From positions 1-64,000 of the forward strand of contig NZ_JAEDAJ010000011.1 of the NCBI RefSeq assembly GCF_016623465.1: DNA of 64,000 nt, in the 5' to 3' direction. Source of the DNA: Brachybacterium halotolerans (GTDB taxonomy: Bacteria; Actinomycetota; Actinomycetes; Actinomycetales; Dermabacteraceae). The notes beneath the pieces were generated by a model. That model was not told the DNA's origin and made no database searches. It worked only from the letters and a program-made list of their open reading frames with translations. Positions within the stretch are counted from its first letter, which is position 1. Each line of letters opens with the position of its first letter. Position numbers and translations under genes: made by a program. Positions 1 through 64,000 of the stretch are shown here, piece after piece.

Positions 1-28
1 CCCCCCCCCGGGGGGGGGCGGCGCCCGC
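1..28. other. G/C homopolymer tract at the window edge
   Basis: A run of C followed by a run of G lies just beyond the 3' end of the padR gene. It has the same character as the tracts near 17276, 31125 and 54431, all of which fall where a transcript should end. It may be a very GC-rich hairpin or a sequencing/assembly artefact. The remaining bases up to the padR stop show nothing else. Confidence 0.5.
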
Positions 29-56
29 TTCCGTGCGCGCGGAGCGCGTCAGGACG

Positions 57-1193
57 TCAGGCGGTCTGCTCGCCGGACTGCTCCGACTGCTCCGACGGGG
101 ACGACGTGTCGGACGCGTCCGACGGGGACGACGGGTCCGACTCGTCGCTCTCCGCCCCGGTGCCGTCCGCACCGCTCGCAGCGGCCGGGACATCGCCAGC
201 GAGGATCCGGTAGATCGAGCGCTTGGAATCGGTGAGGACCTCGGCGACCTGGCTCATGTGCTGGGACTCGCCCGAACGGGTGGCCTCGCGGACGGCGCCC
301 GTGAGGTCCCGCAGCGAGCTGCGCAGATCTAGCGCACCCTGCGCGAAGGAGTCGTCCTCGCCCGCGAAGGGGTCCGACCAGGACGCCTGGTTCTCCTCAA
401 CATGGGTCTTGCCGGAGTCGGTGAGGGTGGCGAGCTTGCGCCCGCCCTCCTTCGACATCTCGACGAAGCCCTCGTCCTCGAGCTGGGAGAGCGTCGGGTA
501 GATCGCGCCCGGGCTGACGGACCACGTCCCGCCCGTGCGCTCGTCGATGGTCTGCATGAGCTGGTAGCCGTGCATCGGCTCCTCGCTCAGCAGCAGCAGG
601 ACGGCCGTGCGCACGTCACCGCGGGGCCGACGTCCGCGTCCACGGCCACGACCGCGTCCGCCGCGCGGCCCGAAGCCGCGGCCCGAGCCGTCGGCATCCT
701 CGAAGCCGGGGCCCCCGGGACCGCGTCCGCCGAACCCGGGGGCACCCGGTCCGCCGAAGCCGCGTCCGCCGGGACCGGCCGGACCGCCGAAGCCGCGTCC
801 ACCGCGTCCTCCGAAGCCGTGTCCGCCGAATCCGGGACCGCGGCCCTCGAACTCGGAGCCGTCGAAGCCGCGCGCGTCGAACTCGCGGCCGTCGGCGCCC
901 GGATGGGCGTGACCTCGACCGTGCTGGTCGAAGCCGTGGTGCTCAGCGTGTCCGGGACGCTCCGGACGCTCGGGGTGCTCCGGGGGTCCGGGATGGCCCG
1001 GGTGATCGCCCGGGCCGCGGCCCGCCCGGGGACCGCCGCGCTGCTCGCGAGGGCCGAAGCCCATGCCGTCGGGGTACATGGCCCCTCCTTCCTCGGCGCG
1101 CCGGCGCTGGCCGCCGCGTCGCATGAGTGCCCGGCGCAGAGCGCGCGGGTCGAGTTCCTGATGCTCGTCGTGATGATCGTGATGGCGTCGCAT
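57..1193 (-). CDS. PadR-family transcriptional regulator with long Gly/Arg-rich N-terminal region
   Basis: A 378-residue protein. Residues about 192-265 form a PadR winged helix (SEEPMHGYQLMQTIDERT, SVSPGAIYPTLSQLEDEG), followed by a short helical region with a Ser/Asp/Glu-rich tail. Residues about 40-190 are an unusual low-complexity stretch rich in Gly, Arg, Phe, Pro and His (FGGRG-type repeats) after a His-rich start. PadR proteins are usually 110-180 residues, so this is a large extension. The ATG start is supported by a strong AAGGAG site 7-8 bases upstream. PadR proteins typically repress a neighbouring transporter or themselves. Palindromes lie directly upstream, so autoregulation is likely; the target is otherwise unknown. 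Confidence 0.88.
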   Translation of the reverse strand: MRRHHDHHDEHQELDPRALRRALMRRGGQRRRAEEGGAMYPDGMGFGPREQRGGPRAGRGPGDHPGHPGPPEHPERPERPGHAEHHGFDQHGRGHAHPGADGREFDARGFDGSEFEGRGPGFGGHGFGGRGGRGFGGPAGPGGRGFGGPGAPGFGGRGPGGPGFEDADGSGRGFGPRGGRGRGRGRGRRPRGDVRTAVLLLLSEEPMHGYQLMQTIDERTGGTWSVSPGAIYPTLSQLEDEGFVEMSKEGGRKLATLTDSGKTHVEENQASWSDPFAGEDDSFAQGALDLRSSLRDLTGAVREATRSGESQHMSQVAEVLTDSKRSIYRILAGDVPAAASGADGTGAESDESDPSSPSDASDTSSPSEQSEQSGEQTA

Positions 1194-1216
1194 GAGTGAT
1201 CTCCTTACGGTCGTTC

Positions 1217-1243
1217 ATGTCGTGACAGCATCACGATATATCG
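1217..1243. promoter_or_regulatory. Probable PadR operator (two overlapping palindromes)
   Basis: Just upstream of padR, TCGTGA-CAGCA-TCACGA (1220-1236) is a perfect inverted repeat that extends outward to ATG...TAT with one mismatch. CGATATATCG (1234-1243) is a second perfect palindrome overlapping it. The AT-rich core stands out in a very GC-rich background and lies 25-50 bases from the padR start, where an autorepressor would bind. Binding by PadR is inferred from position. Confidence 0.55.
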
Positions 1244-1340
1244 CTAACACGAGCGAGCGCAAGAGTGAGCTGCGCGACGCCGCGAACCGGTCCGCATCGC
1301 GCGAGCGCGTGATGCGCCCGGCTGCCCGCTCGGGTCATCC

Positions 1341-1400
1341 CGTGAGAAGTACGAAACCGTTGCCATCAGCGCTGATGGCAACGGTTTCGTACTTCTCACG
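1341..1400. repeat. 60-bp perfect palindrome, copy 1 of a dispersed family
   Basis: Two 30-base arms with no loop and no mismatch; the arm begins CGTGAGAAGTACGAAACCG and continues TTGCCATCAGC. It lies between the divergent padR and 1519 genes, so it is not simply a terminator of either. Other full copies are at 2548, 33327 and 57407, each exactly 60 bases, and a half copy is at 2698. The outer 24 bases of the arm are nearly invariant; the inner six vary but mostly remain self-complementary. No target-site duplication is visible. Confidence 0.9.
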
Positions 1401-1518
1401 AGACTGTGCCCGCTGCTCGGTGCTGGGAACCCGCCGGCTCCCTGGTCCCAGCAGTGTGGAGGACCGGCGCTGTGGATAACTTCCGGTGCGCGGCGCGCCC
1501 GCGGGCATCCTGTTCGCC

Positions 1519-2451
1519 ATGCCCCCGCGCCGGTCATCCCTGCCGCAGAGCCTCGCCACCGCGTTCACGGTGGCCGAAGCCCGCGCTCTCGGCATCGGCG
1601 CGCAGCGACTCAGGGCCCCGGACGTGCGTCGGCTATCCCGCGGCGTCTACGCGCGCACGGGTGAGGACGTCACGGTCTCCGATCTCGCCCGTGCATTCTG
1701 CAGCGACGCGCCCGACGCCGTCATCTGCGGTCCGACCGCGGCGGAACTGCTCGGGATGCCCCTTCCGTTCCGCCACCTTGCTCGCGAGACGGGGCTGCTC
1801 GACCTCGCCGCGAGGACGCGACGCCGCCACGCACCCTACGTGCGATGGCACCAGCTCGGAGCGCTCGGTGCGCACGAGGTGATGGAGACGGGAGGCGTCC
1901 GACTGACGTCGCGGGTCCGCACGTTGGGAGACCTCTCGACCCTCCTCGATCGCGACGAGCTGACATCCGTCGCCGACCACCTCCTCCGCCATCCCAGGTT
2001 CCGCTTCGAAGGGCGCCGGCGCCCCTACGCGAGCCTCGACGAGCTTCAGGGATCCGTTGCGAGCCGTCCGGGGCGGCGCGGCAACGAAGCGCTGCGGGCG
2101 GCGTTGGACCAGGCGCGCGTGGGCAGCGACTCTCCGGCCGAGACCATGCTGCGCCTGCATCTGGAGCGCGCGGGCCTTCCGGAGCCGCAGCTCAACATCG
2201 CGATCGTCGAGGGCACGGTGGACCTGGGCGAGCCGGACCTCTCCTGGCCGGAGTTCCGTGTCTGCGCCGAGCACGAGGGGCCGTCGCACCTGACCCGTGA
2301 ACAGCAGGAGCGTGACATCGCCCGGACCGAGGCCCGGCTCCGTCACGGCTGGATCGAAGTGCGCACTGTCGCCGCGGACCTCCGCCGTGCTGGCAACCGG
2401 GCGGTCAGCAGAGTGTCCGATGCCCTGCTCCGACACGGCTGGAGAGGCTGA
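1519..2451 (+). CDS. AbiEi-like N-terminal domain protein with PD-(D/E)XK nuclease-like C-terminus
   Basis: A 310-residue protein of a type common in Actinobacteria. The N-terminus (TVAEARALGIGAQRLRA, then LSRGVYA) resembles the winged-helix AbiEi antitoxin-type domain. The C-terminal 90 residues carry EGTVDLGEPDLSWPE, then ECAEHEGPSHLT-like and RDIARTEARLRHGW blocks typical of DUF559/Vsr-like nuclease folds. No partner toxin gene is adjacent, so a toxin-antitoxin role is not supported; the function is unknown. The ATG at 1519 matches where relatives begin. An in-frame GTG at 1486 lies 7 bases after GATAAC and could be a leaderless start. It is not linked to the sugar genes and points away from padR. 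Confidence 0.75.
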   Translation: MPPRRSSLPQSLATAFTVAEARALGIGAQRLRAPDVRRLSRGVYARTGEDVTVSDLARAFCSDAPDAVICGPTAAELLGMPLPFRHLARETGLLDLAARTRRRHAPYVRWHQLGALGAHEVMETGGVRLTSRVRTLGDLSTLLDRDELTSVADHLLRHPRFRFEGRRRPYASLDELQGSVASRPGRRGNEALRAALDQARVGSDSPAETMLRLHLERAGLPEPQLNIAIVEGTVDLGEPDLSWPEFRVCAEHEGPSHLTREQQERDIARTEARLRHGWIEVRTVAADLRRAGNRAVSRVSDALLRHGWRG

Positions 2452-2547
2452 CGTCACCCGGCGGCTCGCTGCTGCGCACCTTCGATTCCATCCGCGCTGC
2501 ATGCAGGTAGCGGGGCCTCCTGAGTGTCCCGGCGTACCGAGAAGACT

Positions 2548-2607
2548 CGTGAGAAGTACGAAACGGTTGCCCAGATCGATCTTGGCAACCGTTTCGTACT
2601 TCTCACG
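2548..2607. repeat. 60-bp palindrome, copy 2
   Basis: Same family as 1341-1400: 29 of 30 arm positions pair, with the single mismatch near the centre. At arm position 18 this copy has G (AAACGGTTGCC) with the matching C on the other arm, where copy 1 has C with G, so both arms changed together. It lies between the convergent ends of the 1519 gene and the MFS gene and could act there as a bidirectional terminator. Confidence 0.9.
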
Positions 2608-2697
2608 GGCCCTTGGGGCGTTTTGGGCCGAGGGGCCGGGGGGGGGTGCCACCGCCCCTTCACTACTCTTTATACTTTCTAACGGTGTCCCTCTTTC

Positions 2698-2727
2698 GAT
2701 CTTGGCAACCGTTTCGTACTTCTCACG
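2698..2727. repeat. Half copy of the 60-bp palindrome (right arm only)
   Basis: This arm is identical to the right arm at 2578-2607. The 30 bases where a left arm should lie (2668-2697) are AT-richer and do not pair with it. The following bases (CACGG, then several GGCC groups) also resemble those after copy 2. Either a decayed second element or an assembly error next to a strong hairpin. The 2452-2766 gap holds no gene. Confidence 0.75.
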
Positions 2728-2766
2728 GCCGATGGGGCCGATTAGGCCGAAGGAGCGGGCGGAGGG

Positions 2767-4080
2767 TCACACCTCGTCGCCGGCGGTGATGGCCTCGGCC
2801 TCCTGCTCGCTGGTCAGGTGGTGCTGCTGACCGACGTGGGAGAGGTGGCGTCGGCCGATGACGAGCATCAGCATGCTCAGCGCCACGGTGATCGCGCCCA
2901 GGATGTACGGGGCGGCGGCGCCGACGGCCTCGGAGAGCGGGCCGGCGACGGCCGGGGCGATCGCGCCGCCCAGGAAGCGCACGCCCGAGTAGGCGGAGCT
3001 GGCCACGCCGCGCGGCAGGTCCGTGGCCTCCATGACGGTCTCGGTGAGTGCCGTGTTCATGACGCCCAGCAGCAGGCCGCCCACGATGATCAGCACGATG
3101 ATGCCGATCATGGAGCCGTGCGCGAGGGCGAGGCCCAGCATGAGCACGGCCAGCAGGCCCTCGATGGTCAGCAGCGTGGGGATGAGGCCCAGCTTGCGGG
3201 TGAGGATCGGGGCGACGAACACCGAGGTGATCGCGAGGCATACGCCCCAGCCGAAGAAGACGCCGCCGATCTGCATGGCGCCGAACTCCTTGCCCTGGGC
3301 CGCGGCGGCGGCCTCGAGCGGGAACGGGGAGTAGGCGAGCATCACGAAGAACGTGAAGTTGTAGAAGATCGCGACGAGCGCGAGGGTGCGCAGGGCCGGG
3401 TTGCCCAGCGCCCGCAGGGAGGCGAGGGGCGAGACGTGGACCGGCTTGGCCTCCTTCTTCAGCAGGGCGGTGATGGCGATGAAGCCGATGGCCATGAGCG
3501 CCGCGGTGCCGAAGAACGGGGCGCGCCAGGAGACGCTGCCCAGGAGGCCGCCCAGCAGCGGGCCGAGCGCCATGCCGATGCCCAGCGCGGTCTCGTACAG
3601 GATGATCGCGCCGCCCGACGGGCCGGCGGTCGCGCCCACGATCGCCGCGAGCGCGGTGGAGATGAACAGGGCGTTGCCCAGTCCCCAGCCGGCGCGCAGG
3701 CCGATGATCTCGCTGACCGAGCCGGACGCGCCGGCGAGCGCCGCGAAGACGACCACGAGCGCGAGGCCGATCAGCAGGGTGGTGCGCACGCCGACCTTCG
3801 AGCTGAACCAGCTCGTGAAGAACATGGCGATCGCGGTGATGAACAGGTAGCTGGTGAACAGCAGCATCGCCTGCGTGGGGGAGGCGTCGAGCTGGGAGCT
3901 GATCGCGGGGAGGATCGGGTCCACCAGACCGATGCCCATGAAGGACACCGTCGCGGCGAAGGCGATCGCCCACACGGCCTTGGGCTGGTGGAAGGCGTCG
4001 CGCAGGGTCGGTGCGGCGTTCGATGCGGGGGTGGGCGCGGAGCCCGCGGTGTGCGGGTCCGTGGCGGAAGGGGCTGTCAT
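2767..4080 (-). CDS. MFS transporter, probable drug/metabolite exporter
   Basis: A 437-residue protein with about 12 hydrophobic segments, starting with a Ser/Thr/Pro-rich cytoplasmic tail and then LVDPILPAISSQLDAS, the usual first-helix signature of the DHA drug:proton antiporter group. The loop between helices 2 and 3 has the SSKVGVRTTLLIG variant of the MFS motif, and the helix-5 LGPLLGGLLG motif C is typical of antiporters. It follows the MarR gene on the same strand with a gap of 117 bases and is very probably its target. Substrate unknown; export rather than uptake is inferred from motif C and the MarR partner. Confidence 0.88.
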   Translation of the reverse strand: MTAPSATDPHTAGSAPTPASNAAPTLRDAFHQPKAVWAIAFAATVSFMGIGLVDPILPAISSQLDASPTQAMLLFTSYLFITAIAMFFTSWFSSKVGVRTTLLIGLALVVVFAALAGASGSVSEIIGLRAGWGLGNALFISTALAAIVGATAGPSGGAIILYETALGIGMALGPLLGGLLGSVSWRAPFFGTAALMAIGFIAITALLKKEAKPVHVSPLASLRALGNPALRTLALVAIFYNFTFFVMLAYSPFPLEAAAAAQGKEFGAMQIGGVFFGWGVCLAITSVFVAPILTRKLGLIPTLLTIEGLLAVLMLGLALAHGSMIGIIVLIIVGGLLLGVMNTALTETVMEATDLPRGVASSAYSGVRFLGGAIAPAVAGPLSEAVGAAAPYILGAITVALSMLMLVIGRRHLSHVGQQHHLTSEQEAEAITAGDEV

Positions 4081-4197
4081 GCGATCGGTGACCTTCTCAT
4101 GATCGATGGGGCGGGTTCGGGGGAGCGGGGCGCGGGCGGCTCCGCCGGGTCGGGTGCGGGAGACGCCGCCGGGTCGGGGCGCGGCGCCGCCGACGGG

Positions 4198-4680
4198 TCA
4201 GGTGCCGGGAGGTGCGGAGTCTGCCGCGGGAGGCGAGGGGTCGGCCGCGGGAGGTGCGGAGTCGTGGGTCTCCACGATCCGCGCCAGGATCTCGGCGGCC
4301 TGCGCGAGGGTGCGCCGGTCGTCGTCCCCGAGCTCGTCGAGGATGGGGCCGACGCCGTGATTCATGCGGCCGCGCCAGTCGGCGAGCTTCTCGCGGCCGG
4401 CGGGGGTGATGTCGACGAGGACCGAGCGCGAGTCGGCGGGATCGGGGGTCCGGAAGACCAGGCCCTCCTCCTCGAGCCGCTTCGCCACGGTGGTCGCCGT
4501 GGGGCGGGTGACCCTCTCGCGCTCGGCGATCTCGCTGAGCCGCAGCGGTCCCCGCTGCTCGATCGTGCTCACCACCCGCCAGGAGACGGAGGAGACGCCG
4601 ACGTCCGCGCGGCGCGCGGCGAGCCGCACGAAGCGGCTGCAGGCGAGCGTCAGGTCCTGGGGGAAATCATCGGTGGGCAC
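4198..4680 (-). CDS. MarR-family transcriptional regulator
   Basis: A 160-residue protein with a typical winged helix: LRLSEIAERERVTRPTATTV (recognition region), KRLEEEGLVFRTPDPADSRS (wing with the conserved D-x-R-S), and flanking dimerisation helices. The C-terminal 20 residues are a low-complexity Pro/Ala/Ser repeat (PPAAD). It probably represses itself and the downstream MFS exporter, with release by a small ligand. The start is a GTG only about 2 bases after the predicted transcription start, so the message looks leaderless. Confidence 0.9.
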   Translation of the reverse strand: MPTDDFPQDLTLACSRFVRLAARRADVGVSSVSWRVVSTIEQRGPLRLSEIAERERVTRPTATTVAKRLEEEGLVFRTPDPADSRSVLVDITPAGREKLADWRGRMNHGVGPILDELGDDDRRTLAQAAEILARIVETHDSAPPAADPSPPAADSAPPGT

Positions 4681-4688
4681 GTTGCCCC

Positions 4689-4717
4689 AATGTAGTTAGG
4701 AATGCGAACTATCGCAA
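4689..4717 (-). promoter_or_regulatory. marR promoter with embedded MarR operator, leaderless transcript
   Basis: On the minus strand, TTGCGA (4717-4712) and TACATT (4694-4689) are separated by 17 bases, a good -35/-10 pair. The GTG start at 4680 is 8 bases beyond the -10, which predicts a leaderless mRNA. The imperfect palindrome TAGTT-N9-AACTA (4693-4711) fills the spacer exactly, as expected for an autorepressing MarR operator. Confidence 0.65.
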
Positions 4718-4735
4718 CATGCTGTGGCGCACGGG

Positions 4736-4819
4736 ACGATCGGTCGCGCCCGGTGGACGATCGGCCGCGCCCCGTGGATGGCCGGCCGTGCTCCGTGGAC
4801 GATCGGTCGCGCTCCGCAG
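4736..4819. repeat. Four 21-bp tandem repeats
   Basis: Four consecutive 21-base units (4736, 4757, 4778, 4799) follow the pattern ACGATCGGTCGCGCCCGGTGG with a few substitutions. They lie between the marR start and the sulfatase stop, with no gene. The unit is a multiple of three and is open in one plus-strand frame (a TIGRAPW-like heptad), but there is no start site to suggest translation. A minisatellite that could vary in number between strains. Confidence 0.85.
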
Positions 4820-4841
4820 GGTGGCTGGGCGGGCGCCCGGC

Positions 4842-6401
4842 TCAGTCGCCCGTCGACCGGGTCTCCGCGTCCGCGTCGCGCGCCGAGGCGGTGCCGTGGT
4901 TCCAGTCGGGACGCCAGCTGCCCGGCCCCGTGTAGGGGTGGTCGCCGACCTCGGCCTGCATCTGCGCGAGCTGCGCGGCGAGATCCGCCCGGATCCCCGC
5001 GTAGGCGGGATCGCCGGCCACGTTGCGGAGCTCCCGGGGATCGGTGCGCAGGTCATAGAGCTCGTACTCGCGCTCGAAGATGCGATCCGAGGCGCCCGGT
5101 GCACCGAGGCCCGCGCCGTAGTAGTCGATGTACGCGAAGTCCTCGGTGCGGATCCCGTAGTGCGCCGGGGCATGGTGGGCGGGGTCGTCGTGCTCCCAGT
5201 AGCGGTAGTAGACGGCGCGCGGCCAGTCCTCGATCTCCTCGCCGCGCAGCAGCGGGCGGAAGCTGCGCCCCTGCTGGCCGGGCATCGCCTGCTCGGGATC
5301 GACCCCGGCGACATCGAGGAGGGTCGCGGCGATGTCGACGTTGCGCAGCATCGAGGTCACGCGCGAGCCCGCCGGGACCTCGGCGGGCCAGCGCACGAGC
5401 ATGGGCATCTGCAGGGACTCGTCGTACATCAGGCGCTTGTCGAACAGGCCGTGGTCGCCCAGGAAGAAGCCCTGGTCCGAGGTGTAGACGACCAGGGTGT
5501 CCTCGGCGATGCCGAGCTGATCGAGGTGGTCGAGCACCCGGCCCACGCTGTCGTCGACCGCCTGGACGGTCTGCAGGTAGTCGCGCAGGTAGCGCTGGTA
5601 GTTCCAGCGGGCGCGGTCCTCGCGCCGGTCGTCGGCGCGCAGCTCGGCGGGCATGTCCTCCTTGACGTCGGTGCGGGTGAGGTCGTCGGCGATCGACATG
5701 CGCGCTCCCTGCACCGCCTGCGAGCGGGTCGAGAGGTCCTCGAGGAGCGTGTCGGGCTCGGGGATGCTGCCCACGGGGTGGAGCTCGGCATGCCGGGGGT
5801 GCGGGATCCACGGCCGGTGCGGTGCCTTGTGATGGAGCATCAGGCAGAAGGGGGCCAACGGGCGCTGTGCGCGCTCCTCGTCGATCCAGTCGAGGGCCAT
5901 GTCCGTGAGCAGATCGGTCACGTAGCCCTCGTGCTGCTCCTCGCCGTCGGGCGTGAGCAGCCGCGGGTCCCAGTACTCGCCCTGGCCGGGGAGGATCCGC
6001 CAGGCGTCGAAGCCGCGCGGCAGGGCCGACGGCGAGTCGCCCAGGTGCCACTTGCCGAACAGCGCTGTCGCGTAGCCGGCGCTCTGCAGCGCCTCCGAGA
6101 CCGTGGGCACGCGATGGTCGAACTCGGTGTAGAGCGTCGCGGCGCCGTTGATGTGGCTGTAGGTACCGGTGAGGATCGACGCGCGCGACGGCGTGCAGAT
6201 CGAGTTCGTGCAGTACATGGCGTCCAGTCGCGCGCCCTCCCTCGCGAGACGGTCCATGTGCGGGGTGGAGTTCACGCGGCTGCCGTAGGCGGAGATCGCG
6301 TGCGCCGCGTGGTCGTCGGACATGACGAAGACGATGTTCGGGCGGGGTCGGGGAGACGGGGCGCCGTGTGCTGCGGGCGACGCATGGCTGGGGCTGGACA
6401 T
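4842..6401 (-). CDS. Type I sulfatase, cytoplasmic, probably acting on imported sulfated fucose-containing glycans
   Basis: A 519-residue sulfatase of the alkaline-phosphatase superfamily. NIVFVMSDDHAAHA near residue 24 supplies metal-binding Asp residues. Cys69 lies in CTPSRASILTG, the C-x-P-S-R signature in which Cys is converted to formylglycine. GKWHLG and the late YELYDLRTDPRELRN motif (a DUF4976-type tail) are also present. The start is the ATG with GAGGAG just upstream; a longer open frame to 6653 is not needed. No signal peptide, so it should work inside the cell. It is divergent from the fucose importer operon, suggesting sulfated fuco-oligosaccharides as substrates; the exact substrate is an inference. 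A formylglycine-generating enzyme is not in the window. Confidence 0.88.
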   Translation of the reverse strand: MSSPSHASPAAHGAPSPRPRPNIVFVMSDDHAAHAISAYGSRVNSTPHMDRLAREGARLDAMYCTNSICTPSRASILTGTYSHINGAATLYTEFDHRVPTVSEALQSAGYATALFGKWHLGDSPSALPRGFDAWRILPGQGEYWDPRLLTPDGEEQHEGYVTDLLTDMALDWIDEERAQRPLAPFCLMLHHKAPHRPWIPHPRHAELHPVGSIPEPDTLLEDLSTRSQAVQGARMSIADDLTRTDVKEDMPAELRADDRREDRARWNYQRYLRDYLQTVQAVDDSVGRVLDHLDQLGIAEDTLVVYTSDQGFFLGDHGLFDKRLMYDESLQMPMLVRWPAEVPAGSRVTSMLRNVDIAATLLDVAGVDPEQAMPGQQGRSFRPLLRGEEIEDWPRAVYYRYWEHDDPAHHAPAHYGIRTEDFAYIDYYGAGLGAPGASDRIFEREYELYDLRTDPRELRNVAGDPAYAGIRADLAAQLAQMQAEVGDHPYTGPGSWRPDWNHGTASARDADAETRSTGD

Positions 6402-6685
6402 GGGGCTCCTCGTGGGTCGTCGATCGGCGACCGGAGTGCCTGCAGCCGCCGTGCTGCCATGCGGGCACGCTATCGCGATCCGCGGTGCGGCACAGCGGTC
6501 GATGCACCGCCCGACCCGCGATACATCCGAGGACCTATGGGCGAGCGTCCGAGACCCATGGGAGAGCTGAGTCGAGGCGAGCCGCTGACATGCGGACGCG
6601 TCGATGCGAAAACGCGGATGGACGCAGGGCATCTCGGACAGCTCTTGACTCATCCCATGTTTTCCTCAAGAGTGGTGCCGTTGCG

Positions 6686-6702
6686 AAGACATCCGATGTC
6701 TT
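6686..6702. promoter_or_regulatory. Probable FadR-type (GntR) operator of the fucose import operon
   Basis: AAGACATC-C-GATGTCTT is a perfect 8+8 palindrome about 80 bases before the solute-binding protein start and between it and the sulfatase. A near-identical site (AGACATC-G-GATGTTT) lies at 17149-17165 before the facing fucose operon that encodes the GntR regulator. A weaker ACATCCGAGGA match at 6523 lies nearer the sulfatase. The 6402-6779 gap otherwise shows only an inverted repeat, CTCTTGA...TCAAGAG (6642-6672). Confidence 0.7.
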
Positions 6703-6779
6703 GAGGCGCAGGCGTCGACGGCTCGGTGTCCGCAACGATCGAGAAGGTCGACGACGACCTTCGGGACCAGAGGTGGGAC

Positions 6780-8033
6780 ATGCCGATGATGGACAGGGCC
6801 GCACTCCTCTCACGCCGAGCGCTGCTCGCGGGCGCAGGCGTGGGGCTGCTCGGCGCCTCCGGTGCGCTGACGGCCTGCGGCGGGCCCACCGGGGACCCCA
6901 GCACGCGGCTGTACACCTGGATCTCGAGCGCGAGCGACCGCGAGCAGTGGGAGGCGTTCATCGGGGCCGCGAAGCAGGAGGATCCCGGATTCGCCCTCAC
7001 CCTCGAGGGTCCCAGCTTCGAGGACTTCTGGACCAAGGCGAAGACGCGGATGACGGCGAAGGACGCGCCTGCGCTGCTGACCACGCAGGCGGCCAGGACG
7101 CAGGAGATCGGCCCCCTGCTCGCTCCGCTCGATGGTCTCGCGCAGGACGCGGGCGTCGACCTGGGCGCCTTCAACGAGGCGATGATGACCGCCATGACGG
7201 TCGACGGCACGATCCGCGCCGTCCCGTACGACGCCGAGCCGATGGTCCTCTACTTCAACCGCTCCCTGTTCGAGGCCGCGGGTCTCGAGCTGCCCGGTCT
7301 CGACTACACGACGGACCACTTCCTCGATGATGCGAAGGCGCTGACCTCCGGCGACGTCCACGGCCTCGCGATCTCCGCGGGCCTCGTGCACCTGGGCATG
7401 GCGATCGGCTTCGCCGACGGCGGAGCCCCCGTCGCCGACGGCGGTCTCACGCTCACCGACCCCGCGATCGTCGAGGGCATGCAGTTCGGATTCGACCTCG
7501 TCACCGAGCACGGCGTCGCGACGGCCCCGTCGGCCGTGGACTCCGAACCGGCCGCTCAGCAGGAGCTCATGGGCGGCACCGCCGCGATGTACGTCGACGG
7601 GCCGTGGATGTACCAGGTGTACGCCGACGCCCTCGGCGACGACCTCGGCGTCGGCGTCATCCCCTCGCGCAGCGGCGATGCACGCGGGCTGATCCAGGGG
7701 TCGGGCTTCGGGATCGCAGCCGAGGCAGACGACCCCGCCGCGGCGTTCCGGACGCTCGCGGCCATCACGACCCCGAACGTCATCGGCAGTGTGGCCCACG
7801 CGCGCGGCACGTTCCCTTCGCTCGCGCAGGAGCGGGACCGCTGGGCGGAGGGGAAGCCCGAGGACAGCGTCCGCGCCGTGACCGCGCTCGCGGACTCGGG
7901 GCAGCCGCTGGTCACCACGTCGAACTGGAACGAGATCGTCTCGGTCTTCGCCCAGTACGCGACCGACGGCTTCCGGGGGCGCCGGACGGCGCAGCAGATC
8001 CTCGGCGAGATCCAGGAGGCGACCGCACGATGA
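6780..8033 (+). CDS. ABC sugar transporter solute-binding lipoprotein (CUT1), probably for fuco-oligosaccharides
   Basis: A 417-residue extracellular binding protein. The N-terminus has SRRALLAGAG (a twin-arginine-like pair), a hydrophobic stretch and the lipobox LTAC with Cys at about residue 31. The body is typical of the MalE/UgpB class (YTWISSASDREQWEAF; YFNRSLFEAAG; YVDGPWMYQVY; INPNVIG-like region near the end). ATG 6780 is preferred because it keeps the signal peptide compact; a GTG at 6726 and ATGs at 6786/6789 are alternatives. It is the first gene of the fucose operon and overlaps the next gene. The substrate is inferred from the co-transcribed fucosidase and fucose pathway. Confidence 0.88.
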   Translation: MPMMDRAALLSRRALLAGAGVGLLGASGALTACGGPTGDPSTRLYTWISSASDREQWEAFIGAAKQEDPGFALTLEGPSFEDFWTKAKTRMTAKDAPALLTTQAARTQEIGPLLAPLDGLAQDAGVDLGAFNEAMMTAMTVDGTIRAVPYDAEPMVLYFNRSLFEAAGLELPGLDYTTDHFLDDAKALTSGDVHGLAISAGLVHLGMAIGFADGGAPVADGGLTLTDPAIVEGMQFGFDLVTEHGVATAPSAVDSEPAAQQELMGGTAAMYVDGPWMYQVYADALGDDLGVGVIPSRSGDARGLIQGSGFGIAAEADDPAAAFRTLAAITTPNVIGSVAHARGTFPSLAQERDRWAEGKPEDSVRAVTALADSGQPLVTTSNWNEIVSVFAQYATDGFRGRRTAQQILGEIQEATAR

Positions 8034-8977
8034 CCGCAGCTCTCGACCACGCGCCCGCGTCGGCCCCCGCCGCGCCCGCGCGCCGCCCGCAGCGCACGGG
8101 CCGAGGCCGCCCGGCGCGCTGGCCCGCCGTCCTCTACCTCGGCCCAGGCATGCTCGGGTTCGCCGTCTTCATCGTCGTGCCCCTCGCGGCCTCGCTGGTC
8201 ATCAGTGTGTTCGACTGGCCGCTGCTGGGGTCGCCCCGCTTCGTCGGGCTGGAGAACTACCGGTACATGCTCGCCGGGGACCCGGCGTTCTGGCGCAGCC
8301 TGCTGAACACCCTGATCTTCGCGGTGCTCTACACGGCCGTGAACCTCGCCGTCGCCCTGGGGCTCAGCTACTGGCTGATGAACCTCGGCGGACGCTGGGC
8401 GGCGTTCTTCCGGGTCCTGTTCTTCATCCCCGTGGTGACGCCGATGATCGGCAACGCGCTGGTCTTCCGTCTCCTGCTCGACGACGACGGCGTGGTCAAC
8501 GCCCTGCTCGCACATCTCGGGATCACCGGTCCGCAGTGGCTGAACACCGCGGGATGGGCGATGATCTCGCTGGTGATGATGTCCCTGTGGCAGGGGATGG
8601 GCTACAACATCATCGTCCTCGGGGCGGGGATCTCCGGCATCAGCCCCACCGTCCTCGAAGCCTCTCGGATCGACGGCGCCGGTCCCGTGAACCGCTTCGT
8701 CCGAGTGGTCTTCCCGATGCTCTCGCCCACGATCTTCTTCTGCACGATCATGACCGTGATCGGCGCGTTCAAGGTCTTCGCCCAGCCCTACGCCCTCACC
8801 GAGGGCGGGCCGGGCAACGCGACCAACACGCTCGTGCTCCACCTCTACCGTAACGGCTTCTCGTTCGATCGCCTCGGCTACGCCTCCGCGCTCGCCTGGG
8901 CGCTCTTCGTGATCGTCATGCTCATCACCGCCGTCCAGTTCAGCCAGCAGAAGAGGTGGGTCTCCTATGACAGCTGA
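8030..8977 (+). CDS. ABC sugar transporter permease, MalF/UgpA type
   Basis: A 315-residue inner-membrane protein with about six transmembrane segments after an Ala/Pro/Arg-rich cytoplasmic N-terminus. The EAA motif that docks the ATPase is ISGISPTVLEASRIDGAGPVN, about 90 residues from the end. The start ATG overlaps the stop of the binding protein (ATGA) and has AGGAGG 11 bases upstream, so translation is coupled. It pairs with the following MalG-type permease. No ATPase gene is in the operon. Confidence 0.92.
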   Translation: MTAALDHAPASAPAAPARRPQRTGRGRPARWPAVLYLGPGMLGFAVFIVVPLAASLVISVFDWPLLGSPRFVGLENYRYMLAGDPAFWRSLLNTLIFAVLYTAVNLAVALGLSYWLMNLGGRWAAFFRVLFFIPVVTPMIGNALVFRLLLDDDGVVNALLAHLGITGPQWLNTAGWAMISLVMMSLWQGMGYNIIVLGAGISGISPTVLEASRIDGAGPVNRFVRVVFPMLSPTIFFCTIMTVIGAFKVFAQPYALTEGGPGNATNTLVLHLYRNGFSFDRLGYASALAWALFVIVMLITAVQFSQQKRWVSYDS

Positions 8978-9839
8978 CGTGACAGCCCGGCGCGCCGCCC
9001 CGGCCCCGCGCCGCAGGGGCATCCGCCCGGGCCGCCTGATCTCCCGCATCCTGATCTGCGTGGTGGGACTGGCCTTCGCCTTCCCATTCCTCTGGATGCT
9101 CGCGACGTCGCTGAAGCCGACCGACGAGGTCTTCGCGACCGGCACCAGCCCGCTGGGCTCCCGCTTGGAGTGGTCGAACTACCTGACCGCGTGGACGGCC
9201 ATCCCCTTCGCGCGGATCCTCGTCAACAGCTTCCTCATCGCCCTCGTGGGGGCTGCGATCACGGTGACGGTCTCCGTGCTCAGCGCCTATGCGTTCACGC
9301 GCTTCGCCTTCCGTGGACGCGCGACCCTGTTCGGCGCGTTCCTGGCGACGATGGTGCTGCCGCAGGAGGTGCTGATCATCCCGCTGTACCTGATGATGCA
9401 GGAGCTGGGCCTGGTGAACTCCTACCCCGCGCTGATCCTCCCCTTCGCCTTCGGGGCCTTCGGCACCTTCCTGATCCGCCAGTTCCTGCTCAGCCTCCCC
9501 GCCGACTACGAGGAGGCCGCGACGATCGACGGGGCAGGACGGCTGCGCACCCTGGTCAGCATCATCGTCCCGCTGCTGCGCGCCCCGATCTCCGTGGTCT
9601 TCGTCTTCGCGTTCATCGAGTACTGGGCGAGCTTCCTGTGGCCGCTGATCATCGTCAACGACTCCTGGATGGCGACGGTGCCCATCGGCCTGCAGATGTT
9701 CTCCGGTGAGCGCGGCACCGACTGGGGGCCGCTGATGGCGGCCGTCACCCTGGTCGTCCTGCCCAGCCTGCTGATCGTCGTGCTGCTCCAGAAGCAGCTG
9801 CAGCAGGGGGTGAGCATGGGCGGCTTCGGAGGCCGCTGA
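8967..9839 (+). CDS. ABC sugar transporter permease, MalG/UgpE type
   Basis: A 290-residue permease with six predicted membrane helices and an EAA loop, LPADYEEAATIDGAGRLRT, near residue 190. It overlaps the preceding permease by 11 bases and forms the heterodimeric channel with it. The C-terminus QLQQGVSMGGFGG is the typical end of this family (QG...G.VKG-like). The fucosidase gene follows 60 bases later. Confidence 0.92.
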   Translation: MTADVTARRAAPAPRRRGIRPGRLISRILICVVGLAFAFPFLWMLATSLKPTDEVFATGTSPLGSRLEWSNYLTAWTAIPFARILVNSFLIALVGAAITVTVSVLSAYAFTRFAFRGRATLFGAFLATMVLPQEVLIIPLYLMMQELGLVNSYPALILPFAFGAFGTFLIRQFLLSLPADYEEAATIDGAGRLRTLVSIIVPLLRAPISVVFVFAFIEYWASFLWPLIIVNDSWMATVPIGLQMFSGERGTDWGPLMAAVTLVVLPSLLIVVLLQKQLQQGVSMGGFGGR

Positions 9840-9899
9840 CTCTTCGCCGATCTTCCCGACCGACCCCGCACCACCTGCATCCGAGGAGACGATGAACCC

Positions 9900-11318
9900 A
9901 TGGCCGCCGACACCGACAGCAGCATGAGCACAGCCCCCGAGACCTCCGCCGGCGACACCCCTTCGCGCGGGGACTCCGCCCCCGCGCACTCCGCCCCCGG
10001 GGCGTCCGGCTCCGACAACGCCCCCACCACGACCGCGGACGACACCCAGCGCTGGGCCGACCTCCCCACCCGCCACCCCGACTGGTACCGCGACGCCCCG
10101 CTGGGCATCTTCATCCACTGGGGCGCGTACGCCGTCCCTGCCTGGGCGGAGCCGATCGGCGAGCTCGGCACCTTCGACAACGACCACGAGTGGTTCTCCC
10201 ACAACCCCTACGCCGAGTGGTACTTCAACACGATCCGGCTCGACGGCTCGCCCGCTCAGCAGCACCAGCAGCAGGTGTTCGGCGGGGCGCCCTACGACGA
10301 CTTCCTGGACGCCTGGGACGCCTCGGCGTTCGACGCCCGCGCCTGGGCGGACCTGTTCCGCCGGGCGGGCGCCGACTACGTCGTGCCCACCACCAAGCAC
10401 CACGACGGCATCACCCTGTGGGATGCCCCCGGCACAGGGGACCGCAACACGGTCGCCCGCGGACCCCGCCGCGACATCGTCGGCGAGCTCGCCGAGGCCA
10501 CCACGGGCGCCGGCCTGCGCTTCGGCGTCTACTACTCCGGCGGCCTGGACTGGCACGTGCGGCCGACGGACCCCATCGGCCTCGAGGGCGCCGCCGAGCG
10601 CATGCCCCATCCCCGGGACGACGAGTACGGCACGTACTGCTCCGCCCACGTGCGCGACCTCATCGACCGCTACGCGCCCGACGTCTTCTGGAACGACATC
10701 GGCTGGCCCGAGGAGAACCACCACTTCGGCCCCGGCGGGCTCGGCGAGCTGCTCGAGCACTTCTACGCGCAGCGACCGGAGGGCCTGATCAACGACCGTT
10801 TCTCCGGCGCCCACCACGATTTCGTGACCACCGAGTATCAGGCCGGGGAGATCCCCGAGGGCGAGGCCTGGGAGAACTGCCGCGGCATCGGTCTGTCGTT
10901 CGGCTACAACCAGGTCGAGGGCACCGAGCAGTACCTCACCGTCGCCCAGGCGGTCCGCCACGTCGTCGACGCCGTCTCCAAGGGCGGGCGCGTGCTCCTC
11001 AACGTCGGCCCGAAGGCCGACGGCACCCTGCCCGAGCCCCAGGTCGCCGTCCTCGAGGGCCTCGGCGAGTTCATGGCCGAGCACAAGGCGCACCTGGCCG
11101 GCTCCACGGGCCTCGGCGAGCTCGAGATCCCCGGGACGACCTGGGCGCGCGCCGTGGAGAAGGACGGCACCGTGCATGTCTTCCTCAGCGGGCCCGCCGG
11201 GGAGATCGATGTCCCCGCGAGCGCGCTGCCCGCGGCCGACTGGACCGAGGGCGGCGTGCGCGTGCGCCTCGCGGGCGAGGACGCACCGCCCGTCGCGATC
11301 AGCGCGCCCTCCGCCTGA
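9900..11318 (+). CDS. Alpha-L-fucosidase, GH29, cytoplasmic
   Basis: A 472-residue enzyme releasing L-fucose from the non-reducing end of glycans. GH29 hallmarks: [45 protein letters not shown], and [10 protein letters not shown] with Asp266 as the likely catalytic nucleophile; [13 protein letters not shown] lies near the C-terminus. The first 45 residues are Ser/Thr/Pro-rich and lack a hydrophobic segment, so secretion is unlikely. ATG 9900 follows GAGGAGAC at a slightly long distance; an ATG at 9892 is out of frame. Its place directly after the importer suggests it acts on imported oligosaccharides and feeds fucose to the four downstream/facing enzymes. Confidence 0.93.
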
Positions 11319-11365
11319 CCCCGCCCTACCCACCGACCCGCCGACCGAACCGAGGACAACCACCG

Positions 11366-12676
11366 GTGAGCACCTTCGTCCCCTTCGACGTCCGCGACGT
11401 CCGCTTCCCCACGAGCCGCGACCTCGACGGCTCGGACGCGATGAACCCCGATCCCGACTACTCGGCCGCGTACCTCACGATCTGCACGGACACCGAGGAT
11501 CCCGCCGATGCCGGGACGAGCCTCGTGTTCACCATCGGCCGTGGCAACGACGTGCAGAGCGCGGCGATCAGGGCCCTCGAGCCGCACGTGATCGGGAGGG
11601 ACGTCGAGGAGGTGCTCGCCGACCTCGGCGGGATGCAGAAGGAGCTCGACGGCGACTCGCAGCTGCGGTGGCTCGGCCCGGAGACGGGCGTGATGGCGAT
11701 GGCGATCGGCGCCGTGGTCAACGCGCTGTGGGACCTGCGCGCGCGCCGCGAGGGACGGCCGCTGTGGCTGACCCTCGCGATGCTCGACCCCGAGGAGATC
11801 CTCGACCTCGTCGACTTCCGGTATCTCACCGACGCCCTCACCCGCGAGGAGGCCCGGGAAATCCTGCAGCACGGGGCCGAGGGCCGCGAGGAGCGCATCG
11901 CCGCGGTGCGCGCGCACGGCGTCCCCGCCTACACGACGACCCCGGGCTGGCTCGGCTACAGCGACGAGAAGCTGCGCCGCCTGCTGCGGGAGGCGCGGGA
12001 CGACGGCTTCGAGATGGTCAAGCTCAAGGTCGGGGCCGACGTCGATGACGACGTGCGCCGCCTCGCCCTCGCGCGCGCCGAGATGGGGGAGGGCTTCCCG
12101 ATCGCGGTGGACGCGAACCAGCGCTGGGACGTCGCCGAGGCGATCGAGTGGCTGAACCGGCTCGCGCCTCACGACCCCTACTGGATCGAGGAGCCGACGT
12201 TCCCCGGGGACGTCCTCGCCCACGCCGCGATCCGCCGGGGCGTGGGCCCGCTCCAGGTCGCGACCGGCGAGCAGGGCGCGAACCGGATCGTGTTCAAGCA
12301 GCTGCTGCAGGCTGGCGCGATCGACGTACTCCAGCTCGACGCGACCCGCGTCGCGGGGATCGGTGAGAACGTCGCGAACCTGCTGCTCGCCGCGAAGTTC
12401 GGCGTGCCGGTCTGCCCCCATGCGGGCGGCGTGGGCCTGTGCGAGATGGTGCAGCACCTCGCGTTCTTCGATGCCGTCGCGATCGGGGGCGAGGACCCCC
12501 GGCGCCGCATCGAGTTCGTCGACCACCTGCACGAGCACTTCGAGGTGCCGGTGCGCGTCGAGCGCGGCGCCTACCGCGCGCCCGAGGAGCCCGGCGGCGG
12601 AGCGCGCATGCTCGAGGCTTCGGTCCGGGACCACGAGTTCCCCGGCGGCGTCGTGTGGTCGGGAGAGCCCGCATGA
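11366..12676 (+). CDS. L-fuconate dehydratase (enolase superfamily)
   Basis: A 436-residue mandelate-racemase-type enzyme converting L-fuconate to 2-keto-3-deoxy-L-fuconate. Visible active-site pieces: MVKLKVGAD (general-base lysine), metal ligands Asp249 (AVDANQRW), Glu275 ([10 protein letters not shown]) and Glu302 (ATGEQGANR), and His352 in [15 protein letters not shown]. The early [14 protein letters not shown] is characteristic of fuconate dehydratases. The GTG at 11366 is chosen from that conserved N-terminus and a GAGGA site about 10 bases upstream; the much longer open frame upstream is out-of-family. Its stop overlaps the start of the aldo/keto reductase (ATGA). Confidence 0.93.
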
Positions 12677-13662
12677 GCGCGGCCGGCCTGCGCCTCCCGC
12701 TGCCGCGTCTCGGCTTCGGCGCCGCCCAGCTCGGCAACCTCTACCGGGTCACCACCGACGAGGAGGCCGACGGCGCGGTCGCCGCCGCCTGGGAGCAGGG
12801 GATCCGGTACTTCGACACCGCCCCGCACTACGGGATCGGCACCAGCGAGCGCCGCCTCGGCGAGCGGCTCCGGGGCCTCCCGCGCGAGGAGTACCTGGTC
12901 TCCACGAAGGTGGGCCGCCTGCTCGACCCCGGCCCCGGCACGGGCGATGACCACGCGAACGCCTTCTGGGTCCCGGACGACCACGTGCGCCGCTGGGACT
13001 TCTCCGAGGCCGGCGTGCGCGCCTCCCACCAGGCGTCGCTCGAGCGCCTGGGCCTGGATCGCGTGGACATCCTGTACGCCCACGACCCGGAGGAGGGACC
13101 GACGGAGCAGGCCTTCGCGGAGGGCCTGCCGGCGCTGGCCCGCATGCGCGAGGAGGGCCTCGTGGACGCGGTCGGCGTCGGCTCGAAGGACGCCGCCGTG
13201 TGCACACGGGCCGTGCGCACCGGACTGGTCGACCTCGTCATGCTCTCGGGCCGGTTCACGCTCCTCGAGCAGGACGCCGCGCGCGAGCTGCTCGAGGCGT
13301 GCCGGGAGCACGACGTGCAGGTGGTCGCCGTGAGCGTCTTCAACTCCGGCCTGCTCTCCCAGCCCGTCGTCCCCGACGACGCCACCTACGAGTACGCCGC
13401 CGCACCGGCCGAGATCCTCGCGCATGCCCGCGCCCTCGCCGCGCTCGCCGAGGACCACGGCATCACCCTGCCCGATCTGGCCGTCCAGTACCCGCTGCGC
13501 CACCCGGCGATCGCCTCGGTGGTGCTGGGCATGCGGACCGCGGGGCAGGTGGTCTCGAACGTCGAGCGGATGCGGCAGCACGTGCCGGAGGCGGCGTGGG
13601 AGGCGGTCGCCGCGCTCGAGGCGGAATGGACGGAGCAGACCGCCGGGGCGCGTGATGCGTGA
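12673..13662 (+). CDS. Aldo/keto reductase, L-fucose (D-threo-aldose) 1-dehydrogenase
   Basis: A 329-residue TIM-barrel oxidoreductase that should oxidise L-fucose to L-fucono-1,5-lactone using NAD(P). The AKR signature is clear: [20 protein letters not shown] with Asp48 and Tyr53, VSTKVGRLL (catalytic Lys), and [13 protein letters not shown]. This subfamily (D-threo-aldose dehydrogenase) is a standard partner of fuconate dehydratase and lactonase, both adjacent here with overlapping ends. First step of the pathway. Confidence 0.9.
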
Positions 13663-14581
13663 TTCCGTCGTTCCTGCGGTCACCGATGACGTGGGCGCCC
13701 GCATGGCGGTCACCGATGCTCACCTGCACCTCTGGGACCTGCAGCGGAGCTCCTACGCCTGGCTCGCGGGGGCGCCCGAGGCGCTGCGCCGCACGGGCGA
13801 GTGGTCGATGGTGCGCGACGGGCTGGCAGCGCTCGGCGTCACCCGCGTGATCCTGGTCCAGGCCGACGACGCCCCCGAGGACACCGCCCACCTCCAGCGC
13901 ACCGCCCGCGCGATCGAGGCGGAGGGCACGGGGATCTCGGCAGCGACCCCGCGCTTCACGGCCGACGTCGTCGGCTGGCTGCCGCTCGAGGACCCCGACG
14001 CGGCCGCAGACGCGCTCGCCGACCCCGCCGTCGCCGACCACCTGGTCGGCGTGCGGCACCTCGTCCACGACGAGCCGGATCGGGGATTCCTCGAGCGCCC
14101 CGCCGTCGGCCGCTCGCTCGAGCTCCTGGCCGCCGCCGGCCTCCCGCTCGACGTGCCCGACGCCTTCCCCCGTCACATGGAGCAGGTGGTCCGCCTCGCC
14201 GCGGCGCACCCCGAGCTCACCCTGGTGCTCGACCACCTCGGCAAGCCGCCGCTCGGCGACGGCGAGCAGATGGCGTTCTGGAGGGCGGCGCTCGAGCGGA
14301 TCGCCGCCGCACCGCGCACCGTCGCGAAGCTCTCCGGCCTTGCGACCAGCGGGAACGGCGCATACGCCCCGGCCGTGGCCTCGGCGCTCGAGCTGTTCGG
14401 GCCCTCGCGGCTGATGGTCGGCTCCGACTGGCCGATCGCCCCGTCGGCCTTCACCCTCGACGGCTTCTGCCCGCTGCTCGCCCACGTGCGCGAGCAGCTC
14501 GCCGGAGACGACGAGGCGCTTCGTGAGGTGCTGCAGGGGACCGCGGAGCGGGTCTACACGCGGGCCGGGGCGACCGGGTAG
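13655..14581 (+). CDS. Amidohydrolase, probable L-fucono-1,5-lactonase
   Basis: A 308-residue amidohydrolase-2 family protein that should open L-fuconolactone to L-fuconate. The N-terminal VTDAHLHLWD (His23, His25) and the later LVLDHLGKPPLGDG and MVGSDWPIAP (catalytic Asp) define the family. It overlaps the reductase gene by 8 bases. An internal ATG at 13703 (just before VTDAHLH) matches the usual start of relatives and is an alternative. Last gene of the plus-strand fucose operon; its stop is 4 bases from the stop of the facing GntR gene. Confidence 0.9.
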   Translation: MRDSVVPAVTDDVGARMAVTDAHLHLWDLQRSSYAWLAGAPEALRRTGEWSMVRDGLAALGVTRVILVQADDAPEDTAHLQRTARAIEAEGTGISAATPRFTADVVGWLPLEDPDAAADALADPAVADHLVGVRHLVHDEPDRGFLERPAVGRSLELLAAAGLPLDVPDAFPRHMEQVVRLAAAHPELTLVLDHLGKPPLGDGEQMAFWRAALERIAAAPRTVAKLSGLATSGNGAYAPAVASALELFGPSRLMVGSDWPIAPSAFTLDGFCPLLAHVREQLAGDDEALREVLQGTAERVYTRAGATG

Positions 14582-14594
14582 CCGGTCACGCCCC
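14567..14594. terminator. Bidirectional hairpin spanning both stop codons
   Basis: GGGGCGACCGG-gtag-CCGGTcaCGCCCC forms a stem of 10-11 pairs with a two-base bulge. It covers the stop codons of the lactonase and GntR genes, which end 4 bases apart, so one structure could end both transcripts. There is no U-tract, as is common in high-GC actinobacteria. Confidence 0.55.
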
Positions 14595-15311
14595 CGTCGC
14601 CGGGTCCGTCCCCTCGGCCGCCGCGTCCTCGGGCATCCCCTGCCGGATCAGCCAGGACTCGACGCCCGCGACGTGGGAGGTCGCGTAGGCGCGGGCGAGG
14701 TCGGCCCGACCTGCGCGCAGCGCCTCGAGGATCCGCGAGTGCTCGGCGAGCGTCCGCTCGACGGCCTCGGAGTCCGTGAGCCCGCGCCACACGCGCGCCC
14801 GCGAGGTCGAGCTCGCGAGCGAATCGAGCAGCGTGCTCAGGTACGCGTTCGGGCAGCGGTGGTTGATGAGCCGGTGGAAGGCGATGTCGGAGGCCACCAG
14901 CGCCTCGATGCCCGAGTCCGCGTTCAGCTGGGCGAGCATCTCGTCGAGCCGGGCGAAGTCCTCGTCGGTCAGGTGCGGGGCGGCCTGCTCGACCGCGATG
15001 GGCTCCATGAGCCGCCGCAGCTCGAGGATCTCGAGGTGCGAGGAGTCCTGGTGCAGGTCCAGCACGAAGGAGAGGGACTCCAGCAGCTGCTCGGGCTCGA
15101 GCGCGGTGACGTACGTGCCGTCGCCCTGGCGGACGTCCAGCACGCGGATCACCGAGAGCGCCTTCACGGCCTCGCGCAGGGAGTTGCGGGAGACGCCGAT
15201 CGTCTCGGCGAGCTCCTTCTCGGTGGGCAGGCGGTCGCCGGGCATGAGCTGCCCGTCGACCACCATCTGCTTGATGGCGGAGATCGCCTTGTCGCTGACT
15301 GCCGATGCCAT
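14586..15311 (-). CDS. GntR-family (FadR subfamily) repressor, likely of the fucose genes
   Basis: A 241-residue regulator. Residues about 5-75 are the GntR winged helix (GDRLPTEKELAETIGVSRNSLREAVKALSV, then GDGTYV). The rest is the all-helical FCD ligand domain with the metal-binding Asp/His pattern (DIAFHRLI; EHSRILEAL; HVAGVESWL). It is the last gene of the SDR/hydrolase operon, one base after the SDR stop. The two GACATC-N-GATGT palindromes before the facing fucose operons are its best candidate sites. The effector is presumably a pathway acid or fucose. Confidence 0.92.
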   Translation of the reverse strand: MASAVSDKAISAIKQMVVDGQLMPGDRLPTEKELAETIGVSRNSLREAVKALSVIRVLDVRQGDGTYVTALEPEQLLESLSFVLDLHQDSSHLEILELRRLMEPIAVEQAAPHLTDEDFARLDEMLAQLNADSGIEALVASDIAFHRLINHRCPNAYLSTLLDSLASSTSRARVWRGLTDSEAVERTLAEHSRILEALRAGRADLARAYATSHVAGVESWLIRQGMPEDAAAEGTDPATGA

Positions 15312-15312
15312 G

Positions 15313-16074
15313 TCAGTCCACCGGCCGGGTGCGCAGTCCGCTCATGCCCCCGTCGACCGCGAGCGAGGTGCCCGTGGTCGAGGAGTTCAGCGGGCTCGCG
15401 AGGAAGACCACGGACTCGGCGACCTCCTGCGGGGTGACCATGCGGCCCGTCGGCTGACGGGCGTCGAGCGCCGCCCTCTCGGCCACGGGATCGGGGAAGT
15501 TCTGGACCATGCGATCCACGAACTCGGTCGCGACGGTCCCCGGGTTCACGCAGTTCACGCGGATGCCCTCGCGCACGTGGTCGGTGGCCATCGCGAACGT
15601 CATCGCCTGCACGGCGCCCTTGGTCGCGGAGTAGAGCACCCGCTCCTGGAGGCCCGCGGTCGCGGCGATCGAGGACATGTTGACGATCGCTGCGTGCGCG
15701 GAGCGGCGCAGATGGGGGAGCGCGGCAGCGGTCACGCGAGCCATCGCGGTGACGTTCACGCTGAGCACGCGCGCCCACTGCTCGTCGTCGTTCGCGGTCA
15801 CGTCGCCCACGGCGCTCACGCCCGCGTTGTTCACGACCACGTCGATCCCGCCCAGGGACTCGGCGGCGGCGTCGACCGCGGTGCCCGTCGCCGCTCTGTC
15901 GCCCAGGTCGACCACGTGGACGGTCGCGCCCTCGGGCGCACCCGTCGGCGAGAGATCGAGGACGGCGACGCGCGCGCCGAGCCCCAGGAAGCGGGCCGAC
16001 GTCGCCCGGCCGATTCCCGAGCAGCCACCGGTGACCAGGACCTTCAGGCCCTCATAGGGGTTCGCGGGGGTCAT
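15313..16074 (-). CDS. SDR-family 2-keto-3-deoxy-L-fuconate dehydrogenase
   Basis: A 253-residue classical short-chain dehydrogenase: TGGCSGIG cofactor loop near residue 16, NNAGVS, catalytic SS...YSATK (Ser-Tyr-Lys), and PGTVATEFVDRM. Closest in style to the SDR step of oxidative fucose/rhamnose pathways, which oxidises 2-keto-3-deoxy-L-fuconate at C4 to the 2,4-diketo acid. It overlaps the upstream hydrolase gene by 4 bases. The specific substrate is inferred from the complete pathway around it. Confidence 0.88.
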   Translation of the reverse strand: MTPANPYEGLKVLVTGGCSGIGRATSARFLGLGARVAVLDLSPTGAPEGATVHVVDLGDRAATGTAVDAAAESLGGIDVVVNNAGVSAVGDVTANDDEQWARVLSVNVTAMARVTAAALPHLRRSAHAAIVNMSSIAATAGLQERVLYSATKGAVQAMTFAMATDHVREGIRVNCVNPGTVATEFVDRMVQNFPDPVAERAALDARQPTGRMVTPQEVAESVVFLASPLNSSTTGTSLAVDGGMSGLRTRPVD

Positions 16075-17102
16075 CGGCCGGTCTCCTTCTCGGTGGTGGT
16101 GGACGCTGCGTCGGACGCCGTGGCAGGCGCGGTGGGGGCGGGCGTGTCGCGGAAGGTCTGGCGCTGGCTGCCCAGGCCCTCGATGGCGAGCTCGACGACA
16201 TCGCCGTCGCGCAGGTACGGCTGGCCGGGCAGTCCCATCGCGACGCCCGCGGGCGTCCCGGTGTTCACGAGGTCGCCGGGGTACAGGGTCATGAAGCGCG
16301 AGAGGTAGGCGAGGACCTCCCCGACGCCGAAGATCTGGTCGGCCGTGGTGCCGTCCTGGCGGACTTCGCCGTTCACGGAGAGGGTGAGGGAGAGGTCCTG
16401 GACGTCGGGGATCTCGTCGGCCGTGACGAGGTACGGGCCCATCGGGTTGAAGGTCTCGCAGTTCTTGCCCTTGTCCCAGGTGCCGCCGCGCTCGATCTGG
16501 AACTCGCGCTCGGAGACGTCGTTGCTGATCGTGTACCCGGCGACGGCGGCGAGCGCCTCCTCGGGCGAGGCCGCACTGCGCAGCGTGCGGCCGATGACGA
16601 CGCCCAGCTCGACCTCCCAGTCGGTCTTCACGGAGTCGCGCGGGATCAGCACGTCGTCATGGGGGCCGACGACGGTGTCCGGCGCCTTCATGAACAGGAT
16701 CGGCTCGGCGGGGATCTCGGCGTCCGTCTCCGCCGCATGGTCGCGGTAGTTCAGTCCGATGCACAGGATCTTGCCGGGCACGAGCGGAGCGCCGAAGCGT
16801 GCGTGACCGGCCGGGGCGGCGGAGGTGCCGGCCGTGCCGACGGTGTCGCTCGTGCCGGTCGCGCCGGCCAGGTCCGCGGCCCGGGACGACGCGTCGTCCT
16901 GGGTCGGCAGCGCGGCGGGCTCCAGCGCGGGCAGGGCGCCGTCCGCGATCGCGCGGCGGGTGCGCTCGATGCCGCCGTCCTCGAGGAATCCTCGCGTGAT
17001 CGCGGTGGCTTCGCCCGTGAGAGGTGTCAGGTCATAGGACGTGCCGTCGTGCAGGACGGCCGGGCGCTCGGCGCCGGCAGGACCATGGGCAGAGAACTTC
17101 AC
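16071..17102 (-). CDS. Fumarylacetoacetate hydrolase-family protein, probable 2,4-diketo-3-deoxy-L-fuconate hydrolase
   Basis: A 343-residue FAH-fold enzyme expected to cleave the diketo acid to pyruvate and L-lactate. Family blocks: ILCIGLNYRDHAAETD, ILFMKAPDTVVGPHDDV, DWEVELGVVIG (metal-binding Glu pair), GYTISNDVSEREFQ, KNCETFNPMGPYL, NTGTPAGVAMG. Residues about 75-95 form a low-complexity Ala/Thr/Gly insert not seen in usual relatives of about 285 residues. First gene of its operon, with the shared GACATC-type palindrome about 50 bases upstream. Confidence 0.9.
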   Translation of the reverse strand: MKFSAHGPAGAERPAVLHDGTSYDLTPLTGEATAITRGFLEDGGIERTRRAIADGALPALEPAALPTQDDASSRAADLAGATGTSDTVGTAGTSAAPAGHARFGAPLVPGKILCIGLNYRDHAAETDAEIPAEPILFMKAPDTVVGPHDDVLIPRDSVKTDWEVELGVVIGRTLRSAASPEEALAAVAGYTISNDVSEREFQIERGGTWDKGKNCETFNPMGPYLVTADEIPDVQDLSLTLSVNGEVRQDGTTADQIFGVGEVLAYLSRFMTLYPGDLVNTGTPAGVAMGLPGQPYLRDGDVVELAIEGLGSQRQTFRDTPAPTAPATASDAASTTTEKETGR

Positions 17103-17148
17103 GGCGGACTCCCCTTCGCGTGGGCGGTGATGTCCTCGCAGGCTACCC

Positions 17149-17165
17149 CAGACATCGGATGTTTG
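17149..17165. promoter_or_regulatory. Second GntR operator, before the hydrolase-SDR-gntR operon
   Basis: CAGACATC-G-GATGTTTG is an imperfect palindrome whose core GACATC-N-GATGT matches the site at 6686-6702. It lies 47-63 bases upstream of the minus-strand start at 17102. Two copies at the two fucose promoters, in opposite orientation genes 10 kb apart, make chance unlikely. Confidence 0.7.
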
Positions 17166-17275
17166 GAGCGGGAGGAGTCAGGGCGAGACGACCGTGGTGC
17201 GGTGCGTCCCGGACGCGTCCGCATCGTCTCCCAGACGGGGTCTCCCGGGCGGGTGTGCACTACGCGTAGCAGGAG

Positions 17276-17430
17276 GTGGGGGGGCGGGGGGGTGGGGCGC
17301 GGGGCCCCCCCCCCCCCCCCCCCCGGGGGCCGCGGGGCGGTCCCTCCCCCGCGCGGGGGGGGGGGCGCCCCCCCCCCCCCGGGCGCCCCCCCCCCCCCCC
17401 CCCCCCCGGGGGGGCCCCGGGGGCGGCCGG
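17276..17430. other. 155-bp G/C-only low-complexity tract
   Basis: Almost pure runs of G and C, including one run of about 20 C and another of about 22 C. It lies between the fucose operator and the stop of the oxidoreductase at 17506, where that gene's terminator would be expected. Open frames through it encode only Gly/Pro runs. Base calls here should be treated as unreliable. The rest of the 17103-17505 gap holds only the operator. Confidence 0.8.
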
Positions 17431-17505
17431 AGACCCCGAGGGCGTGAGGCGCGCGAGGTCCGGGTTCTGGGAGCAGACCCCGGGGTTGCGACGTCCCGCG
17501 CGAGC

Positions 17506-18597
17506 TCAGGCGCCGGGCGCTTCCTTCAAGACCCGGGCCTGGTCCTGGGCCTTGAGCGCGAGCTCGACGGAGGTGAAGACGTGCTCCTGGGTCATGGCGT
17601 TCTCGGTGCGGTGCAGGACGTCGAGGATGAGGTCGCCGAAGAAGGGGTAGCCGACCTGTCCGGTGGCCTCGATGCGGTGCTCGCCCTCGCCGTCGACCAG
17701 GAGGACCTGGCCGGGGCCGTTGTCGGTGGTGACGTCGACGTACTTGCGCAGCTCGATGTAGCCCTCGGTGCCGAGGATGAAGGTGCGGCCGTCGCCCCAG
17801 GTGCGCAGCCCGTCGGGGGTGAACCAGTCCACGCGCACGTAGCCGGAGGCGCCGGAGGACAGGGCGACGTGGGCGTCGCCGAAGTCGTCGAGCTCCAGGT
17901 GATCGGCGTGGTCGAAGTTGCCGATGGAGGAGGAGAGGATCTCGGCGTTCTCGGAGCCCGTGAAGGTGAGCATCTGCTCGAAGTTGTGGGAGCCGATGTC
18001 GGTGAGGATGCCGCCGTAGCGGGCGCGCTCGTAGAACCAGTCGGGGCGGGAGTCGGGGTCGCCGAGGCGGTGGGGACCCATGCCCAGGACCTGGATGACC
18101 CGGCCGATGGCACCGCGGTCGATGAGCTGTCCGGCCAGGACGGCGGCCTCGACGTGGATGCGCTCGGAGAAGTAGCAGGCGTACTTCCTGCCGCTGCGCT
18201 CGACGGCGGCGCGGGCGCGCTCGAGCTGGTCGAAGGTGGTCAGCGGGGTCTTGTCGGTGAAGTAGTCCTTGCCCGCGTCCATGACGCGGATGCCGAGATC
18301 GGCGCGGTCGGCGGGGACCGCGGCGGCGGCGACGAGGAGCACCTCGGGGTCCTCGAGGATCTGCTCCTCGGACTCGGCGAGCTGGACGCCCTCGAAGTGC
18401 TCGGCGAAGGCGGCGGCGCGTTCGGGCTGGGTGTCGTAGACCCATTTCAGGGTGCCGCCGGCGCCGATCAGGCCCTCGCACATGCCGGTGATGTGGCCGT
18501 GGTCCAGGTGCATCGCGGCGAACGTGAACTCGCCGGAGGAGACGACGGGCTGGGGCATGGGAGCGGGCGCGTAGTTCGCGCCTTCGGAGACGGCCAT
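17506..18597 (-). CDS. Gfo/Idh/MocA-family oxidoreductase, divergent member
   Basis: A 363-residue protein with the Gfo/Idh two-domain layout. The Rossmann start is unusual (FAAMHLDHGHITGMCEGLI in place of a clear G-x-G-x-x-G), and the catalytic EKP motif is replaced by DKT (FTDKTPLTT), keeping the lysine. GGILTDIGSHNFEQML and YGPFF-like C-terminal features remain. Last of four Gfo/Idh genes on this strand, 110 bases after the previous one; AAAGGAA precedes the start. Substrate unknown. The loss of the standard motif suggests a changed reaction or an isomerase-like role. Confidence 0.82.
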   Translation of the reverse strand: MAVSEGANYAPAPMPQPVVSSGEFTFAAMHLDHGHITGMCEGLIGAGGTLKWVYDTQPERAAAFAEHFEGVQLAESEEQILEDPEVLLVAAAAVPADRADLGIRVMDAGKDYFTDKTPLTTFDQLERARAAVERSGRKYACYFSERIHVEAAVLAGQLIDRGAIGRVIQVLGMGPHRLGDPDSRPDWFYERARYGGILTDIGSHNFEQMLTFTGSENAEILSSSIGNFDHADHLELDDFGDAHVALSSGASGYVRVDWFTPDGLRTWGDGRTFILGTEGYIELRKYVDVTTDNGPGQVLLVDGEGEHRIEATGQVGYPFFGDLILDVLHRTENAMTQEHVFTSVELALKAQDQARVLKEAPGA

Positions 18598-18707
18598 GAT
18601 GCGTGGGTTCCTTTCGAGGAAGCGGACGGCTGTGGGTGTGTCAGGTGAGGACGACGGGCGAGGCGACCAGGGCGGGCAGCGAGGGTCCGCTGGTGCGCAG
18701 CGGCCGG

Positions 18708-19883
18708 TCAGGCCTGTGCGGCGTCGGGGAGGCCGACGGGCATGTACCCGTCCTGGGTGGCGACCGACCCGGTCTTCTCGTGGAAGTGCGGGGCGCGCTC
18801 CACGAGGGTGCCCGAGCGGTAGTACGGGTCCTCCGGGCTGATGGGCAGGTCGACGACGCGCCGCTCGATCGCGGACTCGTAGATCGCGGTCACGAGCTCG
18901 ACGGCGTTGCGTCCGTCCTGCCCGGTCACGAGCGGCTCGCGGCCCTCGCGCACGGCGGCCACGACGTCGGCCAGCTGCGCGGGATGCCCGGTCCGGGGCA
19001 GCGGTGAGAGCGAGGCCGCGAACTCCTCGAGCTCGGCGACTGTCTCAGCATCGCCGCCCTGCTCGGGGAAGCCGTTGGGGCGGGCGACCTCGGCCGCGGG
19101 CTCCCAGGGCTGGGAGACGCGGGCGCGCGCACCCTGCAGCGAGATCTCCTGCTTCTGGCCGTGGTGGACCACGGAGCTGGTGAGCTCGGCGAGGCTCCGC
19201 TCGTACTGCAGGATCGCGATCGACAGATCCTCGACCTCGGCGTTGTCGTGCTGGGCGTTGGTCATCATCGCGCTCACGGCGAGCGGACGACCCAGCAGCC
19301 AGAGGGCGATGTCGATGTGGTGGATGGCGTGGTTCAGCGTCGGACCGCCGCCCTCGGAGGCCCACGTGCCGCGCCACCACAGGTCGTAGTAGGAGTGCCC
19401 GCGCCACCACTCAGAGGCGATCCGTGCGTGCGAGAGCGGGCCGATCTTCCCGGAGTCCAGCACCGCCTTCAGCCGTGCCATCTCGTCGCGGAAGCGGTTC
19501 TGCGCGATTGTGGAGAGGATCTTCCCACTCGCGTGCTGTGCGGCGAGCATCGCGTCGCACTCCTCGAGGGAGGTGGCCATGGGCTTCTCGACCACGGCGT
19601 GCACGCCGGCCTCGAGCACCTGGATCGCCAGCGGCGCATGGGCCGACGGGGGAGTGGTGACGGAGACCAGGCCCAGGTCCTCGGCCTCGAGCATCGCCGC
19701 GACGTCGTCGTAGACGCGGGCGTCCTCGAGCCCGAAGGCCTCGCGCTTGGCCGTCGGCCCCGCGAGGTCCAGATCCGCCAGGGCGACGATGCGCAGGTCG
19801 GGGAACTCCTCAGCGAGCTCGAGGTAGGCGTTGATGTGGGCGTCGGAGATGGCGCCGGTGCCGATGATGCCGACGGAGAACAT
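18708..19883 (-). CDS. Gfo/Idh/MocA-family oxidoreductase
   Basis: A 391-residue NAD(P)-dependent sugar dehydrogenase-like protein. VGIIGTGAISDAHI at the start is the dinucleotide fold, EKPMATS the catalytic motif near residue 98, and GGPTLNHAIHHIDIALWLLG the conserved His-containing stretch. ATG 19883 is chosen because the Rossmann strand begins at residue 3; open frame continues upstream but without family features. A GGAAGG lies about 12 bases upstream. Part of the ThuA/Gfo-Idh group for an unidentified sugar. Confidence 0.87.
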   Translation of the reverse strand: MFSVGIIGTGAISDAHINAYLELAEEFPDLRIVALADLDLAGPTAKREAFGLEDARVYDDVAAMLEAEDLGLVSVTTPPSAHAPLAIQVLEAGVHAVVEKPMATSLEECDAMLAAQHASGKILSTIAQNRFRDEMARLKAVLDSGKIGPLSHARIASEWWRGHSYYDLWWRGTWASEGGGPTLNHAIHHIDIALWLLGRPLAVSAMMTNAQHDNAEVEDLSIAILQYERSLAELTSSVVHHGQKQEISLQGARARVSQPWEPAAEVARPNGFPEQGGDAETVAELEEFAASLSPLPRTGHPAQLADVVAAVREGREPLVTGQDGRNAVELVTAIYESAIERRVVDLPISPEDPYYRSGTLVERAPHFHEKTGSVATQDGYMPVGLPDAAQA

Positions 19884-19990
19884 GTCGGGGATGTGCCTTC
19901 CGGAGGTGGACGGACGTGCCTGCCAGTGTCCCGCGTCACGCCGTGCGACGCGGGAGGATGCCACGGGTTGCCTCGCGCGGGGCGGGCCCC

Positions 19991-21085
19991 TCAGCCCCTC
20001 ACGTCGGTGAGCGGGACGGCCTGCGGGCGCTCGCAGCTGCTCGCGACCTCGACGCGGGAGCCGCTGCGCGAGGAGGCGAGCACGGCGTTCATGACCTCCA
20101 GGGCGTGCTGGCCGAGGACGCCGCTCGCCCGCAGGTCCGCGCCGCGCAGCGCCATGTCCTGCAGACCGATCCCGCGGGACGCGCCCACGTAGCCGGCGCT
20201 CACGGGCAGGGTCTCCCATCCCTCGCCGCCCAGGCGGTGCAGCTCGACGTCGCCGTCGAAGCGGTTGGGGTCGGGCACCGCGAGGCTTCCCGCGCTGCCG
20301 TGGATCTCGATCGGGTGGATCGAGGTGGCGACCGCGTCGAAGCTCATCACGAGCGTGGACAGGACTCCCGAGGAGTGCACGAGGATCCCGCTGACGTGCG
20401 TGTCCGTGGAGACCGGGATGACCTCTCCCGCGCGCGGGCCGGAGCCGATGGTGCGCTCGGCGCGGGTGCGGGAGGCCGCGCCGATCACCGCGTCGACCGG
20501 GCCCAGCAGCGTGACCAGCGCGTGGACGTAGTACGGACCCATGTCCAGCAGCGGCCCGCCGCCGGGCACGTAGTAGAAGTCCGGATCGGGGTGCCAGCGC
20601 TCGTGGCCGGGGGTGAGCATGGTGGCGGTCGCCGCGATCGGGGCGCCGATGAGGCCCTCGTCGATCGCCGCGCGCGCCGTCTGCGTGCCCGTGCCCAGCA
20701 CGGTGTCGGGTGCGGAGCCGACGAGCACGCCGGCCGCGCGGGCCGCCTCGAGCACGGCGGCGCCGTCGGCCGTCTCGACGGCGAAGGGCTTCTCGGCGTA
20801 CACGTTCTTCCCTGCGGCGATCGCCCGCTGGTCCACCTCGGCGTGGGACGCGGGGATCGTGAGGTTCAGGACCGTGTCCACGTCCGGGTCGGCGATGAGC
20901 TCGTCGACCGAGAGTGCGCGCACGCCCTCGTGCGCGGAGGCGACGGCCTCGGCCCGGGACGCGTCCAGGTCCGCGACCGCGACGAGCTCCACGTCCGGCA
21001 GGGAGGGGAAGGAGGCGAGGTACTGCGCGGAGATGTTCCCGCAGCCGATCATGCCGATCCGCAGGGGGCGGGGCGCGGCGCTCAT
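19991..21085 (-). CDS. Gfo/Idh/MocA-family oxidoreductase
   Basis: A 364-residue protein: LRIGMIGCGNISAQYL (dinucleotide binding), EKPFAVE (catalytic Lys), and YYVPGGGPLLDMGPYYVHALVTLLGPVD, a signature of the subgroup often found beside ThuA proteins. GGAGG stands 6 bases before the ATG, and the start overlaps the ThuA stop by 4 bases. Likely acts on the same sugar or keto-sugar as ThuA; the direction of reaction cannot be read from sequence. Confidence 0.9.
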   Translation of the reverse strand: MSAAPRPLRIGMIGCGNISAQYLASFPSLPDVELVAVADLDASRAEAVASAHEGVRALSVDELIADPDVDTVLNLTIPASHAEVDQRAIAAGKNVYAEKPFAVETADGAAVLEAARAAGVLVGSAPDTVLGTGTQTARAAIDEGLIGAPIAATATMLTPGHERWHPDPDFYYVPGGGPLLDMGPYYVHALVTLLGPVDAVIGAASRTRAERTIGSGPRAGEVIPVSTDTHVSGILVHSSGVLSTLVMSFDAVATSIHPIEIHGSAGSLAVPDPNRFDGDVELHRLGGEGWETLPVSAGYVGASRGIGLQDMALRGADLRASGVLGQHALEVMNAVLASSRSGSRVEVASSCERPQAVPLTDVRG

Positions 21086-21843
21086 CGGGCCTCCTCCGTG
21101 CGGTGCGCACGGCCAGCGGACGGGGCGGCGTACGGGTCCTCGGATCCGCGCGCGGCCCACAGAAGTCCGCGCTCGACGATCGTGCGCACACTGGGATCCT
21201 CGAGCACGTCGACGTGGTGGCCGGGGGTCGCGACGAAGATCCGGCCCTTCCCCCACTGGCGGGTCCAGATCGCGGGCGAGGTGATCGGGCGGTTCCACGG
21301 GTCCCACTCCCGCACCTTCTGGGTGGTGGTCGCGAGCACGTCGATGTAGTCGTCGGAGAGCACCCAGTACTGCTCGGTGACCAGGTCGAAGTCGTCCACG
21401 CCGCGGGTGATGGGGTGCTCGGCGGCCGCCGGGAGCATGTTCACGGTGTAGGGGACGTAGTTGTCGTCCTGCTCGCCGCGGCGCTCGTCGGGATGCTTGC
21501 CCGGGTGGCAGCCGAACTGGCCGCCGATGAGGGTGAGGTAGTCCGATTCGCTGCGGTAACTGTCGGCGATGCCGCCGTGCCATCCCGCGAGGCCCGTCCC
21601 GGCCTCGACCGCGGCCCGGAGCCCCTCGAACTGGGGGCGCTCGATCGTGGACATGGTCATGCACTGCACGATGAGGTCGACCCCGGCCATGTACTCGGCG
21701 TCCGCGTAGATCGCGGGACTCTCCTCGATGCGCACCTCGAAGCCGTGCTCGCGCAGGTGGGGGATGAACAGGTCGGTCGCCTCGACGGGCTGGTGCCCGT
21801 CCCAGCCGCCGCGGACGACGAGGGCGGTTCGGGTGGTGGTCAT
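21082..21843 (-). CDS. ThuA-like (trehalose utilisation) domain protein
   Basis: A 253-residue protein with the class I glutamine-amidotransferase-like ThuA fold: ALVVRGGWDGHQP at the start, LAGWHGGIADSY, GGQFGCHPG, and KGRIFVATPGHHVDVLE near the end. ThuA with ThuB-like Gfo/Idh partners takes part in 3-keto disaccharide or glycoside metabolism in rhizobia and Bacteroides. It overlaps both neighbours by 4 bases, so it is tightly coupled to two Gfo/Idh enzymes. The exact reaction is not settled for this family. Confidence 0.9.
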   Translation of the reverse strand: MTTTRTALVVRGGWDGHQPVEATDLFIPHLREHGFEVRIEESPAIYADAEYMAGVDLIVQCMTMSTIERPQFEGLRAAVEAGTGLAGWHGGIADSYRSESDYLTLIGGQFGCHPGKHPDERRGEQDDNYVPYTVNMLPAAAEHPITRGVDDFDLVTEQYWVLSDDYIDVLATTTQKVREWDPWNRPITSPAIWTRQWGKGRIFVATPGHHVDVLEDPSVRTIVERGLLWAARGSEDPYAAPSAGRAHRTEEAR

Positions 21844-23105
21844 CGGGCGGTCTCCTCGGTGGTGGACGCGGCGGGCGCAGTGGACGGGGTGGATGCGGCG
21901 GACGGGGTGGGGCCGACGGCGGTCCAGCGGGAGCCGTCGGCGTGGCTGGCCTCGACGGCGGCCAGCACGCGCTGCACGCGCAGGGCCTCGTCGAAGGATG
22001 GTGAGGGGTCGGCACCCCCGCCGATCGCGCGCACCAGGTCGGCGACCTCGTGGGTGAAGGTGTGCTCGTAGCCCAGACCGTGCCCGGTGGGCCACCAGGC
22101 GGCGGCGTAGGGGTGCTCGGGCTCGGTGGTGAGCACGCGGGTGAAGCCCTGGCGTCCCGCCGGAGCGGTGGCGTCGTAGATCTCCAGCTCGTTCATGCGC
22201 TCGAAGTCGAAGGCGATCGCGCCTCGCGAGCCGTGGAGCTCGATGCGCATCGCGTTCTTGCGCCCCTGCGCCATGCGGGTGGCCTCGAAGGAGCCGAGCA
22301 CGCCGCTCGCGAGGCGCACGGAGAACAGGGCGGTGTCGTCGACGGTGACCCGCCGACGCTCGCCGGCGGCGTCGCCCTTCCCGCCCAGGCCCTGCATCGC
22401 GCCCGCCGCGGGGCGGGTGGGGACCACGGTGGCGAGCGTCCCGGAGACTGCCTCGATCTCCGTGCCGGCGACCCATTGGACGAGGTCGACGACGTGGGCG
22501 CCGATGTCCCCGAGGGCGCCGGAGCCGGCCTTCTCCTTCTCCAGCCGCCAGGTCATGGGGGCGTCGGCGTCGGCCAGCCAGTCCTGCAGGTACTGGGCGC
22601 GGACCTGCCGGATCTCGCCCACGAAGCCCTCGGCGACGAGCTGTCGGGCATACGCCAGGGCAGGGGTGCGGCGGTAGGAGAACCCGCACAGCGAGCGGAC
22701 TCCGCGGACGGAGGCGGCGCGGGCGGCGTCCGCCATCTCCTCGGCCTCCGCCACGGAGTTCGCGAGCGGCTTCTCGCACAGCACGTGCTTGCCGGCTGCG
22801 AGCGCGGCGAGCGCGATCTCCCGGTGGGTGTCGCCGGGGGTGCAGATGTCCACGAGGTCGATCTCGGGGTCCTCGACGAGATCCTGCCAGCGGGTCGTGG
22901 TGGCGGCGAAGCCGAAGCGCTCCGCGGACTCGGCGAGGGTTTCGGGGCGGCGGCCGGCGAGGGTGCGCAGCTCCGGGGTGAGCGGCAGGTCGAAGAACCG
23001 GTGCGCGGTGCGCCAGGCGTGGGAGTGGGCGGCGCCCATGAAGCCGTGGCCGATGAGGCCGACGCGCAGCGGGCGGGAGGACGGGGTGGTCACAGCGGGG
23101 GTCAC
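21840..23105 (-). CDS. Gfo/Idh/MocA-family oxidoreductase resembling levoglucosan-type dehydrogenases
   Basis: A 421-residue protein: LRVGLIGHGFMGAAHSHAW, EKPLANS, FSYRRTPALAYARQLV, YLQDWLADADAPMTWRLEK, GSGALGDIGAHVVDLVQWV. From memory, this run of motifs is close to actinobacterial levoglucosan 3-dehydrogenase and its relatives, which oxidise C3 of a sugar; this is unverified. GTG 23105 is chosen over a start at 23210 because GAGGAG lies directly before it and relatives begin there. First gene of the ThuA/Gfo-Idh set after the peptide gene; the C-terminus is a low-complexity Ser/Thr/Ala tail. Confidence 0.87.
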   Translation of the reverse strand: MTPAVTTPSSRPLRVGLIGHGFMGAAHSHAWRTAHRFFDLPLTPELRTLAGRRPETLAESAERFGFAATTTRWQDLVEDPEIDLVDICTPGDTHREIALAALAAGKHVLCEKPLANSVAEAEEMADAARAASVRGVRSLCGFSYRRTPALAYARQLVAEGFVGEIRQVRAQYLQDWLADADAPMTWRLEKEKAGSGALGDIGAHVVDLVQWVAGTEIEAVSGTLATVVPTRPAAGAMQGLGGKGDAAGERRRVTVDDTALFSVRLASGVLGSFEATRMAQGRKNAMRIELHGSRGAIAFDFERMNELEIYDATAPAGRQGFTRVLTTEPEHPYAAAWWPTGHGLGYEHTFTHEVADLVRAIGGGADPSPSFDEALRVQRVLAAVEASHADGSRWTAVGPTPSAASTPSTAPAASTTEETAR

Positions 23106-23241
23106 GGCTCCTCGGTGAGCGGACGATGGCGGCGGGACGGGTCGGGGACGGGCAGGACGTCGACCGCTGGCGGGCCCCTCGAACCTATCCGGGCCGCCGC
23201 CGGTGGACAACCGGCATGGCCGCGCAGGTCAACGCGCAGAA

Positions 23242-23277
23242 GGACGGGGAGGGCCGCCGCTGCAACCCTCCCCGTCC
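23242..23277. terminator. Perfect 12-bp stem hairpin after the small peptide gene
   Basis: GGACGGGGAGGG, a 12-base loop, then CCCTCCCCGTCC: every arm position pairs. It begins 18 bases past the stop of the small peptide gene (minus strand) and about 135 bases before the Gfo/Idh start. It would isolate the peptide as its own short transcript or partly shield the downstream operon. Confidence 0.7.
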
Positions 23278-23294
23278 GACGGGGTCGGGTGGGG

Positions 23295-23366
23295 TCAGAG
23301 GATGCCGCCGAGGAGGCCGCCGACGACGCCGAGGATCGACTCGAGAAGGCCGGTGACGAGGTCCAT
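23295..23366 (-). CDS. Small amphipathic hydrophobic peptide (23 residues)
   Basis: A 23-codon gene beginning MDLVTGLLESIL and ending GGLLGGIL, net negative (one Asp, one Glu, no Lys or Arg). It is strongly biased to Leu, Gly, Val and Ile with heptad-like spacing, so it would form an amphipathic helix in a membrane. The case for translation: AAAGGA 7 bases before the ATG, a perfect 12-bp hairpin just after the stop, and its own intergenic space of 440 bases with a structured promoter region. It resembles phenol-soluble-modulin-like or other membrane-active micropeptides in character only. Function unknown. It lies between the CUT1 permeases and the Gfo/Idh-ThuA genes on the same strand. Confidence 0.6.
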   Translation of the reverse strand: MDLVTGLLESILGVVGGLLGGIL

Positions 23367-23445
23367 GGTGTGTCCTTTCGCGGGGACGGAGGGATTCCGT
23401 CGCGGACCCACAGCCTCGCGGGGAGCGGGGTCGAAGCTACCGCTC

Positions 23446-23473
23446 GGTCACCGGCCGTGACCCCTTCGTGACC
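23446..23473. promoter_or_regulatory. Repeated GGTCAC/GTGACC elements upstream of the small peptide gene
   Basis: Read on the minus strand, GGTCACG occurs twice with 12-base spacing and is followed by an inverted copy, GGTGACC. A possible -10 (TAGCTT) follows 17 bases later, giving a leader of about 60 bases to the peptide ATG. The arrangement could be an activator/repressor site, or the inverted pair (23446-23461) could form a small terminator for the permease gene ending at 23548. Confidence 0.35.
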
Positions 23474-23547
23474 GGACCGTCCGGCGCCCGGGCGGTGGTT
23501 GACCGCGCCGATCGGCTCCCGCGCGGCGCCTTCCGGCCGGGGACGGC

Positions 23548-24360
23548 TCACTTGCCGGCCCCGGCGGTCATGCCTCCCACGAGGTACCGGCGGCCCAGGG
23601 CGTACAGGACGATGATCGGGATCGAGGAGAGGACCACGGCGGCCATCACCACGGGCACGTTGGTCGCGTACTCGCCCTGGAAGGACCACAGCGCGAGCGG
23701 CAGCGTGCGCTTGTCGGGGCTCTGGGTGAGGATCAGCGGGAACAGGAACCCGTTCCACGACATCAGCGCCTGGTACACGCCCACGGTGACCAGCGCGGGG
23801 CGGGTCATCGGGAAGGCGAGGCGCCACATCTTCTGCCACTCGCTGCAGCCGTCGATGTCCATCGCCTCGAACAGCTCCCCGGGGACGTCGCGCATCGAGT
23901 TGGAGATGATCAGGATGCTCAGCGGCAGGCCGAACGCGATTCCTGGGAGCATCAGCGCGCCCAGCGAGTCGTACATGTGCAGGCGGATGATCAGCAGGTA
24001 GATGGGCACGATGGTCGCCTGCACGGGGATCGCGAGGCCCAGCAGGAACACGCTGCGCAGGGGGCGGGAGAAGCGGCCGGTGGCGCGGACGATCGAGTAC
24101 GAGGCCATGAAGGCCATGAGCACGAGCGGGATCACCGTGCCGAGTGCGACGAGCACGCTGTTGGCCAGGTACATCCCGAAGTCGGCCTCGAGCACGGCGG
24201 TGAAGTTCTCGAACGCGAGCGCGGCCGAGGGCAGCACGGGGTTCGAGCCGAAGTACGTCGAGATCGACTTCAGGCTCGTGATCCCCACGAAGTAGATGGG
24301 CAGCAGCACGAGCAGCAGCCAGAGCCAGCCGAAGGCCCCTCCGATCCAGTTCCTGCGCAT
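23548..24360 (-). CDS. ABC sugar transporter permease, MalG type
   Basis: A 270-residue permease with about six membrane helices. The EAA loop is VPGELFEAMDIDGCSEWQK, and the end YLVGGMTAGAGK is the usual family terminus. It begins 3 bases after the stop of the upstream MalF-type permease. Third gene of the binding protein-permease-permease operon, and no ATPase gene follows. The associated sugar is unknown; the neighbouring Gfo/Idh-ThuA genes suggest a glycoside or anhydro-sugar. Confidence 0.92.
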   Translation of the reverse strand: MRRNWIGGAFGWLWLLLVLLPIYFVGITSLKSISTYFGSNPVLPSAALAFENFTAVLEADFGMYLANSVLVALGTVIPLVLMAFMASYSIVRATGRFSRPLRSVFLLGLAIPVQATIVPIYLLIIRLHMYDSLGALMLPGIAFGLPLSILIISNSMRDVPGELFEAMDIDGCSEWQKMWRLAFPMTRPALVTVGVYQALMSWNGFLFPLILTQSPDKRTLPLALWSFQGEYATNVPVVMAAVVLSSIPIIVLYALGRRYLVGGMTAGAGK

Positions 24361-24363
24361 GGC

Positions 24364-25425
24364 TCAGGCTCCTTCCGTCTGGCTGGCCGAGGCGTCCTTG
24401 CCGCCCAGGCGCTGCACGCCGAGCGCGAGGCCCAGGCCCAGGACCACGAGGATCACGGCCAGCGCGCTCGCGACCCCCATCTCGTTGCCGCGGAATCCGG
24501 TGAGGTACATGTCCAGCGGGAGGATCCGCGTGGACGATCCGGGCCCGCCCTGGGTGAGCACGAAGATGATGTCGAAGTAGGTCAGGGCGCCGACCACCAT
24601 CAGGGTCGAGCTCGTGATCAGCGTGTACTTGAGCTGCGGCAGGGTGATCGAGAAGAACTGGCGCACGCGGCCGGCGCCGTCGATCTGCGCCGCCTCGTAC
24701 ATCGTCTGCGGGATCTGCCGCACCGCGCCCTGGTAGATGAGCGTGTGGAAGGGGATGAACTGCCAGGCGATGATCACCAGCAGCACGATCCACACGAGGG
24801 TCGCATCGCCCAGCCAGTTCTGCTTGAGGAAGGGCATGTTGAGCCCGCTCGCGAGCCCGAAGTTCGGGTCCAGCAGGGACTTGAAGGTGATCGCGATGGC
24901 CGCTGAGGACAGCAGCAGCGGCAGGAAGTAGAGCACCGCGAGCACGTTGCGGTAGCGCTGGCGGCCGGCGAGGAACGTGCCCAGCAGGATGCTCAGCGGC
25001 GTCTGCAGCACCCAGGTCGCCATGATCATGAGCACCACCAGCGCGAGGCCGTGCCAGGTCGTGGAGCGGGTGAGCACCTCGCCCCAGCTGGTGAGCCCGG
25101 TGAACGTGATGGCGCCGATGCCGTTCCACGAGGTGAAGGACAGCACGAGCACGCCCACCAGCGGCAGCAGCGCGAAGATCGCGAAGAACCCCAGTGCGGG
25201 CAGGGCGAACAGCACGTGGGAGAGCTGCAGGCGCTCGCGCCCGGGTGCGCCGCGGGACGAGCGCTCGGCGCCCCGCGCGGGGCGGGGCTCCGCCGCGTCC
25301 CGGACGCGCTCGTCGGCATCGGCGCGCTCGCCGCTGTGGACGCTCTCGGCACGCTCGAGGCGCTCGCCGCTCTCCACGCGGTCGAGATGCTCGCCGCGGT
25401 CGAGGCGGGCCGACGGGCTGGTCAT
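24364..25425 (-). CDS. ABC sugar transporter permease, MalF type, with charged repetitive N-terminus
   Basis: A 353-residue permease. Residues 1-65 form an unusual charged, repetitive stretch (units like LDRGEHLDR, ESGERLERAES) likely to be a cytoplasmic coil. Six membrane helices follow, with the EAA loop IPQTMYEAAQIDGAGRVRQ near residue 260. The ATG at 25425 overlaps the region of the binding protein stop and has AAGGGGG upstream. It pairs with the MalG-type permease at 23548. Confidence 0.9.
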   Translation of the reverse strand: MTSPSARLDRGEHLDRVESGERLERAESVHSGERADADERVRDAAEPRPARGAERSSRGAPGRERLQLSHVLFALPALGFFAIFALLPLVGVLVLSFTSWNGIGAITFTGLTSWGEVLTRSTTWHGLALVVLMIMATWVLQTPLSILLGTFLAGRQRYRNVLAVLYFLPLLLSSAAIAITFKSLLDPNFGLASGLNMPFLKQNWLGDATLVWIVLLVIIAWQFIPFHTLIYQGAVRQIPQTMYEAAQIDGAGRVRQFFSITLPQLKYTLITSSTLMVVGALTYFDIIFVLTQGGPGSSTRILPLDMYLTGFRGNEMGVASALAVILVVLGLGLALGVQRLGGKDASASQTEGA

Positions 25426-25427
25426 GC

Positions 25428-26756
25428 TCAGGCCCCCTTGCCGCTGTTCATGTTCTCGGCGAACTGCTCGGGCTCGAGCTTGCCCAGGAACAACTGCTCG
25501 GTGTTCACCAGCAGCGTCTCGGCGTCGGTGGGCTGCAGCGCCTGGTCCCAGGACTGGGTGAAGGCAGGGGCGTCCTGGAGGGACTGGTAGACCCACTGGA
25601 GGTAGTCGGCGTCATCGCTCGCCTTCAGCGCGTCCTCCTGACCGGTGACGACGGGGGCGGACCCGGAGTCCACGAAGGCCGCGGCCACGTCGTCGGTCAT
25701 CATGCCCTCGAGGAAGAAGTCCTGGGCGACGGTCTTCTCGGCGTCGGAGGCGGCGGAGGAGAGCGACACGTAGTTGCAGGGGTTGCCCACGAGGTCGCCG
25801 AGCTCGCCCTTGCCGCCCTCGATGGTGGGGAAGGGGCCGTAGCCCAGGTGCCCGCCGGAGACGAAGTCGCCGCCGCTGGCCTTCATGCCGCCGAAGGTCC
25901 AGCCGCCGTGCAGCATGAGGGCGGCCTTGTCGGACCACAGCAGGGCCTGGTCCGTGTTGGAGTCGGCGGCCATGGACTCGAAGCCGTCGGCGAAGGCCTT
26001 GACCTTGAGCAGCTCCTTGACCTTGTCGCCCATCGCGACGACCGCGTCGTCGAGCCAGGCGTCCTTCTCCCCGGCGGCGATCCTCTCGAACACCTTCGGC
26101 CCGCCGATGCGGTCCAGCAGGTACTCGAGCCACATCATCGAGGTCCACCGCGACTGCCCGGCGAGGGAGATCGGGGCGACGCCGCCGGAGTGCGCCTTCT
26201 CGATGACGTCCAGGAGGTCGTCCCAGGTGGTGGGGGCCTTCGCGCCGATCTTCTCGAGGACGGTCTTGTTGTGGAACATGATGATCGGCTGGGTCGCGCC
26301 GATCGGGAGCGCATAGATCTTGTCGTCGACGGTCGCGGCGCCCCACACGGAGTCGATGAAGCGGTCCTTGAAGTCGGCGTTCTCCTCGAGCCACGAGGTG
26401 AGGTCGTCGACTTGCTTCTCCTCGGCGTAGGTGCGCAGGCCACCGCCGCCCCAGCCGTAGATGATCGTGGGCGCCTCGCCCGCGCCGATGGCGGTGCGGA
26501 TCTTCTGCTTGTAGGCGTCGTTCTGGAAGAACGTGAGGTCGATGGTGCCCTTGTCGAGCTTGTTGAAGACGTCGACCGAGTCCTTGTAGATGCCTTCGTT
26601 CGGCTGTCCCGAAAGCTGCCAGAAAGTTGCGGAGTCACCGCCGCCCGAGGAGCCGGATCCCCCGGGGCCCGAGGTGCCGCAGGCGGCGAGGGCGAGGGCG
26701 GAGGCGCCGGCGGCGGCGCCGAGCGCGGTGCGGCGCGAGATGAGGGGTGTGTGCAT
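25428..26756 (-). CDS. ABC sugar transporter solute-binding lipoprotein (CUT1)
   Basis: A 442-residue binding protein. SRRTALGAAAG with a hydrophobic stretch leads to the lipobox LAAC (Cys about residue 26), then a Gly/Ser linker before FWQLSGQPNEGI. The body has YALPIGATQPIIMFHNK and LMLHGGWTFGGMKA, typical for raffinose/cellobiose-type binding proteins. AGGAG precedes the ATG by 8 bases. A clean promoter lies about 90 bases upstream. It heads the operon with the two permeases, and the peptide and Gfo/Idh-ThuA genes follow on the same strand. Confidence 0.9.
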   Translation of the reverse strand: MHTPLISRRTALGAAAGASALALAACGTSGPGGSGSSGGGDSATFWQLSGQPNEGIYKDSVDVFNKLDKGTIDLTFFQNDAYKQKIRTAIGAGEAPTIIYGWGGGGLRTYAEEKQVDDLTSWLEENADFKDRFIDSVWGAATVDDKIYALPIGATQPIIMFHNKTVLEKIGAKAPTTWDDLLDVIEKAHSGGVAPISLAGQSRWTSMMWLEYLLDRIGGPKVFERIAAGEKDAWLDDAVVAMGDKVKELLKVKAFADGFESMAADSNTDQALLWSDKAALMLHGGWTFGGMKASGGDFVSGGHLGYGPFPTIEGGKGELGDLVGNPCNYVSLSSAASDAEKTVAQDFFLEGMMTDDVAAAFVDSGSAPVVTGQEDALKASDDADYLQWVYQSLQDAPAFTQSWDQALQPTDAETLLVNTEQLFLGKLEPEQFAENMNSGKGA

Positions 26757-26847
26757 GACCTGCTCCTGCTGTCGACGGTGACGAGAAGTGCGGTGGGAAG
26801 CGGGGCGCCGCGGGACCGATGGCCACCGTCGCGCGATAAGTGAGGCT

Positions 26848-26876
26848 AATTTACAAAGACCTGGCGCATCGGTCAA
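26848..26876 (-). promoter_or_regulatory. Promoter of the second CUT1 operon
   Basis: On the minus strand, TTGACC (26876-26871) and TAAATT (26853-26848) are separated by exactly 17 bases, close to the vegetative sigma consensus. The start point would be near 26841, giving a leader of about 85 bases. ATTTACAAAG, which overlaps the -10, shares an ATTT-NN-AAA pattern with the palindrome before the LacI gene at 27241, so that repressor may act here. Confidence 0.7.
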
Positions 26877-27175
26877 GGGTGGAATCCGGGTGTCCTGACC
26901 GATACCCCTGGCGGATGAAGACGCAGGTGATGGCTATGCCATCCTGCTGGGTGCGGGGTGAGCGGCGCACGTCGCCAGGGGGCGGCATCGCCCTGTGCTG
27001 TGCGCGGCGAGGGCTGTTGGCGGTCCGCTGCGGTGTGCTGCGGGGCGGGCGCTCCGGAGCGGGCTGGGGGCGTTGGGGCGTCCCCCGGACGATCGCCGCG
27101 GCGACGCCGCCGATCGTGGAGTGCGGTGCGTGGACGCGGGCTCGAAGCGGGTACGGTGTGCCCATCGCTGCGGGG

Positions 27176-27197
27176 TTGAAAGATTTCGAAAACATCG
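27176..27197. promoter_or_regulatory. Possible LacI operator before the 27241 regulator
   Basis: GATTTCGAAAACATCG holds the perfect palindrome TTTCGAAA in an otherwise very GC-rich gap, about 45-60 bases before the regulator start. A TACGGT -10-like element lies just upstream (27152-27157). The central CG is typical of LacI-family sites. The rest of the 26757-27240 gap, apart from the promoter at 26848, shows nothing else clear. Confidence 0.45.
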
Positions 27198-27240
27198 CCA
27201 CGCGGCGCTCCGTCGACAGGGCTGAGGAGGGGATCGCGGG

Positions 27241-28377
27241 ATGCGCGGTGTGCACGGGACGGAACCCGACGACGGCGAGCAGCGGGGCCGCGTCGTCCGC
27301 GAGGACCCAGCGGGCCGCGGCAGGACGGGCGCCCAGCGGAAGGTGACGCTCGCGGAGGTCGCGCGCGGCGCCGAGGTCTCGCTCGCCACGGCCTCGAAGG
27401 TCATGAACGCGCGCGCCGACGTGAGCACGGAGACCCGTGACCGCGTGGCGCGCATCGCCCACGAGCTGGGCTACACGCCGCGGATCCGCGCGGCCGGTCC
27501 CGGCCCGGTCGCGCTCATCCGCTTCCCGCGCCTGGACAGCCCCTACGTCATCGACATCCTCGCCGGAGCCGAGCACGCCGCCCGGCGCGCCGGGGCGCAG
27601 CTCCTCGTCGAGACCGGCGGGGGCGACATCGGCACGCACGAGCCGCTGACCCGAGAGCGGATGGAGGACGCCGCGCGCCGGGGGACCGCGGGGATCATCG
27701 CCGTCACCACTCCCGTCGGCCCCGAGCATGCGCGCTGGAGTCGCGAGCTCGACCTTCCGCTGATCGTCATCGACCCCATCTCGGTGCCGGACGCGGCCGT
27801 CGGCGCACCGGTGCCTGACCTGGTGACGATCGCGGCGACGAACTGGGAGGGAGCGGTCTCGGCCGTCCGGCACCTCGCCGCACTCGGGCACCGCCGGATC
27901 GCCACCCTGGCCGGCCCGGAGGAGTCGATCCCCGGCAGGCAGCGCCTGCAGGGATACCGCAGCGGGCTCGAGCAGCAGGGCATCGCCTTCGACCCCGCGC
28001 TCGTGCGGCACGGCCGCTTCGATGACGAGGACGGAGAGATCGGCGCCGCGCAGCTGCTGGACCTCGAGGACCCGCCCACGGCGATCTTCGCCGCCTCCGA
28101 CGGCCTCGGCGTCGGCGTGCTGCGCGAGGCGCGCCGACGCGGTCTCGACGTGCCCGGCGACCTCAGCGTGCTCGGGTTCGACGACACCATCGTGTGCCGC
28201 TGGACCTGGCCGCGGCTCACCACGATCCGCCAGCCTCTGTTCGCCATGGGACAGGTCGCCGTCGAGCGCCTGCTCGCGCTCGCCGGGGATCCCGAGCTGT
28301 TCGCCCATCCCTTCCAGCTCGAGACGCGCCTCGTGGAGCGGGAGTCGACGGGGCCGGCGCCGACGCGCGCCGGCTGA
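27241..28377 (+). CDS. LacI-family transcriptional regulator
   Basis: A 378-residue repressor with an extended Gly/Arg/Asp-rich N-terminus of about 33 residues before the helix-turn-helix (VTLAEVARGAEVSLATASKVMNARADVS). The periplasmic-binding-fold sensor follows (LIRFPRLDSPYVIDILAGAE; VLGFDDTIVCRWTWPRLTTI). It is divergent from the CUT1 operon headed by 26756 and is the likely regulator of it. A start closer to the helix-turn-helix is possible, since no strong ribosome site precedes the ATG. Confidence 0.87.
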   Translation: MRGVHGTEPDDGEQRGRVVREDPAGRGRTGAQRKVTLAEVARGAEVSLATASKVMNARADVSTETRDRVARIAHELGYTPRIRAAGPGPVALIRFPRLDSPYVIDILAGAEHAARRAGAQLLVETGGGDIGTHEPLTRERMEDAARRGTAGIIAVTTPVGPEHARWSRELDLPLIVIDPISVPDAAVGAPVPDLVTIAATNWEGAVSAVRHLAALGHRRIATLAGPEESIPGRQRLQGYRSGLEQQGIAFDPALVRHGRFDDEDGEIGAAQLLDLEDPPTAIFAASDGLGVGVLREARRRGLDVPGDLSVLGFDDTIVCRWTWPRLTTIRQPLFAMGQVAVERLLALAGDPELFAHPFQLETRLVERESTGPAPTRAG

Positions 28378-28428
28378 CCAGCAGGGGTGTCGGATCAGCA
28401 GGGATGTCGGATCAGCCGGGGCGTCGGA
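28376..28428. repeat. 17-bp tandem repeats between convergent genes
   Basis: Three units of the pattern GGATCAGCAGGGATGTC plus a partial fourth fill the whole space between the stop of the LacI gene and the stop of the ROK gene. The stop codon of each gene lies inside a unit (GACCAG, GATCAG). No hairpin is obvious. A short variable-number repeat at a convergent gene end. Confidence 0.7.
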
Positions 28429-29625
28429 TCAGGCCGCGCGGGCGATCCACTGGCCGGGAGCGGCGAAGACGGGTTCGAGCGCCCACCGTGCGGCACCGCG
28501 CAGAGCGAGATCGGCCGGGGCGTCCGAGCGCTCGATCGTGATGGGACCGGCCTCGGTCGCGAGCGCGTGCTCGGCGACGGTCTCGCTGATCACGGGCCCG
28601 ATCTCCTCGCCGATCGGCGCGAGATGGCCGGAGAGGACCACGGTCGAGAGGTCCAGGACGTTCAGCGCGTTGGCGACGGCGGTGCCGATGGCGCGGCCGA
28701 TCGTGCCGATCACCTCGCTCCGGCCGTCGGTCCGGCCGGTCCCGCTCGCGTGGGCGAGCGCGTCGACCAGCTCCTCCAGCGAGGACTCCGGACCGAGCCC
28801 GGCCCGCTCGCGCAGAGCATGCGCGGACACGTACGCCTCGAGGCAGCCGCGTCGCCCGCAGCGGCAGAGCGCCCCGCCCGGCTCGACGACCATGTGCCCG
28901 AACTCGCCGGCCCACCCGTGCTCGCCCTCCAGCACGCGCCCGCCCAGCACGACCGCCCCGCCCACGCCGGTGTGTCCGCGCAGGTAGACGAAGGACTGGC
29001 CGGGCCGCTGATCGAGCTCGGTGAGCACGGAGAGCCGGTTGTCGTTCTGCGCGAGCACGGTGAGGCCGGCGAGCTCGGGGCGCTCCCGCAGCCGGGCCAC
29101 GAACGGGACGTCACTCCAGCCGAGCCCGGGCGCGGAGAGCACGGACCCGTCGGCCGGATCGATCCGACCAGGCAGGGCCGCGCACACCCCGACCACGGGC
29201 AGCGGGGCCGGGGCATCGGCGCTCGCCGTCCCGCGCACCGCGGAGACGAGCCTCCCGCAGGCTTCGATGACCCGGGAGGGAGGGGCGGCCACGGCATCCA
29301 GCGTCTCGTCGGCCGCGGCGAGCACCTCTCCGGTGAGGTCGGTGGCCAGGCAGGAGACGCCGACGGCGGTGACCTCGAGGCCGATCGCGAGCAGGGTGCC
29401 GCTCGCGGGGCGCAGCGGGACCATCGGCCGTCCGGTGCCGTGGATCAGAGGGGCGTCCTCGGCCACGAGCCCCGCGCCGATGAGCTCCTCGACGAGCTTG
29501 GAGACCGTGGGCTTGGTGAGCCCCGTGCGGGCGGCGAGACCGGCGCGCGAGAGCGGCTCGGGCGCTGAGGAGAGGGTGCGCAGGCAGAGGGAGAGGTTGT
29601 GCTCCCGCAGATGGGTGGACTGCAC
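28429..29625 (-). CDS. xylR: ROK-family transcriptional repressor, probable XylR
   Basis: A 398-residue ROK repressor. The N-terminal winged helix (LSRAGLAARTGLTKPTVSKLVEELIGAG) is followed by the sugar-kinase-like fold with GHTGVGGAVVLGG, the GEHGWAGEFGHM block and the zinc motif CRCGRRGCLEAY. The GTG start has AGGAG 8 bases upstream. It is divergent from xylose isomerase, the standard context for XylR, and the TTAGT-N11-ACTAA site between them is the expected operator. Assignment to xylose is from context. Confidence 0.88.
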   Translation of the reverse strand: MQSTHLREHNLSLCLRTLSSAPEPLSRAGLAARTGLTKPTVSKLVEELIGAGLVAEDAPLIHGTGRPMVPLRPASGTLLAIGLEVTAVGVSCLATDLTGEVLAAADETLDAVAAPPSRVIEACGRLVSAVRGTASADAPAPLPVVGVCAALPGRIDPADGSVLSAPGLGWSDVPFVARLRERPELAGLTVLAQNDNRLSVLTELDQRPGQSFVYLRGHTGVGGAVVLGGRVLEGEHGWAGEFGHMVVEPGGALCRCGRRGCLEAYVSAHALRERAGLGPESSLEELVDALAHASGTGRTDGRSEVIGTIGRAIGTAVANALNVLDLSTVVLSGHLAPIGEEIGPVISETVAEHALATEAGPITIERSDAPADLALRGAARWALEPVFAAPGQWIARAA

Positions 29626-29791
29626 GGGGATGCTCCTCTCGTCGCGCGCCGCGCTGTGCTGTGCCGCGCTGCTCAGCGTCGCTCGTCTCCGCGGTGCTCT
29701 GCGTCGCTCGTCGCTGGGTGGCTGCCGTGGATCGTCGTCGGCCCGCTGAGCGTATCCGCTGGACGGGCAGGACCTCGTCCCGTCCGCCCAC

Positions 29792-29839
29792 TTGTGCCCG
29801 TGGGCAACGGCCCGTAGATTAGTTGTTGCATCTTACTAA
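29792..29839 (+). promoter_or_regulatory. xylA promoter and ROK repressor operator
   Basis: TTGTGC (29792-29797) and TAGATT (29815-29820) are spaced by 17 bases. The inverted repeat TTAGT-N11-ACTAA (29819-29839) starts in the -10 and covers the start point. This is a TTAGT/ACTAA operator of the kind bound by XylR-type ROK repressors. It lies 17 bases before the GAGGAG ribosome site of xylA. Confidence 0.7.
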
Positions 29840-29855
29840 ACAGAGGAGATCAACG

Positions 29856-31049
29856 ATGACCGCTCCCACCCCCACCCGCGAGGACCGCTTCTCCTTCGGC
29901 CTGTGGACCACCGGCTGGACCGCGAAGGACCAGTTCGGCGACCCGACGCGTCCGCCGCTCGAGCTCACCGCGCACATCCGCCGCCTCGCCGAGATCGGCG
30001 CCTGGGGCTTCACCTTCCACGACAACGACGTGGTGCCCTTCGGCGCGAGTGCCGAGGAGCGCTCGCGGATCATCGCGCAGCTGAAGAAGGTCACGGAGGA
30101 GACGGGCCTGGTGATCGAGATGATCACGACCGACACCTTCGCCCACCCGGTCTTCAAGGACGGCGCCTTCACCAGCAACGACCGCTCGGTGCGCCGGTAT
30201 GGCCTGCGCAAGGTCCTCACCAACGTCGATCTCGCCGCGGAGCTGGGCGCGAAGACCTTCGTCATGTGGGGCGGTCGCGAGGGCGCCGAGTACGACGGCT
30301 CGAAGGACCTGCTCGCCGCGCATCAGCGCTACGCCGAGGGCATCGACACCGTCGCCGGGTACATCAAGGACAAGGGGTACGACCTGCGCGTCGCCCTCGA
30401 GCCCAAGCCCAACGAGCCGCGCGGCAACATCTTCCTGCCCACCGTGGGCCACGCCCTCGCCTTCATCGAGCAGCTCGAGCACCGCGACATCATCGGCATC
30501 AACCCCGAGACCGGCCACGAGCAGATGGCGACGCTGAACTACACCCACGGCCTCGCCCAGGCGCTGTGGGCGGGCAAGCTCTTCCACATCGACCTCAACG
30601 GCCAGCACGGCCCGATGTACGACCAGGACCTCGTGTTCGGCCACGGCGACCTGATCAGCGCGTTCTTCACCGTGGACCTCCTCGAGAACGGGTTCCCCTC
30701 CAAGCCCGGAGCCTTCGACGGCGCCCGCCACTTCGATTACAAGCCCTCGCGCACCGAGCACGAGAAGGGCCAGTACGACGCGGCGGCCGCGAACATGGAG
30801 ATGTATCTGATGCTCAAGGAGCGCGCGCTCGCCTTCCGCGCCGATCCGGAGGTCCAGGAGGCCCTGGCCTACTCGGGCATCGAGGACCTCGGCAGGCCCA
30901 CCCTGGGCGCGGGAGAGTCCCTCGCGGACCTCCTCGCCGACCGCAGCGCCTTCGAGGACTTCGACGTCGACGCCGCGGGGGCGCGGAACTTCGGCTTCGT
31001 GCGCCTCCAGCAGCTGGCCATGCGGCACCTGCTGGGCTTCGCGGGGTGA
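29856..31049 (+). CDS. xylA: Xylose isomerase
   Basis: A 397-residue enzyme converting D-xylose to D-xylulose. Recognised by [12 protein letters not shown] (catalytic His), KMVTTNLF-like region replaced by [45 protein letters not shown] and [16 protein letters not shown] (metal ligands), the pattern of actinobacterial class I isomerases of about 390 residues. ATG 29856 follows GAGGAGATC; a TTG at 29823 is in frame but less likely. No xylulokinase or xylose transporter is adjacent, so those steps are encoded elsewhere or shared. Confidence 0.95.
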
Positions 31050-31273
31050 GTGGGGCGGCTCGCGGTTCATGGGGTGTCACCGGACTTCTGCGGCCGGGCG
31101 AGCTCGGCTGACCCGGGCGGCCGCGGGGGGGGGGGGGGGGGGGGGGGGGGGGGCGGGGGGGGGGGGCGCCCCCCCCCCCCCCGGGGGGGGGCCGGGTGGA
31201 GGGGGGCGGCACGGGGTTCGTGGGGTGTCACCGGCCTAGGGCGGCCGGGCGAGCTCGGCTGACCCGGGCGGCC
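31044..31273. repeat. Imperfect 80-bp direct duplication flanking a G/C tract
   Basis: The stretch 31051-31123 (with TGGGGTGTCACCGG and GCGGCCGGGCGAGCTCGGCT) recurs at 31203-31273, separated by a G/C-only tract at 31125-31200. The copies differ mainly by changes toward G or A/C at a few positions. This could be a real duplication or an assembly repeat caused by poor reads across the homopolymers. There is no gene in 31050-31372. Confidence 0.75.
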
Positions 31274-31333
31274 GATGTCGCTGGGTGAGGTCTCGACGCG
31301 TAGATGGGGTCGAGACCTCACCCAGCGACATCG
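31273..31333. repeat. Perfect 25-bp stem-loop between convergent genes
   Basis: The arm starting CGATGTCGCTGGGTGAGG and running to TCTCGAC (31273-31297) pairs without mismatch with 31309-31333 across an 11-base loop. It is unrelated in sequence to the 60-bp palindromes. It lies between the xylA stop and the stop of the facing hydrolase gene, so a bidirectional terminator is the simplest role. Confidence 0.85.
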
Positions 31334-31372
31334 AAGGGCGAACCCGAGGCGGTGCGGTCCCCCCGGCACCTG

Positions 31373-32239
31373 CTACGGCAGCACGACGTGCGCCTGCACC
31401 GGCAGGTGGTCGCTCGGGGACACCCCGCCGGGCCGGCGGGCGTCGATCGTCGCGTCGATCACGCGCACGCCCTCGCTGAGCAGGATCCAGTCGATGCGGA
31501 AGTCGGACTCCTCGACCTCGCCGAAGAACGGGAAGGTCGACAGCTGCGGGCTCAGGCGCTGCTCGGCCGCGACCCACGAGTCCTGCAGCCCGCCCCGCTC
31601 GACGAGGATCTCGTAGGCGGGGGAGTCGCCGGCGACGGAGTTGAAGTCACCCGTGGTGATCGTCGGCAGACCCCACAGCGCGAACTGGCGCAGACGGTCG
31701 GCGATCAGCTGCGCGCCCTTGGCCTTCGCCTGCGTGATGACGTGGTCCAGGTGCGTGTTGAGGTGCACGAGCTCGCGCCCGCTCTCGCGATCGCGCAGAC
31801 GCGCCCAGGTGGCACCGCGCGGACCCGTGTTCCCCCAGGTCGTCGAGCCGATCACGCGCGGAGTGTCCGAGAGCCAGAACTGGTCCCAGGCCACCAGCTC
31901 GAAGCGCTCGGTGCTGAAGAGGATCGGGTTGATGAGGCCCTGGCTGCCGCCCTTGACACCCATCGTGCCGACGGCCCGGTACGCCGGACCGAGCCCTTCC
32001 TCGATCGGACCGAAGGTGTGCGTCTGCATCTCCTGCAGGCCCAGCAGGTCCGGCGTCACCGCGGTCATGAGGTCGCGGATCGCGGGGGCGCGGTGCGCCC
32101 AGTGGGCGGGCTCGTCGGGCGTGGTGGAGTCCGTCTGGAAGAGCGCGTTGAAGCTCATGACGTGCACGGGGCGGGAGGCGTCGTGCTGCGCGGCGGGGTC
32201 TTCGTGTCGCTCGGCGGGGGTGTCCCGATGGGGAGTCAT
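31373..32239 (-). CDS. Endonuclease/exonuclease/phosphatase-family hydrolase
   Basis: A 288-residue protein of the EEP superfamily. All catalytic blocks are visible: VMSFNALF (Asn), LLGLQEMQ (Glu), LVHLNTHLDH (His/Asp), TTGDFNSVAGD (Asp/Asn) and PSDHLPVQAHV (terminal Asp-His). The similarity is to bacterial proteins that cleave phosphodiesters or phosphate esters of unknown identity. No signal peptide. GGAAGGATC precedes the ATG. It follows the ATP-grasp gene by 59 bases on the same strand and may be co-transcribed with it. Confidence 0.87.
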   Translation of the reverse strand: MTPHRDTPAERHEDPAAQHDASRPVHVMSFNALFQTDSTTPDEPAHWAHRAPAIRDLMTAVTPDLLGLQEMQTHTFGPIEEGLGPAYRAVGTMGVKGGSQGLINPILFSTERFELVAWDQFWLSDTPRVIGSTTWGNTGPRGATWARLRDRESGRELVHLNTHLDHVITQAKAKGAQLIADRLRQFALWGLPTITTGDFNSVAGDSPAYEILVERGGLQDSWVAAEQRLSPQLSTFPFFGEVEESDFRIDWILLSEGVRVIDATIDARRPGGVSPSDHLPVQAHVVLP

Positions 32240-32298
32240 CTGCGGGATCCTTCCTGGTGGCATAGAAGGCCTGGGTTCCGCGCCGACCCGGCGGCGGC

Positions 32299-33195
32299 TC
32301 AGTCCCCCTGGGGGAGTCGCGCGAGGATCGCCTCGGCCAACACCTCGACGACCTCGGGTGCGCGGTGCAGGTTGAAGGTCGGCTCGAACAGCTCGGCCTC
32401 GAGCAGCACGAGCCCGTGGTGCGCGGAGTCCACGGTATCGATCCGCGCGTACAGCGGCATCTGCTGGTCCGTCGCCCGGACCACCGCGGAGAGCACCCGC
32501 TCGGCGAAGGCGCGCTCCTCCTCCGTGGTCTCGACGACCACGGGGTTCTCCTCGTAGACGCCGCCGATGAGGCCGCCGCCGCGGGCGAGCAGGGCGCCCT
32601 TGGCGATCGCGTGGGTGAAGCGGCCGTCGATGAGGTAGAGCGCCTTTTCCGCGCCAGCCGAGAGCTCGGGCACCTCGGGCTGCAGCATGACAGTGCCCTC
32701 CTCGGCGAGGATCTCCAGGCCCAGCGCCTGCGCGGAGGGATCCCCGGCGCTGAACAGGCCGGTCAGGCGGGATCCGGCGCCGACGGCCGGCTTGAGGACG
32801 ACATGCTCGGTGCCGCGCGCCACGAGCGCCGTGGCGAGCTCCGCCCCGTCCTCGAGATAGTCGGTGGGGACGACGGCGACGCCCTCCCGCTCGAGGTCGG
32901 CAAGGTAGCGCTTGTCCATGTTCCAGCGCACCAGGGCGGGGTCGTTCAGCACGCGCGAGGCCGTGCCCGCGCGCTCCAGCCAGGCGTCGAACGCGCGGGG
33001 CTGGGTCGCGTAGTCCCACGGGCTGCGCAGCACGAGCAGGTCCCATGCTCCCCAGTCCAGGTCCTCGTGCCAGTCGAGGCGTGCGGAGCGATGCCCGCGC
33101 GCCTCGAGCGCCGCCACCAGGGGCGCGGAATCGTTGTCGTAGTCGAGATCGCTGTAGAAGCTCGGGCTGGTGCCGATGATGCCGATGGAAGCCAC
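32299..33195 (-). CDS. ATP-grasp domain protein
   Basis: A 298-residue protein with an ATP-grasp C-terminal two-thirds: RWNMDKRYLADLEREGVAVVPTDYL, HVVLKPAVGAGSRLTGLF (nucleotide loop), MLQPEVPEL, HAIAKGALL and late metal-binding LLEAELFEPTFNL. The first 60 residues form a separate alpha/beta part (IGIIGTSPSFYSDLDYDN). ATP-grasp enzymes ligate a carboxylate to an amine or thiol; the substrate is unknown here. GTG 33195 is preferred over a start at 33297 because the first beta strand begins there, although no strong ribosome site is seen. Confidence 0.82.
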   Translation of the reverse strand: MASIGIIGTSPSFYSDLDYDNDSAPLVAALEARGHRSARLDWHEDLDWGAWDLLVLRSPWDYATQPRAFDAWLERAGTASRVLNDPALVRWNMDKRYLADLEREGVAVVPTDYLEDGAELATALVARGTEHVVLKPAVGAGSRLTGLFSAGDPSAQALGLEILAEEGTVMLQPEVPELSAGAEKALYLIDGRFTHAIAKGALLARGGGLIGGVYEENPVVVETTEEERAFAERVLSAVVRATDQQMPLYARIDTVDSAHHGLVLLEAELFEPTFNLHRAPEVVEVLAEAILARLPQGD

Positions 33196-33326
33196 GTGAC
33201 CAGCGTAGGGGCGGCGCCGGGACCGTGCGGGCCCGTCCGCGACGGCGCGGGGCGGGTCGGGGCGCGCCGGACCGCCACACCTCGCCCCGTCGGTCAACGA
33301 AAGCGCGGTCCACCGCCCCGCCGGAC

Positions 33327-33386
33327 CGTGAGAAGTACGAAACGGTTGCCAAGACCGCTCTTGGCAACCGTTTCGTACTTCTCGCC
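33327..33386. repeat. 60-bp palindrome, copy 4
   Basis: Same length and centre as the other members. 27 of 30 arm positions pair, and a continuous 25-bp stem runs 33330-33354 with 33359-33383. It has the G form at arm position 18 (AAACGGTTGCC). It lies between two genes on the same strand, after GH127 and before the ATP-grasp start. Confidence 0.9.
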
Positions 33387-33470
33387 GCGCACGGGCTGGG
33401 CGTGGGGCGCCATGAGGGGGGGAGGGCGGCTATCGGTCGGTGCTCGTGGGGTGCGGCGCGCTCCGTGACC

Positions 33471-35459
33471 TCACGATCGCTCCCTCAGCGGCATCCACAC
33501 GCACATCGGCCCGATCTCCCGGTTCGCCCACGCGTAGTAGGGGATCGCTCGCCAGGTGTGCGGGGTCGGATCGGAGGTCGCCCCCGACCAGGCGCGATAC
33601 GGCCACGCGTCCGTCACCGCGGGCACGTTGTCCTCGCCGCTCACGGTGGGCGGCGGGGGATAGGCCCAGCCCGTCACGTCGAGCGCGACCACCCCGTCGA
33701 GGGCGTCGATCGGCTGCTCGCGCACGGGCGCGGAGGGGTCGACGAGCGCGTCGTCGACGGTGCGCTCGCCCTCCTGGTCCGCCTGCTCGAGCGCGTAGAC
33801 GAGCGGGCCGCGCTCCAGGGCGACCGCGCCTCGCGAGGCGTCCACCCGGTGCGGCGCGGCGACGAAGCGGGCGCTCATCGGCAGCTCCAGCACCAGCTCC
33901 TCACCGGTGGCGAAGACGCGCCGCACGGTATGGGCACCGGGGGAGAGCGGCGTCGAGGCGTCCCGGTCATCGGCCCCCGACGGGTCCTCGAGCCGCGCCC
34001 CGTCGGCCCATGCCGGCACGCGCAGCGTCAGCTCGACCTCGCTGCTCGGCGCCGCGAGGACACGGATCCGCACCGTGCCGTCGTGCGGGTAGTCGGTCGC
34101 GACCTCGATCGCGAAGTCCTCACCGTCCACCTGTGTGCCGTACCGGCCGCTCGCATACAGGTGCAGCTGCAGCCCGGACTCGTCGGACGTCGCGACGTAC
34201 TGGTCGAGGCTCGCCAGGGTGCGCATGACGTTCGGCGGGCAGCAGGCGCAGTCGAACCAGCCGCGCCGCCCGTGCGCGATCGAGCGGCCCTCGTCGGCGA
34301 TCGCGCCCTCGCGCAGCTGCAGCGAGTTCACGTAGAAGAACTCGGTTCCCGCGAGGGAGACGCCGGGCAGGACGGCGTTGTGCAGCAGGCGGTCGATCGC
34401 ATCGGCGAAGGACTCGTCGCCCGTGGCGAGCAGCAGCCGCCAGGCCCATTGGACCGCCGCGATGCCCGCGCAGGTCTCCGCGTACCCGCGGTCGGTGCCC
34501 AGCTCGAAGGGGTCGCCGAAGGCCTCCCAGTCCCAGCGCGATCCCATCCCGCCGGTCACGTAGGTCTTGGTGGCGAGCGTTGTCGCGAACAGGCGCTGCT
34601 CGTGGGCGAGGAGCTCGGCGTCGTCGTCCTCGATCGCGAGGTCCGTCGCCCCGGCGGCGAGATAGAGCGCGCGCACCGCGTGCCCCTCGACCGTCGTCGC
34701 CTCCCGCACCGGCACACGGTCCGAGAAGTAGCCCGGGCCCGGATCCTTCGAGGTCGTGGCGTGCCCGCGACGCTCGAGGAAGGTGCGCGCGAGGTCCAGG
34801 GCGTCGGCTCGGCCGGTCTCGCGATGCAGCTCGACCAGGGCCATCTCGATCTCGGGATGACCCGGGACGCCGACGTTCCCGCCGGGGCCGAACACCCGGA
34901 TGAGGTGGTCCAGGATCCGCAGCGCCACCTGCAGCAGCGCGTCATCGCCGGCGCTCCGGGACTGGGCGACGGCGGCCTGCATGAGGTGGCCGTAGCAGTA
35001 CAGCTCGTGGTTCCAGGCGAGGTTCGTATACCGCTCCTCGCGGGAGTGGCGCAGCTGGTGGACGCTGTTCAGGTACCCGTCCTCCTGCTGCGCCGCGGCG
35101 ACGGTCGCGGTGACGTCCTCCATGAGGCGCCGCAGCTCGGCGTCGTCCTCGCGCCCCAGCTCGAAGGCCACGGCCTCGAGCCACTTAAAGACGTCCGAGT
35201 CCTGGAAGATCATGCCGCGGGCCTCGCCCTCGGCGGTCCCGGCGGCGATCCGGAAGTTCTGCAGCGTGCCGGAGGCCTCGAGCTGCTCGTGCCCCGCGCG
35301 CAGGGCGTCGCGCCGGTTGCGCTCCTGACGCAGGCCCCAGAACCCGCCATCGATGCGGGCGGCGCCCGGGGCGAGGGGGTGCAGACGGACGCGGGCCGAC
35401 GGGGTGGGGCGCACGGGAGCGGCGAGGGCGGGACCAGCGGATGTGGGCGGCTGCGGCAT
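33471..35459 (-). CDS. GH127 beta-L-arabinofuranosidase
   Basis: A 662-residue glycoside hydrolase (former DUF1680). The zinc-thiolate catalytic set known from bifidobacterial HypBA1 is present with matching spacing: Glu328 and Cys330 in AETCAG, and Cys406-Cys407 in DCACCPPN. Cys406 would be the nucleophile. Further blocks are GGFWGLRQERN, QDSDVFKWLEAV, EDGYLNSVH and WNHELYCYGHL. It should release beta-L-arabinofuranose from oligosaccharides. No signal peptide, so cytoplasmic. GGAG precedes the ATG. It is divergent from a Gfo/Idh-DUF993-TIM barrel operon, with a LacI-type site at each promoter. Confidence 0.92.
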   Translation of the reverse strand: MPQPPTSAGPALAAPVRPTPSARVRLHPLAPGAARIDGGFWGLRQERNRRDALRAGHEQLEASGTLQNFRIAAGTAEGEARGMIFQDSDVFKWLEAVAFELGREDDAELRRLMEDVTATVAAAQQEDGYLNSVHQLRHSREERYTNLAWNHELYCYGHLMQAAVAQSRSAGDDALLQVALRILDHLIRVFGPGGNVGVPGHPEIEMALVELHRETGRADALDLARTFLERRGHATTSKDPGPGYFSDRVPVREATTVEGHAVRALYLAAGATDLAIEDDDAELLAHEQRLFATTLATKTYVTGGMGSRWDWEAFGDPFELGTDRGYAETCAGIAAVQWAWRLLLATGDESFADAIDRLLHNAVLPGVSLAGTEFFYVNSLQLREGAIADEGRSIAHGRRGWFDCACCPPNVMRTLASLDQYVATSDESGLQLHLYASGRYGTQVDGEDFAIEVATDYPHDGTVRIRVLAAPSSEVELTLRVPAWADGARLEDPSGADDRDASTPLSPGAHTVRRVFATGEELVLELPMSARFVAAPHRVDASRGAVALERGPLVYALEQADQEGERTVDDALVDPSAPVREQPIDALDGVVALDVTGWAYPPPPTVSGEDNVPAVTDAWPYRAWSGATSDPTPHTWRAIPYYAWANREIGPMCVWMPLRERS

Positions 35460-35483
35460 GCGTGCTCTCCTTCGAGCGGGGCG

Positions 35484-35497
35484 GGAAAACGGTTGCC
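35484..35497. promoter_or_regulatory. LacI-type operator near the GH127 start
   Basis: GGAAAACGGTTGCC fits the palindromic pattern GG-N-AA-N-CG-N-TT-N-CC, with the central CG typical of LacI-family sites. It lies 25-38 bases before the GH127 ATG. The partner site is at 35657. Confidence 0.6.
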
Positions 35498-35656
35498 GTC
35501 CGTCACGGTACGAGGAACGTGCGCTCTCGTCACGGTGCGGTCGCAGAGCGGAGAGTGGGGCTGCGGCGCACCGAGGACTGTCGGCCGACGCCCACCCGGT
35601 GCCGCCCGCAGCACCCTCATCCTCGACACCCCGCCCAGCCCATGGTCTACGATGCG

Positions 35657-35670
35657 GGAAAGCGGTTACC
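35657..35670. promoter_or_regulatory. LacI-type operator before the Gfo/Idh-DUF993 operon
   Basis: GGAAAGCGGTTACC has the same GG-N-AA-N-CG-N-TT-N-CC pattern as 35484 and lies 82-95 bases before the ATG at 35752. Two sites in one divergent spacer suggest a single LacI repressor controls both directions, perhaps by looping. The regulator's identity is not shown by the sequence; the LacI gene at 41179 is a candidate. Confidence 0.6.
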
Positions 35671-35751
35671 CGCATCGCGCTCGCGATGCCTCGACGGTCG
35701 CCGCCCCGACGCACCCGACCCGGCACCGCCGCCGGACACCAGGAGACCTCC

Positions 35752-36915
35752 ATGACAGAGCGACGCATCGGCATCATCGTCAACGGCGCGAGCGGACGCA
35801 TGGGCTACCGCCAGCACCTCGTGCGCTCCCTGCTGGCGATCCGCGAGCAGGGCGGCGTCGAGCTCGCCGACGGCACCCGACTCGTGCCCGACCTCCTCCT
35901 CGTCGGCCGCAACGAGGAGAAGCTGCGCGCGATCGCCGAGCGCCACGGCCTGACCGAGTGGACCACCGACCTCGACGCCGCGCTCGCCGATGACCGCTTC
36001 GAGATCTACTTCGACGCCCTGGTCACGAACCTGCGGGTCGCGAACATCCGCACGGCGATCGCCGCCGGCAAGGCGATCTATACGGAGAAGCCCACGGCCG
36101 AATCCCTCGACGACGCCCTGGCTCTCGCCCGGGAGGCGAAGGCCGCGGGTGTGGTCAGCGGCGTCGTCCACGACAAGCTCTACCTGCCCGGCCTGCTCAA
36201 GCTGCGCCGCCTCATCGAGGCGGGCTTCTTCGGACGCATCCTCTCGGTGCGCGGCGAGTTCGGCTACTGGGTGTTCGAGGGCGACGGGCAGAGCCCGCAG
36301 CGTCCCTCCTGGAACTACCGCGCCGAGGACGGCGGCGGCATCGTCGCGGACATGTTCCCCCACTGGAACTACGTCATCGAGAACCTCTTCGGCCGCATCG
36401 AGGACGTGTATGCGCAGGTCGCGACGCACATCCCGGAGCGCTGGGACGAGAAGGGCGAGCGCTACGAGGCCACGGCCGACGACTCCGCCTACGGCGTCTT
36501 CCGCCTCGAGGGCGGGACGATCGTGCAGATGAACTCGAGCTGGGACGTGCGCGTGGACCGCGACGAGCTCGTGCAGTTCCAGGTCGACGGGACGCTCGGC
36601 AGCGCCGTCGTCGGCCTCTGGGGAGCGAAGATCCAGCCGCGCGCGGCGACCCCGCGCCCCACCTGGAACCCCGACGTGCCCGACGCGCACGACTACCGCG
36701 CCGACTGGCACGAGATCCCCGACAACGCCGGGCCCGACGGCTTCGACAACGGCTTCAAGGCGCAGTGGGAGGACTTCCTCGCCCACTGGGCCGAGGGTCG
36801 CGACTACCCCTACGACCTGCTCGCCGGCGCCCGCGGCGTGCGCCTGGCGGAGGCGGGCCTCGAGAGCTCCGCGCAGGGCCGGCGCATCGCCCTCGAGCCG
36901 CTCACGGAGGCGTGA
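35752..36915 (+). CDS. Gfo/Idh/MocA-family oxidoreductase
   Basis: A 387-residue protein with IGIIVNGASGRMGYRQHL at the start (an atypical glycine-rich loop, VNGASGRMG), EKPTAES at about residue 115, and the middle SVRGEFGYWVFEGDGQ and GGIVADMFPHWNYVIENLFG. AGGAG precedes the ATG. It is followed by DUF993 and a sugar-isomerase-like gene, a set I associate with uncharacterised sugar breakdown in Actinobacteria. It probably oxidises the sugar or sugar acid that the next two enzymes process. Confidence 0.88.
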   Translation: MTERRIGIIVNGASGRMGYRQHLVRSLLAIREQGGVELADGTRLVPDLLLVGRNEEKLRAIAERHGLTEWTTDLDAALADDRFEIYFDALVTNLRVANIRTAIAAGKAIYTEKPTAESLDDALALAREAKAAGVVSGVVHDKLYLPGLLKLRRLIEAGFFGRILSVRGEFGYWVFEGDGQSPQRPSWNYRAEDGGGIVADMFPHWNYVIENLFGRIEDVYAQVATHIPERWDEKGERYEATADDSAYGVFRLEGGTIVQMNSSWDVRVDRDELVQFQVDGTLGSAVVGLWGAKIQPRAATPRPTWNPDVPDAHDYRADWHEIPDNAGPDGFDNGFKAQWEDFLAHWAEGRDYPYDLLAGARGVRLAEAGLESSAQGRRIALEPLTEA

Positions 36916-36920
36916 GGACC

Positions 36921-38210
36921 ATGGTGGAGAAGAACCCGGAGCAGACCGCGCAGCGCCTCGCCCTGCTCGGCGAGGACGGCCGGCTCATGACGGTGCCGCT
37001 GCCCCCGTCGGCTGCTTTCACCCGTCCCGCCTCCCCGCTGCGCTCGCGCGTGGTCTACGCGGCCTCGCACGTGGTCCCGCTCGCTCACGCCGACAACACC
37101 CCGGGTGCCCCTGCGGTGATCGACTGGGAGGCGACCCTCGGCTTCCGCCGCACGATCTGGTCCTGGGGCCTCGGCGTCGCCGACGCCATGGACACCGCGC
37201 AGCGGAACATGGGGCTGGACCCCGCGGCGACCCGGGAGCTCATCACCCGCAGCGCCGAAGCCGCCCGCGAGGCGCTCTCCGACCCCGCGATCGCCCCGCT
37301 GTTCGGTCGGGACGCCCAGGTCGGCGACCTCGTCGTCGCCGGGGTCTCGACCGACCACCGGGAGGAGGCGGAGCTCTCGCTCGACGAGATCGTGGACGCC
37401 TACCGCGAGCAGCTCGCGGCGACCGAGGAGTCCGGTGCCGGTGCCGTGCTGATGGCGAGCCGTCACCTGGCCCGCGCCGCGCGCTCGGCCGCCGATTTCG
37501 AGGAGGTCTACGCCCGCGTCCTCGAGCACGCCCGTCGTCCCGTGGTGCTGCACTGGCTCGGCACCGCTTTCGATCCGCAGCTCGAGGGGTACTTCGGATC
37601 GTCCGACACCGCCGAGGCCGCCGACACCCTGCTGCGCATCATCGCCGCCGACCCCACGCGGATCCGCGGCGTGAAGATGAGCCTGCTCGACGACGCCGCG
37701 GAGGTCGCCGTGCGCGACCGCCTGCCCGCGGGCGTCCTCATGCTCACCGGCGACGACTTCCACTTCTCCCACCTCATCGTGGGTGACCAGGACGAGGCCG
37801 GCTCGGAGGAGCGGAGCACCGCGGCCGACGGGGGCTTTTCCCACGCGCTGCTCGGCGCCTTCGCCGCGACCGCCCCGGCCGCGTCGGCCGCGATCCAGGC
37901 GCTGGACGCGGGCGATGGCGCCCGTGCCCGCGCGATCCTCGACGACGCCGAGCGTCTTGCCCGGCAGGTGTTCGCCGCCCCCACCTACCACTACAAGGCG
38001 GGCGTCGCGTTCCTGTCCTGGCTCAACGGGCACCAGCGCGCCTTCCAGATGGTCGGCGGACTGCACAGCGCGCGCAGCCTCCCGCACCTCTCGCGCATCG
38101 TCGAGCTCGCCGCGGCCACCGGGAACCTCGAGGACCCGGCCCTGGGCGCAGAGCGCTGGCACGCGATGCTCCGCCTGCACGGCTTCGACCCCCAGGAGGT
38201 CCTCGCATGA
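36921..38210 (+). CDS. DUF993 family, dihydrodipicolinate-synthase-like aldolase/dehydratase
   Basis: A 429-residue protein. The stretch RIRGVKMSLLD with Lys252 aligns with the Schiff-base lysine strand of DHDPS/N-acetylneuraminate lyase barrels (GxKxxx), and LMLTGDDFHFSHLIVGD with the following loop of that family. RPVVLHWLGTAFDP lies one strand earlier. A class I aldolase or dehydratase reaction on a keto-sugar acid is therefore likely but unproven. It starts 5 bases after the Gfo/Idh gene and overlaps the next gene by 4 bases. Confidence 0.85.
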   Translation: MVEKNPEQTAQRLALLGEDGRLMTVPLPPSAAFTRPASPLRSRVVYAASHVVPLAHADNTPGAPAVIDWEATLGFRRTIWSWGLGVADAMDTAQRNMGLDPAATRELITRSAEAAREALSDPAIAPLFGRDAQVGDLVVAGVSTDHREEAELSLDEIVDAYREQLAATEESGAGAVLMASRHLARAARSAADFEEVYARVLEHARRPVVLHWLGTAFDPQLEGYFGSSDTAEAADTLLRIIAADPTRIRGVKMSLLDDAAEVAVRDRLPAGVLMLTGDDFHFSHLIVGDQDEAGSEERSTAADGGFSHALLGAFAATAPAASAAIQALDAGDGARARAILDDAERLARQVFAAPTYHYKAGVAFLSWLNGHQRAFQMVGGLHSARSLPHLSRIVELAAATGNLEDPALGAERWHAMLRLHGFDPQEVLA

Positions 38211-39079
38211 GCGTCCCTCGCCCCGCGCCCGCAGCGCGCCCCGCACCCGTCCCGCGTCTCTCCCTGAACCGCTGGAGCGTGCGCACCACCCCCATCGACG
38301 AGGTGCTCGCGGCATGCGTCGACGGCGGCGTCGGAGGGATCGGCCTGTGGCGCCAGGACGTCGAGACCACGGGGCTGACCGAGCTGCGGCGTCGGGTCGA
38401 CGACGCCGGACTGCAGGTCACGAGCCTGTGCCGCGGCGGATTCTTCACGGCCGCCGACCCTGCCGACCGTCGCGCGGCGCTCGCGGACAACCGCCGCGCG
38501 ATCGACGAGGCGGTGGGGCTCGGCACCGACGTGCTCGTGCTGGTCGTCGGCGGCCTGAGCCATGAGGACAAGGACCTCGCGGCCGCCCGGGAGCGGGTCG
38601 CGGAGAACATCGCACAGCTCGCCCCGCACGCCGAGCAGGCCGGGGTGCGCCTCGCGATCGAGCCCATGCACCCGATCTTCGCGGCCGACCGCGGCGTCGT
38701 CTCCACCACCGCCCAGGCCCTCGACATCGCAGAGCGTGTGGGCAGCGACGCCGTCGGCGCCATCGTGGACACCTACCACGTGTGGTGGGACCCGGACCTG
38801 GCCGCATCGATCGCCCGCGCGGGCGCGAGCGGACGCCTGCTGGGCTACCAGGTGTGCGACTGGATCCTGCCGCTGGCCGCCGAGACCCTGAACTCCCGCG
38901 GGTACATGGGCGACGGCTTCATCGACTTCCCCGCGATCACCCGCATGATCGCGGAGACCGGCTACAGCGGGCCGATCGAGGTCGAGATCTTCCACGAGGA
39001 CGTCTGGGTGACGCCCGTCGCCGATGCCGTGCGCACCATCCGCGAGCGCTTCGAGCAGCTGGTCCTGCCCAGCGCCTGA
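38207..39079 (+). CDS. Sugar phosphate isomerase/epimerase-like TIM barrel protein
   Basis: A 290-residue xylose-isomerase-like TIM barrel. Likely metal ligands: Glu in LAIEPMHPIF, Asp/His in IVDTYHVWWDPD, and Glu in GPIEVEIFHEDVW. SLCRGGFF, GTDVLVLVVGGLS and DGFIDFPAI are standard family blocks. It is coupled to DUF993 by an ATGA overlap. Together with the Gfo/Idh enzyme, this makes a three-step oxidation-isomerisation-cleavage set for an unknown pentose or its derivative, perhaps arabinose released by the divergent GH127. Confidence 0.87.
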   Translation: MSVPRPAPAARPAPVPRLSLNRWSVRTTPIDEVLAACVDGGVGGIGLWRQDVETTGLTELRRRVDDAGLQVTSLCRGGFFTAADPADRRAALADNRRAIDEAVGLGTDVLVLVVGGLSHEDKDLAAARERVAENIAQLAPHAEQAGVRLAIEPMHPIFAADRGVVSTTAQALDIAERVGSDAVGAIVDTYHVWWDPDLAASIARAGASGRLLGYQVCDWILPLAAETLNSRGYMGDGFIDFPAITRMIAETGYSGPIEVEIFHEDVWVTPVADAVRTIRERFEQLVLPSA

Positions 39080-39137
39080 CGGGGGTGCGTGAGGCGACTG
39101 CCCGACGCGGGTGACCGGCCCGGGCCGGCTGATGCGA

Positions 39138-39185
39138 GTGCCTGACGCGGGAGTCCGACCCGGCTGACCGGCCGGGGTCAGGCAC
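39138..39185. terminator. Possible bidirectional stem with long loop
   Basis: GTGCCTGAC (39138-39146) pairs with GTCAGGCAC (39177-39185), with two smaller GC-rich hairpins inside the loop. It lies between the convergent TIM barrel and M48 genes and overlaps the M48 stop codon. The spacer also contains imperfect direct repeats (CTGACGCGGG). Confidence 0.4.
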
Positions 39186-41064
39186 CGCCGACGGGGGTGC
39201 GCCCGCGTCCGGTGGTCAGCCTGCCGGGGCACACGTGCTGCAGCGCCTCGCCGATGTCGCCGAGCGTGGCGGAGTACTGGGCGGGCTTGACCTTCAGCTC
39301 CTTGTCGCGCCCGGAGACGCGGATCCGCACGCCGCCGCCGCGCACGTTGACCTCCTCGATGCTCTCGGCCGGGATCCAGATCGACCCCTTCTCCGCGCGC
39401 AGGGCCTGCAGGCCCTTCTGCTCGAGGCGGCGGGTGAGGCGCTCGGCCTGGCGGTCCTCGCGGCTGCCGCCCGCGAGCATCGCGAAGCCGTTGATGCGGC
39501 TGCGCACGATGAGCAGGCCCTGGGGGAGGACCCACAGGTCGCGCGGCATCATGCCCGTGCCGGAGCCGTTGGTGAGAGCGGCCAGCAGGGTGTCCTCGGG
39601 GATCGCCTCCGCGTCGGCCGGTGTCGGCGCCTCGTACGGGGTGTCGAGGTCGGCGCCGCGGCGCTCGAGCTCGGCGAGGACGCGGCGCGTGGCCTCGGGT
39701 CCGCCGTCGCCGATGAGCTGGGGGACGTCGACGACCCCGCTCCGGTCCGTGAAGGTCGCCTCGGATCGGAAGTCGACCTGCATGTGCAGGGCGCCGGCGG
39801 CGAGCATCCGGTCGCGGAGGATCGTGGAGCACACCATCTGCTGGATCTGCTCGGGTCGGATGGTCTCGGGGTCGAACGTGCGCTGCTGGGGCACGGCGAG
39901 CATGCGTGCGCCGACGGGCACCTGGATCTGCGTCTCGAGGATCGCCCGTGGAGTCGGGGCGGGGACGACGCCCGCCGCGACCAGGTCATGGGCGAGCTCG
40001 GACGCGGCCCGGTGATCGCTGGCCGCCTGCGTGTGCTGGAACATCCGGTCCCAGGACCAGAGCTCCCGACCGGGGTCGGAGAGCACGGTCCGCTCGATCG
40101 GGTCGATGTCCCGGGGCAGCAGGCTGAGGGCGGGTGCGTCCCCATGCTGCGCCGGGGGCGACGGGTGCGTGCGTGCGCGCTGGATCCGCTCGCGCAGCAG
40201 CGGGTGGCTGTCCTGCCAGCTCGGCTTCTGCTCGGCGATGACCTGGCGCGCGATGGGCTCGATCGTCGAGCGCTCCTCGACGAGCATCTGCTGCAGTCCC
40301 TCGACCAGCGGTGCGCGAGCCCCGGTGACGGCGAAGGACGGGCTGACGAAGTTCTTCCAGTAAGAGCCCCAGGCGAGTTCGGTCTCGACGAGGCGCTCGA
40401 AGGCGGAGGCCATGGCGTCGGACCCGGCCAGCCGCAGCGAGAAGCCGTCGGCCGCCCGCTCCATCTCCCTCGAGCTCAGCCGCGCCGCCCAGATGTACAG
40501 GCGCGCGTAACCGCGGAACAGCAGCCCCCACAGGCCCGAGGAGTTGCGCGCGATGGTGATCAGGGCATCCTGGGCACGCAGCAGGAAGGAACCCAGCGCA
40601 TACCGGCCGCCCGCGTAGTGCCCCAGCTCGTGCGCGAGGATCGAGCGGAGCTGGCCCACGCTCATCGCACCCAGGACGGGCAGCCCGATCACCATGATCC
40701 GCTCGCCGCCGATCCGGGTCACCGCAGCGTTGGCCTCGGGGAGCACGTGGATCCTGTCGACGGTGGGGGTGCCGACGGCGGCGGCGAGCTCGTCGACCTG
40801 CGCCCACAGGGCAGGGGCCTGCGCGCGATCCAGGGAAGGGCCCTCGATGCTCGGCTTCGGGCGGGTCACCAGCTCCTTGATCGCATACCCGATGCCCCCG
40901 AGGAGGCCGAGCAGGACGATCACGGCGAAGATGATCGCGCGGCCGGAATGGAGCTCGACGATCGTGAGGACGAGAAGTGCCACCACGCTCACCACCAGCG
41001 CGATCACGAGGACCGGATAGAGGATCAGCATGAGCAGCGCGGGGAGTGCGCGGAGATAGGACAT
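39178..41064 (-). CDS. M48-family membrane zinc metallopeptidase
   Basis: A 628-residue protein. Two membrane segments occupy residues about 8-65. The zinc motif is HELGH (His145, Glu146, His149), with a distal EMERAADGFSLRLAG block supplying the third ligand. MERAADG is typical of M48 (HtpX/CAAX-like) peptidases, here in the actinobacterial long form with a C-terminal domain of about 350 residues of unknown function. The protein should sit in the membrane with the active site in the cytoplasm. It is unrelated to the sugar genes around it and looks like a housekeeping quality-control gene. Confidence 0.88.
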   Translation of the reverse strand: MSYLRALPALLMLILYPVLVIALVVSVVALLVLTIVELHSGRAIIFAVIVLLGLLGGIGYAIKELVTRPKPSIEGPSLDRAQAPALWAQVDELAAAVGTPTVDRIHVLPEANAAVTRIGGERIMVIGLPVLGAMSVGQLRSILAHELGHYAGGRYALGSFLLRAQDALITIARNSSGLWGLLFRGYARLYIWAARLSSREMERAADGFSLRLAGSDAMASAFERLVETELAWGSYWKNFVSPSFAVTGARAPLVEGLQQMLVEERSTIEPIARQVIAEQKPSWQDSHPLLRERIQRARTHPSPPAQHGDAPALSLLPRDIDPIERTVLSDPGRELWSWDRMFQHTQAASDHRAASELAHDLVAAGVVPAPTPRAILETQIQVPVGARMLAVPQQRTFDPETIRPEQIQQMVCSTILRDRMLAAGALHMQVDFRSEATFTDRSGVVDVPQLIGDGGPEATRRVLAELERRGADLDTPYEAPTPADAEAIPEDTLLAALTNGSGTGMMPRDLWVLPQGLLIVRSRINGFAMLAGGSREDRQAERLTRRLEQKGLQALRAEKGSIWIPAESIEEVNVRGGGVRIRVSGRDKELKVKPAQYSATLGDIGEALQHVCPGRLTTGRGRTPVGGA

Positions 41065-41178
41065 GGGTGCGGGGCCTCCTGAGGTGCGGAGTCAGGGTAG
41101 GCCCGCAGGGGCGGGCGCGGGACGCCTTTCCGGATTCCGTGCGTCGTGCACGCCCGCGCGGAGGCCATCCGCCGCGAC

Positions 41179-42231
41179 CTAGCGCGACGTGGTCGCCGTG
41201 CTCTCCCGCAGCGCGATCTCCCCGGGCGCCGTCCAGGCGGCCTGCTCCGCCTCCGGGGCCTCGCCGGCCTCCCCGAGCACCCAGCCCACGGCGGTGTCGG
41301 CGATCTGCTCGAGGGGGAGGGCCAGGGTGCTCAGGGTGGGGCTCGCGTCGAGGCCGGCGGGGACCCCGCCGAACCCGGCGACGGCCACGTCCTGCGGGAC
41401 CCGCAGTCCCTGGCGGCGCAGCTCGCCGATGGCCCCGAGCGCCATGACGTCGGCCGGGGCGAACACGCACAGCGGAGCCGCTGAGTCCCTGGCCGGACCC
41501 TTCTGCAGGTGCTCGGCGACGCGCCGGGCGAGCTCGTGCCCGCCCTGGCGGTCGAGGGTCGCCTCGACGCTCAGCTCCGCTTCGAGGCCCGCCTCCGCGA
41601 GGCCTGCGAGGAAGCCGCCGGTCCGGTGCGCGGCCGCGGGCACGGGGCCGTGCGCGCCGACGACGGCGAAGCGACGATGTCCCTCCACGACCAGCGCGGT
41701 CGCGAGCGCCCGGGCGCCGTCGGCGTCCCCGACGTCGATCGTCCGGCCCACGCCCGGTGACTGGCCGATCCCGACCACCAGTCCGCCGTTGCGGGCGAAT
41801 CCCTCGAGCATCGCCGTCAGGGTCTCGTCGGAGCTGGCGCCGTACGAGGAGGAGCCGACGATCACCAGGGCGTCCACGCGCTGGGCGATCAGCGCCCGGA
41901 TCGCGCGCGACTCGGTCTCCGCGTCGCGGTCGGTCTGGGTGAGCAGCACCTGCGTGCCCGAGGCGAAGACCCGCATCTGGATCTGCCGGGCGATCTCCCC
42001 GAAGTACGGGTCGGAGATGTCGTGGACGACGAGGCCGATGAGCCCGGAGCGGGAGCGGGCGAGCGCCTGGGCCTGCGCGTTCGTCACGTACCCGAGCTTC
42101 GCCGCCGAACGCTGCACGCGCTCGGCGACGTCCTTGCCGGGCACCCTGTCCGAGCCGGAGCGGCCCGGCGAGGCGGTGGCGAGCGAGACGCCGGCGTCTC
42201 GCGCGACGTCGGTGAGCCGGACGGCGGGCAT
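41179..42231 (-). CDS. LacI-family regulator with atypical recognition helix
   Basis: A 350-residue protein: the helix-turn-helix start RLTDVARDAGVSLATAS is normal but continues PGRSGSD where LacI proteins have R-V-L-N/S-G; the DNA-contacting Arg is replaced by Pro. The sensor domain is intact (LIGLVVHDISDPYFGEIARQIQ; VPQDVAVAGFGGVPAGLDASPTLST). Either a real divergence, a damaged repressor, or a pair of base errors in this GC-rich stretch. It is not clearly linked to a neighbouring operon; the GH127/Gfo-Idh spacer sites are one possible target. Confidence 0.83.
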   Translation of the reverse strand: MPAVRLTDVARDAGVSLATASPGRSGSDRVPGKDVAERVQRSAAKLGYVTNAQAQALARSRSGLIGLVVHDISDPYFGEIARQIQMRVFASGTQVLLTQTDRDAETESRAIRALIAQRVDALVIVGSSSYGASSDETLTAMLEGFARNGGLVVGIGQSPGVGRTIDVGDADGARALATALVVEGHRRFAVVGAHGPVPAAAHRTGGFLAGLAEAGLEAELSVEATLDRQGGHELARRVAEHLQKGPARDSAAPLCVFAPADVMALGAIGELRRQGLRVPQDVAVAGFGGVPAGLDASPTLSTLALPLEQIADTAVGWVLGEAGEAPEAEQAAWTAPGEIALRESTATTSR

Positions 42232-42255
42232 GCGGTCTCCTGCGGGTCGGGTGCG

Positions 42256-42278
42256 GGGCCGCCGCGGGACGGCGGCCC
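42256..42278. terminator. GC-rich hairpin after the araA-alditol oxidase operon
   Basis: GGGCCGCC and GGCGGCCC pair, with one more G-C pair inside and a 5-base loop. It lies about 140 bases past the alditol oxidase stop on that strand and just before the LacI start, so it can end the upstream transcript. It has no U-tract. Confidence 0.5.
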
Positions 42279-42416
42279 AAGACGGGGGCGCCGCCGCACG
42301 GATGGTTGCTGGGAAGGATACGTGCGCGAGCTGCCGCGCAGGTCCTGAGCCCGCCGGGTCCCCGCGGCCCGTCGGTTCACCGACGCGTCGGGCAGCTCAC
42401 CGGCCTGCCCGCGCGC

Positions 42417-43727
42417 TCACGCCCCCAGCAGCCCGTCCACGTACTCGTTCCGGAACACCCGCCGCGGGTCCAGTCGATCCCGCAGTGCCTGGAAGTCCGC
42501 GAGCCGCGGGTACTGGGCGCGCACGGCGTCCGCGTCGAGCGTGAACACCTTCCCCCAGTGGGGGCGCGGCGAGAACGGTGCGAGGGCGGCCTCGACCTCG
42601 GGCAGCACCGCACGGACCTCGTCGGGCCTGCTCTGCCAGGTGAAGTGGATGCATGCGCTCGCGCGCCCGTGGGCGGGGCTCAGCCAGAGGCCGTCGGCCG
42701 CGGTGGAGCGGATCTCCGAGACGATCAGCAGCGGGCGGATCCGCTCGACCGTCTCGCTCACGGCGGCGACGGCCTCGCCCACGTGCTCGCGCGGCACGAA
42801 GTACTCGGACTGGATCTCCGCGCCGCTGCTGGGCGTGAACTCCATCCGGAAGTGGGGGAGGACCTCGAACGCCGGGCCGGGCTCCCCGCTCTGGTCGGTG
42901 CAGAACGTGGGCGGCATGTCCGGGGCCGGGTGGACGGGCCCCGGGGCTCGCCGCGCGCCGTGCCAGGCATCCGGCATCGGGTCCGGGGTGCCGTCTGCCT
43001 CCTGCTTCACCCACACCTGCGCGGCCGTCCCGTCCCAGTGGTGGAACATGCTCACGCTGTACGCGCTCGCGAGCACGGCGCCCAGGCCCTCGTCGCTCAT
43101 CTGCTCGGGCGGCAGGTCCAGGTAGACGGCCTGGCGCATCCGGAAGGCGGGCACCAGGTCGAGCTCGAGGCGGGTGACGATCCCCAGGGCGCCCAGGGCG
43201 AGCACCATCCCGTCGAACACCTCCGCGTCGGCCTCGCGGGAGAAGCCGACGAGGTCGCCGTCCGCGGTGACCAGCTCGATCGCCCGCACCGAGGAGGCGA
43301 GGGAGCGCTGGCGGTCACCGGAGCCGTGGGTGCCGGTCGCGCTCGCACCGCCCACCGAGATGTGCGGCAGGGAGCCCATGCTGGGCAGCGCGAGGCCCTG
43401 CTCCCAGAGGGCGAGCACGAGCTCCCCGTAGCGGACCCCTGCGCCGACGCGCACGGTGCGGTGCTCCGTGTCGATGTCGATGCCGCCGGGCATCGCCTCG
43501 AGCGTCACCAGATCCGCGTCGGACGCCGCGACCTGCGAGAACGAGTGCCGGGTGCCGAGCGCCCGCGTCCGGTCGGAGCGGCCGACGAGGGCGCGCAGCG
43601 CGTCGAGGGACGTCGGCCGGTGCAGCGGGCCCGGCCCGTAGTCGACCGTCCCCGACCAGCTGAGGCCCGGGCGGGAGCCATTCGCCGCTTCACCGGTGGA
43701 TCCACGCATCCGGGAGCTCGCCCCCAT
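42417..43727 (-). CDS. FAD-linked alditol/aldonolactone oxidase (AldO type)
   Basis: A 436-residue flavoprotein of the VAO family. GTRHSFSQV carries His61, equivalent to the FAD-linked His of Streptomyces alditol oxidase. SMGSLPHISVGGASATGTHGSGDRQRSL is the FAD pyrophosphate region (family pattern), and HWGKVF and DPRRVFRNEYVDGLLG close the substrate domain. It should oxidise an alditol C1 hydroxyl, making H2O2 and an aldose, or else an aldonolactone. It begins 3 bases after the araA stop and is certainly co-transcribed, so arabinitol-to-arabinose conversion is a reasonable inference. Confidence 0.88.
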   Translation of the reverse strand: MGASSRMRGSTGEAANGSRPGLSWSGTVDYGPGPLHRPTSLDALRALVGRSDRTRALGTRHSFSQVAASDADLVTLEAMPGGIDIDTEHRTVRVGAGVRYGELVLALWEQGLALPSMGSLPHISVGGASATGTHGSGDRQRSLASSVRAIELVTADGDLVGFSREADAEVFDGMVLALGALGIVTRLELDLVPAFRMRQAVYLDLPPEQMSDEGLGAVLASAYSVSMFHHWDGTAAQVWVKQEADGTPDPMPDAWHGARRAPGPVHPAPDMPPTFCTDQSGEPGPAFEVLPHFRMEFTPSSGAEIQSEYFVPREHVGEAVAAVSETVERIRPLLIVSEIRSTAADGLWLSPAHGRASACIHFTWQSRPDEVRAVLPEVEAALAPFSPRPHWGKVFTLDADAVRAQYPRLADFQALRDRLDPRRVFRNEYVDGLLGA

Positions 43728-43730
43728 GCC

Positions 43731-45239
43731 TCAGAACCCCTGCGCGAGGCGGTGGAAGACCTGGTTCACGCGCAGCTCCTGCGCGAAGGAGCGCACGGTG
43801 GTCGACTCGTCGATGACGGCGAGCTCGAGCCCGGAGATCTCCGCGAGGTCCTCCCAGATCTCGAGGTCGGTCGCCGTGGTCATCACCGTGTGGTGGGCGG
43901 CGCCGGCGGTCAGCCAGCACTCGGCCGACGTCGCGAGGCTCGGCGCGGGCTCCCACACCGCGCAGGCCACGGGCAGGTTCGGCAGGGGCTCGTCGGGCTC
44001 GACGATCTGCACCGTGTTGGCGACCAGGCGGAAGCGCTCGCGCATGTCGCTCATGGCGATCACGAGGCCGGGGCCGGGGTCGGCCGTGAAGGTCAGGCGC
44101 ACCGGGTCCTCGCGGTCGCCGATGCCCAGCGGGTGGATCTCGAGGCGGGGCCGTGCGGTGGTCAGCGACGGGGAGACCTCGAGCATGTGGGCGCCGAGGA
44201 TCTTCTGCTCGCCGGGCGTGAGCTCGTAGGCGTAGTCCTCCATGAGCGAGGCGCCGCCGGGGAGGCCGAAGCCCATGACGTTCGCGACGCGCACCAGGAT
44301 CGCGGTCTTCCAGTCGCCCTCGGCGCCGAAGCCGAAGCCATCGGCCATGAGGCGCTGCACGGGCAGGCCGGGCAGCTGACGCAGCCCGCCGAGGTCCTCG
44401 AAGTTGGTGGTGAAGGCGCCGAAGCCGCCCTCCTCGAGGAAGGAGCGCAGTCCCAGCTCGAGCCGCGCGCCGTAGCGCAGGGACTCGCGGCGCCCGCCGC
44501 CCTGCTGCAGCTCGGGGACGACGTCGTACTCGGCGTCGTAGACCGCGACGAGCTCGTCGATCGCGGACTCCTCGATGCCGTCGACGACCTCGACGAGGTC
44601 GTTCACGCCCCACGTGTTCACCGAGACGCCCAGGCGCAGCTCGGCCTCGGTCTTGTCGCCCTCGGTGACGGCGACGTCGCGCATGTTGTCGCCGAAGCGG
44701 GCGAGGCGCAGCGAGTGCAGCTCCGCCCAGCCCGTCGCCGCGCGCGCCCAGCGGCCGATGCGCTGCTGGACGTCCGCATGCGAGGCGTGGCCGACGACGG
44801 TCTTGCGCTCGACGCCGAGCCGCGAGGCGATGTACCCGAACTCGCGGTCGCCGTGGGCGGCCTGGTTGAGGTTCATGAAGTCCATGTCGATGCTCGACCA
44901 GGGCAGCTTCTCGTTCGCCTGCGTGTGCAGATGCAGCAGCGGGGTCTGCAGGGCGTCGAGACCCAGGATCCACATCTTCGCGGGGGAGAAGGTGTGCATC
45001 CAGGCGATGACGCCCACGCACGCCGGGTCGGAGTTCGCTGCGAGAGCGGTCTCGCGGATCGCGTCGCGGCTGGTGAGCACGGGCTTCCAGACGATCTTCA
45101 CGGGCACGTCGCTCGCGGCGTCGAGGGTCTCGGCGATGACGCGGGACTGCTCGGCGACCTGGTCGAGGGTCTCCGGGCCGTACAGGCCCTGGCTGCCGGT
45201 GAGGAACCAGATCTCGCGTGCTGCGAAGGGGTTGTCCAC
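43731..45239 (-). CDS. araA: L-arabinose isomerase
   Basis: A 502-residue enzyme converting L-arabinose to L-ribulose. The start [17 protein letters not shown], the middle [28 protein letters not shown], and [17 protein letters not shown] are diagnostic; metal-binding Glu/His residues occur in [12 protein letters not shown] and [10 protein letters not shown]. The length equals the E. coli enzyme. It has its own promoter with a TGTGAACGTT operator about 70 bases upstream, separate from araB and araD. The alditol oxidase gene follows directly. Confidence 0.96.
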
Positions 45240-45305
45240 GGGGTCTCCTGTCAGCGGGATGTGCTCGAGCGCCCCGGCGTCACGGCGGCGTTCTCCGGAG
45301 AGTCA

Positions 45306-45334
45306 AGTGTGAACGTTGACATCGTGGGAGTCAA
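45306..45334 (-). promoter_or_regulatory. araA promoter with AraR-type (LacI) operator
   Basis: On the minus strand, TTGACT (45334-45329) and CACACT (45311-45306) are spaced by 17 bases. TGTGAACGTTGACA (45308-45321, plus strand) overlaps the -10 and spacer, so binding would block transcription. The motif matches sites at araD, araB, the LacI gene and the arabinose-type importer. Confidence 0.7.
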
Positions 45335-45430
45335 TCACTCCTCGAGCAGCGGTACGGCCGGGTCCCGGCGCCGGGACGCGGCGCCGCCGGGTATCGGGCA
45401 TGGGGGCGGGGATGAGCACACAGCACGGGA

Positions 45431-45452
45431 GGCCGACCCTTCCGGGTCGGCC
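45431..45452. terminator. Terminator hairpin after the BCCT gene
   Basis: GGCCGACCC-TTCC-GGGTCGGCC is a perfect 9-bp stem with a 4-base loop, followed on the plus side by CCCCC. A second stem, CTCCTCGCC/GGCGAGGAG (45487-45520), lies closer to the BCCT stop. They separate the BCCT and araA transcripts. Confidence 0.6.
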
Positions 45453-45533
45453 CCCCTGCGTCTGCGCCGTCAGGGCGGCACCCTGACTCCTCGCCGAGGG
45501 CCGGGGTCGGTGGCGAGGAGGCTCAGCAGACGG

Positions 45534-47450
45534 TCACTCCGAGGTGGTGGGCGCAGAGCCCGAGCCCGTGCCTCCGCCGGGAGCGCCCTTCTCGGTCCTA
45601 CCGCGCCCTGAGAAGGCGCCGCGCGTGCGGCTGAGCCGGTAGTCGATGCGATCGTCGACGTAGCTCTCGAATCTCTCGTTCTCCGGGAGCGTCGAGGTGA
45701 ACTCGGAGGAGATGTGCTGGGTGACGCGCTCCAGGCGCTGCATCTGCTCGTGCTGGCGCAGCACCGCGTGGTCCAGGCCCAGGGCCTTGACGAGTGCGAC
45801 GCACATCAGCAGCAGGATGATGCAGAACGGCAGTGCTGTGACCAGGGAGCCCGCCTGCAGCGACTCGAGGCCGCCGGAGAGCAGCAGGGCGATCGCCAGG
45901 AAGCCCTCGAGGACCGCCCAGACCACGCGGGACCAGATCGGCGGATTCGGGTGGCCGCCCGAGGCGAGCATGTCGACCACGAGCGATCCGGAGTCCGAGG
46001 AGGTGATGAAGAAGATCGCCACCAGGATGATGCCCAGCACGGACAGCAGGCCCGTGGCGGGGAAGCCGTCGAAGATGCGGAACATCGACTCCTCCGCGGT
46101 GATGTCGCCGAGGTCGCCGGCGCCGAACCACTGGCGGAAGAGGCCGTTGCCGCCCCAGACGGCGAACCAGATCATGCCCACCAGCGAGGGCACGAGCAGG
46201 ACGCCGGCGATGAACTGGCGCACGGTGCGGCCGCGGGAGATGCGGGCGATGAACACGCCCACGAACGGCGACCAGGCGATCCACCAGCCCCAGTAGAACA
46301 GGGTGTTGCCGGCGAACCAGGTCTGCGCCTTCTCCGAGCGCTGGTAGGCGCCCACGTCGAGCGTCATGTTGAAGAAGTTCGCCAGGTAGATGCCGAGCGA
46401 CTCCACGAAGTTCTGGAAGATGAAGACGGTGGGCCCGAACAGCAGCGCTGCGATCATCAGCAGGCCCGCCAGCGAGAGGTTCGCGTTCGAGAGCCACTTG
46501 ATGCCCACGCCGACGCCGCTGACCACCGAGAGGGTGGCCAGGAACGTGATGCACACGATGAGCACGATCATGAACCAGTTCGTCGCCTGGCCGACCAGGC
46601 CGATGGCGATCAGGCCGGCGGTGATCTGCTGGACGCCCAGGCCCAGCGAGGTGGCGATGCCGAACACGGTGCCGACGATGGCGAGGACGTCGATGACGTC
46701 GCCGATCCATCCCTTGACGCGCTCGCCGAAGATCGGCTCGAGCGCCCAGCGGATGGAGACCGGGCGGCCCCGGCGGTGGATCGCGTAGGCGATCGCCAGC
46801 CCGATCACGGCGTAGGCCGCCCACGGGTGCAGGCCCCAGTGGATGAAGGTCTGGGCCATAGCGAGCCCCGAGAGTTCCGCCCCGTCGCCGGTCCAGCCGG
46901 GCTTGACGTTATTCGTCGTGAAGCCGAGCGGCTCAGCGACGCCGTAGAACACCAGGCCGATTCCCATGCCGGCCGCGAAGAGCATCGCGAACCAGGAGAT
47001 CAGCCCGAACTCGGGACGGTCGTCGTCACGGCCCAGTCGGATCGCGCCGTACGGGGACAGTGCGAGAACGATCGCGAAGACCACGAAGACGCCGATCGAG
47101 ACCATGTAGAACCAGCCGAGGTTCGCCACGACCCAGCCCTGTGCGCCCTGGAAGACGGTGCTCGAGGCACCGGGGAAGAACACGGTGAACAGCGCGGCGC
47201 CGAGGATGATCACGAGCGCGGGGATGAAGACCGCCGGGGCGACGGTCCCCCGTCCGATGCGCGCGCCCTGGCGGCGCAGCTTCTGGGTGATCTCGTCGTC
47301 GTTGTCCTCGTCGGCGATCTGCAGGGACCGGGGGAGGTGGACGGTGGTGGGGAGCTCCTCGGGCCACGCGACCGGGGTCGAGGAGTGGGGCGGGCTCGCA
47401 CCCTGGGGGGTCTCCCCCTCGGGCGGAGCGGTGCTGCCTGGGGAACTCAT
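45534..47450 (-). CDS. BCCT-family compatible-solute transporter
   Basis: A 638-residue betaine/choline/carnitine-type transporter with about 12 membrane helices. AAGMGIGLVFYGVAEPL is the glycine-rich first-helix motif of BetP, and NTLFYWGWWIAWSPFVGVFIARISRGRTVRQF is the family signature with the Trp-rich substrate site. The N-terminal 60 and C-terminal 70 residues are charged or Pro/Ser-rich cytoplasmic tails that may sense osmolarity. It sits inside the arabinose cluster but lacks the TGTGAACGTT operator, so it is probably independent. AAGGAAGGATC precedes the start. Confidence 0.92.
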   Translation of the reverse strand: MSSPGSTAPPEGETPQGASPPHSSTPVAWPEELPTTVHLPRSLQIADEDNDDEITQKLRRQGARIGRGTVAPAVFIPALVIILGAALFTVFFPGASSTVFQGAQGWVVANLGWFYMVSIGVFVVFAIVLALSPYGAIRLGRDDDRPEFGLISWFAMLFAAGMGIGLVFYGVAEPLGFTTNNVKPGWTGDGAELSGLAMAQTFIHWGLHPWAAYAVIGLAIAYAIHRRGRPVSIRWALEPIFGERVKGWIGDVIDVLAIVGTVFGIATSLGLGVQQITAGLIAIGLVGQATNWFMIVLIVCITFLATLSVVSGVGVGIKWLSNANLSLAGLLMIAALLFGPTVFIFQNFVESLGIYLANFFNMTLDVGAYQRSEKAQTWFAGNTLFYWGWWIAWSPFVGVFIARISRGRTVRQFIAGVLLVPSLVGMIWFAVWGGNGLFRQWFGAGDLGDITAEESMFRIFDGFPATGLLSVLGIILVAIFFITSSDSGSLVVDMLASGGHPNPPIWSRVVWAVLEGFLAIALLLSGGLESLQAGSLVTALPFCIILLLMCVALVKALGLDHAVLRQHEQMQRLERVTQHISSEFTSTLPENERFESYVDDRIDYRLSRTRGAFSGRGRTEKGAPGGGTGSGSAPTTSE

Positions 47451-47760
47451 GCGCGGATCCTTCCTTTAGGGGACGAGACTGCCGGCCGCGCGGGAGCGGA
47501 GTCGGTGTGGGCCGAGCCCCGAGGAGGAGGCGGGTCGCGGCAGGGAGGGCGTGCCCGCATCACCGGGCGCCCTCGCGCCGCGCCTGTCGCCGCGCACCGG
47601 CGAGGGGTGGTTCAACGGGCATCCATCCTCGATGGTTTCACAGTCGAGCGGACGCGTCACGGCTCATGCGGGGTGAGACATATGACGTCAGCCTGTGGCG
47701 ACGTCCGCGCCTCGAGGCGCCCAGCGCGGAGTCGGGCGCGAGCTCCGGGGCGAACGGGGA
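47451..47760. other. Non-coding spacer between the BCCT gene and araD
   Basis: No gene is convincing here. A short palindrome, CCATC-CTC-GATGG (47622-47634), lies about 180 bases before the BCCT start and could be regulatory. A slightly AT-richer patch near 47680 may hold a promoter, but no clear -35/-10 pair was found. No copy of the arabinose operator is present. Confidence 0.4.
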
Positions 47761-48534
47761 TCACGCGCGAGGGTCGTCTCCCTGCCCGTAGACGTTCTGA
47801 TAGCGCTCGAACAGGGAGTCGACCAGGTTCTCCGGGATCTCCAGCTCCTGTCCCAGCTGGCGGGAGACGTGCACGGTGCGCGCGACCTCCTCGCACATGA
47901 CTGCGGCCTTCACCGCGTCGCGGGCGTCGCGCCCGATGGTGAAGGGGCCGTGGTTCCGCATCAGCACGGCGCGGGAGCGCGATCCTCGAAGGGTCTCGAC
48001 GATGCCGCGGCCTATCGAGTCATCGCCGATCACCGCGAGCGGGCCGACGGGGATCGGGCCCCCGAACTCGTCGGCCATCATCGTGAGCACGCAGGGGATC
48101 TCCTCGCCGCGCGCCGCCCAGGCGGTCGCGTAGGTCGAGTGGGTGTGCACGACCCCGCCCACGTGATCCATGTGGCGGTACACGTAGGCGTGCGCGGCGG
48201 TGTCGGAGGAGGGGGAGAGCGCCTCGTGGGTGCCGTCGGCGATCTTCTCCCCGTCGAGCGTGCACACGACCATGTTCTCGGGCGAGAGGTCGTCGTACGA
48301 GACGCCGGAGGGCTTGATGACGAACAGCTCTGGGGTCTCGGCGGGATCGGCCGACGGCGTGCTCGCGGGCGATGCGTCGGCCGATGGGCGAGGCACGCGC
48401 TCGGACACGTTCCCGGCGGTCCAGACGACGAGGCCGTTGCGCGGGAGTTCGGCGTGCAGTGCGGCGACGCGCTCGCGGGTCCGCGCGACGGCCTCCTGGA
48501 CGGCCTCGGGGAGCTCGGTGAGGGCGAGGGTCAT
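47761..48534 (-). CDS. araD: L-ribulose-5-phosphate 4-epimerase
   Basis: A 257-residue class II aldolase-fold enzyme converting L-ribulose 5-phosphate to D-xylulose 5-phosphate. GLVVWTAGNVSERV and FVIKPSGVSYDDL bind phosphate; the metal site is HTHSTYATAWA with a later His in MRNHGPFTIG. It is about 25 residues longer than E. coli AraD because of a Ser/Ala/Asp-rich insert at about residues 48-68. GAAGGAG precedes the ATG at 48534. It has its own AraR-type promoter. Confidence 0.94.
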   Translation of the reverse strand: MTLALTELPEAVQEAVARTRERVAALHAELPRNGLVVWTAGNVSERVPRPSADASPASTPSADPAETPELFVIKPSGVSYDDLSPENMVVCTLDGEKIADGTHEALSPSSDTAAHAYVYRHMDHVGGVVHTHSTYATAWAARGEEIPCVLTMMADEFGGPIPVGPLAVIGDDSIGRGIVETLRGSRSRAVLMRNHGPFTIGRDARDAVKAAVMCEEVARTVHVSRQLGQELEIPENLVDSLFERYQNVYGQGDDPRA

Positions 48535-48566
48535 GGGACTCCTTCGAAGGTATCGCCGCCGCATCA

Positions 48567-48607
48567 TGGCAACGTTCACATTACGGTTCTGACGGCAGCG
48601 CGTGCAA
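48567..48607 (-). promoter_or_regulatory. araD promoter with AraR-type operator
   Basis: On the minus strand, TTGCAC (48607-48602) and TAATGT (48583-48578) are spaced by 18 bases. The operator TGTGAACGTTGCCA (minus, 48580-48567) overlaps the -10 and start point. It is the best match to the arabinose operator consensus in the window. Confidence 0.7.
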
Positions 48608-48655
48608 GGCCGTCGCCGGAATGCGTGCTCGCCGACTCACTGGTTCTGGGCGGGC

Positions 48656-48689
48656 CTGCGGACCGTTCCGTTCGCTGAAAGGTCCGCAG
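48656..48689. terminator. Hairpin after araB
   Basis: CTGCGGACC and GGTCCGCAG form a perfect 9-bp stem with a 16-base loop, about 75 bases past the araB stop on the minus strand and upstream of the araD promoter. It should limit read-through from araB into araD. Confidence 0.55.
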
Positions 48690-48761
48690 ACCGGCCGGAA
48701 AGGGGAGAGTCGGGGCCGTGGGGCGGCTCGGCGCCAGGCCGCATACGGCGCCCCGTCGGCC

Positions 48762-50417
48762 TCAGTCGATCGACTCCCCGGCGAGGCGCTCCACGGGCAG
48801 CGCCGCGCGGTAGCCGCGCAGCCAGTCGGTGTAGCCCTGCGCGCCCTCGTCGGTCGGCTCGAGTGTCGTGACCTCCTGGGAGGCGAAGACCTCGTCGGCC
48901 AGGAAGCGCCGGAGCGCCTCGGTGGTCGCCCCGTCCGATGCGGTCTTCCCCTCCGCGAGCTGCGCCGTGTGCGCGGCGAGCAGCGCCATGCCCCAGGCGC
49001 CGCCCTCGCCGGCCGACGCGCCGAGGGCGACCGGTGTGCGCAGGGCGTCGGCGAGGACCTGCTGGGCCACGCCCTTCGTGCGGAAGATGCCGCCGTGGGC
49101 GTACATGACGTCGAGCCCCACCTTCTCCTCCTCGAGGAGCACCTCCATGCCCACGGCCAGCGCGCCGAAGGCGCCGTGCAGCTGGGCGCGCATGAGGTTC
49201 TCGAGCGTGAAGCTCGCCTGCTGGGTGCGCAAAAGCAGCGGCCGGCCGGAGTCGACGCCCGTCTGGTGCTCTCCCGAGAGGTAGTTGAAGGACAGCACGC
49301 CGCCCGCGTCCGCATCGCCCGCGGCGCCCGCTTCGAAGAGGCGTGCGTACAGGTCCTCGGTGTCCACGTCCTGCCCGAGGAGCTGCGCGAACTGCGCGAA
49401 GACGCCGAGCCACTGGTCGAGATCGCCCGTGCAGTTGTTCGTGTGGATCATCGCGACCGGATCACCCGAGGGCGTCGTGACCATGTCGATCTCCTCGCGG
49501 GGCGTCGCGAGCGGACGCTCGAGCACGACCATCGCGAACGCGCTGGTCCCGGCGCTCACGTTGCCCGTGCGCGGGGCGATCGCCTGCGTCGCGACCATCC
49601 CCGTGCCGGCGTCCCCCTCGGGCGGGGCGGTGAGGACGCCCGCCTCGAGGGCGCCCGACGGATCGAGCAGCCGCGCACCCTCCTCGGTGAGCGTCCCGGC
49701 GTCCTGCCCGGCCACGAGCACCTCCGGGAGCAGGTCGGCGAGGTCCCAGGGGACGTCGCCGACGGCGTCGAGCGCGGCGAAGCGCTCGAGGAGCTCCCGG
49801 TCGTAGTCCGGCGCGCCGCTCGCGGAGGAGATCGGGAACATCCCGCTGGCATCGCCCACGCCCAGCACGGAGCGCCCGGTGAGGCGGCGGTGGACGAGGC
49901 CGGAGAGCGTGGTGATCGCGGCGATCCTCCCCACGTGCTCCTCGCCGCCGAGCACGGCGTGCAGGAGATGGGAGACGGACCAGCGCAGCGGGATGTTCTG
50001 GCCGAAGGTCTCCGAGAGCAGGGACGCGGCGTCGGACGTATAGGTGTTGCGCCAGGTGCGGAACGGGGCGAGCAGCTCGCCGTCCGCGTCCAGGGCGATG
50101 TAGCCGTGCATCATCGCGGAGACGCCCAGGGACGCCAGGCGGGTGAGCGGCGAGTCGAAGCGCGTGCGCACGGCGTCGGCGAGGTCCGCGAAGCACGCGG
50201 CGAGACCCTCCCAGACCTCGTCCATCGGGTAGGTCCAGCTGTCGTCGGCGAGCGTGTTCTCCCAGGCGAAGGAGCCGGTCGCGAGCACGGCCCCCGCGTC
50301 GTCGACGAGGGCCGCCTTGATCCGGGTCGAGCCCAGCTCGATCCCCAGGTGCGCGCGCCCCCGGGAGATGAGGTCGGCGGCATCGGGGCGGGGAGCGGTC
50401 ACATCGTCGTGGGTCAT
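48762..50417 (-). CDS. araB: Ribulokinase-type FGGY sugar kinase
   Basis: A 551-residue FGGY kinase. HLGIELGSTRIKAALVDD is the N-terminal phosphate loop, DGYIALDADGELL-like MMHGYIALDADGE and TWRNTYTSD follow, and GNVSAGTSAFAMVV and GGIFRTKGVAQQVLADAL form the C-terminal ATP site. It should phosphorylate L-ribulose for AraD. The family includes xylulokinases; its place between araD and an arabinose operator favours L-ribulose. The ribosome site is weak (AGGG). A D-xylulokinase side activity would suit the orphan xylose isomerase, but that is conjecture. Confidence 0.88.
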   Translation of the reverse strand: MTHDDVTAPRPDAADLISRGRAHLGIELGSTRIKAALVDDAGAVLATGSFAWENTLADDSWTYPMDEVWEGLAACFADLADAVRTRFDSPLTRLASLGVSAMMHGYIALDADGELLAPFRTWRNTYTSDAASLLSETFGQNIPLRWSVSHLLHAVLGGEEHVGRIAAITTLSGLVHRRLTGRSVLGVGDASGMFPISSASGAPDYDRELLERFAALDAVGDVPWDLADLLPEVLVAGQDAGTLTEEGARLLDPSGALEAGVLTAPPEGDAGTGMVATQAIAPRTGNVSAGTSAFAMVVLERPLATPREEIDMVTTPSGDPVAMIHTNNCTGDLDQWLGVFAQFAQLLGQDVDTEDLYARLFEAGAAGDADAGGVLSFNYLSGEHQTGVDSGRPLLLRTQQASFTLENLMRAQLHGAFGALAVGMEVLLEEEKVGLDVMYAHGGIFRTKGVAQQVLADALRTPVALGASAGEGGAWGMALLAAHTAQLAEGKTASDGATTEALRRFLADEVFASQEVTTLEPTDEGAQGYTDWLRGYRAALPVERLAGESID

Positions 50418-50446
50418 GGCCCTATTCGATCAGGCCCACCCGGGGT

Positions 50447-50460
50447 CGGCAACGTGCACA
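50447..50460 (-). promoter_or_regulatory. AraR-type operator before araB
   Basis: Read on the minus strand, TGTGCACGTTGCCG differs from the araD operator by one internal base and the last position. It lies 30-43 bases before the araB ATG. A clear -35/-10 pair was not found. Confidence 0.6.
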
Positions 50461-50510
50461 TCGGACGCGACGGGAGGATCCGGCCTCCCCGGGGACGGCG
50501 GCACGGCCGC

Positions 50511-51731
50511 TCAGAGCGCCAGCAGGGCGCCCGCCGCGAGCCCCGCCGCGAGCACCACGCCCGCGATCCCGGCCGAGGCCCGCCAGGTCAGCGCCCGCCC
50601 CACCATGACCAGCGAGGGGAGGCTGACGGCGCTCAGGCAGATCAGCGCGACGCCCTCGGCCCACGGGTCGGCGCCGAGCGCCGCAAGGGCGAGGAGCACC
50701 GGGATCTCGCCGGCCGTCGGGATCACCATGAGCACGGCGATCAGGGCGAAGACCAGCACCGCCGCGACGGACCAGTCGATCGCCTCCAGCCGCCATCCGC
50801 CCAGGTGCAGCAGCACGCCGACCACGAACACGATCCCGAGGTACTCGGGGACGAGCCGCACCGCGAGGCGTCCCAGCTCGCGCAGGAACCGCAGGGGAGC
50901 GGAGGCGGAGGAGTGCGACGCGATCCCTCCTGCCGAGGCCGTCCCGGGCTCCGCCGTCCGAGGGACGACGGGAGTCGCGGCGACCGCGACCCGCTCACCG
51001 CCGACGCCTGCGGGGCCCGAGGGCGAACCGATCTGCGCCCCGCGCCCCGCGAGCCTCCCGGCGACGACCACCGCGACGGCCACGAGCGCGATGCCGACGA
51101 CCACGCGCGTCGCAGCCCACTGCCACGGACCGATGATCGCGAGGAACACGATGACAGCGGGGTTCAGCACCGGGTTGGACAGCCAGAACGCCGTCGCCGC
51201 GCGGACCGGGACCCCCGCGCGCCGCAGGCCGACGACCACCGGGGCGGTGCAGCACGTGCACATCATCGCCGGAAGGCCCGCGAGGGCGGCGCGGGTGGCG
51301 CCCCGGTCGTCGGTCCATCCCGAGGCCGCGGCGGCGCCGGATCGCGCGTGCCCGCCGGAGATCAGCCGCGCGAGCCTCTCGGGACCAAGGAAGGCCTGGA
51401 CCGCCGCGGAGATGACGAGCGCGACCAGCAGCGCCTTCCAGATCGCCAGCGTGTAGGTGACCAGGAAGTCCCAGCCGCCGCGCCACCACGTCGGCGCGTC
51501 GACCGCCGCGTCCGAGAGCACCGACCCGTCCCAGGTGCCGCTCTCTGCGAGCCCGATCGTCTTCAGCGTGTACGGGTACCACTTCGCCCACAGCAGCCCG
51601 AGCGCCGCGATCGCGAGCACCAGCAGGACCGGGCCGACGTAGCGACCGGCGGAACCGCGCGCGGGCGACGGCTCGCTGGGCGCGCCGGGAGAGGGCGGGG
51701 CAGGGGAGGCGGGATGCGTGGTCACGGGCAC
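50511..51731 (-). CDS. UPF0718/DUF318-type membrane permease
   Basis: A 406-residue protein with about 8-10 hydrophobic segments in two halves split by a Ser/Ala/Pro-rich linker (residues about 230-270). The motif MMCTCCTAPVVVGLRRAGVP with three cysteines is the hallmark of this permease family (relatives include the organoarsenical exporter ArsP), and WLSNPVLNPAVIVF follows. GTG 51731 or GTG 51725 is the start. Substrate unknown; no arsenic gene is nearby. It lies between araB and the LacI gene but shows no arabinose operator. Confidence 0.82.
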   Translation of the reverse strand: MPVTTHPASPAPPSPGAPSEPSPARGSAGRYVGPVLLVLAIAALGLLWAKWYPYTLKTIGLAESGTWDGSVLSDAAVDAPTWWRGGWDFLVTYTLAIWKALLVALVISAAVQAFLGPERLARLISGGHARSGAAAASGWTDDRGATRAALAGLPAMMCTCCTAPVVVGLRRAGVPVRAATAFWLSNPVLNPAVIVFLAIIGPWQWAATRVVVGIALVAVAVVVAGRLAGRGAQIGSPSGPAGVGGERVAVAATPVVPRTAEPGTASAGGIASHSSASAPLRFLRELGRLAVRLVPEYLGIVFVVGVLLHLGGWRLEAIDWSVAAVLVFALIAVLMVIPTAGEIPVLLALAALGADPWAEGVALICLSAVSLPSLVMVGRALTWRASAGIAGVVLAAGLAAGALLAL

Positions 51732-51836
51732 GAAGCCTAGTGCTGCACGGCGCTCACGTGGGTTCTCGTGCGAGCCGTTCGCGCGGCCGGGACCGTCGTG
51801 CCACGGGGCAAGGATCGGACGACGAGCCCCTCCGCG

Positions 51837-52907
51837 TCAGAGGGGCCGGAGGCTCGATTCCCGGACGACGAGCTCCGGCGCGAGCGCGGTGGGGGGTCCG
51901 TCGGGCCCGTCCGCTCCGTCCGTCCCGTCGACTCCGTCCGGACCGCCTGGCACGTCCGCTGCGCCTGCCCCGTCCTCGAGCCGCGAGAGCAGCCGGTGCA
52001 TCGCTGCCCGGCCGAGCTGCGCGAAGGGCTGGGCGACGGAGGTGAGCGAGGGCGTGGTGTAGGTGGCGCCCTCGATGTCGTCGAAGCCGACCAGGGCGAC
52101 GTCTCGGGGCACCTCGATGCCGCGCTCGCGCAGGGCGCGCAGGATCCCGATCGCCATCAGGTCGTTCGCGGCGAAGATGGCGTCCGGGAGCGCTCGCGCG
52201 GCAAGTTTGGTGCCGATCCGGTATCCCGAGCGCGCCGACCAGTCGCCGGGGTCGGTGCACTCGCCGTCGGCCCCGATCCGAATGAGCGTCTCCTCGGTGC
52301 CGCGGCGCCGGGCGCGCGCGTCGAACCAGTCGACGGGGCCCGGGACGTGCACGATCCGGCGCATGCCCTGGCCGGCCAGGTGCGTGATGACCGCGCGGGC
52401 GCCGCTCGCCTGGTCCACGCCGACGACCTCCACGCCCGTCGCATCCAAAGGTCCCGAGGACACTGAGAGCACGGGCGTGGTGCGGGCCGCGGCCTCGGCC
52501 ACGGGCGTCATGCCGTCGTGCCCGGCGACCACGATGATCCCGTCGACCCCGGAGCCGACGAGGTCCGAGGCGACCTGCGCGTGCGGCTCGCCAGGGGCGA
52601 CGGTCGCGAGAAGGGTCGAGTAGCCGGCCTCGCGCGCGGCCCGCTCGATCGCCGCGGTGGTCTCCGCGGGGCCGAACAGCGAGGAGCCGTCCGACAGCAC
52701 GCCGACCAGGGCCGAGCGGGTGGTCTTCAGCGCCCGGGCCGCGCGGTTGCGCGCGTACCCGAGCTCCACGATCGCCTCGAGCACGCGGTCGCGGGTCTCC
52801 GGGCGCACGATCGACGGCTCGTTGAGCACCCGGGAGACCGTCTGGTACGAGACCCCGGCGCGCGCCGCGACATCGAGCATCGAGGGTCGGCGCGAGGTCG
52901 TCGGCAT
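51837..52907 (-). CDS. LacI-family repressor, likely AraR of the arabinose genes
   Basis: A 356-residue repressor: SMLDVAARAGVSYQTVSRVLNEPSIVRPETR is a standard helix-turn-helix and hinge, followed by the sugar-binding fold (LVGVLSDGSSLFGPAETTAAIERA; VALVGFDDIEGATYTTPSLTSVAQPF). ATG 52907 is chosen because it lies directly before the helix-turn-helix with GGAG upstream; the open frame continues far upstream without meaning. It is divergent from the ChvE-type importer, with a TGTGAACGTT site near each start. A low-complexity Gly/Asp/Pro insert occurs near the C-terminus. Confidence 0.9.
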   Translation of the reverse strand: MPTTSRRPSMLDVAARAGVSYQTVSRVLNEPSIVRPETRDRVLEAIVELGYARNRAARALKTTRSALVGVLSDGSSLFGPAETTAAIERAAREAGYSTLLATVAPGEPHAQVASDLVGSGVDGIIVVAGHDGMTPVAEAAARTTPVLSVSSGPLDATGVEVVGVDQASGARAVITHLAGQGMRRIVHVPGPVDWFDARARRRGTEETLIRIGADGECTDPGDWSARSGYRIGTKLAARALPDAIFAANDLMAIGILRALRERGIEVPRDVALVGFDDIEGATYTTPSLTSVAQPFAQLGRAAMHRLLSRLEDGAGAADVPGGPDGVDGTDGADGPDGPPTALAPELVVRESSLRPL

Positions 52908-53023
52908 GGGAGCTCCGTGGATGTCGGCGGGAAAGAGGTGCGCGGGGCGTGCGTGGGCGGAGTGCGTGGGGCCTTTCGAAGGATACGGCGGCACGACCTC
53001 CGGCATCCCCGTCGCCCACGCCG

Positions 53024-53038
53024 ATGTGAACGTTGCGA
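53024..53038. promoter_or_regulatory. AraR-type operator before its own gene
   Basis: ATGTGAACGTTGCGA lies 117-131 bases before the repressor ATG (minus strand) and 200 bases before the importer start (plus strand). It suggests autoregulation or DNA looping with the site at 53083. Confidence 0.6.
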
Positions 53039-53067
53039 TTCCGTGACCTCGTGGGCCGCGCAAATGG

Positions 53068-53098
53068 TTGCGCCCGCAGCGGATGTGAACGTTATCAT
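53068..53098 (+). promoter_or_regulatory. Importer promoter with AraR-type operator
   Basis: TTGCGC (53068-53073) and TATCAT (53093-53098) are spaced by 19 bases. ATGTGAACGTTATCAT (53083-53098) covers the spacer end and the -10. The leader to the ATG at 53238 is about 130 bases. Confidence 0.6.
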
Positions 53099-53237
53099 CC
53101 ATGGTGCTCCACGCCACAGCGCATGGATCCGATGCCGCCGGCACCGCTGCCGGCCCATCCGCCCGCCGCCCCATCCCAGGCACCCGCGCAGCATGCGCGA
53201 GTCCCGGACGCAGGCACCGTTTCGAAGAGGAGACACC

Positions 53238-54407
53238 ATGACCAGCAGCCATCCCGTGCCCAGCAGGCGCACGTTCCTCGCCGGCGCCGGCTCGCTCGGC
53301 GCGATCGCCGCCCTCGCGGCATGCTCCGGCGGCGGCGCCGGATCCTCGGGCCCCGACACCGAGGCCGACCCCAAGGACCAGACCATCGGCGTGGCCATGC
53401 CCACCCAGACCTACGAGCGCTGGGTCCAGGACGGCGCGAACATCAAGAAGTCCCTCGAGAAGGAGGGCTACAAGGTCACCCTCCAGTACGCCGACGACGA
53501 CATCCCCACCCAGTCCCAGCAGATCGACCAGATGGTCACCCAGGGCGTCGCCGCCCTGATCATCGCCTCGATCGACGGCTCGGCCCTGACCAGCCAGCTC
53601 GACGCCGCGAAGGCCGCCGGGATCCCCGTGATCTCCTACGACCGCCTCCTCACCAACAGCGAGAACGTCGACTTCTACGTCACCTTCGACAACTACAAGG
53701 TGGGCGTCACCCAGGCGAACTCCCTGCTCTTCGGTCTCGGTCTGCTCGACGAGAAGTTCAAGAAGGCCTCCGACGCCCCGAAGGGTCCGCTGAACATCGA
53801 GCTGTTCGCCGGCTCGCTCGACGACAACAACGCCCACCTGTTCTGGAAGGGCGCGATCGACACCCTGCAGCCGTACATGGACGACGGCGTGCTCGAGGTG
53901 CCCTCGAAGCAGACCGACATCGACCAGTGCGCCATCCAGCGCTGGGAGCAGGAGACCGCGCAGAAGCGCATGGAGAACCTGCTGACCACCCACTACAAGG
54001 GCGACAAGAAGCTCGACGGCGTCCTCGCCCCGGCCGACCCGCTCTCGCGCGGCATCATCAACGCCCTGCAGAACGACGGCCGCGGCGACACCATCAAGGA
54101 CGGCCTGCCGATCATCACCGGCCAGGACGCCGAGATCGCCTCGATCAAGCTCATCGCCGACGGCGTGCAGTTCTCGACGATCTTCAAGGACACCCGCAAG
54201 CTCGCCGACCAGGCCGTGGTCGCCGCGAAGGCGTACCTCGAGGGCAAGGAGCCGGAGGCGAACGACACCAAGACCTACGACAACGGCTCGAAGGTCGTCC
54301 CCTCCTACCTGCTGCCCGTCGAGATGGTGCTCGAGTCCAACTACGAGAAGATCCTCGTCGACTCCGGCTACTACACGGAGGAGCAGGTCGAGAAGGGCCA
54401 GGCCTGA
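53238..54407 (+). CDS. chvE: ChvE-type sugar-binding lipoprotein (CUT2), probably L-arabinose
   Basis: A 389-residue binding protein of the multiple-monosaccharide type. [11 protein letters not shown] and a hydrophobic segment lead to the lipobox LAAC (Cys about residue 29), with a Gly/Ser linker. [59 protein letters not shown] and [15 protein letters not shown] match ChvE/GguA-linked proteins. GAGGAG precedes the ATG at 53238; the longer open frame is not supported. It heads the ChvE-MmsA-MmsB operon. The substrate is inferred from the shared arabinose operator. Confidence 0.91.
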
Positions 54408-54430
54408 GCGTGCTCGGGACGAATCGGCGT

Positions 54431-54500
<70 letters not shown>

Positions 54501-54577
54501 CGTGCCCGCGCGGTCGACCCGGTCACCGCGCGCGCCCGCGGCGCAAGCACCTGCGCCCCAGCCCGAAGGAGGGCCCG

Positions 54578-56122
54578 ATGAACGACAGCATCCTCGAGAT
54601 GCGCTCCATCACCAAGCGCTTCCCCGGCGTCACCGCCCTGCAGGACGTCTCCCTGAGCGTCCGCGAGGGCGAGATCCACGGGATCTGCGGCGAGAACGGG
54701 GCAGGGAAGTCCACGCTCATGAAGGTGCTCTCGGGCGTCGAGCCCGCCGGCACCTACGACGGCGAGATCCACTTCCGCGGCCGCCCCATGAGCTTCCACT
54801 CGATCAGCGACTCCGAGGCCGAGGGGATCGTGATCATCCACCAGGAGCTCGCCCTGGTGCCGCACCTGACCATCGCCGAGAACATCTTCCTGGGCAACGA
54901 GCGCTCCCGCGGGGGCGTCATCAGCTGGGGCGAGACGAACGCGGAGGCGCTCAGGCTGCTGCGCCGCGTGGGCCTCGACGAGAACCCGGTGACGCCGGTC
55001 GGACAGCTCGGCGTCGGCAAGCAGCAGCTCGTCGAGATCGCCAAGGCGCTCTCGAAGAACGTGAGCCTGCTGATCCTCGACGAGCCCACCGCCGCGCTCA
55101 ACGACGACGACTCCGAGCACCTGCTCGGCCTCATCCGCGGTCTGCGCGACGAGCAGGGCGTCACCTCGATCATCATCTCCCACAAGCTCGGGGAGATCGC
55201 CGAGATCGCCGACACCACCACCGTCATCCGCGACGGCTCGACCATCGAGACCATCGACATGCACGGCGGGGCAGCGGCGGGCCGCGCCCTCATCCCGCGC
55301 ATCATCAAGGGGATGGTCGGGCGGGACATGGACAGCATGTTCCCCGAGCGCAGCGTCGAGATCGGCGAGGAGGTGCTGCGCATCGAGGACTGGCACGTCA
55401 CCCACCCGACCCAGCCCGACCGCACCCTCGTCGACGGCGTCTCGCTCACCGCACGCGCCGGAGAGGTCGTCGGCATCGCCGGCCTCATGGGCGCCGGCCG
55501 CACCGAGCTCGCGATGAGCGTGTTCGGCCGCTCCTACGGGCGCGAGATCAGCGGGAAGGTGTTCATGCACGGGCGTCCCGCGAACGTGCGCGGTGTGGCC
55601 GACGCGATCGGCAGCGGCATCGCGTACGTCAGCGAGGACCGCAAGCGCTACGGGCTGAACCTCATCCAGGACGTGCGGCGCAACATCAGCGCCGCGGCGC
55701 TGGGCAAGGTCTCCCGCACGGGCTGGATCGACGGCAACCAGGAGATCTCCGTCGCCGAGCGCTACCGGAAGTCGCTGAACATCAAGACGCCGACGGTGCT
55801 CTCGCGCGTCGGCCAGCTCTCCGGCGGCAACCAGCAGAAGGTCGCGCTCAGCAAGTGGCTGTTCACCGAGCCCGACGTGCTGATCCTCGACGAGCCCACC
55901 CGCGGCGTCGACGTCGGCGCGAAGTACGAGATCTACACGCTGATCAACGAGCTCGCCGAGCAGGGGAAGGCGATCGTCGTGATCTCCTCCGAGCTGCCCG
56001 AGGTGATGGGGCTCGCCGATCGCATCTACACACTGTCCGCCGGCCGCATCACCGGAGAGGTGAGCGCCGCGGACGCCACGCAGGAGCACCTGATGGAGCT
56101 CATGACCATGGAGAGGGAGTGA
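54578..56122 (+). CDS. mmsA: Multiple-monosaccharide ABC transporter ATPase (CUT2)
   Basis: A 514-residue ATPase with two tandem nucleotide-binding domains. Domain 1 has Walker [10 protein letters not shown] (about residue 36), [14 protein letters not shown] and Walker [12 protein letters not shown]. Domain 2 has the degenerate GLMGAGRTE loop typical of CUT2, then [15 protein letters not shown] and [19 protein letters not shown] precedes the ATG. Energises the MmsB permease for sugars bound by the upstream ChvE-type lipoprotein. It is the only sugar ABC ATPase gene in the window. Confidence 0.95.
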
Positions 56123-56132
56123 GGGACCACCG

Positions 56133-57314
56133 ATGGCCGGAACCTCCGATATCAAGGACCTGCTCACCAGGAACGTCCGCCAGAGCGGCATCTACATCGC
56201 GTTCGTGTTCATCGTGCTGCTGTTCACGGTGCTCACCCGCGGCGCGCTGCTGAGCCCGGGCAACCTCACGAACCTGATCCTGCAGTACTCCTACATCCTG
56301 ATCCTCGCGATCGGGATGGTGCTCATCATCGTCGCCGGGCACATCGACCTCTCGGTCGGCTCGGTCGTCGCGTTCACCGGCTCGGTCGCCGCCGTGGTCG
56401 TCATCCAGCACGGACTCCCGTGGTGGCTGGGGATCCTCGCGGCCCTGGGCATCGGCATCCTGGTGGGGCTGTGGCAGGGATTCTGGGTCGCGATCGTTGG
56501 GATCCCGGCGTTCATCGTGACCCTCGCGGGCATGCTCATCTTCCGCGGCATGACCATGCAGACCCTGGGCAACGTGTCCCTCTCGCCGTTCCCCGAGGCG
56601 TACCAGAAGATCGCCGGCGGCTTCCTCAACGGCCTCTTCGGCGGTCCCGGGTACGACGTGTTCACGCTGGTCGTCGCGGCCGCCGTGGTGATCGTGTTCG
56701 CGCTCCAGCAGTGGCGGGCGCGCCTCGCGAAGCTGCGCTACGACCAGAGCGTCGAGGCGCTGTGGATCTTCGCGGTCAAGGTCGCGGTCGTCGCCGTCAT
56801 CGTGATGGCCTTCGCCTGGCAGATCGCCAACGCCCGAGGCCTCCCCGTGGTGCTGATCCTGCTCGCCGCGCTGATCCTCATCTACTCGTTCGTCAGCCAG
56901 CAGACCGTCTTCGGCCGGCACGTCTACGCCATGGGCGGGAACCTGCAGGCCGCACGCCTCTCCGGTGTGAAGACGCGCCTGGTGAACATGATGCTGTTCG
57001 TGAACATGGGCCTGCTCTCCGCGATCGCCGGCATCGTCTACTCGGCCCGCTCGAACTCGGCGCAGCCGGGGGCGGGCAACATGTTCGAGCTCGACGCGAT
57101 CGCGGCCGCGTTCATCGGCGGCGCCGCCGTCAGCGGCGGCGTGGGCAAGGTGCAGGGCGCGATCATCGGCGGCCTGATCATGGCGGTCATGTCCAACGGC
57201 ATGCAGATCATGGGCATCGGCCAGTCCACCCAGTCGATCGTGCGCGGCGTGGTGCTGATCCTCGCGGTCGCCTTCGACGTCTACAACAAGAAGCGCGCCG
57301 GCGCCGAGGGGTGA
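56133..57314 (+). CDS. mmsB: Multiple-monosaccharide ABC transporter permease (CUT2)
   Basis: A 393-residue membrane protein with about ten hydrophobic segments. IGMVLIIVAGHIDLSVGSVVAFTG is the classic CUT2 permease motif, and FGRHVYAMGGNLQAARLSGV with AAAFIGGAAVSGGVGKVQGAIIGG completes it. The length matches GguB/MmsB rather than the shorter RbsC. It starts 10 bases after the ATPase stop and works as a homodimer. Followed by a convergent spacer with two long palindromes. Confidence 0.94.
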   Translation: MAGTSDIKDLLTRNVRQSGIYIAFVFIVLLFTVLTRGALLSPGNLTNLILQYSYILILAIGMVLIIVAGHIDLSVGSVVAFTGSVAAVVVIQHGLPWWLGILAALGIGILVGLWQGFWVAIVGIPAFIVTLAGMLIFRGMTMQTLGNVSLSPFPEAYQKIAGGFLNGLFGGPGYDVFTLVVAAAVVIVFALQQWRARLAKLRYDQSVEALWIFAVKVAVVAVIVMAFAWQIANARGLPVVLILLAALILIYSFVSQQTVFGRHVYAMGGNLQAARLSGVKTRLVNMMLFVNMGLLSAIAGIVYSARSNSAQPGAGNMFELDAIAAAFIGGAAVSGGVGKVQGAIIGGLIMAVMSNGMQIMGIGQSTQSIVRGVVLILAVAFDVYNKKRAGAEG

Positions 57315-57406
57315 GGCCGCCGGGGCGGCGGCCCGGCGGTCCGGCCGGGTGACCCGGTGCTCCAGTGGCCGGCACCCATCGCTGCCGCCGTCGGCCGCCC
57401 GTGGAG

Positions 57407-57466
57407 CGTGAGAAGTACGAAACCGTTGCCAAGAGTGCTCATGGCAACGGTTTCGTACTTCTCACG
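57407..57466. repeat. 60-bp palindrome, copy 5
   Basis: 28 of 30 arm positions pair. It has the C form at arm position 18 (AAACCGTTGCC), as in copy 1. A separate perfect 16-bp palindrome, CCATGCGGCCGCATGG (57468-57483), begins one base later. It lies between the convergent mmsB and CUT1 permease genes, where it could terminate both transcripts. Confidence 0.9.
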
Positions 57467-57615
57467 CCCATGCGGCCGCATGGTCGGCCTGCGCCGGGGG
57501 TCCTTTGGGTGATCGGGCCGGATCCGTGCTCGTCGAGGAGCTCCTGGGCGGGACGGCACATCACACCTCCTCGATGCCCTCAGCCGAGCACGTCGGAGCG
57601 ACCCGCAGGGCAAAG

Positions 57616-57667
57616 ATATGAGGATGGCGAACCACCGAAGCGCTGTGGTGGTTTGCCATCCTCATAT
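57616..57667. repeat. 21-bp stem-loop with one G-U pair
   Basis: The arm ATATGAGGATGGCGAACCAC plus C pairs with 57647-57667 across a 10-base loop; the only non-Watson-Crick position is a G-T, which pairs as G-U in RNA. It is unrelated to the 60-bp family. It lies 64 bases past the stop of the minus-strand permease at 57731 and is the likely terminator for that operon. The rest of 57315-57730 shows no gene. Confidence 0.8.
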
Positions 57668-57730
57668 GTTCGTGCCCGTGTGCCCGTGTGCCCACCGAGG
57701 AGCCTCAGCCCGCCGATCCGGATCCGCCCG

Positions 57731-58663
57731 CTACCCCTTCAGCCCGGTCCCCGCGACGCCCTCGACGATCTGGCGCTGGAAGACGAGGTAGAGCAGGACC
57801 AGGGGGAGGGCGGCGAGGATCGCGCCGGCCTGGATGTCGGCGAAGCGCTGACCGAAGCTGCCCTGCACCGTCGCGAGTCCGACGGGGATCGTCATCAGGT
57901 TCGGGTTGGTGAGGACGAACAGCGGCAGCAGCAGGTTGTTCCACACGCCCACGAAGGTGAGGATCGCGACCGCGGCGATCACGGGGCGCGAGAGCGGCAT
58001 GATCACCGACCAGTAGATCTTCCAGAGTCCGGCGCCGTCGATGCGCGCGGCCTCCTCGAGCTCGCGGGGGATGCCGTCGAAGAACTGCTTGAAGATGAAC
58101 ACCGAGATCACCGCGGGGACCTGCGGGAAGATCACGGCCCAGTAGGTGTTCAGCAGGTTCGCGGCGCCCAGCATCTCGAAGATCGGCACGATGAGCACCT
58201 GGCTGGGGATCATGATGCCCAGCAGGATCATCAGCATCACGGTGGTGCGGCCGCGGAAGTGCATCCGGGAGAGCGCGAAGGCGGCCATCGAGGCGAACAC
58301 GACGGTGAGGACGGTCGTGAGGATGCCGGTGATCGCGCTGGCCAGGTACCAGTTCCAGATGTCGCCCGCGCCGAAGAGCGTCGAGTACGAGTGCAGCGTC
58401 GGGTACCAGTGGGAGAGGATCTCGTTCGCGCCGAGCGCCGCGACGCCGTTCTCGGACAGCGAGGTCTTCAGCGCGAACAGGCTCGGGATCAGCCAGATCA
58501 CCGCGAACACGACCAGCACGATCCAGGTGACGATCGTGAAGGTGCGCCCGCTGATGCCGGCGCCCGAGGACCGGGCCGGGGGAGCGGCGGCGGAGATCGC
58601 GCCGCCCACGCCGGATCGGCCTGCGCGCCCGGCGCCCGGGGTGGTCGCGGTGGTCGTGGTCAT
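57731..58663 (-). CDS. ABC sugar transporter permease, MalG type
   Basis: A 310-residue permease with an Ala/Gly/Thr-rich cytoplasmic N-terminus, six membrane segments, the EAA loop IPRELEEAARIDGAGLWKI near residue 200, and the family end RQIVEGVAGTGLKG. It begins 3 bases after the stop of the upstream permease. Third gene of the CUT1 operon linked to the GH51 arabinofuranosidase; no ATPase gene follows. Confidence 0.93.
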   Translation of the reverse strand: MTTTTATTPGAGRAGRSGVGGAISAAAPPARSSGAGISGRTFTIVTWIVLVVFAVIWLIPSLFALKTSLSENGVAALGANEILSHWYPTLHSYSTLFGAGDIWNWYLASAITGILTTVLTVVFASMAAFALSRMHFRGRTTVMLMILLGIMIPSQVLIVPIFEMLGAANLLNTYWAVIFPQVPAVISVFIFKQFFDGIPRELEEAARIDGAGLWKIYWSVIMPLSRPVIAAVAILTFVGVWNNLLLPLFVLTNPNLMTIPVGLATVQGSFGQRFADIQAGAILAALPLVLLYLVFQRQIVEGVAGTGLKG

Positions 58664-58666
58664 GGC

Positions 58667-59641
58667 TCAGGCCTCCTGGTCGCGACGTGCGGCCACGCGC
58701 TCGACGATCTCGCGGATCACGGCGATGGCGACGATGATGATGAACAGCAGCACCGAAGCGGCCGATGCGGCGCCGATGCGGTTGTCGGTGAAGGCGGTGC
58801 CGGTGATCAGGCCCAGGCTGACCTGGGTGGAGATGCCCGGACCGCCGTTGGTCATCAGATAGACCTGGTCGAAGATCTTCAGGCTCGCGATGATCTGCAG
58901 CAGGATGACGAGCGTCGTGGTGCGGCGCAGCAGCGGGATCGTCACGTGCCGGATCTGCTGCCAGGTGCTCGCGCCGTCGACGGCCGCGGCCTCGTAGAGC
59001 TCGCGCGGGATGTCCTGCAGCCCCGCGAGATAGAGGATGAAGTTGAACCCGATGGTCCACCACACCGTCGCGATCGCGATGCCCACCATCGCGCTCTTGG
59101 GATCGGCGAGGATCCCCGAGCCCGGTGTGAAGCCGAGCAGCGACTGCACGCTCGCGAAGAGGCCCGTGGCCGGCGTGAAGATGAAGACCCAGATCAGGGA
59201 GATCGTCGCCGAGGGCAGGATGAACGGCAGGAAGAACGCGAGACGGAAGAACCACTGGCCCCGCTGCAGGCGGTTGGTGAGCACCGCGAAGACGAACGCG
59301 AGGATCACCAGCGGCGGCACGGTGTAGATCGTGAACTGCAGGGTGTGCCAGAGAGAGGACCAGAAGTCCGCGCGCGAAAACATCTCGACGTAGTTGTCGA
59401 GGCCCGCGAAGCTTCCCAGGCCCCGGTGGACCAGCGAGGTGTTGAAGAAGCTCGCGACGAACATCCAGATCGTCGGCCCCAGCAGGAACGCCAGGTAGAA
59501 GATCCCGAACGGCGCGAGGAACAGCCAGGCTCCCGGCCCGGTGCCGCGGTCGGAGGGGCGTCCGCCGCGCCCGGACCGACGGGCCGGAGCGTCAGCGCTA
59601 GCGGCCGACGGGGCGTTCGGCGTCGTCGTTGCACTGGTCAT
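58667..59641 (-). CDS. ABC sugar transporter permease, MalF type
   Basis: A 324-residue permease. After a Ser/Ala/Arg-rich N-terminus, six membrane helices begin at WLFLAPFGIFYLAFLLGPTI. The EAA loop is IPRELYEAAAVDGASTWQQ near residue 215. ATG 59641 is chosen with GAAGGGA upstream; the longer frame overlaps the binding protein gene. It lies 20 bases after the binding protein stop and pairs with the MalG-type permease. Confidence 0.92.
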   Translation of the reverse strand: MTSATTTPNAPSAASADAPARRSGRGGRPSDRGTGPGAWLFLAPFGIFYLAFLLGPTIWMFVASFFNTSLVHRGLGSFAGLDNYVEMFSRADFWSSLWHTLQFTIYTVPPLVILAFVFAVLTNRLQRGQWFFRLAFFLPFILPSATISLIWVFIFTPATGLFASVQSLLGFTPGSGILADPKSAMVGIAIATVWWTIGFNFILYLAGLQDIPRELYEAAAVDGASTWQQIRHVTIPLLRRTTTLVILLQIIASLKIFDQVYLMTNGGPGISTQVSLGLITGTAFTDNRIGAASAASVLLFIIIVAIAVIREIVERVAARRDQEA

Positions 59642-59661
59642 GATGCGTGCGTCCCTTCGGC

Positions 59662-61023
59662 TCAGAGCGGACTGGGCGTGTCGAGGTAGGTCTGGAGCTG
59701 GCCGCGGATGGCGCTCAGCGCGCCCTCCGGAGTGGTCGACCCCTGCTGCAAGAGGGCGAGCTGCGCGCCGACCGTCGCCTCGAAGGTCGAGCCCGAGCCC
59801 CCGTACCAGGCGGCGTCGTCGTAGTAGGCGTTCTCCGCGGCGGAGGCGTAGTCCGACTGCGGCGTGAGCTTCTTGTACTCCGCGCTGTCGTAGGTGGGCA
59901 GGTAGGCGGGGACGTGCCCGCCCTCCGCCCAGGTCATCGACTCGGTGAGCATCGACTTGATGAATCCGAGCGCCTGCGTCAGCTGCTCGGGCGTGCGGTC
60001 CTTCTTCGGCAGGATGAAGGTGTGGGAGTCTGCCTGCGCTGCGGGCCGGTCGAAGAGTGTGGGGATCGGTGCCATGCCGAACTTCAGGCCCTCGATCGAC
60101 TGGAAGGTGCTGATCTCCCACTCGCCCTGCAGGTAGATGCCGGCCTTGCCCGTCGCCATCTGCGTCTGGGATCCCGCGTAGTCGATGCCGCGGTTCAGCC
60201 AGCCCTTCTCGACCCACTTCTGCAGACGGGCCGTGATGTCCGTGTAGATGTCCTCGTCGACGGTGATCTTCGCGCCCCCGTCCGAGAGGAACGGGGTGGC
60301 GTCCTCGTACTGGTTGTACAGCGACCAGAACAGTCGCCACGGCGTCGCGGTCTCGCTCACGTTCGCAGAGGTCAGGGCCTCCGATCCGGTGACGCCCTTG
60401 ATCTCCTCGAGGGCGGACTCGAAGGTCTCGACCCCCGAGAGGTCGGTGAGGGAGCCGTCGGACTCGAGCAGTCCGGCCTTGTCCATCACGTCATGGTTGA
60501 AGAACATGACGAAGGGGTGGGTGTCCAGCGGGATCGCGATGTTCTTGCCGTCGGTGACCTGCGCGCTCCAGGCCTTCTCGTTGAAGTCCGAGGTCTTCAG
60601 GCCCACCCTCGCGAGGTCGTCCTCGCTGATGGGGTCGAGGATGCCGCCGTCCCACAGGGGCTTCGCACGCGTGAGGTGGGCGACCGCGACGTCGGGCGGC
60701 TGGTTGCCGACGGTCGCGAGCGTGACCTTGGAGTAGTACGGATTGCCCCAGGCGAAGGTCGTGGCCTGGAGCGAGGAGGAGCCGCCGTGGGCCTTCGCGT
60801 AGACCTTCTCCATGTCCTGCATGCGGCCGCCGTCGCCGCCGCCGAACAGGTTCCAGAACACGAGGGTGCCGGGGGCGACCTCGCTGCCCACCAGGCCCGC
60901 GCCGAGGGGTCCGCCGCAGCCGGCCAGCGCGGCGGACGCGCCGAGCACGGCGGTCGAGCCGAGAAGGGTGCGGCGGCCGACGGGACGTCGGCCGGCAGAG
61001 CCGAGGGGCGTGCGCACACGCAT
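59662..61023 (-). CDS. ABC sugar transporter solute-binding lipoprotein (CUT1), probably arabino-oligosaccharides
   Basis: A 453-residue binding protein. RRPVGRRTLLGST is a twin-arginine-like region, followed by the lipobox LAGC (Cys about residue 36). LVFWNLFGGGDGGRMQ, VAVAHLTRAKPLWDGG and IYLQGEWEISTF are typical of arabinan/xylan-oligosaccharide binding proteins. It is divergent (across the LacI gene) from the GH51 enzyme, and its promoter carries the same TGCAACGTTG operator. The substrate is inferred from that link. Confidence 0.9.
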   Translation of the reverse strand: MRVRTPLGSAGRRPVGRRTLLGSTAVLGASAALAGCGGPLGAGLVGSEVAPGTLVFWNLFGGGDGGRMQDMEKVYAKAHGGSSSLQATTFAWGNPYYSKVTLATVGNQPPDVAVAHLTRAKPLWDGGILDPISEDDLARVGLKTSDFNEKAWSAQVTDGKNIAIPLDTHPFVMFFNHDVMDKAGLLESDGSLTDLSGVETFESALEEIKGVTGSEALTSANVSETATPWRLFWSLYNQYEDATPFLSDGGAKITVDEDIYTDITARLQKWVEKGWLNRGIDYAGSQTQMATGKAGIYLQGEWEISTFQSIEGLKFGMAPIPTLFDRPAAQADSHTFILPKKDRTPEQLTQALGFIKSMLTESMTWAEGGHVPAYLPTYDSAEYKKLTPQSDYASAAENAYYDDAAWYGGSGSTFEATVGAQLALLQQGSTTPEGALSAIRGQLQTYLDTPSPL

Positions 61024-61056
61024 GGGGCATCACTCCGTCGTGGATCGGGATCGCGG

Positions 61057-61119
61057 TGTGAACGTGACCCAGAGCATCTTTGCAACGTTGAGAATACACG
61101 CGGCGGTGCCGAGCGCAAA
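61057..61119 (-). promoter_or_regulatory. Promoter and two LacI-type operators of the third CUT1 operon
   Basis: On the minus strand, TTTGCG (61119-61114) and TATTCT (61096-61091) are spaced by 17 bases. TGCAACGTTG (61081-61090) is a perfect-cored palindrome at the start point, matching the site before the GH51 gene. TGTGAACGTGACC (61057-61069) just downstream resembles the arabinose operator with one change, so both repressors may act. Confidence 0.65.
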
Positions 61120-61227
61120 GGGGTGGCGGAGAGCTCGGCGGGCGCTGGGCGCGCAGGACGCAGGGGTGCCGTCGGGCGCACTCCGGACACACTCCGGGCG
61201 CGCTCAGCGGCGACGTGAGCCGCCCCC

Positions 61228-62289
61228 TCAGCCCTCCGGCGTGCTCCCGCGGACCACGAGCTCGTGCGGCGCGGTGATCGTGCGCGGAGCCCCCTCGTAG
61301 CCGTTGATCCGCTCGATGAGCATGTCGAGAGCGGCCTTGACCAGGAACTGCTTGTCCGGGCGGATGGTCGTGAGCGGCGGATGGGCGAAGAGCGCCTCGG
61401 GACTGTCGTCGTAGCCGACCACGGCGACGTCGCCCGGGACGGTGCGGCCGCGGTCGCGCAGGCCGGCGAGCGCGCCGAGGGCGATCTCGTCGTTGCCGCA
61501 CACCAGGCCGTCGAGGTGCGGATGTGCGTCCAGCAGGCGGTGCGCGGCCTCGCGCCCGTCGGCCCGATGCCAGTCCGCGACCTCCTCGATCGGCGCCCGC
61601 GCGGGGTCGAGGTCGTGGCGCCACAGGGCCTGGCGGAAGCCCTCGATGCGCAGGCCCGAGGAGCTGTGGGGCGCGGGGTCCGTGGTCTCCATAGCGCCCA
61701 CGAAGGCGAGCCGGCGCCGGCCGCGCTCGAGCAGGTGGGCGGTGGCGTCGGCGGTCGCCCGCGTGTTGTCGATCCGGACGTAGTCGGAGCCGGGCGGCAG
61801 GTGCGCGTCGGAGAGGTGCTCGCCGATGAACACGGTAGGCTGGTCCACGTGCTCCATCTGCGCGAGGTAGTCCTCGCCCACCTGCATGGGGTTGAAGATG
61901 ACGCCGTCGCCCAGCCGCCGCCGGAAGCCGCGCAGCACCTCGATCTCCTCGTCGCGGCCCGCGGAGGTGGTGTGCAGGACGACGGTTCGGCCCCGGCCCT
62001 GTGCCTCGTCGATGAAGGTCTGCGCGAGGTTCGAGAAGTAGCTGAAGTTCAGCGAGGGGACAGCGAGGGTGACGATGCCGCTCGCACCGGTGCGCAGCTG
62101 CTGGGCGGCGAGCTGGGGCCGGTAGCCCGTCGCCGCGATCGCCTCCTGCACGCGGGTGCGGGTGGACTCCCGCACGTGCGGGTAGTCGTGGACGACGTTG
62201 GACACCGTCTTGATGGAGACGTCCGCGATCTCGGCGACGTCGCGCAGCGTGGGCGGTCGGCGCCGTGCGCGGCGGGTGGACGGTGGCAT
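61228..62289 (-). CDS. LacI-family repressor, likely of the GH51/CUT1 genes
   Basis: A 353-residue repressor: PTLRDVAEIADVSIKTVSNVVHDYPHVRESTR is the helix-turn-helix and hinge, preceded by a short Arg-rich tail. The sensor domain contains IVTLAVPSLNFSYFSNLAQTF and VAVVGYDDSPEALFAHPPLTTIRPD. ATG 62289 is chosen by the helix-turn-helix position; the long upstream frame overlaps the GH51 gene. It is divergent from GH51 and upstream of the CUT1 operon on the same strand. Both promoters carry TGCAACGTTG, its probable site. Confidence 0.9.
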   Translation of the reverse strand: MPPSTRRARRRPPTLRDVAEIADVSIKTVSNVVHDYPHVRESTRTRVQEAIAATGYRPQLAAQQLRTGASGIVTLAVPSLNFSYFSNLAQTFIDEAQGRGRTVVLHTTSAGRDEEIEVLRGFRRRLGDGVIFNPMQVGEDYLAQMEHVDQPTVFIGEHLSDAHLPPGSDYVRIDNTRATADATAHLLERGRRRLAFVGAMETTDPAPHSSSGLRIEGFRQALWRHDLDPARAPIEEVADWHRADGREAAHRLLDAHPHLDGLVCGNDEIALGALAGLRDRGRTVPGDVAVVGYDDSPEALFAHPPLTTIRPDKQFLVKAALDMLIERINGYEGAPRTITAPHELVVRGSTPEG

Positions 62290-62408
62290 GCGGCTGATTG
62301 TGCCACCGCGGGGTGCCGCGAGAAGCCGCTTGCCTGCGGGGTCCGCAGGATCGGCGCGGCGGAGCGCCTCCTCCTGGCCTCCTCCTGGCCGCGGTCGCGG
62401 GGAACTTC

Positions 62409-62451
62409 TTGACGGCCGACGGGGGCCGTGGTGAGATCGTCTGCAACGTTG
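62409..62451 (+). promoter_or_regulatory. GH51 promoter with LacI-type operator
   Basis: TTGACG (62409-62414) and TGAGAT (62432-62437) are spaced by 17 bases. TGCAACGTTG (62442-62451) covers the start point, the same arrangement as at 61081. AAAGGCC lies 9 bases before the ATG. Confidence 0.6.
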
Positions 62452-62475
62452 TACACGACGAAAGGCCCCGCCGCG

Positions 62476-63990
62476 ATGACCCGCACCGTCACCCTCGCCC
62501 TGCACCCCGCCTTCCGGGTCGCGCCCGTGCGCCCGCGCACCTTCGGGGCCTTCGTCGAGCACCTGGGCCGCTGCGTCTACGGCGGCATCTTCGAGCCCGG
62601 CCACCCCGCGGCCGACGAGGCGGGCTTCCGCACCGACGTCCTCGACCTCACGCGCGAGCTGGGCGTCACCAGCGTCCGCTACCCGGGCGGCAACTTCGTC
62701 TCCGGGTACCGGTGGGAGGACGGCGTCGGCCCCGTCGAGGAGAGGCCCGCGCGCCATGACCTCGCGTGGCACTCGACGGAGCCGAACACCGTCGGCCTCG
62801 ACGAGTTCATGGCCTGGGCGGAGCGCGCCGGCGTCGAGCCGATGTACGCGGTGAACCTGGGCACCCGCGGCGTCCCCGAGGCGCTCGACGTGCTGCAGTA
62901 CGCGAACGCGCCGCAGGGCATCGCGCTCTCCGACGCGCGCGCGGCCCACGGCCACCCCGAGCCCTATGGGATCCGCATGTGGTGCCTGGGCAACGAGATG
63001 GACGGCCCCTGGCAGACCGGCCACAAGACCGCCGAGGAGTACGCGCGCACCGCCGCGGAGACCGCGCGCGCCATGCGCCAGGAGGATCCGGGGCTCGAGC
63101 TCGTCGTCTGCGGATCCTCGAGCTCGCAGATGCCGACCTTCGGCACCTGGGAGGCGACGGTCCTCGCCGAGACCTACGACCTCGTCGACATGGTCTCCGC
63201 CCATGCCTACTACGCCGAGAAGGACGGCGACCAGGCCTCGTTCCTCGCCTCGGCCGACGACATGGATCACTTCATCGACTCCGTCGTCGCCACCGCGGAC
63301 CATGTCCGGGCCGAGCTCAAGGCCGAGAAGCGCATCATGGTCAGCTTCGACGAGTGGAACGTCTGGTACCAGCACCGCGCCGAGTCCCGCCCGCCCGAGG
63401 GCGACGACTGGCCCGTCGCGCCCGTGCTGCTCGAGGACACCTACAACGCGATGGACGCCGTGGTCGTGGGCAGCCTGCTGATCTCCCTGCTGCGCCACAG
63501 CGACCGCGTCGCCTCGGCCTCCCTCGCGCAGCTCGTCAACGTGATCGCCCCGATCATGACCGCGCCCGGCGGGGCGACCTGGCGCCAGACCACCTTCCAT
63601 CCCTTCGCGCTCACCGCCCGCCACGCCGCCGGCGAGGTGCTCGACGTGCGCATCGAGGCCCCGACCTTCGCCAACGAGCGCTTCGGCACCTCGAGCGCGG
63701 CCGACGCCGTCGCCACCTGGGACGAGACCGCCGGGAACCTGACGCTGTTCGTCGTGAACCGCGATCCCGGGCGCGAGCTCGACCTCGCCGTGGACCTCGC
63801 GGACTTCGGCGGCCTCTCCCTCGTCGAGGCGCTCACCCTCCACCACGAGGACCCCTACGCCGCGAACACCCAGGACGCCCCGGACACGGTGACGCCGCAG
63901 TCCAACGACACCATCCGGGTCGAGGACGGGCACCTGGCCGGTGCGCTTCCCGCGATCTCGTGGAGCGTCGTCCGCCTGCACCGGAGCTGA
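62476..63990 (+). CDS. abfA: Alpha-L-arabinofuranosidase, GH51, cytoplasmic
   Basis: A 504-residue retaining enzyme that releases L-arabinofuranose from arabinan or arabinoxylan oligosaccharides. FGAFVEHLGRCVYGGIFEPGHP is the family start, VRYPGGNFVSGYRWEDGVGP follows, Glu174 in WCLGNEMDGPWQ is the acid/base and Glu293 in VSFDEWNVWY is the nucleophile. No signal peptide, so it acts on imported oligosaccharides. ATG 62476 has AAAGGCC upstream. Its product enters the araA-araB-araD route encoded in the same window. Confidence 0.96.
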   Translation: MTRTVTLALHPAFRVAPVRPRTFGAFVEHLGRCVYGGIFEPGHPAADEAGFRTDVLDLTRELGVTSVRYPGGNFVSGYRWEDGVGPVEERPARHDLAWHSTEPNTVGLDEFMAWAERAGVEPMYAVNLGTRGVPEALDVLQYANAPQGIALSDARAAHGHPEPYGIRMWCLGNEMDGPWQTGHKTAEEYARTAAETARAMRQEDPGLELVVCGSSSSQMPTFGTWEATVLAETYDLVDMVSAHAYYAEKDGDQASFLASADDMDHFIDSVVATADHVRAELKAEKRIMVSFDEWNVWYQHRAESRPPEGDDWPVAPVLLEDTYNAMDAVVVGSLLISLLRHSDRVASASLAQLVNVIAPIMTAPGGATWRQTTFHPFALTARHAAGEVLDVRIEAPTFANERFGTSSAADAVATWDETAGNLTLFVVNRDPGRELDLAVDLADFGGLSLVEALTLHHEDPYAANTQDAPDTVTPQSNDTIRVEDGHLAGALPAISWSVVRLHRS

Positions 63991-64000
63991 CCGCTCGAAG

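What the first reader, a model, noticed from the sequence alone, without database searches (positions are those of the whole stretch)
23295..23366. Unannotated-size 23-residue amphipathic peptide gene
It has a ribosome site, a perfect 12-bp hairpin after the stop, a structured upstream region and a Leu/Gly/Val/Ile helix with one Asp and one Glu. It lies alone in a 440-bp spacer inside the unknown-sugar locus. Candidate membrane-active micropeptide or transporter partner.
Basis: partly seen in the sequence, partly recalled or inferred. Interest (0 to 1): 0.65.

Follow-up and report, generated by a model that had tools for sequence, protein, structure and literature searches.

The report
Conserved 23-residue amphipathic peptide gene
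A Brachybacterium genome carries what looks like a real but tiny gene, with its own promoter region and terminator, for a 23-residue helix that is greasy on one side and glycine-rich and acidic on the other; it is kept in a few related species, sits at two different places in the genome, and probably works at the cell membrane.

Summary
Minus strand 23366-23295 encodes MDLVTGLLESILGVVGGLLGGIL* behind a ribosome site, with an exact 12-bp hairpin after the stop. It is the only one of 229 ATG ORFs of 15-40 codons in the window with both such a site and at least 75% aliphatic/Gly residues. Intact copies occur in 5 of 38 genomes of the genus (Brachybacterium, via B. subflavum), a decayed one in a sixth; none in 9 other family genomes or outside the genus in order and class samples. 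Every residue change is D/E or I/L/V; leader, frame and hairpin form the conserved core. In the four variants the Gly/polar residues fill one 160-degree helix face (135 of 200,000 shuffles do as well). One species has the unit at another locus, and related genomes lack it at both places, which speaks against an obligatory transporter partner or attenuator leader. Best reading: a stand-alone, accessory, membrane-interface micropeptide, perhaps under MtrA/GlnR-type control. Expression, export and target are untested.

The parts
23446..23472 (-). promoter-region box GTCAC-N6-GTCAC-N5-GTGAC (MtrA/GlnR-type direct repeat with 11-bp period plus an inverted half-site)
   Evidence: direct repeat present in own, G026, G017, G011 and as GTCAC-N6-GTAAC in G035 (read); consensus from passages of papers
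23434..23439 (-). possible -10 element TAGCTT (TAACTT in G026, TAACGT in G035; CAGCTC in G017)
   Evidence: read from the sequence; inference, not found by the promoter scan
23385..23401 (-). leader hairpin GACGGA-ATCCC-TCCGTC before the ribosome site; in G058 GGCGGA/TCCGCC, one pair changed on both sides
   Evidence: present in the single-strand fold, read; the four-sequence consensus fold prefers another pairing, so the hairpin is uncertain
23373..23378 (-). Shine-Dalgarno AAAGGA, 6 nt before ATG
   Evidence: also in G058, missing in G011
23295..23366 (-). 23-codon ORF, MDLVTGLLESILGVVGGLLGGIL*
23242..23277 (-). terminator-like hairpin, 12 exact pairs; one compensatory G-C to A-U change in G035, one A-C mismatch in G026
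23182..23210 (-). separate promoter-like site of the downstream dehydrogenase, TTGTCC-17-TAGGTT
   Evidence: read from sequence; kept in G026 and G017, weaker in G035; inference, not called by the scan
21840..23105 (-). Gfo/Idh/MocA-family dehydrogenase, downstream neighbour (start read by eye)
23548..24360 (-). ABC permease (BPD_transp_1), upstream neighbour

Best explanation
A genuine, monocistronic, accessory micropeptide gene. Shown by comparison: leader, ribosome site, frame and hairpin are conserved as one block, and the block is present or absent independently of its neighbours and found at two loci. Inferred: it is transcribed from its own promoter region carrying an MtrA/GlnR-type box, ended by the hairpin, and translated into an acidic peptide (net -2) without a signal peptide. 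On contact with lipid it folds into one amphipathic helix whose hydrophobic face (L/V/I/M) enters the membrane interface, while the Gly-lined face (G6, G13, G16, G17, G20, G21, with D2, T5, E9, S10) allows close packing of helices into oligomers. It would act on the membrane itself (own or, if exported, a neighbour's) in the way phenol-soluble modulins or membrane-type small toxins do, rather than as a dedicated part of the adjacent sugar transporter.
For: Orthologues of 100, 96, 87 and 74% identity. own-G058: 12 of 72 nt differ, 8 at codon position 3, 4 at position 1, 0 at position 2; 6 residue changes, all D/E or I/L/V (P 0.005 for no non-conservative change when the same substitutions are placed at random). 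Four-species identity per 20-nt bin is 0.80-0.95 from the leader to the start of the hairpin, against 0.25-0.75 upstream of it. Gly/polar arc of 160 degrees in the four variants, 135 of 200,000 shuffles of the window peptide as narrow; hydrophobic moment 0.315 against a shuffle mean of 0.121, 0.07% of 20,000 shuffles as high. Unit absent from the same gap in 10 of 15 genomes and, at the G058 site, from both other genomes where the flanking pair was found (G015, G019).
Against: No expression, ribosome or mass data exist here. The number of residue changes is not lower than random (P 0.24 for G058, 0.91 for G035, 0.08 for G017), so the coding case rests on the conservative kind of change plus kept start, ribosome site and frame; the residue groups were set with the data in view and the three comparisons share changes. 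Four-fold sites of the ORF are more conserved than those of the permease for own-G035 (18/18 against 101/149, P 0.0015) but not clearly for own-G026 (P 0.10) or own-G017 (P 0.40), which leaves room for an RNA-level role. Counting Gly as part of the polar face was a choice. No exporter or immunity gene was recognised among the neighbours given to Pfam. The gene has decayed in G011, so it is dispensable there.
Confidence: 0.5

Rival explanations
1. A small membrane protein that binds and tunes a host membrane protein (a small regulatory subunit), not necessarily the neighbouring transporter; its Gly face docks on a partner helix.
For: Length, hydrophobicity and GxxxG spacing (G13/G17/G21, G16/G20) suit helix-helix docking (sequence). 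Near-invariant residues suggest a specific partner. Lies among sugar-uptake genes in the window.
Against: Not linked to one transporter: absent from 10 of 15 permease-dehydrogenase pairs, and in a transketolase-dehydrogenase gap in G058.
Confidence: 0.22
2. Membrane toxin of a type I toxin-antitoxin module, silenced by an antisense RNA.
For: Under 60 residues, hydrophobic, possible membrane helix; accessory and relocated; ORF unusually conserved at silent sites in one of three comparisons.
Against: No Lys/Arg, whereas cationic residues are listed as a usual feature (passages of PMC8309996, which also name exceptions). No antisense gene recognised; no promoter-like site on either strand, a weak test because the scan also misses the plausible gene promoters.
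Confidence: 0.13
3. Leader ORF: translation of the peptide controls read-through of the hairpin into the dehydrogenase gene (attenuation), or the conserved entity is a regulatory RNA and the peptide is incidental.
For: Order leader - ORF - hairpin - gene, with a dehydrogenase of one superfamily following at both loci. Seven Leu codons with Leu-Leu pairs (sequence). Leader CCCUCCGUCC can also pair with the hairpin 5' arm (read from sequence; GC-rich, chance likely). The consensus fold of four species pairs leader with ORF and part of the ribosome site; one pair outside the hairpin shows a change on both sides.
Against: The dehydrogenase has its own promoter-like site after the hairpin, also in genomes without the ORF (TTGACC-17-TATAAGTT in G007; G019 and G058 share TTGACAC) (read). 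Substitutions keep residue type. The downstream gene is a sugar-type dehydrogenase, not a leucine gene. Rfam finds nothing in the window at gathering scores. Most pairs of the consensus fold never vary, so they prove nothing.
Confidence: 0.12

Closest known systems
Phenol-soluble modulins of Staphylococcus (including LspU, PMC12607899, passages seen)
   Same: very short amphipathic helix with hydrophobic and polar faces opposed; lack of a signal peptide (recalled for the modulins)
   Different: no family match; no Lys; polar face mostly Gly; Actinomycetota; no Pmt/AbcA-type exporter sought or identified; separate transcription unit in a sugar-catabolism gap
Membrane-type type I toxins (Fst, TisB, Ibs and others; PMC8309996, passages seen)
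   Same: size, hydrophobicity, possible membrane helix, scattered accessory occurrence
   Different: no cationic residues; no antisense partner recognised
Gly/Leu-rich frog-skin peptides (plasticins recalled; bombinin H2 a weak profile match, E 7.3)
   Same: similar length and Leu/Gly composition, GxxxG spacing
   Different: eukaryotic secreted peptides; the match is not significant, so an analogy only
MtrA / GlnR binding sites of Actinomycetota (PMC12323332, PMC6265350, PMC10704036; passages seen)
   Same: direct repeat GTnAC with 11-bp period (GTCAC-N6-GTCAC) in the promoter region
   Different: binding not tested; here an extra inverted half-site; motif imperfect in G058

Membership tests
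Phenol-soluble modulins | short amphipathic helix with opposed hydrophobic and polar faces | tested here: met
   (computed on an ideal helix; no structure predicted or solved)
Phenol-soluble modulins | sequence membership of the staphylococcal families | tested here: not met
   no Pfam-A or NCBIfam match at E 10; the profile's full-length matches are all in one genus. A 23-residue query is weak for such searches, and whether these libraries hold each modulin family was not checked
Phenol-soluble modulins | export through Pmt/AbcA-type transporters | not testable with these tools
   export needs experiment; candidate exporters were not searched
Type I toxin-antitoxin | hydrophobic peptide under 60 residues with a membrane helix | tested here: met
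   23 aa, GRAVY 1.70; membrane helix inferred from composition
Type I toxin-antitoxin | cationic residues, generally at the C-terminus (exceptions known) | tested here: not met
   no K/R/H in any of the four variants (criterion)
Type I toxin-antitoxin | antisense RNA antitoxin | tested here: inconclusive
   no promoter-like site on either strand of 23050-23620, scan too strict
Attenuator leader peptide | constant association with the regulated operon, without a separate promoter for it | tested here: not met
   pair present without the ORF; dehydrogenase promoter-like site after the hairpin (by eye)
Subunit of the adjacent sugar ABC transporter | co-occurrence with the transporter genes | tested here: not met
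   10 of 15 permease-dehydrogenase pairs lack it, including the one in G058, which carries the peptide gene elsewhere
MtrA/GlnR regulon | GTnAC-N6-GTnAC in the promoter region, conserved | tested here: met
   window 23457-23472 (0.39 expected by chance in 64 kb, 31 of 100 shuffles had one, so not significant alone), kept in own, G026, G017, G035, G011; imperfect in G058
MtrA/GlnR regulon | binding and regulation | not testable with these tools
   needs gel shift or expression data; the mtrA and glnR genes of this genome were not looked up

The most novel reading that the evidence does not exclude
A relocatable micro-cassette (promoter region, 23-codon gene, terminator; about 230 bp) spreads among Brachybacterium intergenic gaps and makes an exported, phenol-soluble-modulin-like helix of a new chemical type, acidic with a glycine-lined face, switched on by the envelope regulator MtrA. 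It would be an actinobacterial surfactant or competition peptide with no known sequence kin.
Probability: 0.18. Interest if true: 0.68.

Novelty: new member of a known kind. Interest (0 to 1): 0.5.

Why it matters
Genes this short are easily missed by annotation. Here comparison of genomes alone makes a good case for one of 23 codons, with a clear chemical pattern that invites a cheap synthetic-peptide test, and with natural plus/minus and decayed species as built-in controls. If membrane activity is confirmed it would add an acidic, glycine-faced helix to the catalogue of bacterial membrane-active peptides and suggest that such genes can move as minimal transcription units.

Tried and rejected
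Transporter partner and attenuator: disfavoured on presence/absence and synteny. Known RNA family: no Rfam match in the window at gathering scores. Known protein family: no Pfam or NCBIfam match at E 10; the PDB profile search gave two insignificant matches, E 3.4 and 7.3. Phage or plasmid origin: no relative confirmed in viral contigs (18 pattern matches, none confirmed) and no plasmid match (a short, simple query that BLAST's filter may mask). Wider relatives: the order sample (396 genomes) gave 5 full-length matches, all in the genus; the other listed matches at E up to 0.5 are partial or lie in long frames.

A regulon by the full three-part box: only its own site and a 2-mismatch overlap of itself. 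Leader shared with an ABC solute-binding gene in the same genome (G000 contig 19): 43-nt similarity, but no comparable small peptide there. Sequestration of the ribosome site by leader RNA: the long stem of the single fold is, read by eye, not kept in G035 or G058; the short GUCC/GGAC pairing of the consensus fold is invariant in the four close species, which is uninformative, and its partner differs in G058. An off-frame translation of L015 gave nonsense; the ORF was read from the DNA and later confirmed by script.

Literature: the listings (which show only the best of many papers, e.g. 8 of 178 and 12 of 924) showed no paper on this peptide, for three stretches of its sequence, found none in the held open library. 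PMC12889095 was opened (passages) because it names Brachybacterium; its abstract does not list that genus among the inhibitory bacteria. An earlier count said six solute-binding proteins near the box; the count is five. No structure prediction was run.

Full report
What is there. The minus strand at 23366-23295 reads MDLVTGLLESILGVVGGLLGGIL*. AAAGGA precedes the ATG by six bases; 17 bases after the stop codon a hairpin with 12 exact pairs begins. The gene lies in a 442-bp gap between an ABC permease and a Gfo/Idh/MocA dehydrogenase, all on the minus strand; further upstream lie a second permease, a solute-binding protein and a ROK-family protein. Among 229 ATG ORFs of 15-40 codons in the window, this is the only one with both a ribosome site and at least 75% LIVMGAF (criteria set after the fact).

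It is conserved. A protein search of 58 relatives gave three strong matches besides its own (100, 96, 87%). A DNA search of the 38 genomes of the genus added G058. In that search all 38 genomes had some match at E 10 or better; I count only those that cover the unit (own, G026, G017, G035, G011, G058), the rest being short pieces. A profile search of the same 38 genomes gave five full-length matches. So 5 of 38 carry an intact copy (33 of the 38 genomes are at least 90% complete and at most 5% contaminated). The sixth, G011, has the same gap and recognisable flanks, but the stretch with ribosome site and start is gone and a second stretch is missing inside the frame, leaving a remnant that ends ...VTGLVGGLLGGIL. 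The profile gave no full-length match in 9 other genomes of the family, none outside the genus in the order sample of 396 (E up to 0.5), and only the window's own genome in the class sample of 394 (E up to 0.02). That scan compared 51 pattern matches and confirmed one; it may leave out very near relatives.

It looks coding. Between the window and G058, 12 of 72 bases differ: 8 at third, 4 at first, 0 at second codon positions, and all 6 residue changes are D/E or I/L/V exchanges; placing the same substitutions at random gives no non-conservative change with P 0.005 (0.04 for G035, 0.006 for G017). Against this, the number of residue changes is not clearly below random (P 0.24, 0.91, 0.08), and the comparisons share changes. 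By position, the block from leader through ORF to the start of the hairpin is 80-95% identical in four species per 20-nt bin, and the region upstream of it 25-75%; the hairpin loop bin is 60%, its 3' arm 90%, and the bins after that 45-93%. Four-fold sites of the ORF are 18/18 identical between own and G035 against 101/149 in the permease (P 0.0015); for own-G026 P 0.10, own-G017 P 0.40. The RNA may thus carry constraint of its own. The consensus fold of four sequences has 53 pairs, of which 2 show a change on both sides, one in the hairpin (G035) and one in a leader-ORF pairing; the hairpin also has G-U exchanges and one mismatch (G026): consistent with a structure, not proof.

The chemistry is unusual. 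On an ideal helix, T5, G16, E9, D2, G20, G13, G6, G17, S10 and G21 all fall within 160 degrees, everything else being L, V, I or M; 135 of 200,000 shuffles do as well, and the three other variants have the same arc. Hydrophobic moment 0.315 against 0.121 for shuffles. G13/G17/G21 and G16/G20 are at glycine-zipper spacing (sequence). The peptide has no cationic residue.

It is an independent unit found at two places. Of 30 dehydrogenase loci fetched I compared the 27 closest (the three left out are 52-56% identical paralogues). In 15 of the 27 the permease was found beside the dehydrogenase; in the other 12 it was not within the fetched flank. The gap, measured from the permease to the first aligned dehydrogenase residue and so approximate, is 434 nt in the four species with the intact gene, 328 in G011, and 17-257 nt without the gene in the other 10. 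In G058 that pair has a gap of about 50 nt and no peptide gene; its copy lies between a transketolase gene and another Gfo/Idh/MocA gene. At that second place the gap is 151 and 108 nt, without the gene, in the two other genomes where the flanking pair was found (G019, G015; the other 27 of the 30 loci showed no transketolase in reach). At both places the unit lies before a promoter-like site of the dehydrogenase (by eye). Whether this is transfer or gain and loss is open; flanking repeats were looked for by eye only and none was recognised. That both downstream neighbours are dehydrogenases of one superfamily is curious and could be chance or could mean a link that I miss.

Regulation, a lead. 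The promoter region holds GTCAC-N6-GTCAC followed by GTGAC, with the direct repeat kept in five of the six species (one half-site GTAAC in G035) and imperfect in G058. This fits published MtrA sites (GTAACC-N5-GTAACC, PMC12323332; degenerate repeat in PMC6265350) and a GlnR box (GTnAC-n6-GTnAC, PMC10704036), all seen as passages. In the window's genome GGTMACG-N4-GGTMACG with up to one mismatch occurs 22 times (4 exact; the count includes the peptide's own site and two overlapping sites) against 7 for the reversed control. I looked at ORFs around all 22 and gave 10 proteins from 9 loci, picked by eye, to Pfam: five solute-binding proteins, one transglycosylase-like (Rpf-type, name recalled) protein, one sodium:solute symporter, one CHRD protein, one YflT protein and one without match. 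Other sites lie inside long frames. The selection was not blind.

What it most likely does. A real gene: about 0.9. A peptide acting at the membrane on its own: about 0.5. A partner of some membrane protein 0.22, a type I toxin 0.13, leader or regulatory RNA 0.12. Shown: conservation, structure of the unit, presence/absence. Inferred: transcription, translation, membrane binding, regulation. Not known: export, target, benefit.

Novelty. No protein family matched, no significant structure match, and no paper in the held library holds three stretches of its sequence. As a kind of thing, a short amphipathic bacterial peptide, it has known company; as a sequence family with an acidic, glycine-lined face in Dermabacteraceae (family name recalled) it appears undescribed in what I could search.

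Noticed in passing
L040 (G000 contig 19, 19736-19779): A 43-nt stretch before an ABC solute-binding protein gene resembles the peptide gene's leader and ribosome site (86%), ending in the same GAAAGGACACACCATG.
   Followed up: partly
L105 to L126 (own genome): GGTMACG-N4-GGTMACG sites, 22 against 7 in the reversed control, five near solute-binding protein genes and one before an Rpf-like transglycosylase gene: a possible MtrA/GlnR regulon in Brachybacterium.
   Followed up: partly
L045 5010-5260 and L079 (G011): Remnant of the peptide gene: promoter box, leader and hairpin kept, ribosome site and start lost, a second internal stretch missing; the hairpin tail is richer in T.
   Followed up: yes
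L081 and L083 (G007, G029), upstream of the dehydrogenase: A strong promoter-like TTGACC...TATAAGTT followed by a palindrome-like stretch, alike in two species (by eye); a possible operator for the sugar locus.
   Followed up: no
G027, G011, G021, G032, G018, G007 and six more genus genomes: The profile's positions 1-16 match weakly (E 0.03 to 0.57) inside long frames of 384-1086 codons in 12 genomes of the genus; whether these frames are one family was not checked; probably chance likeness to a hydrophobic segment.
   Followed up: no
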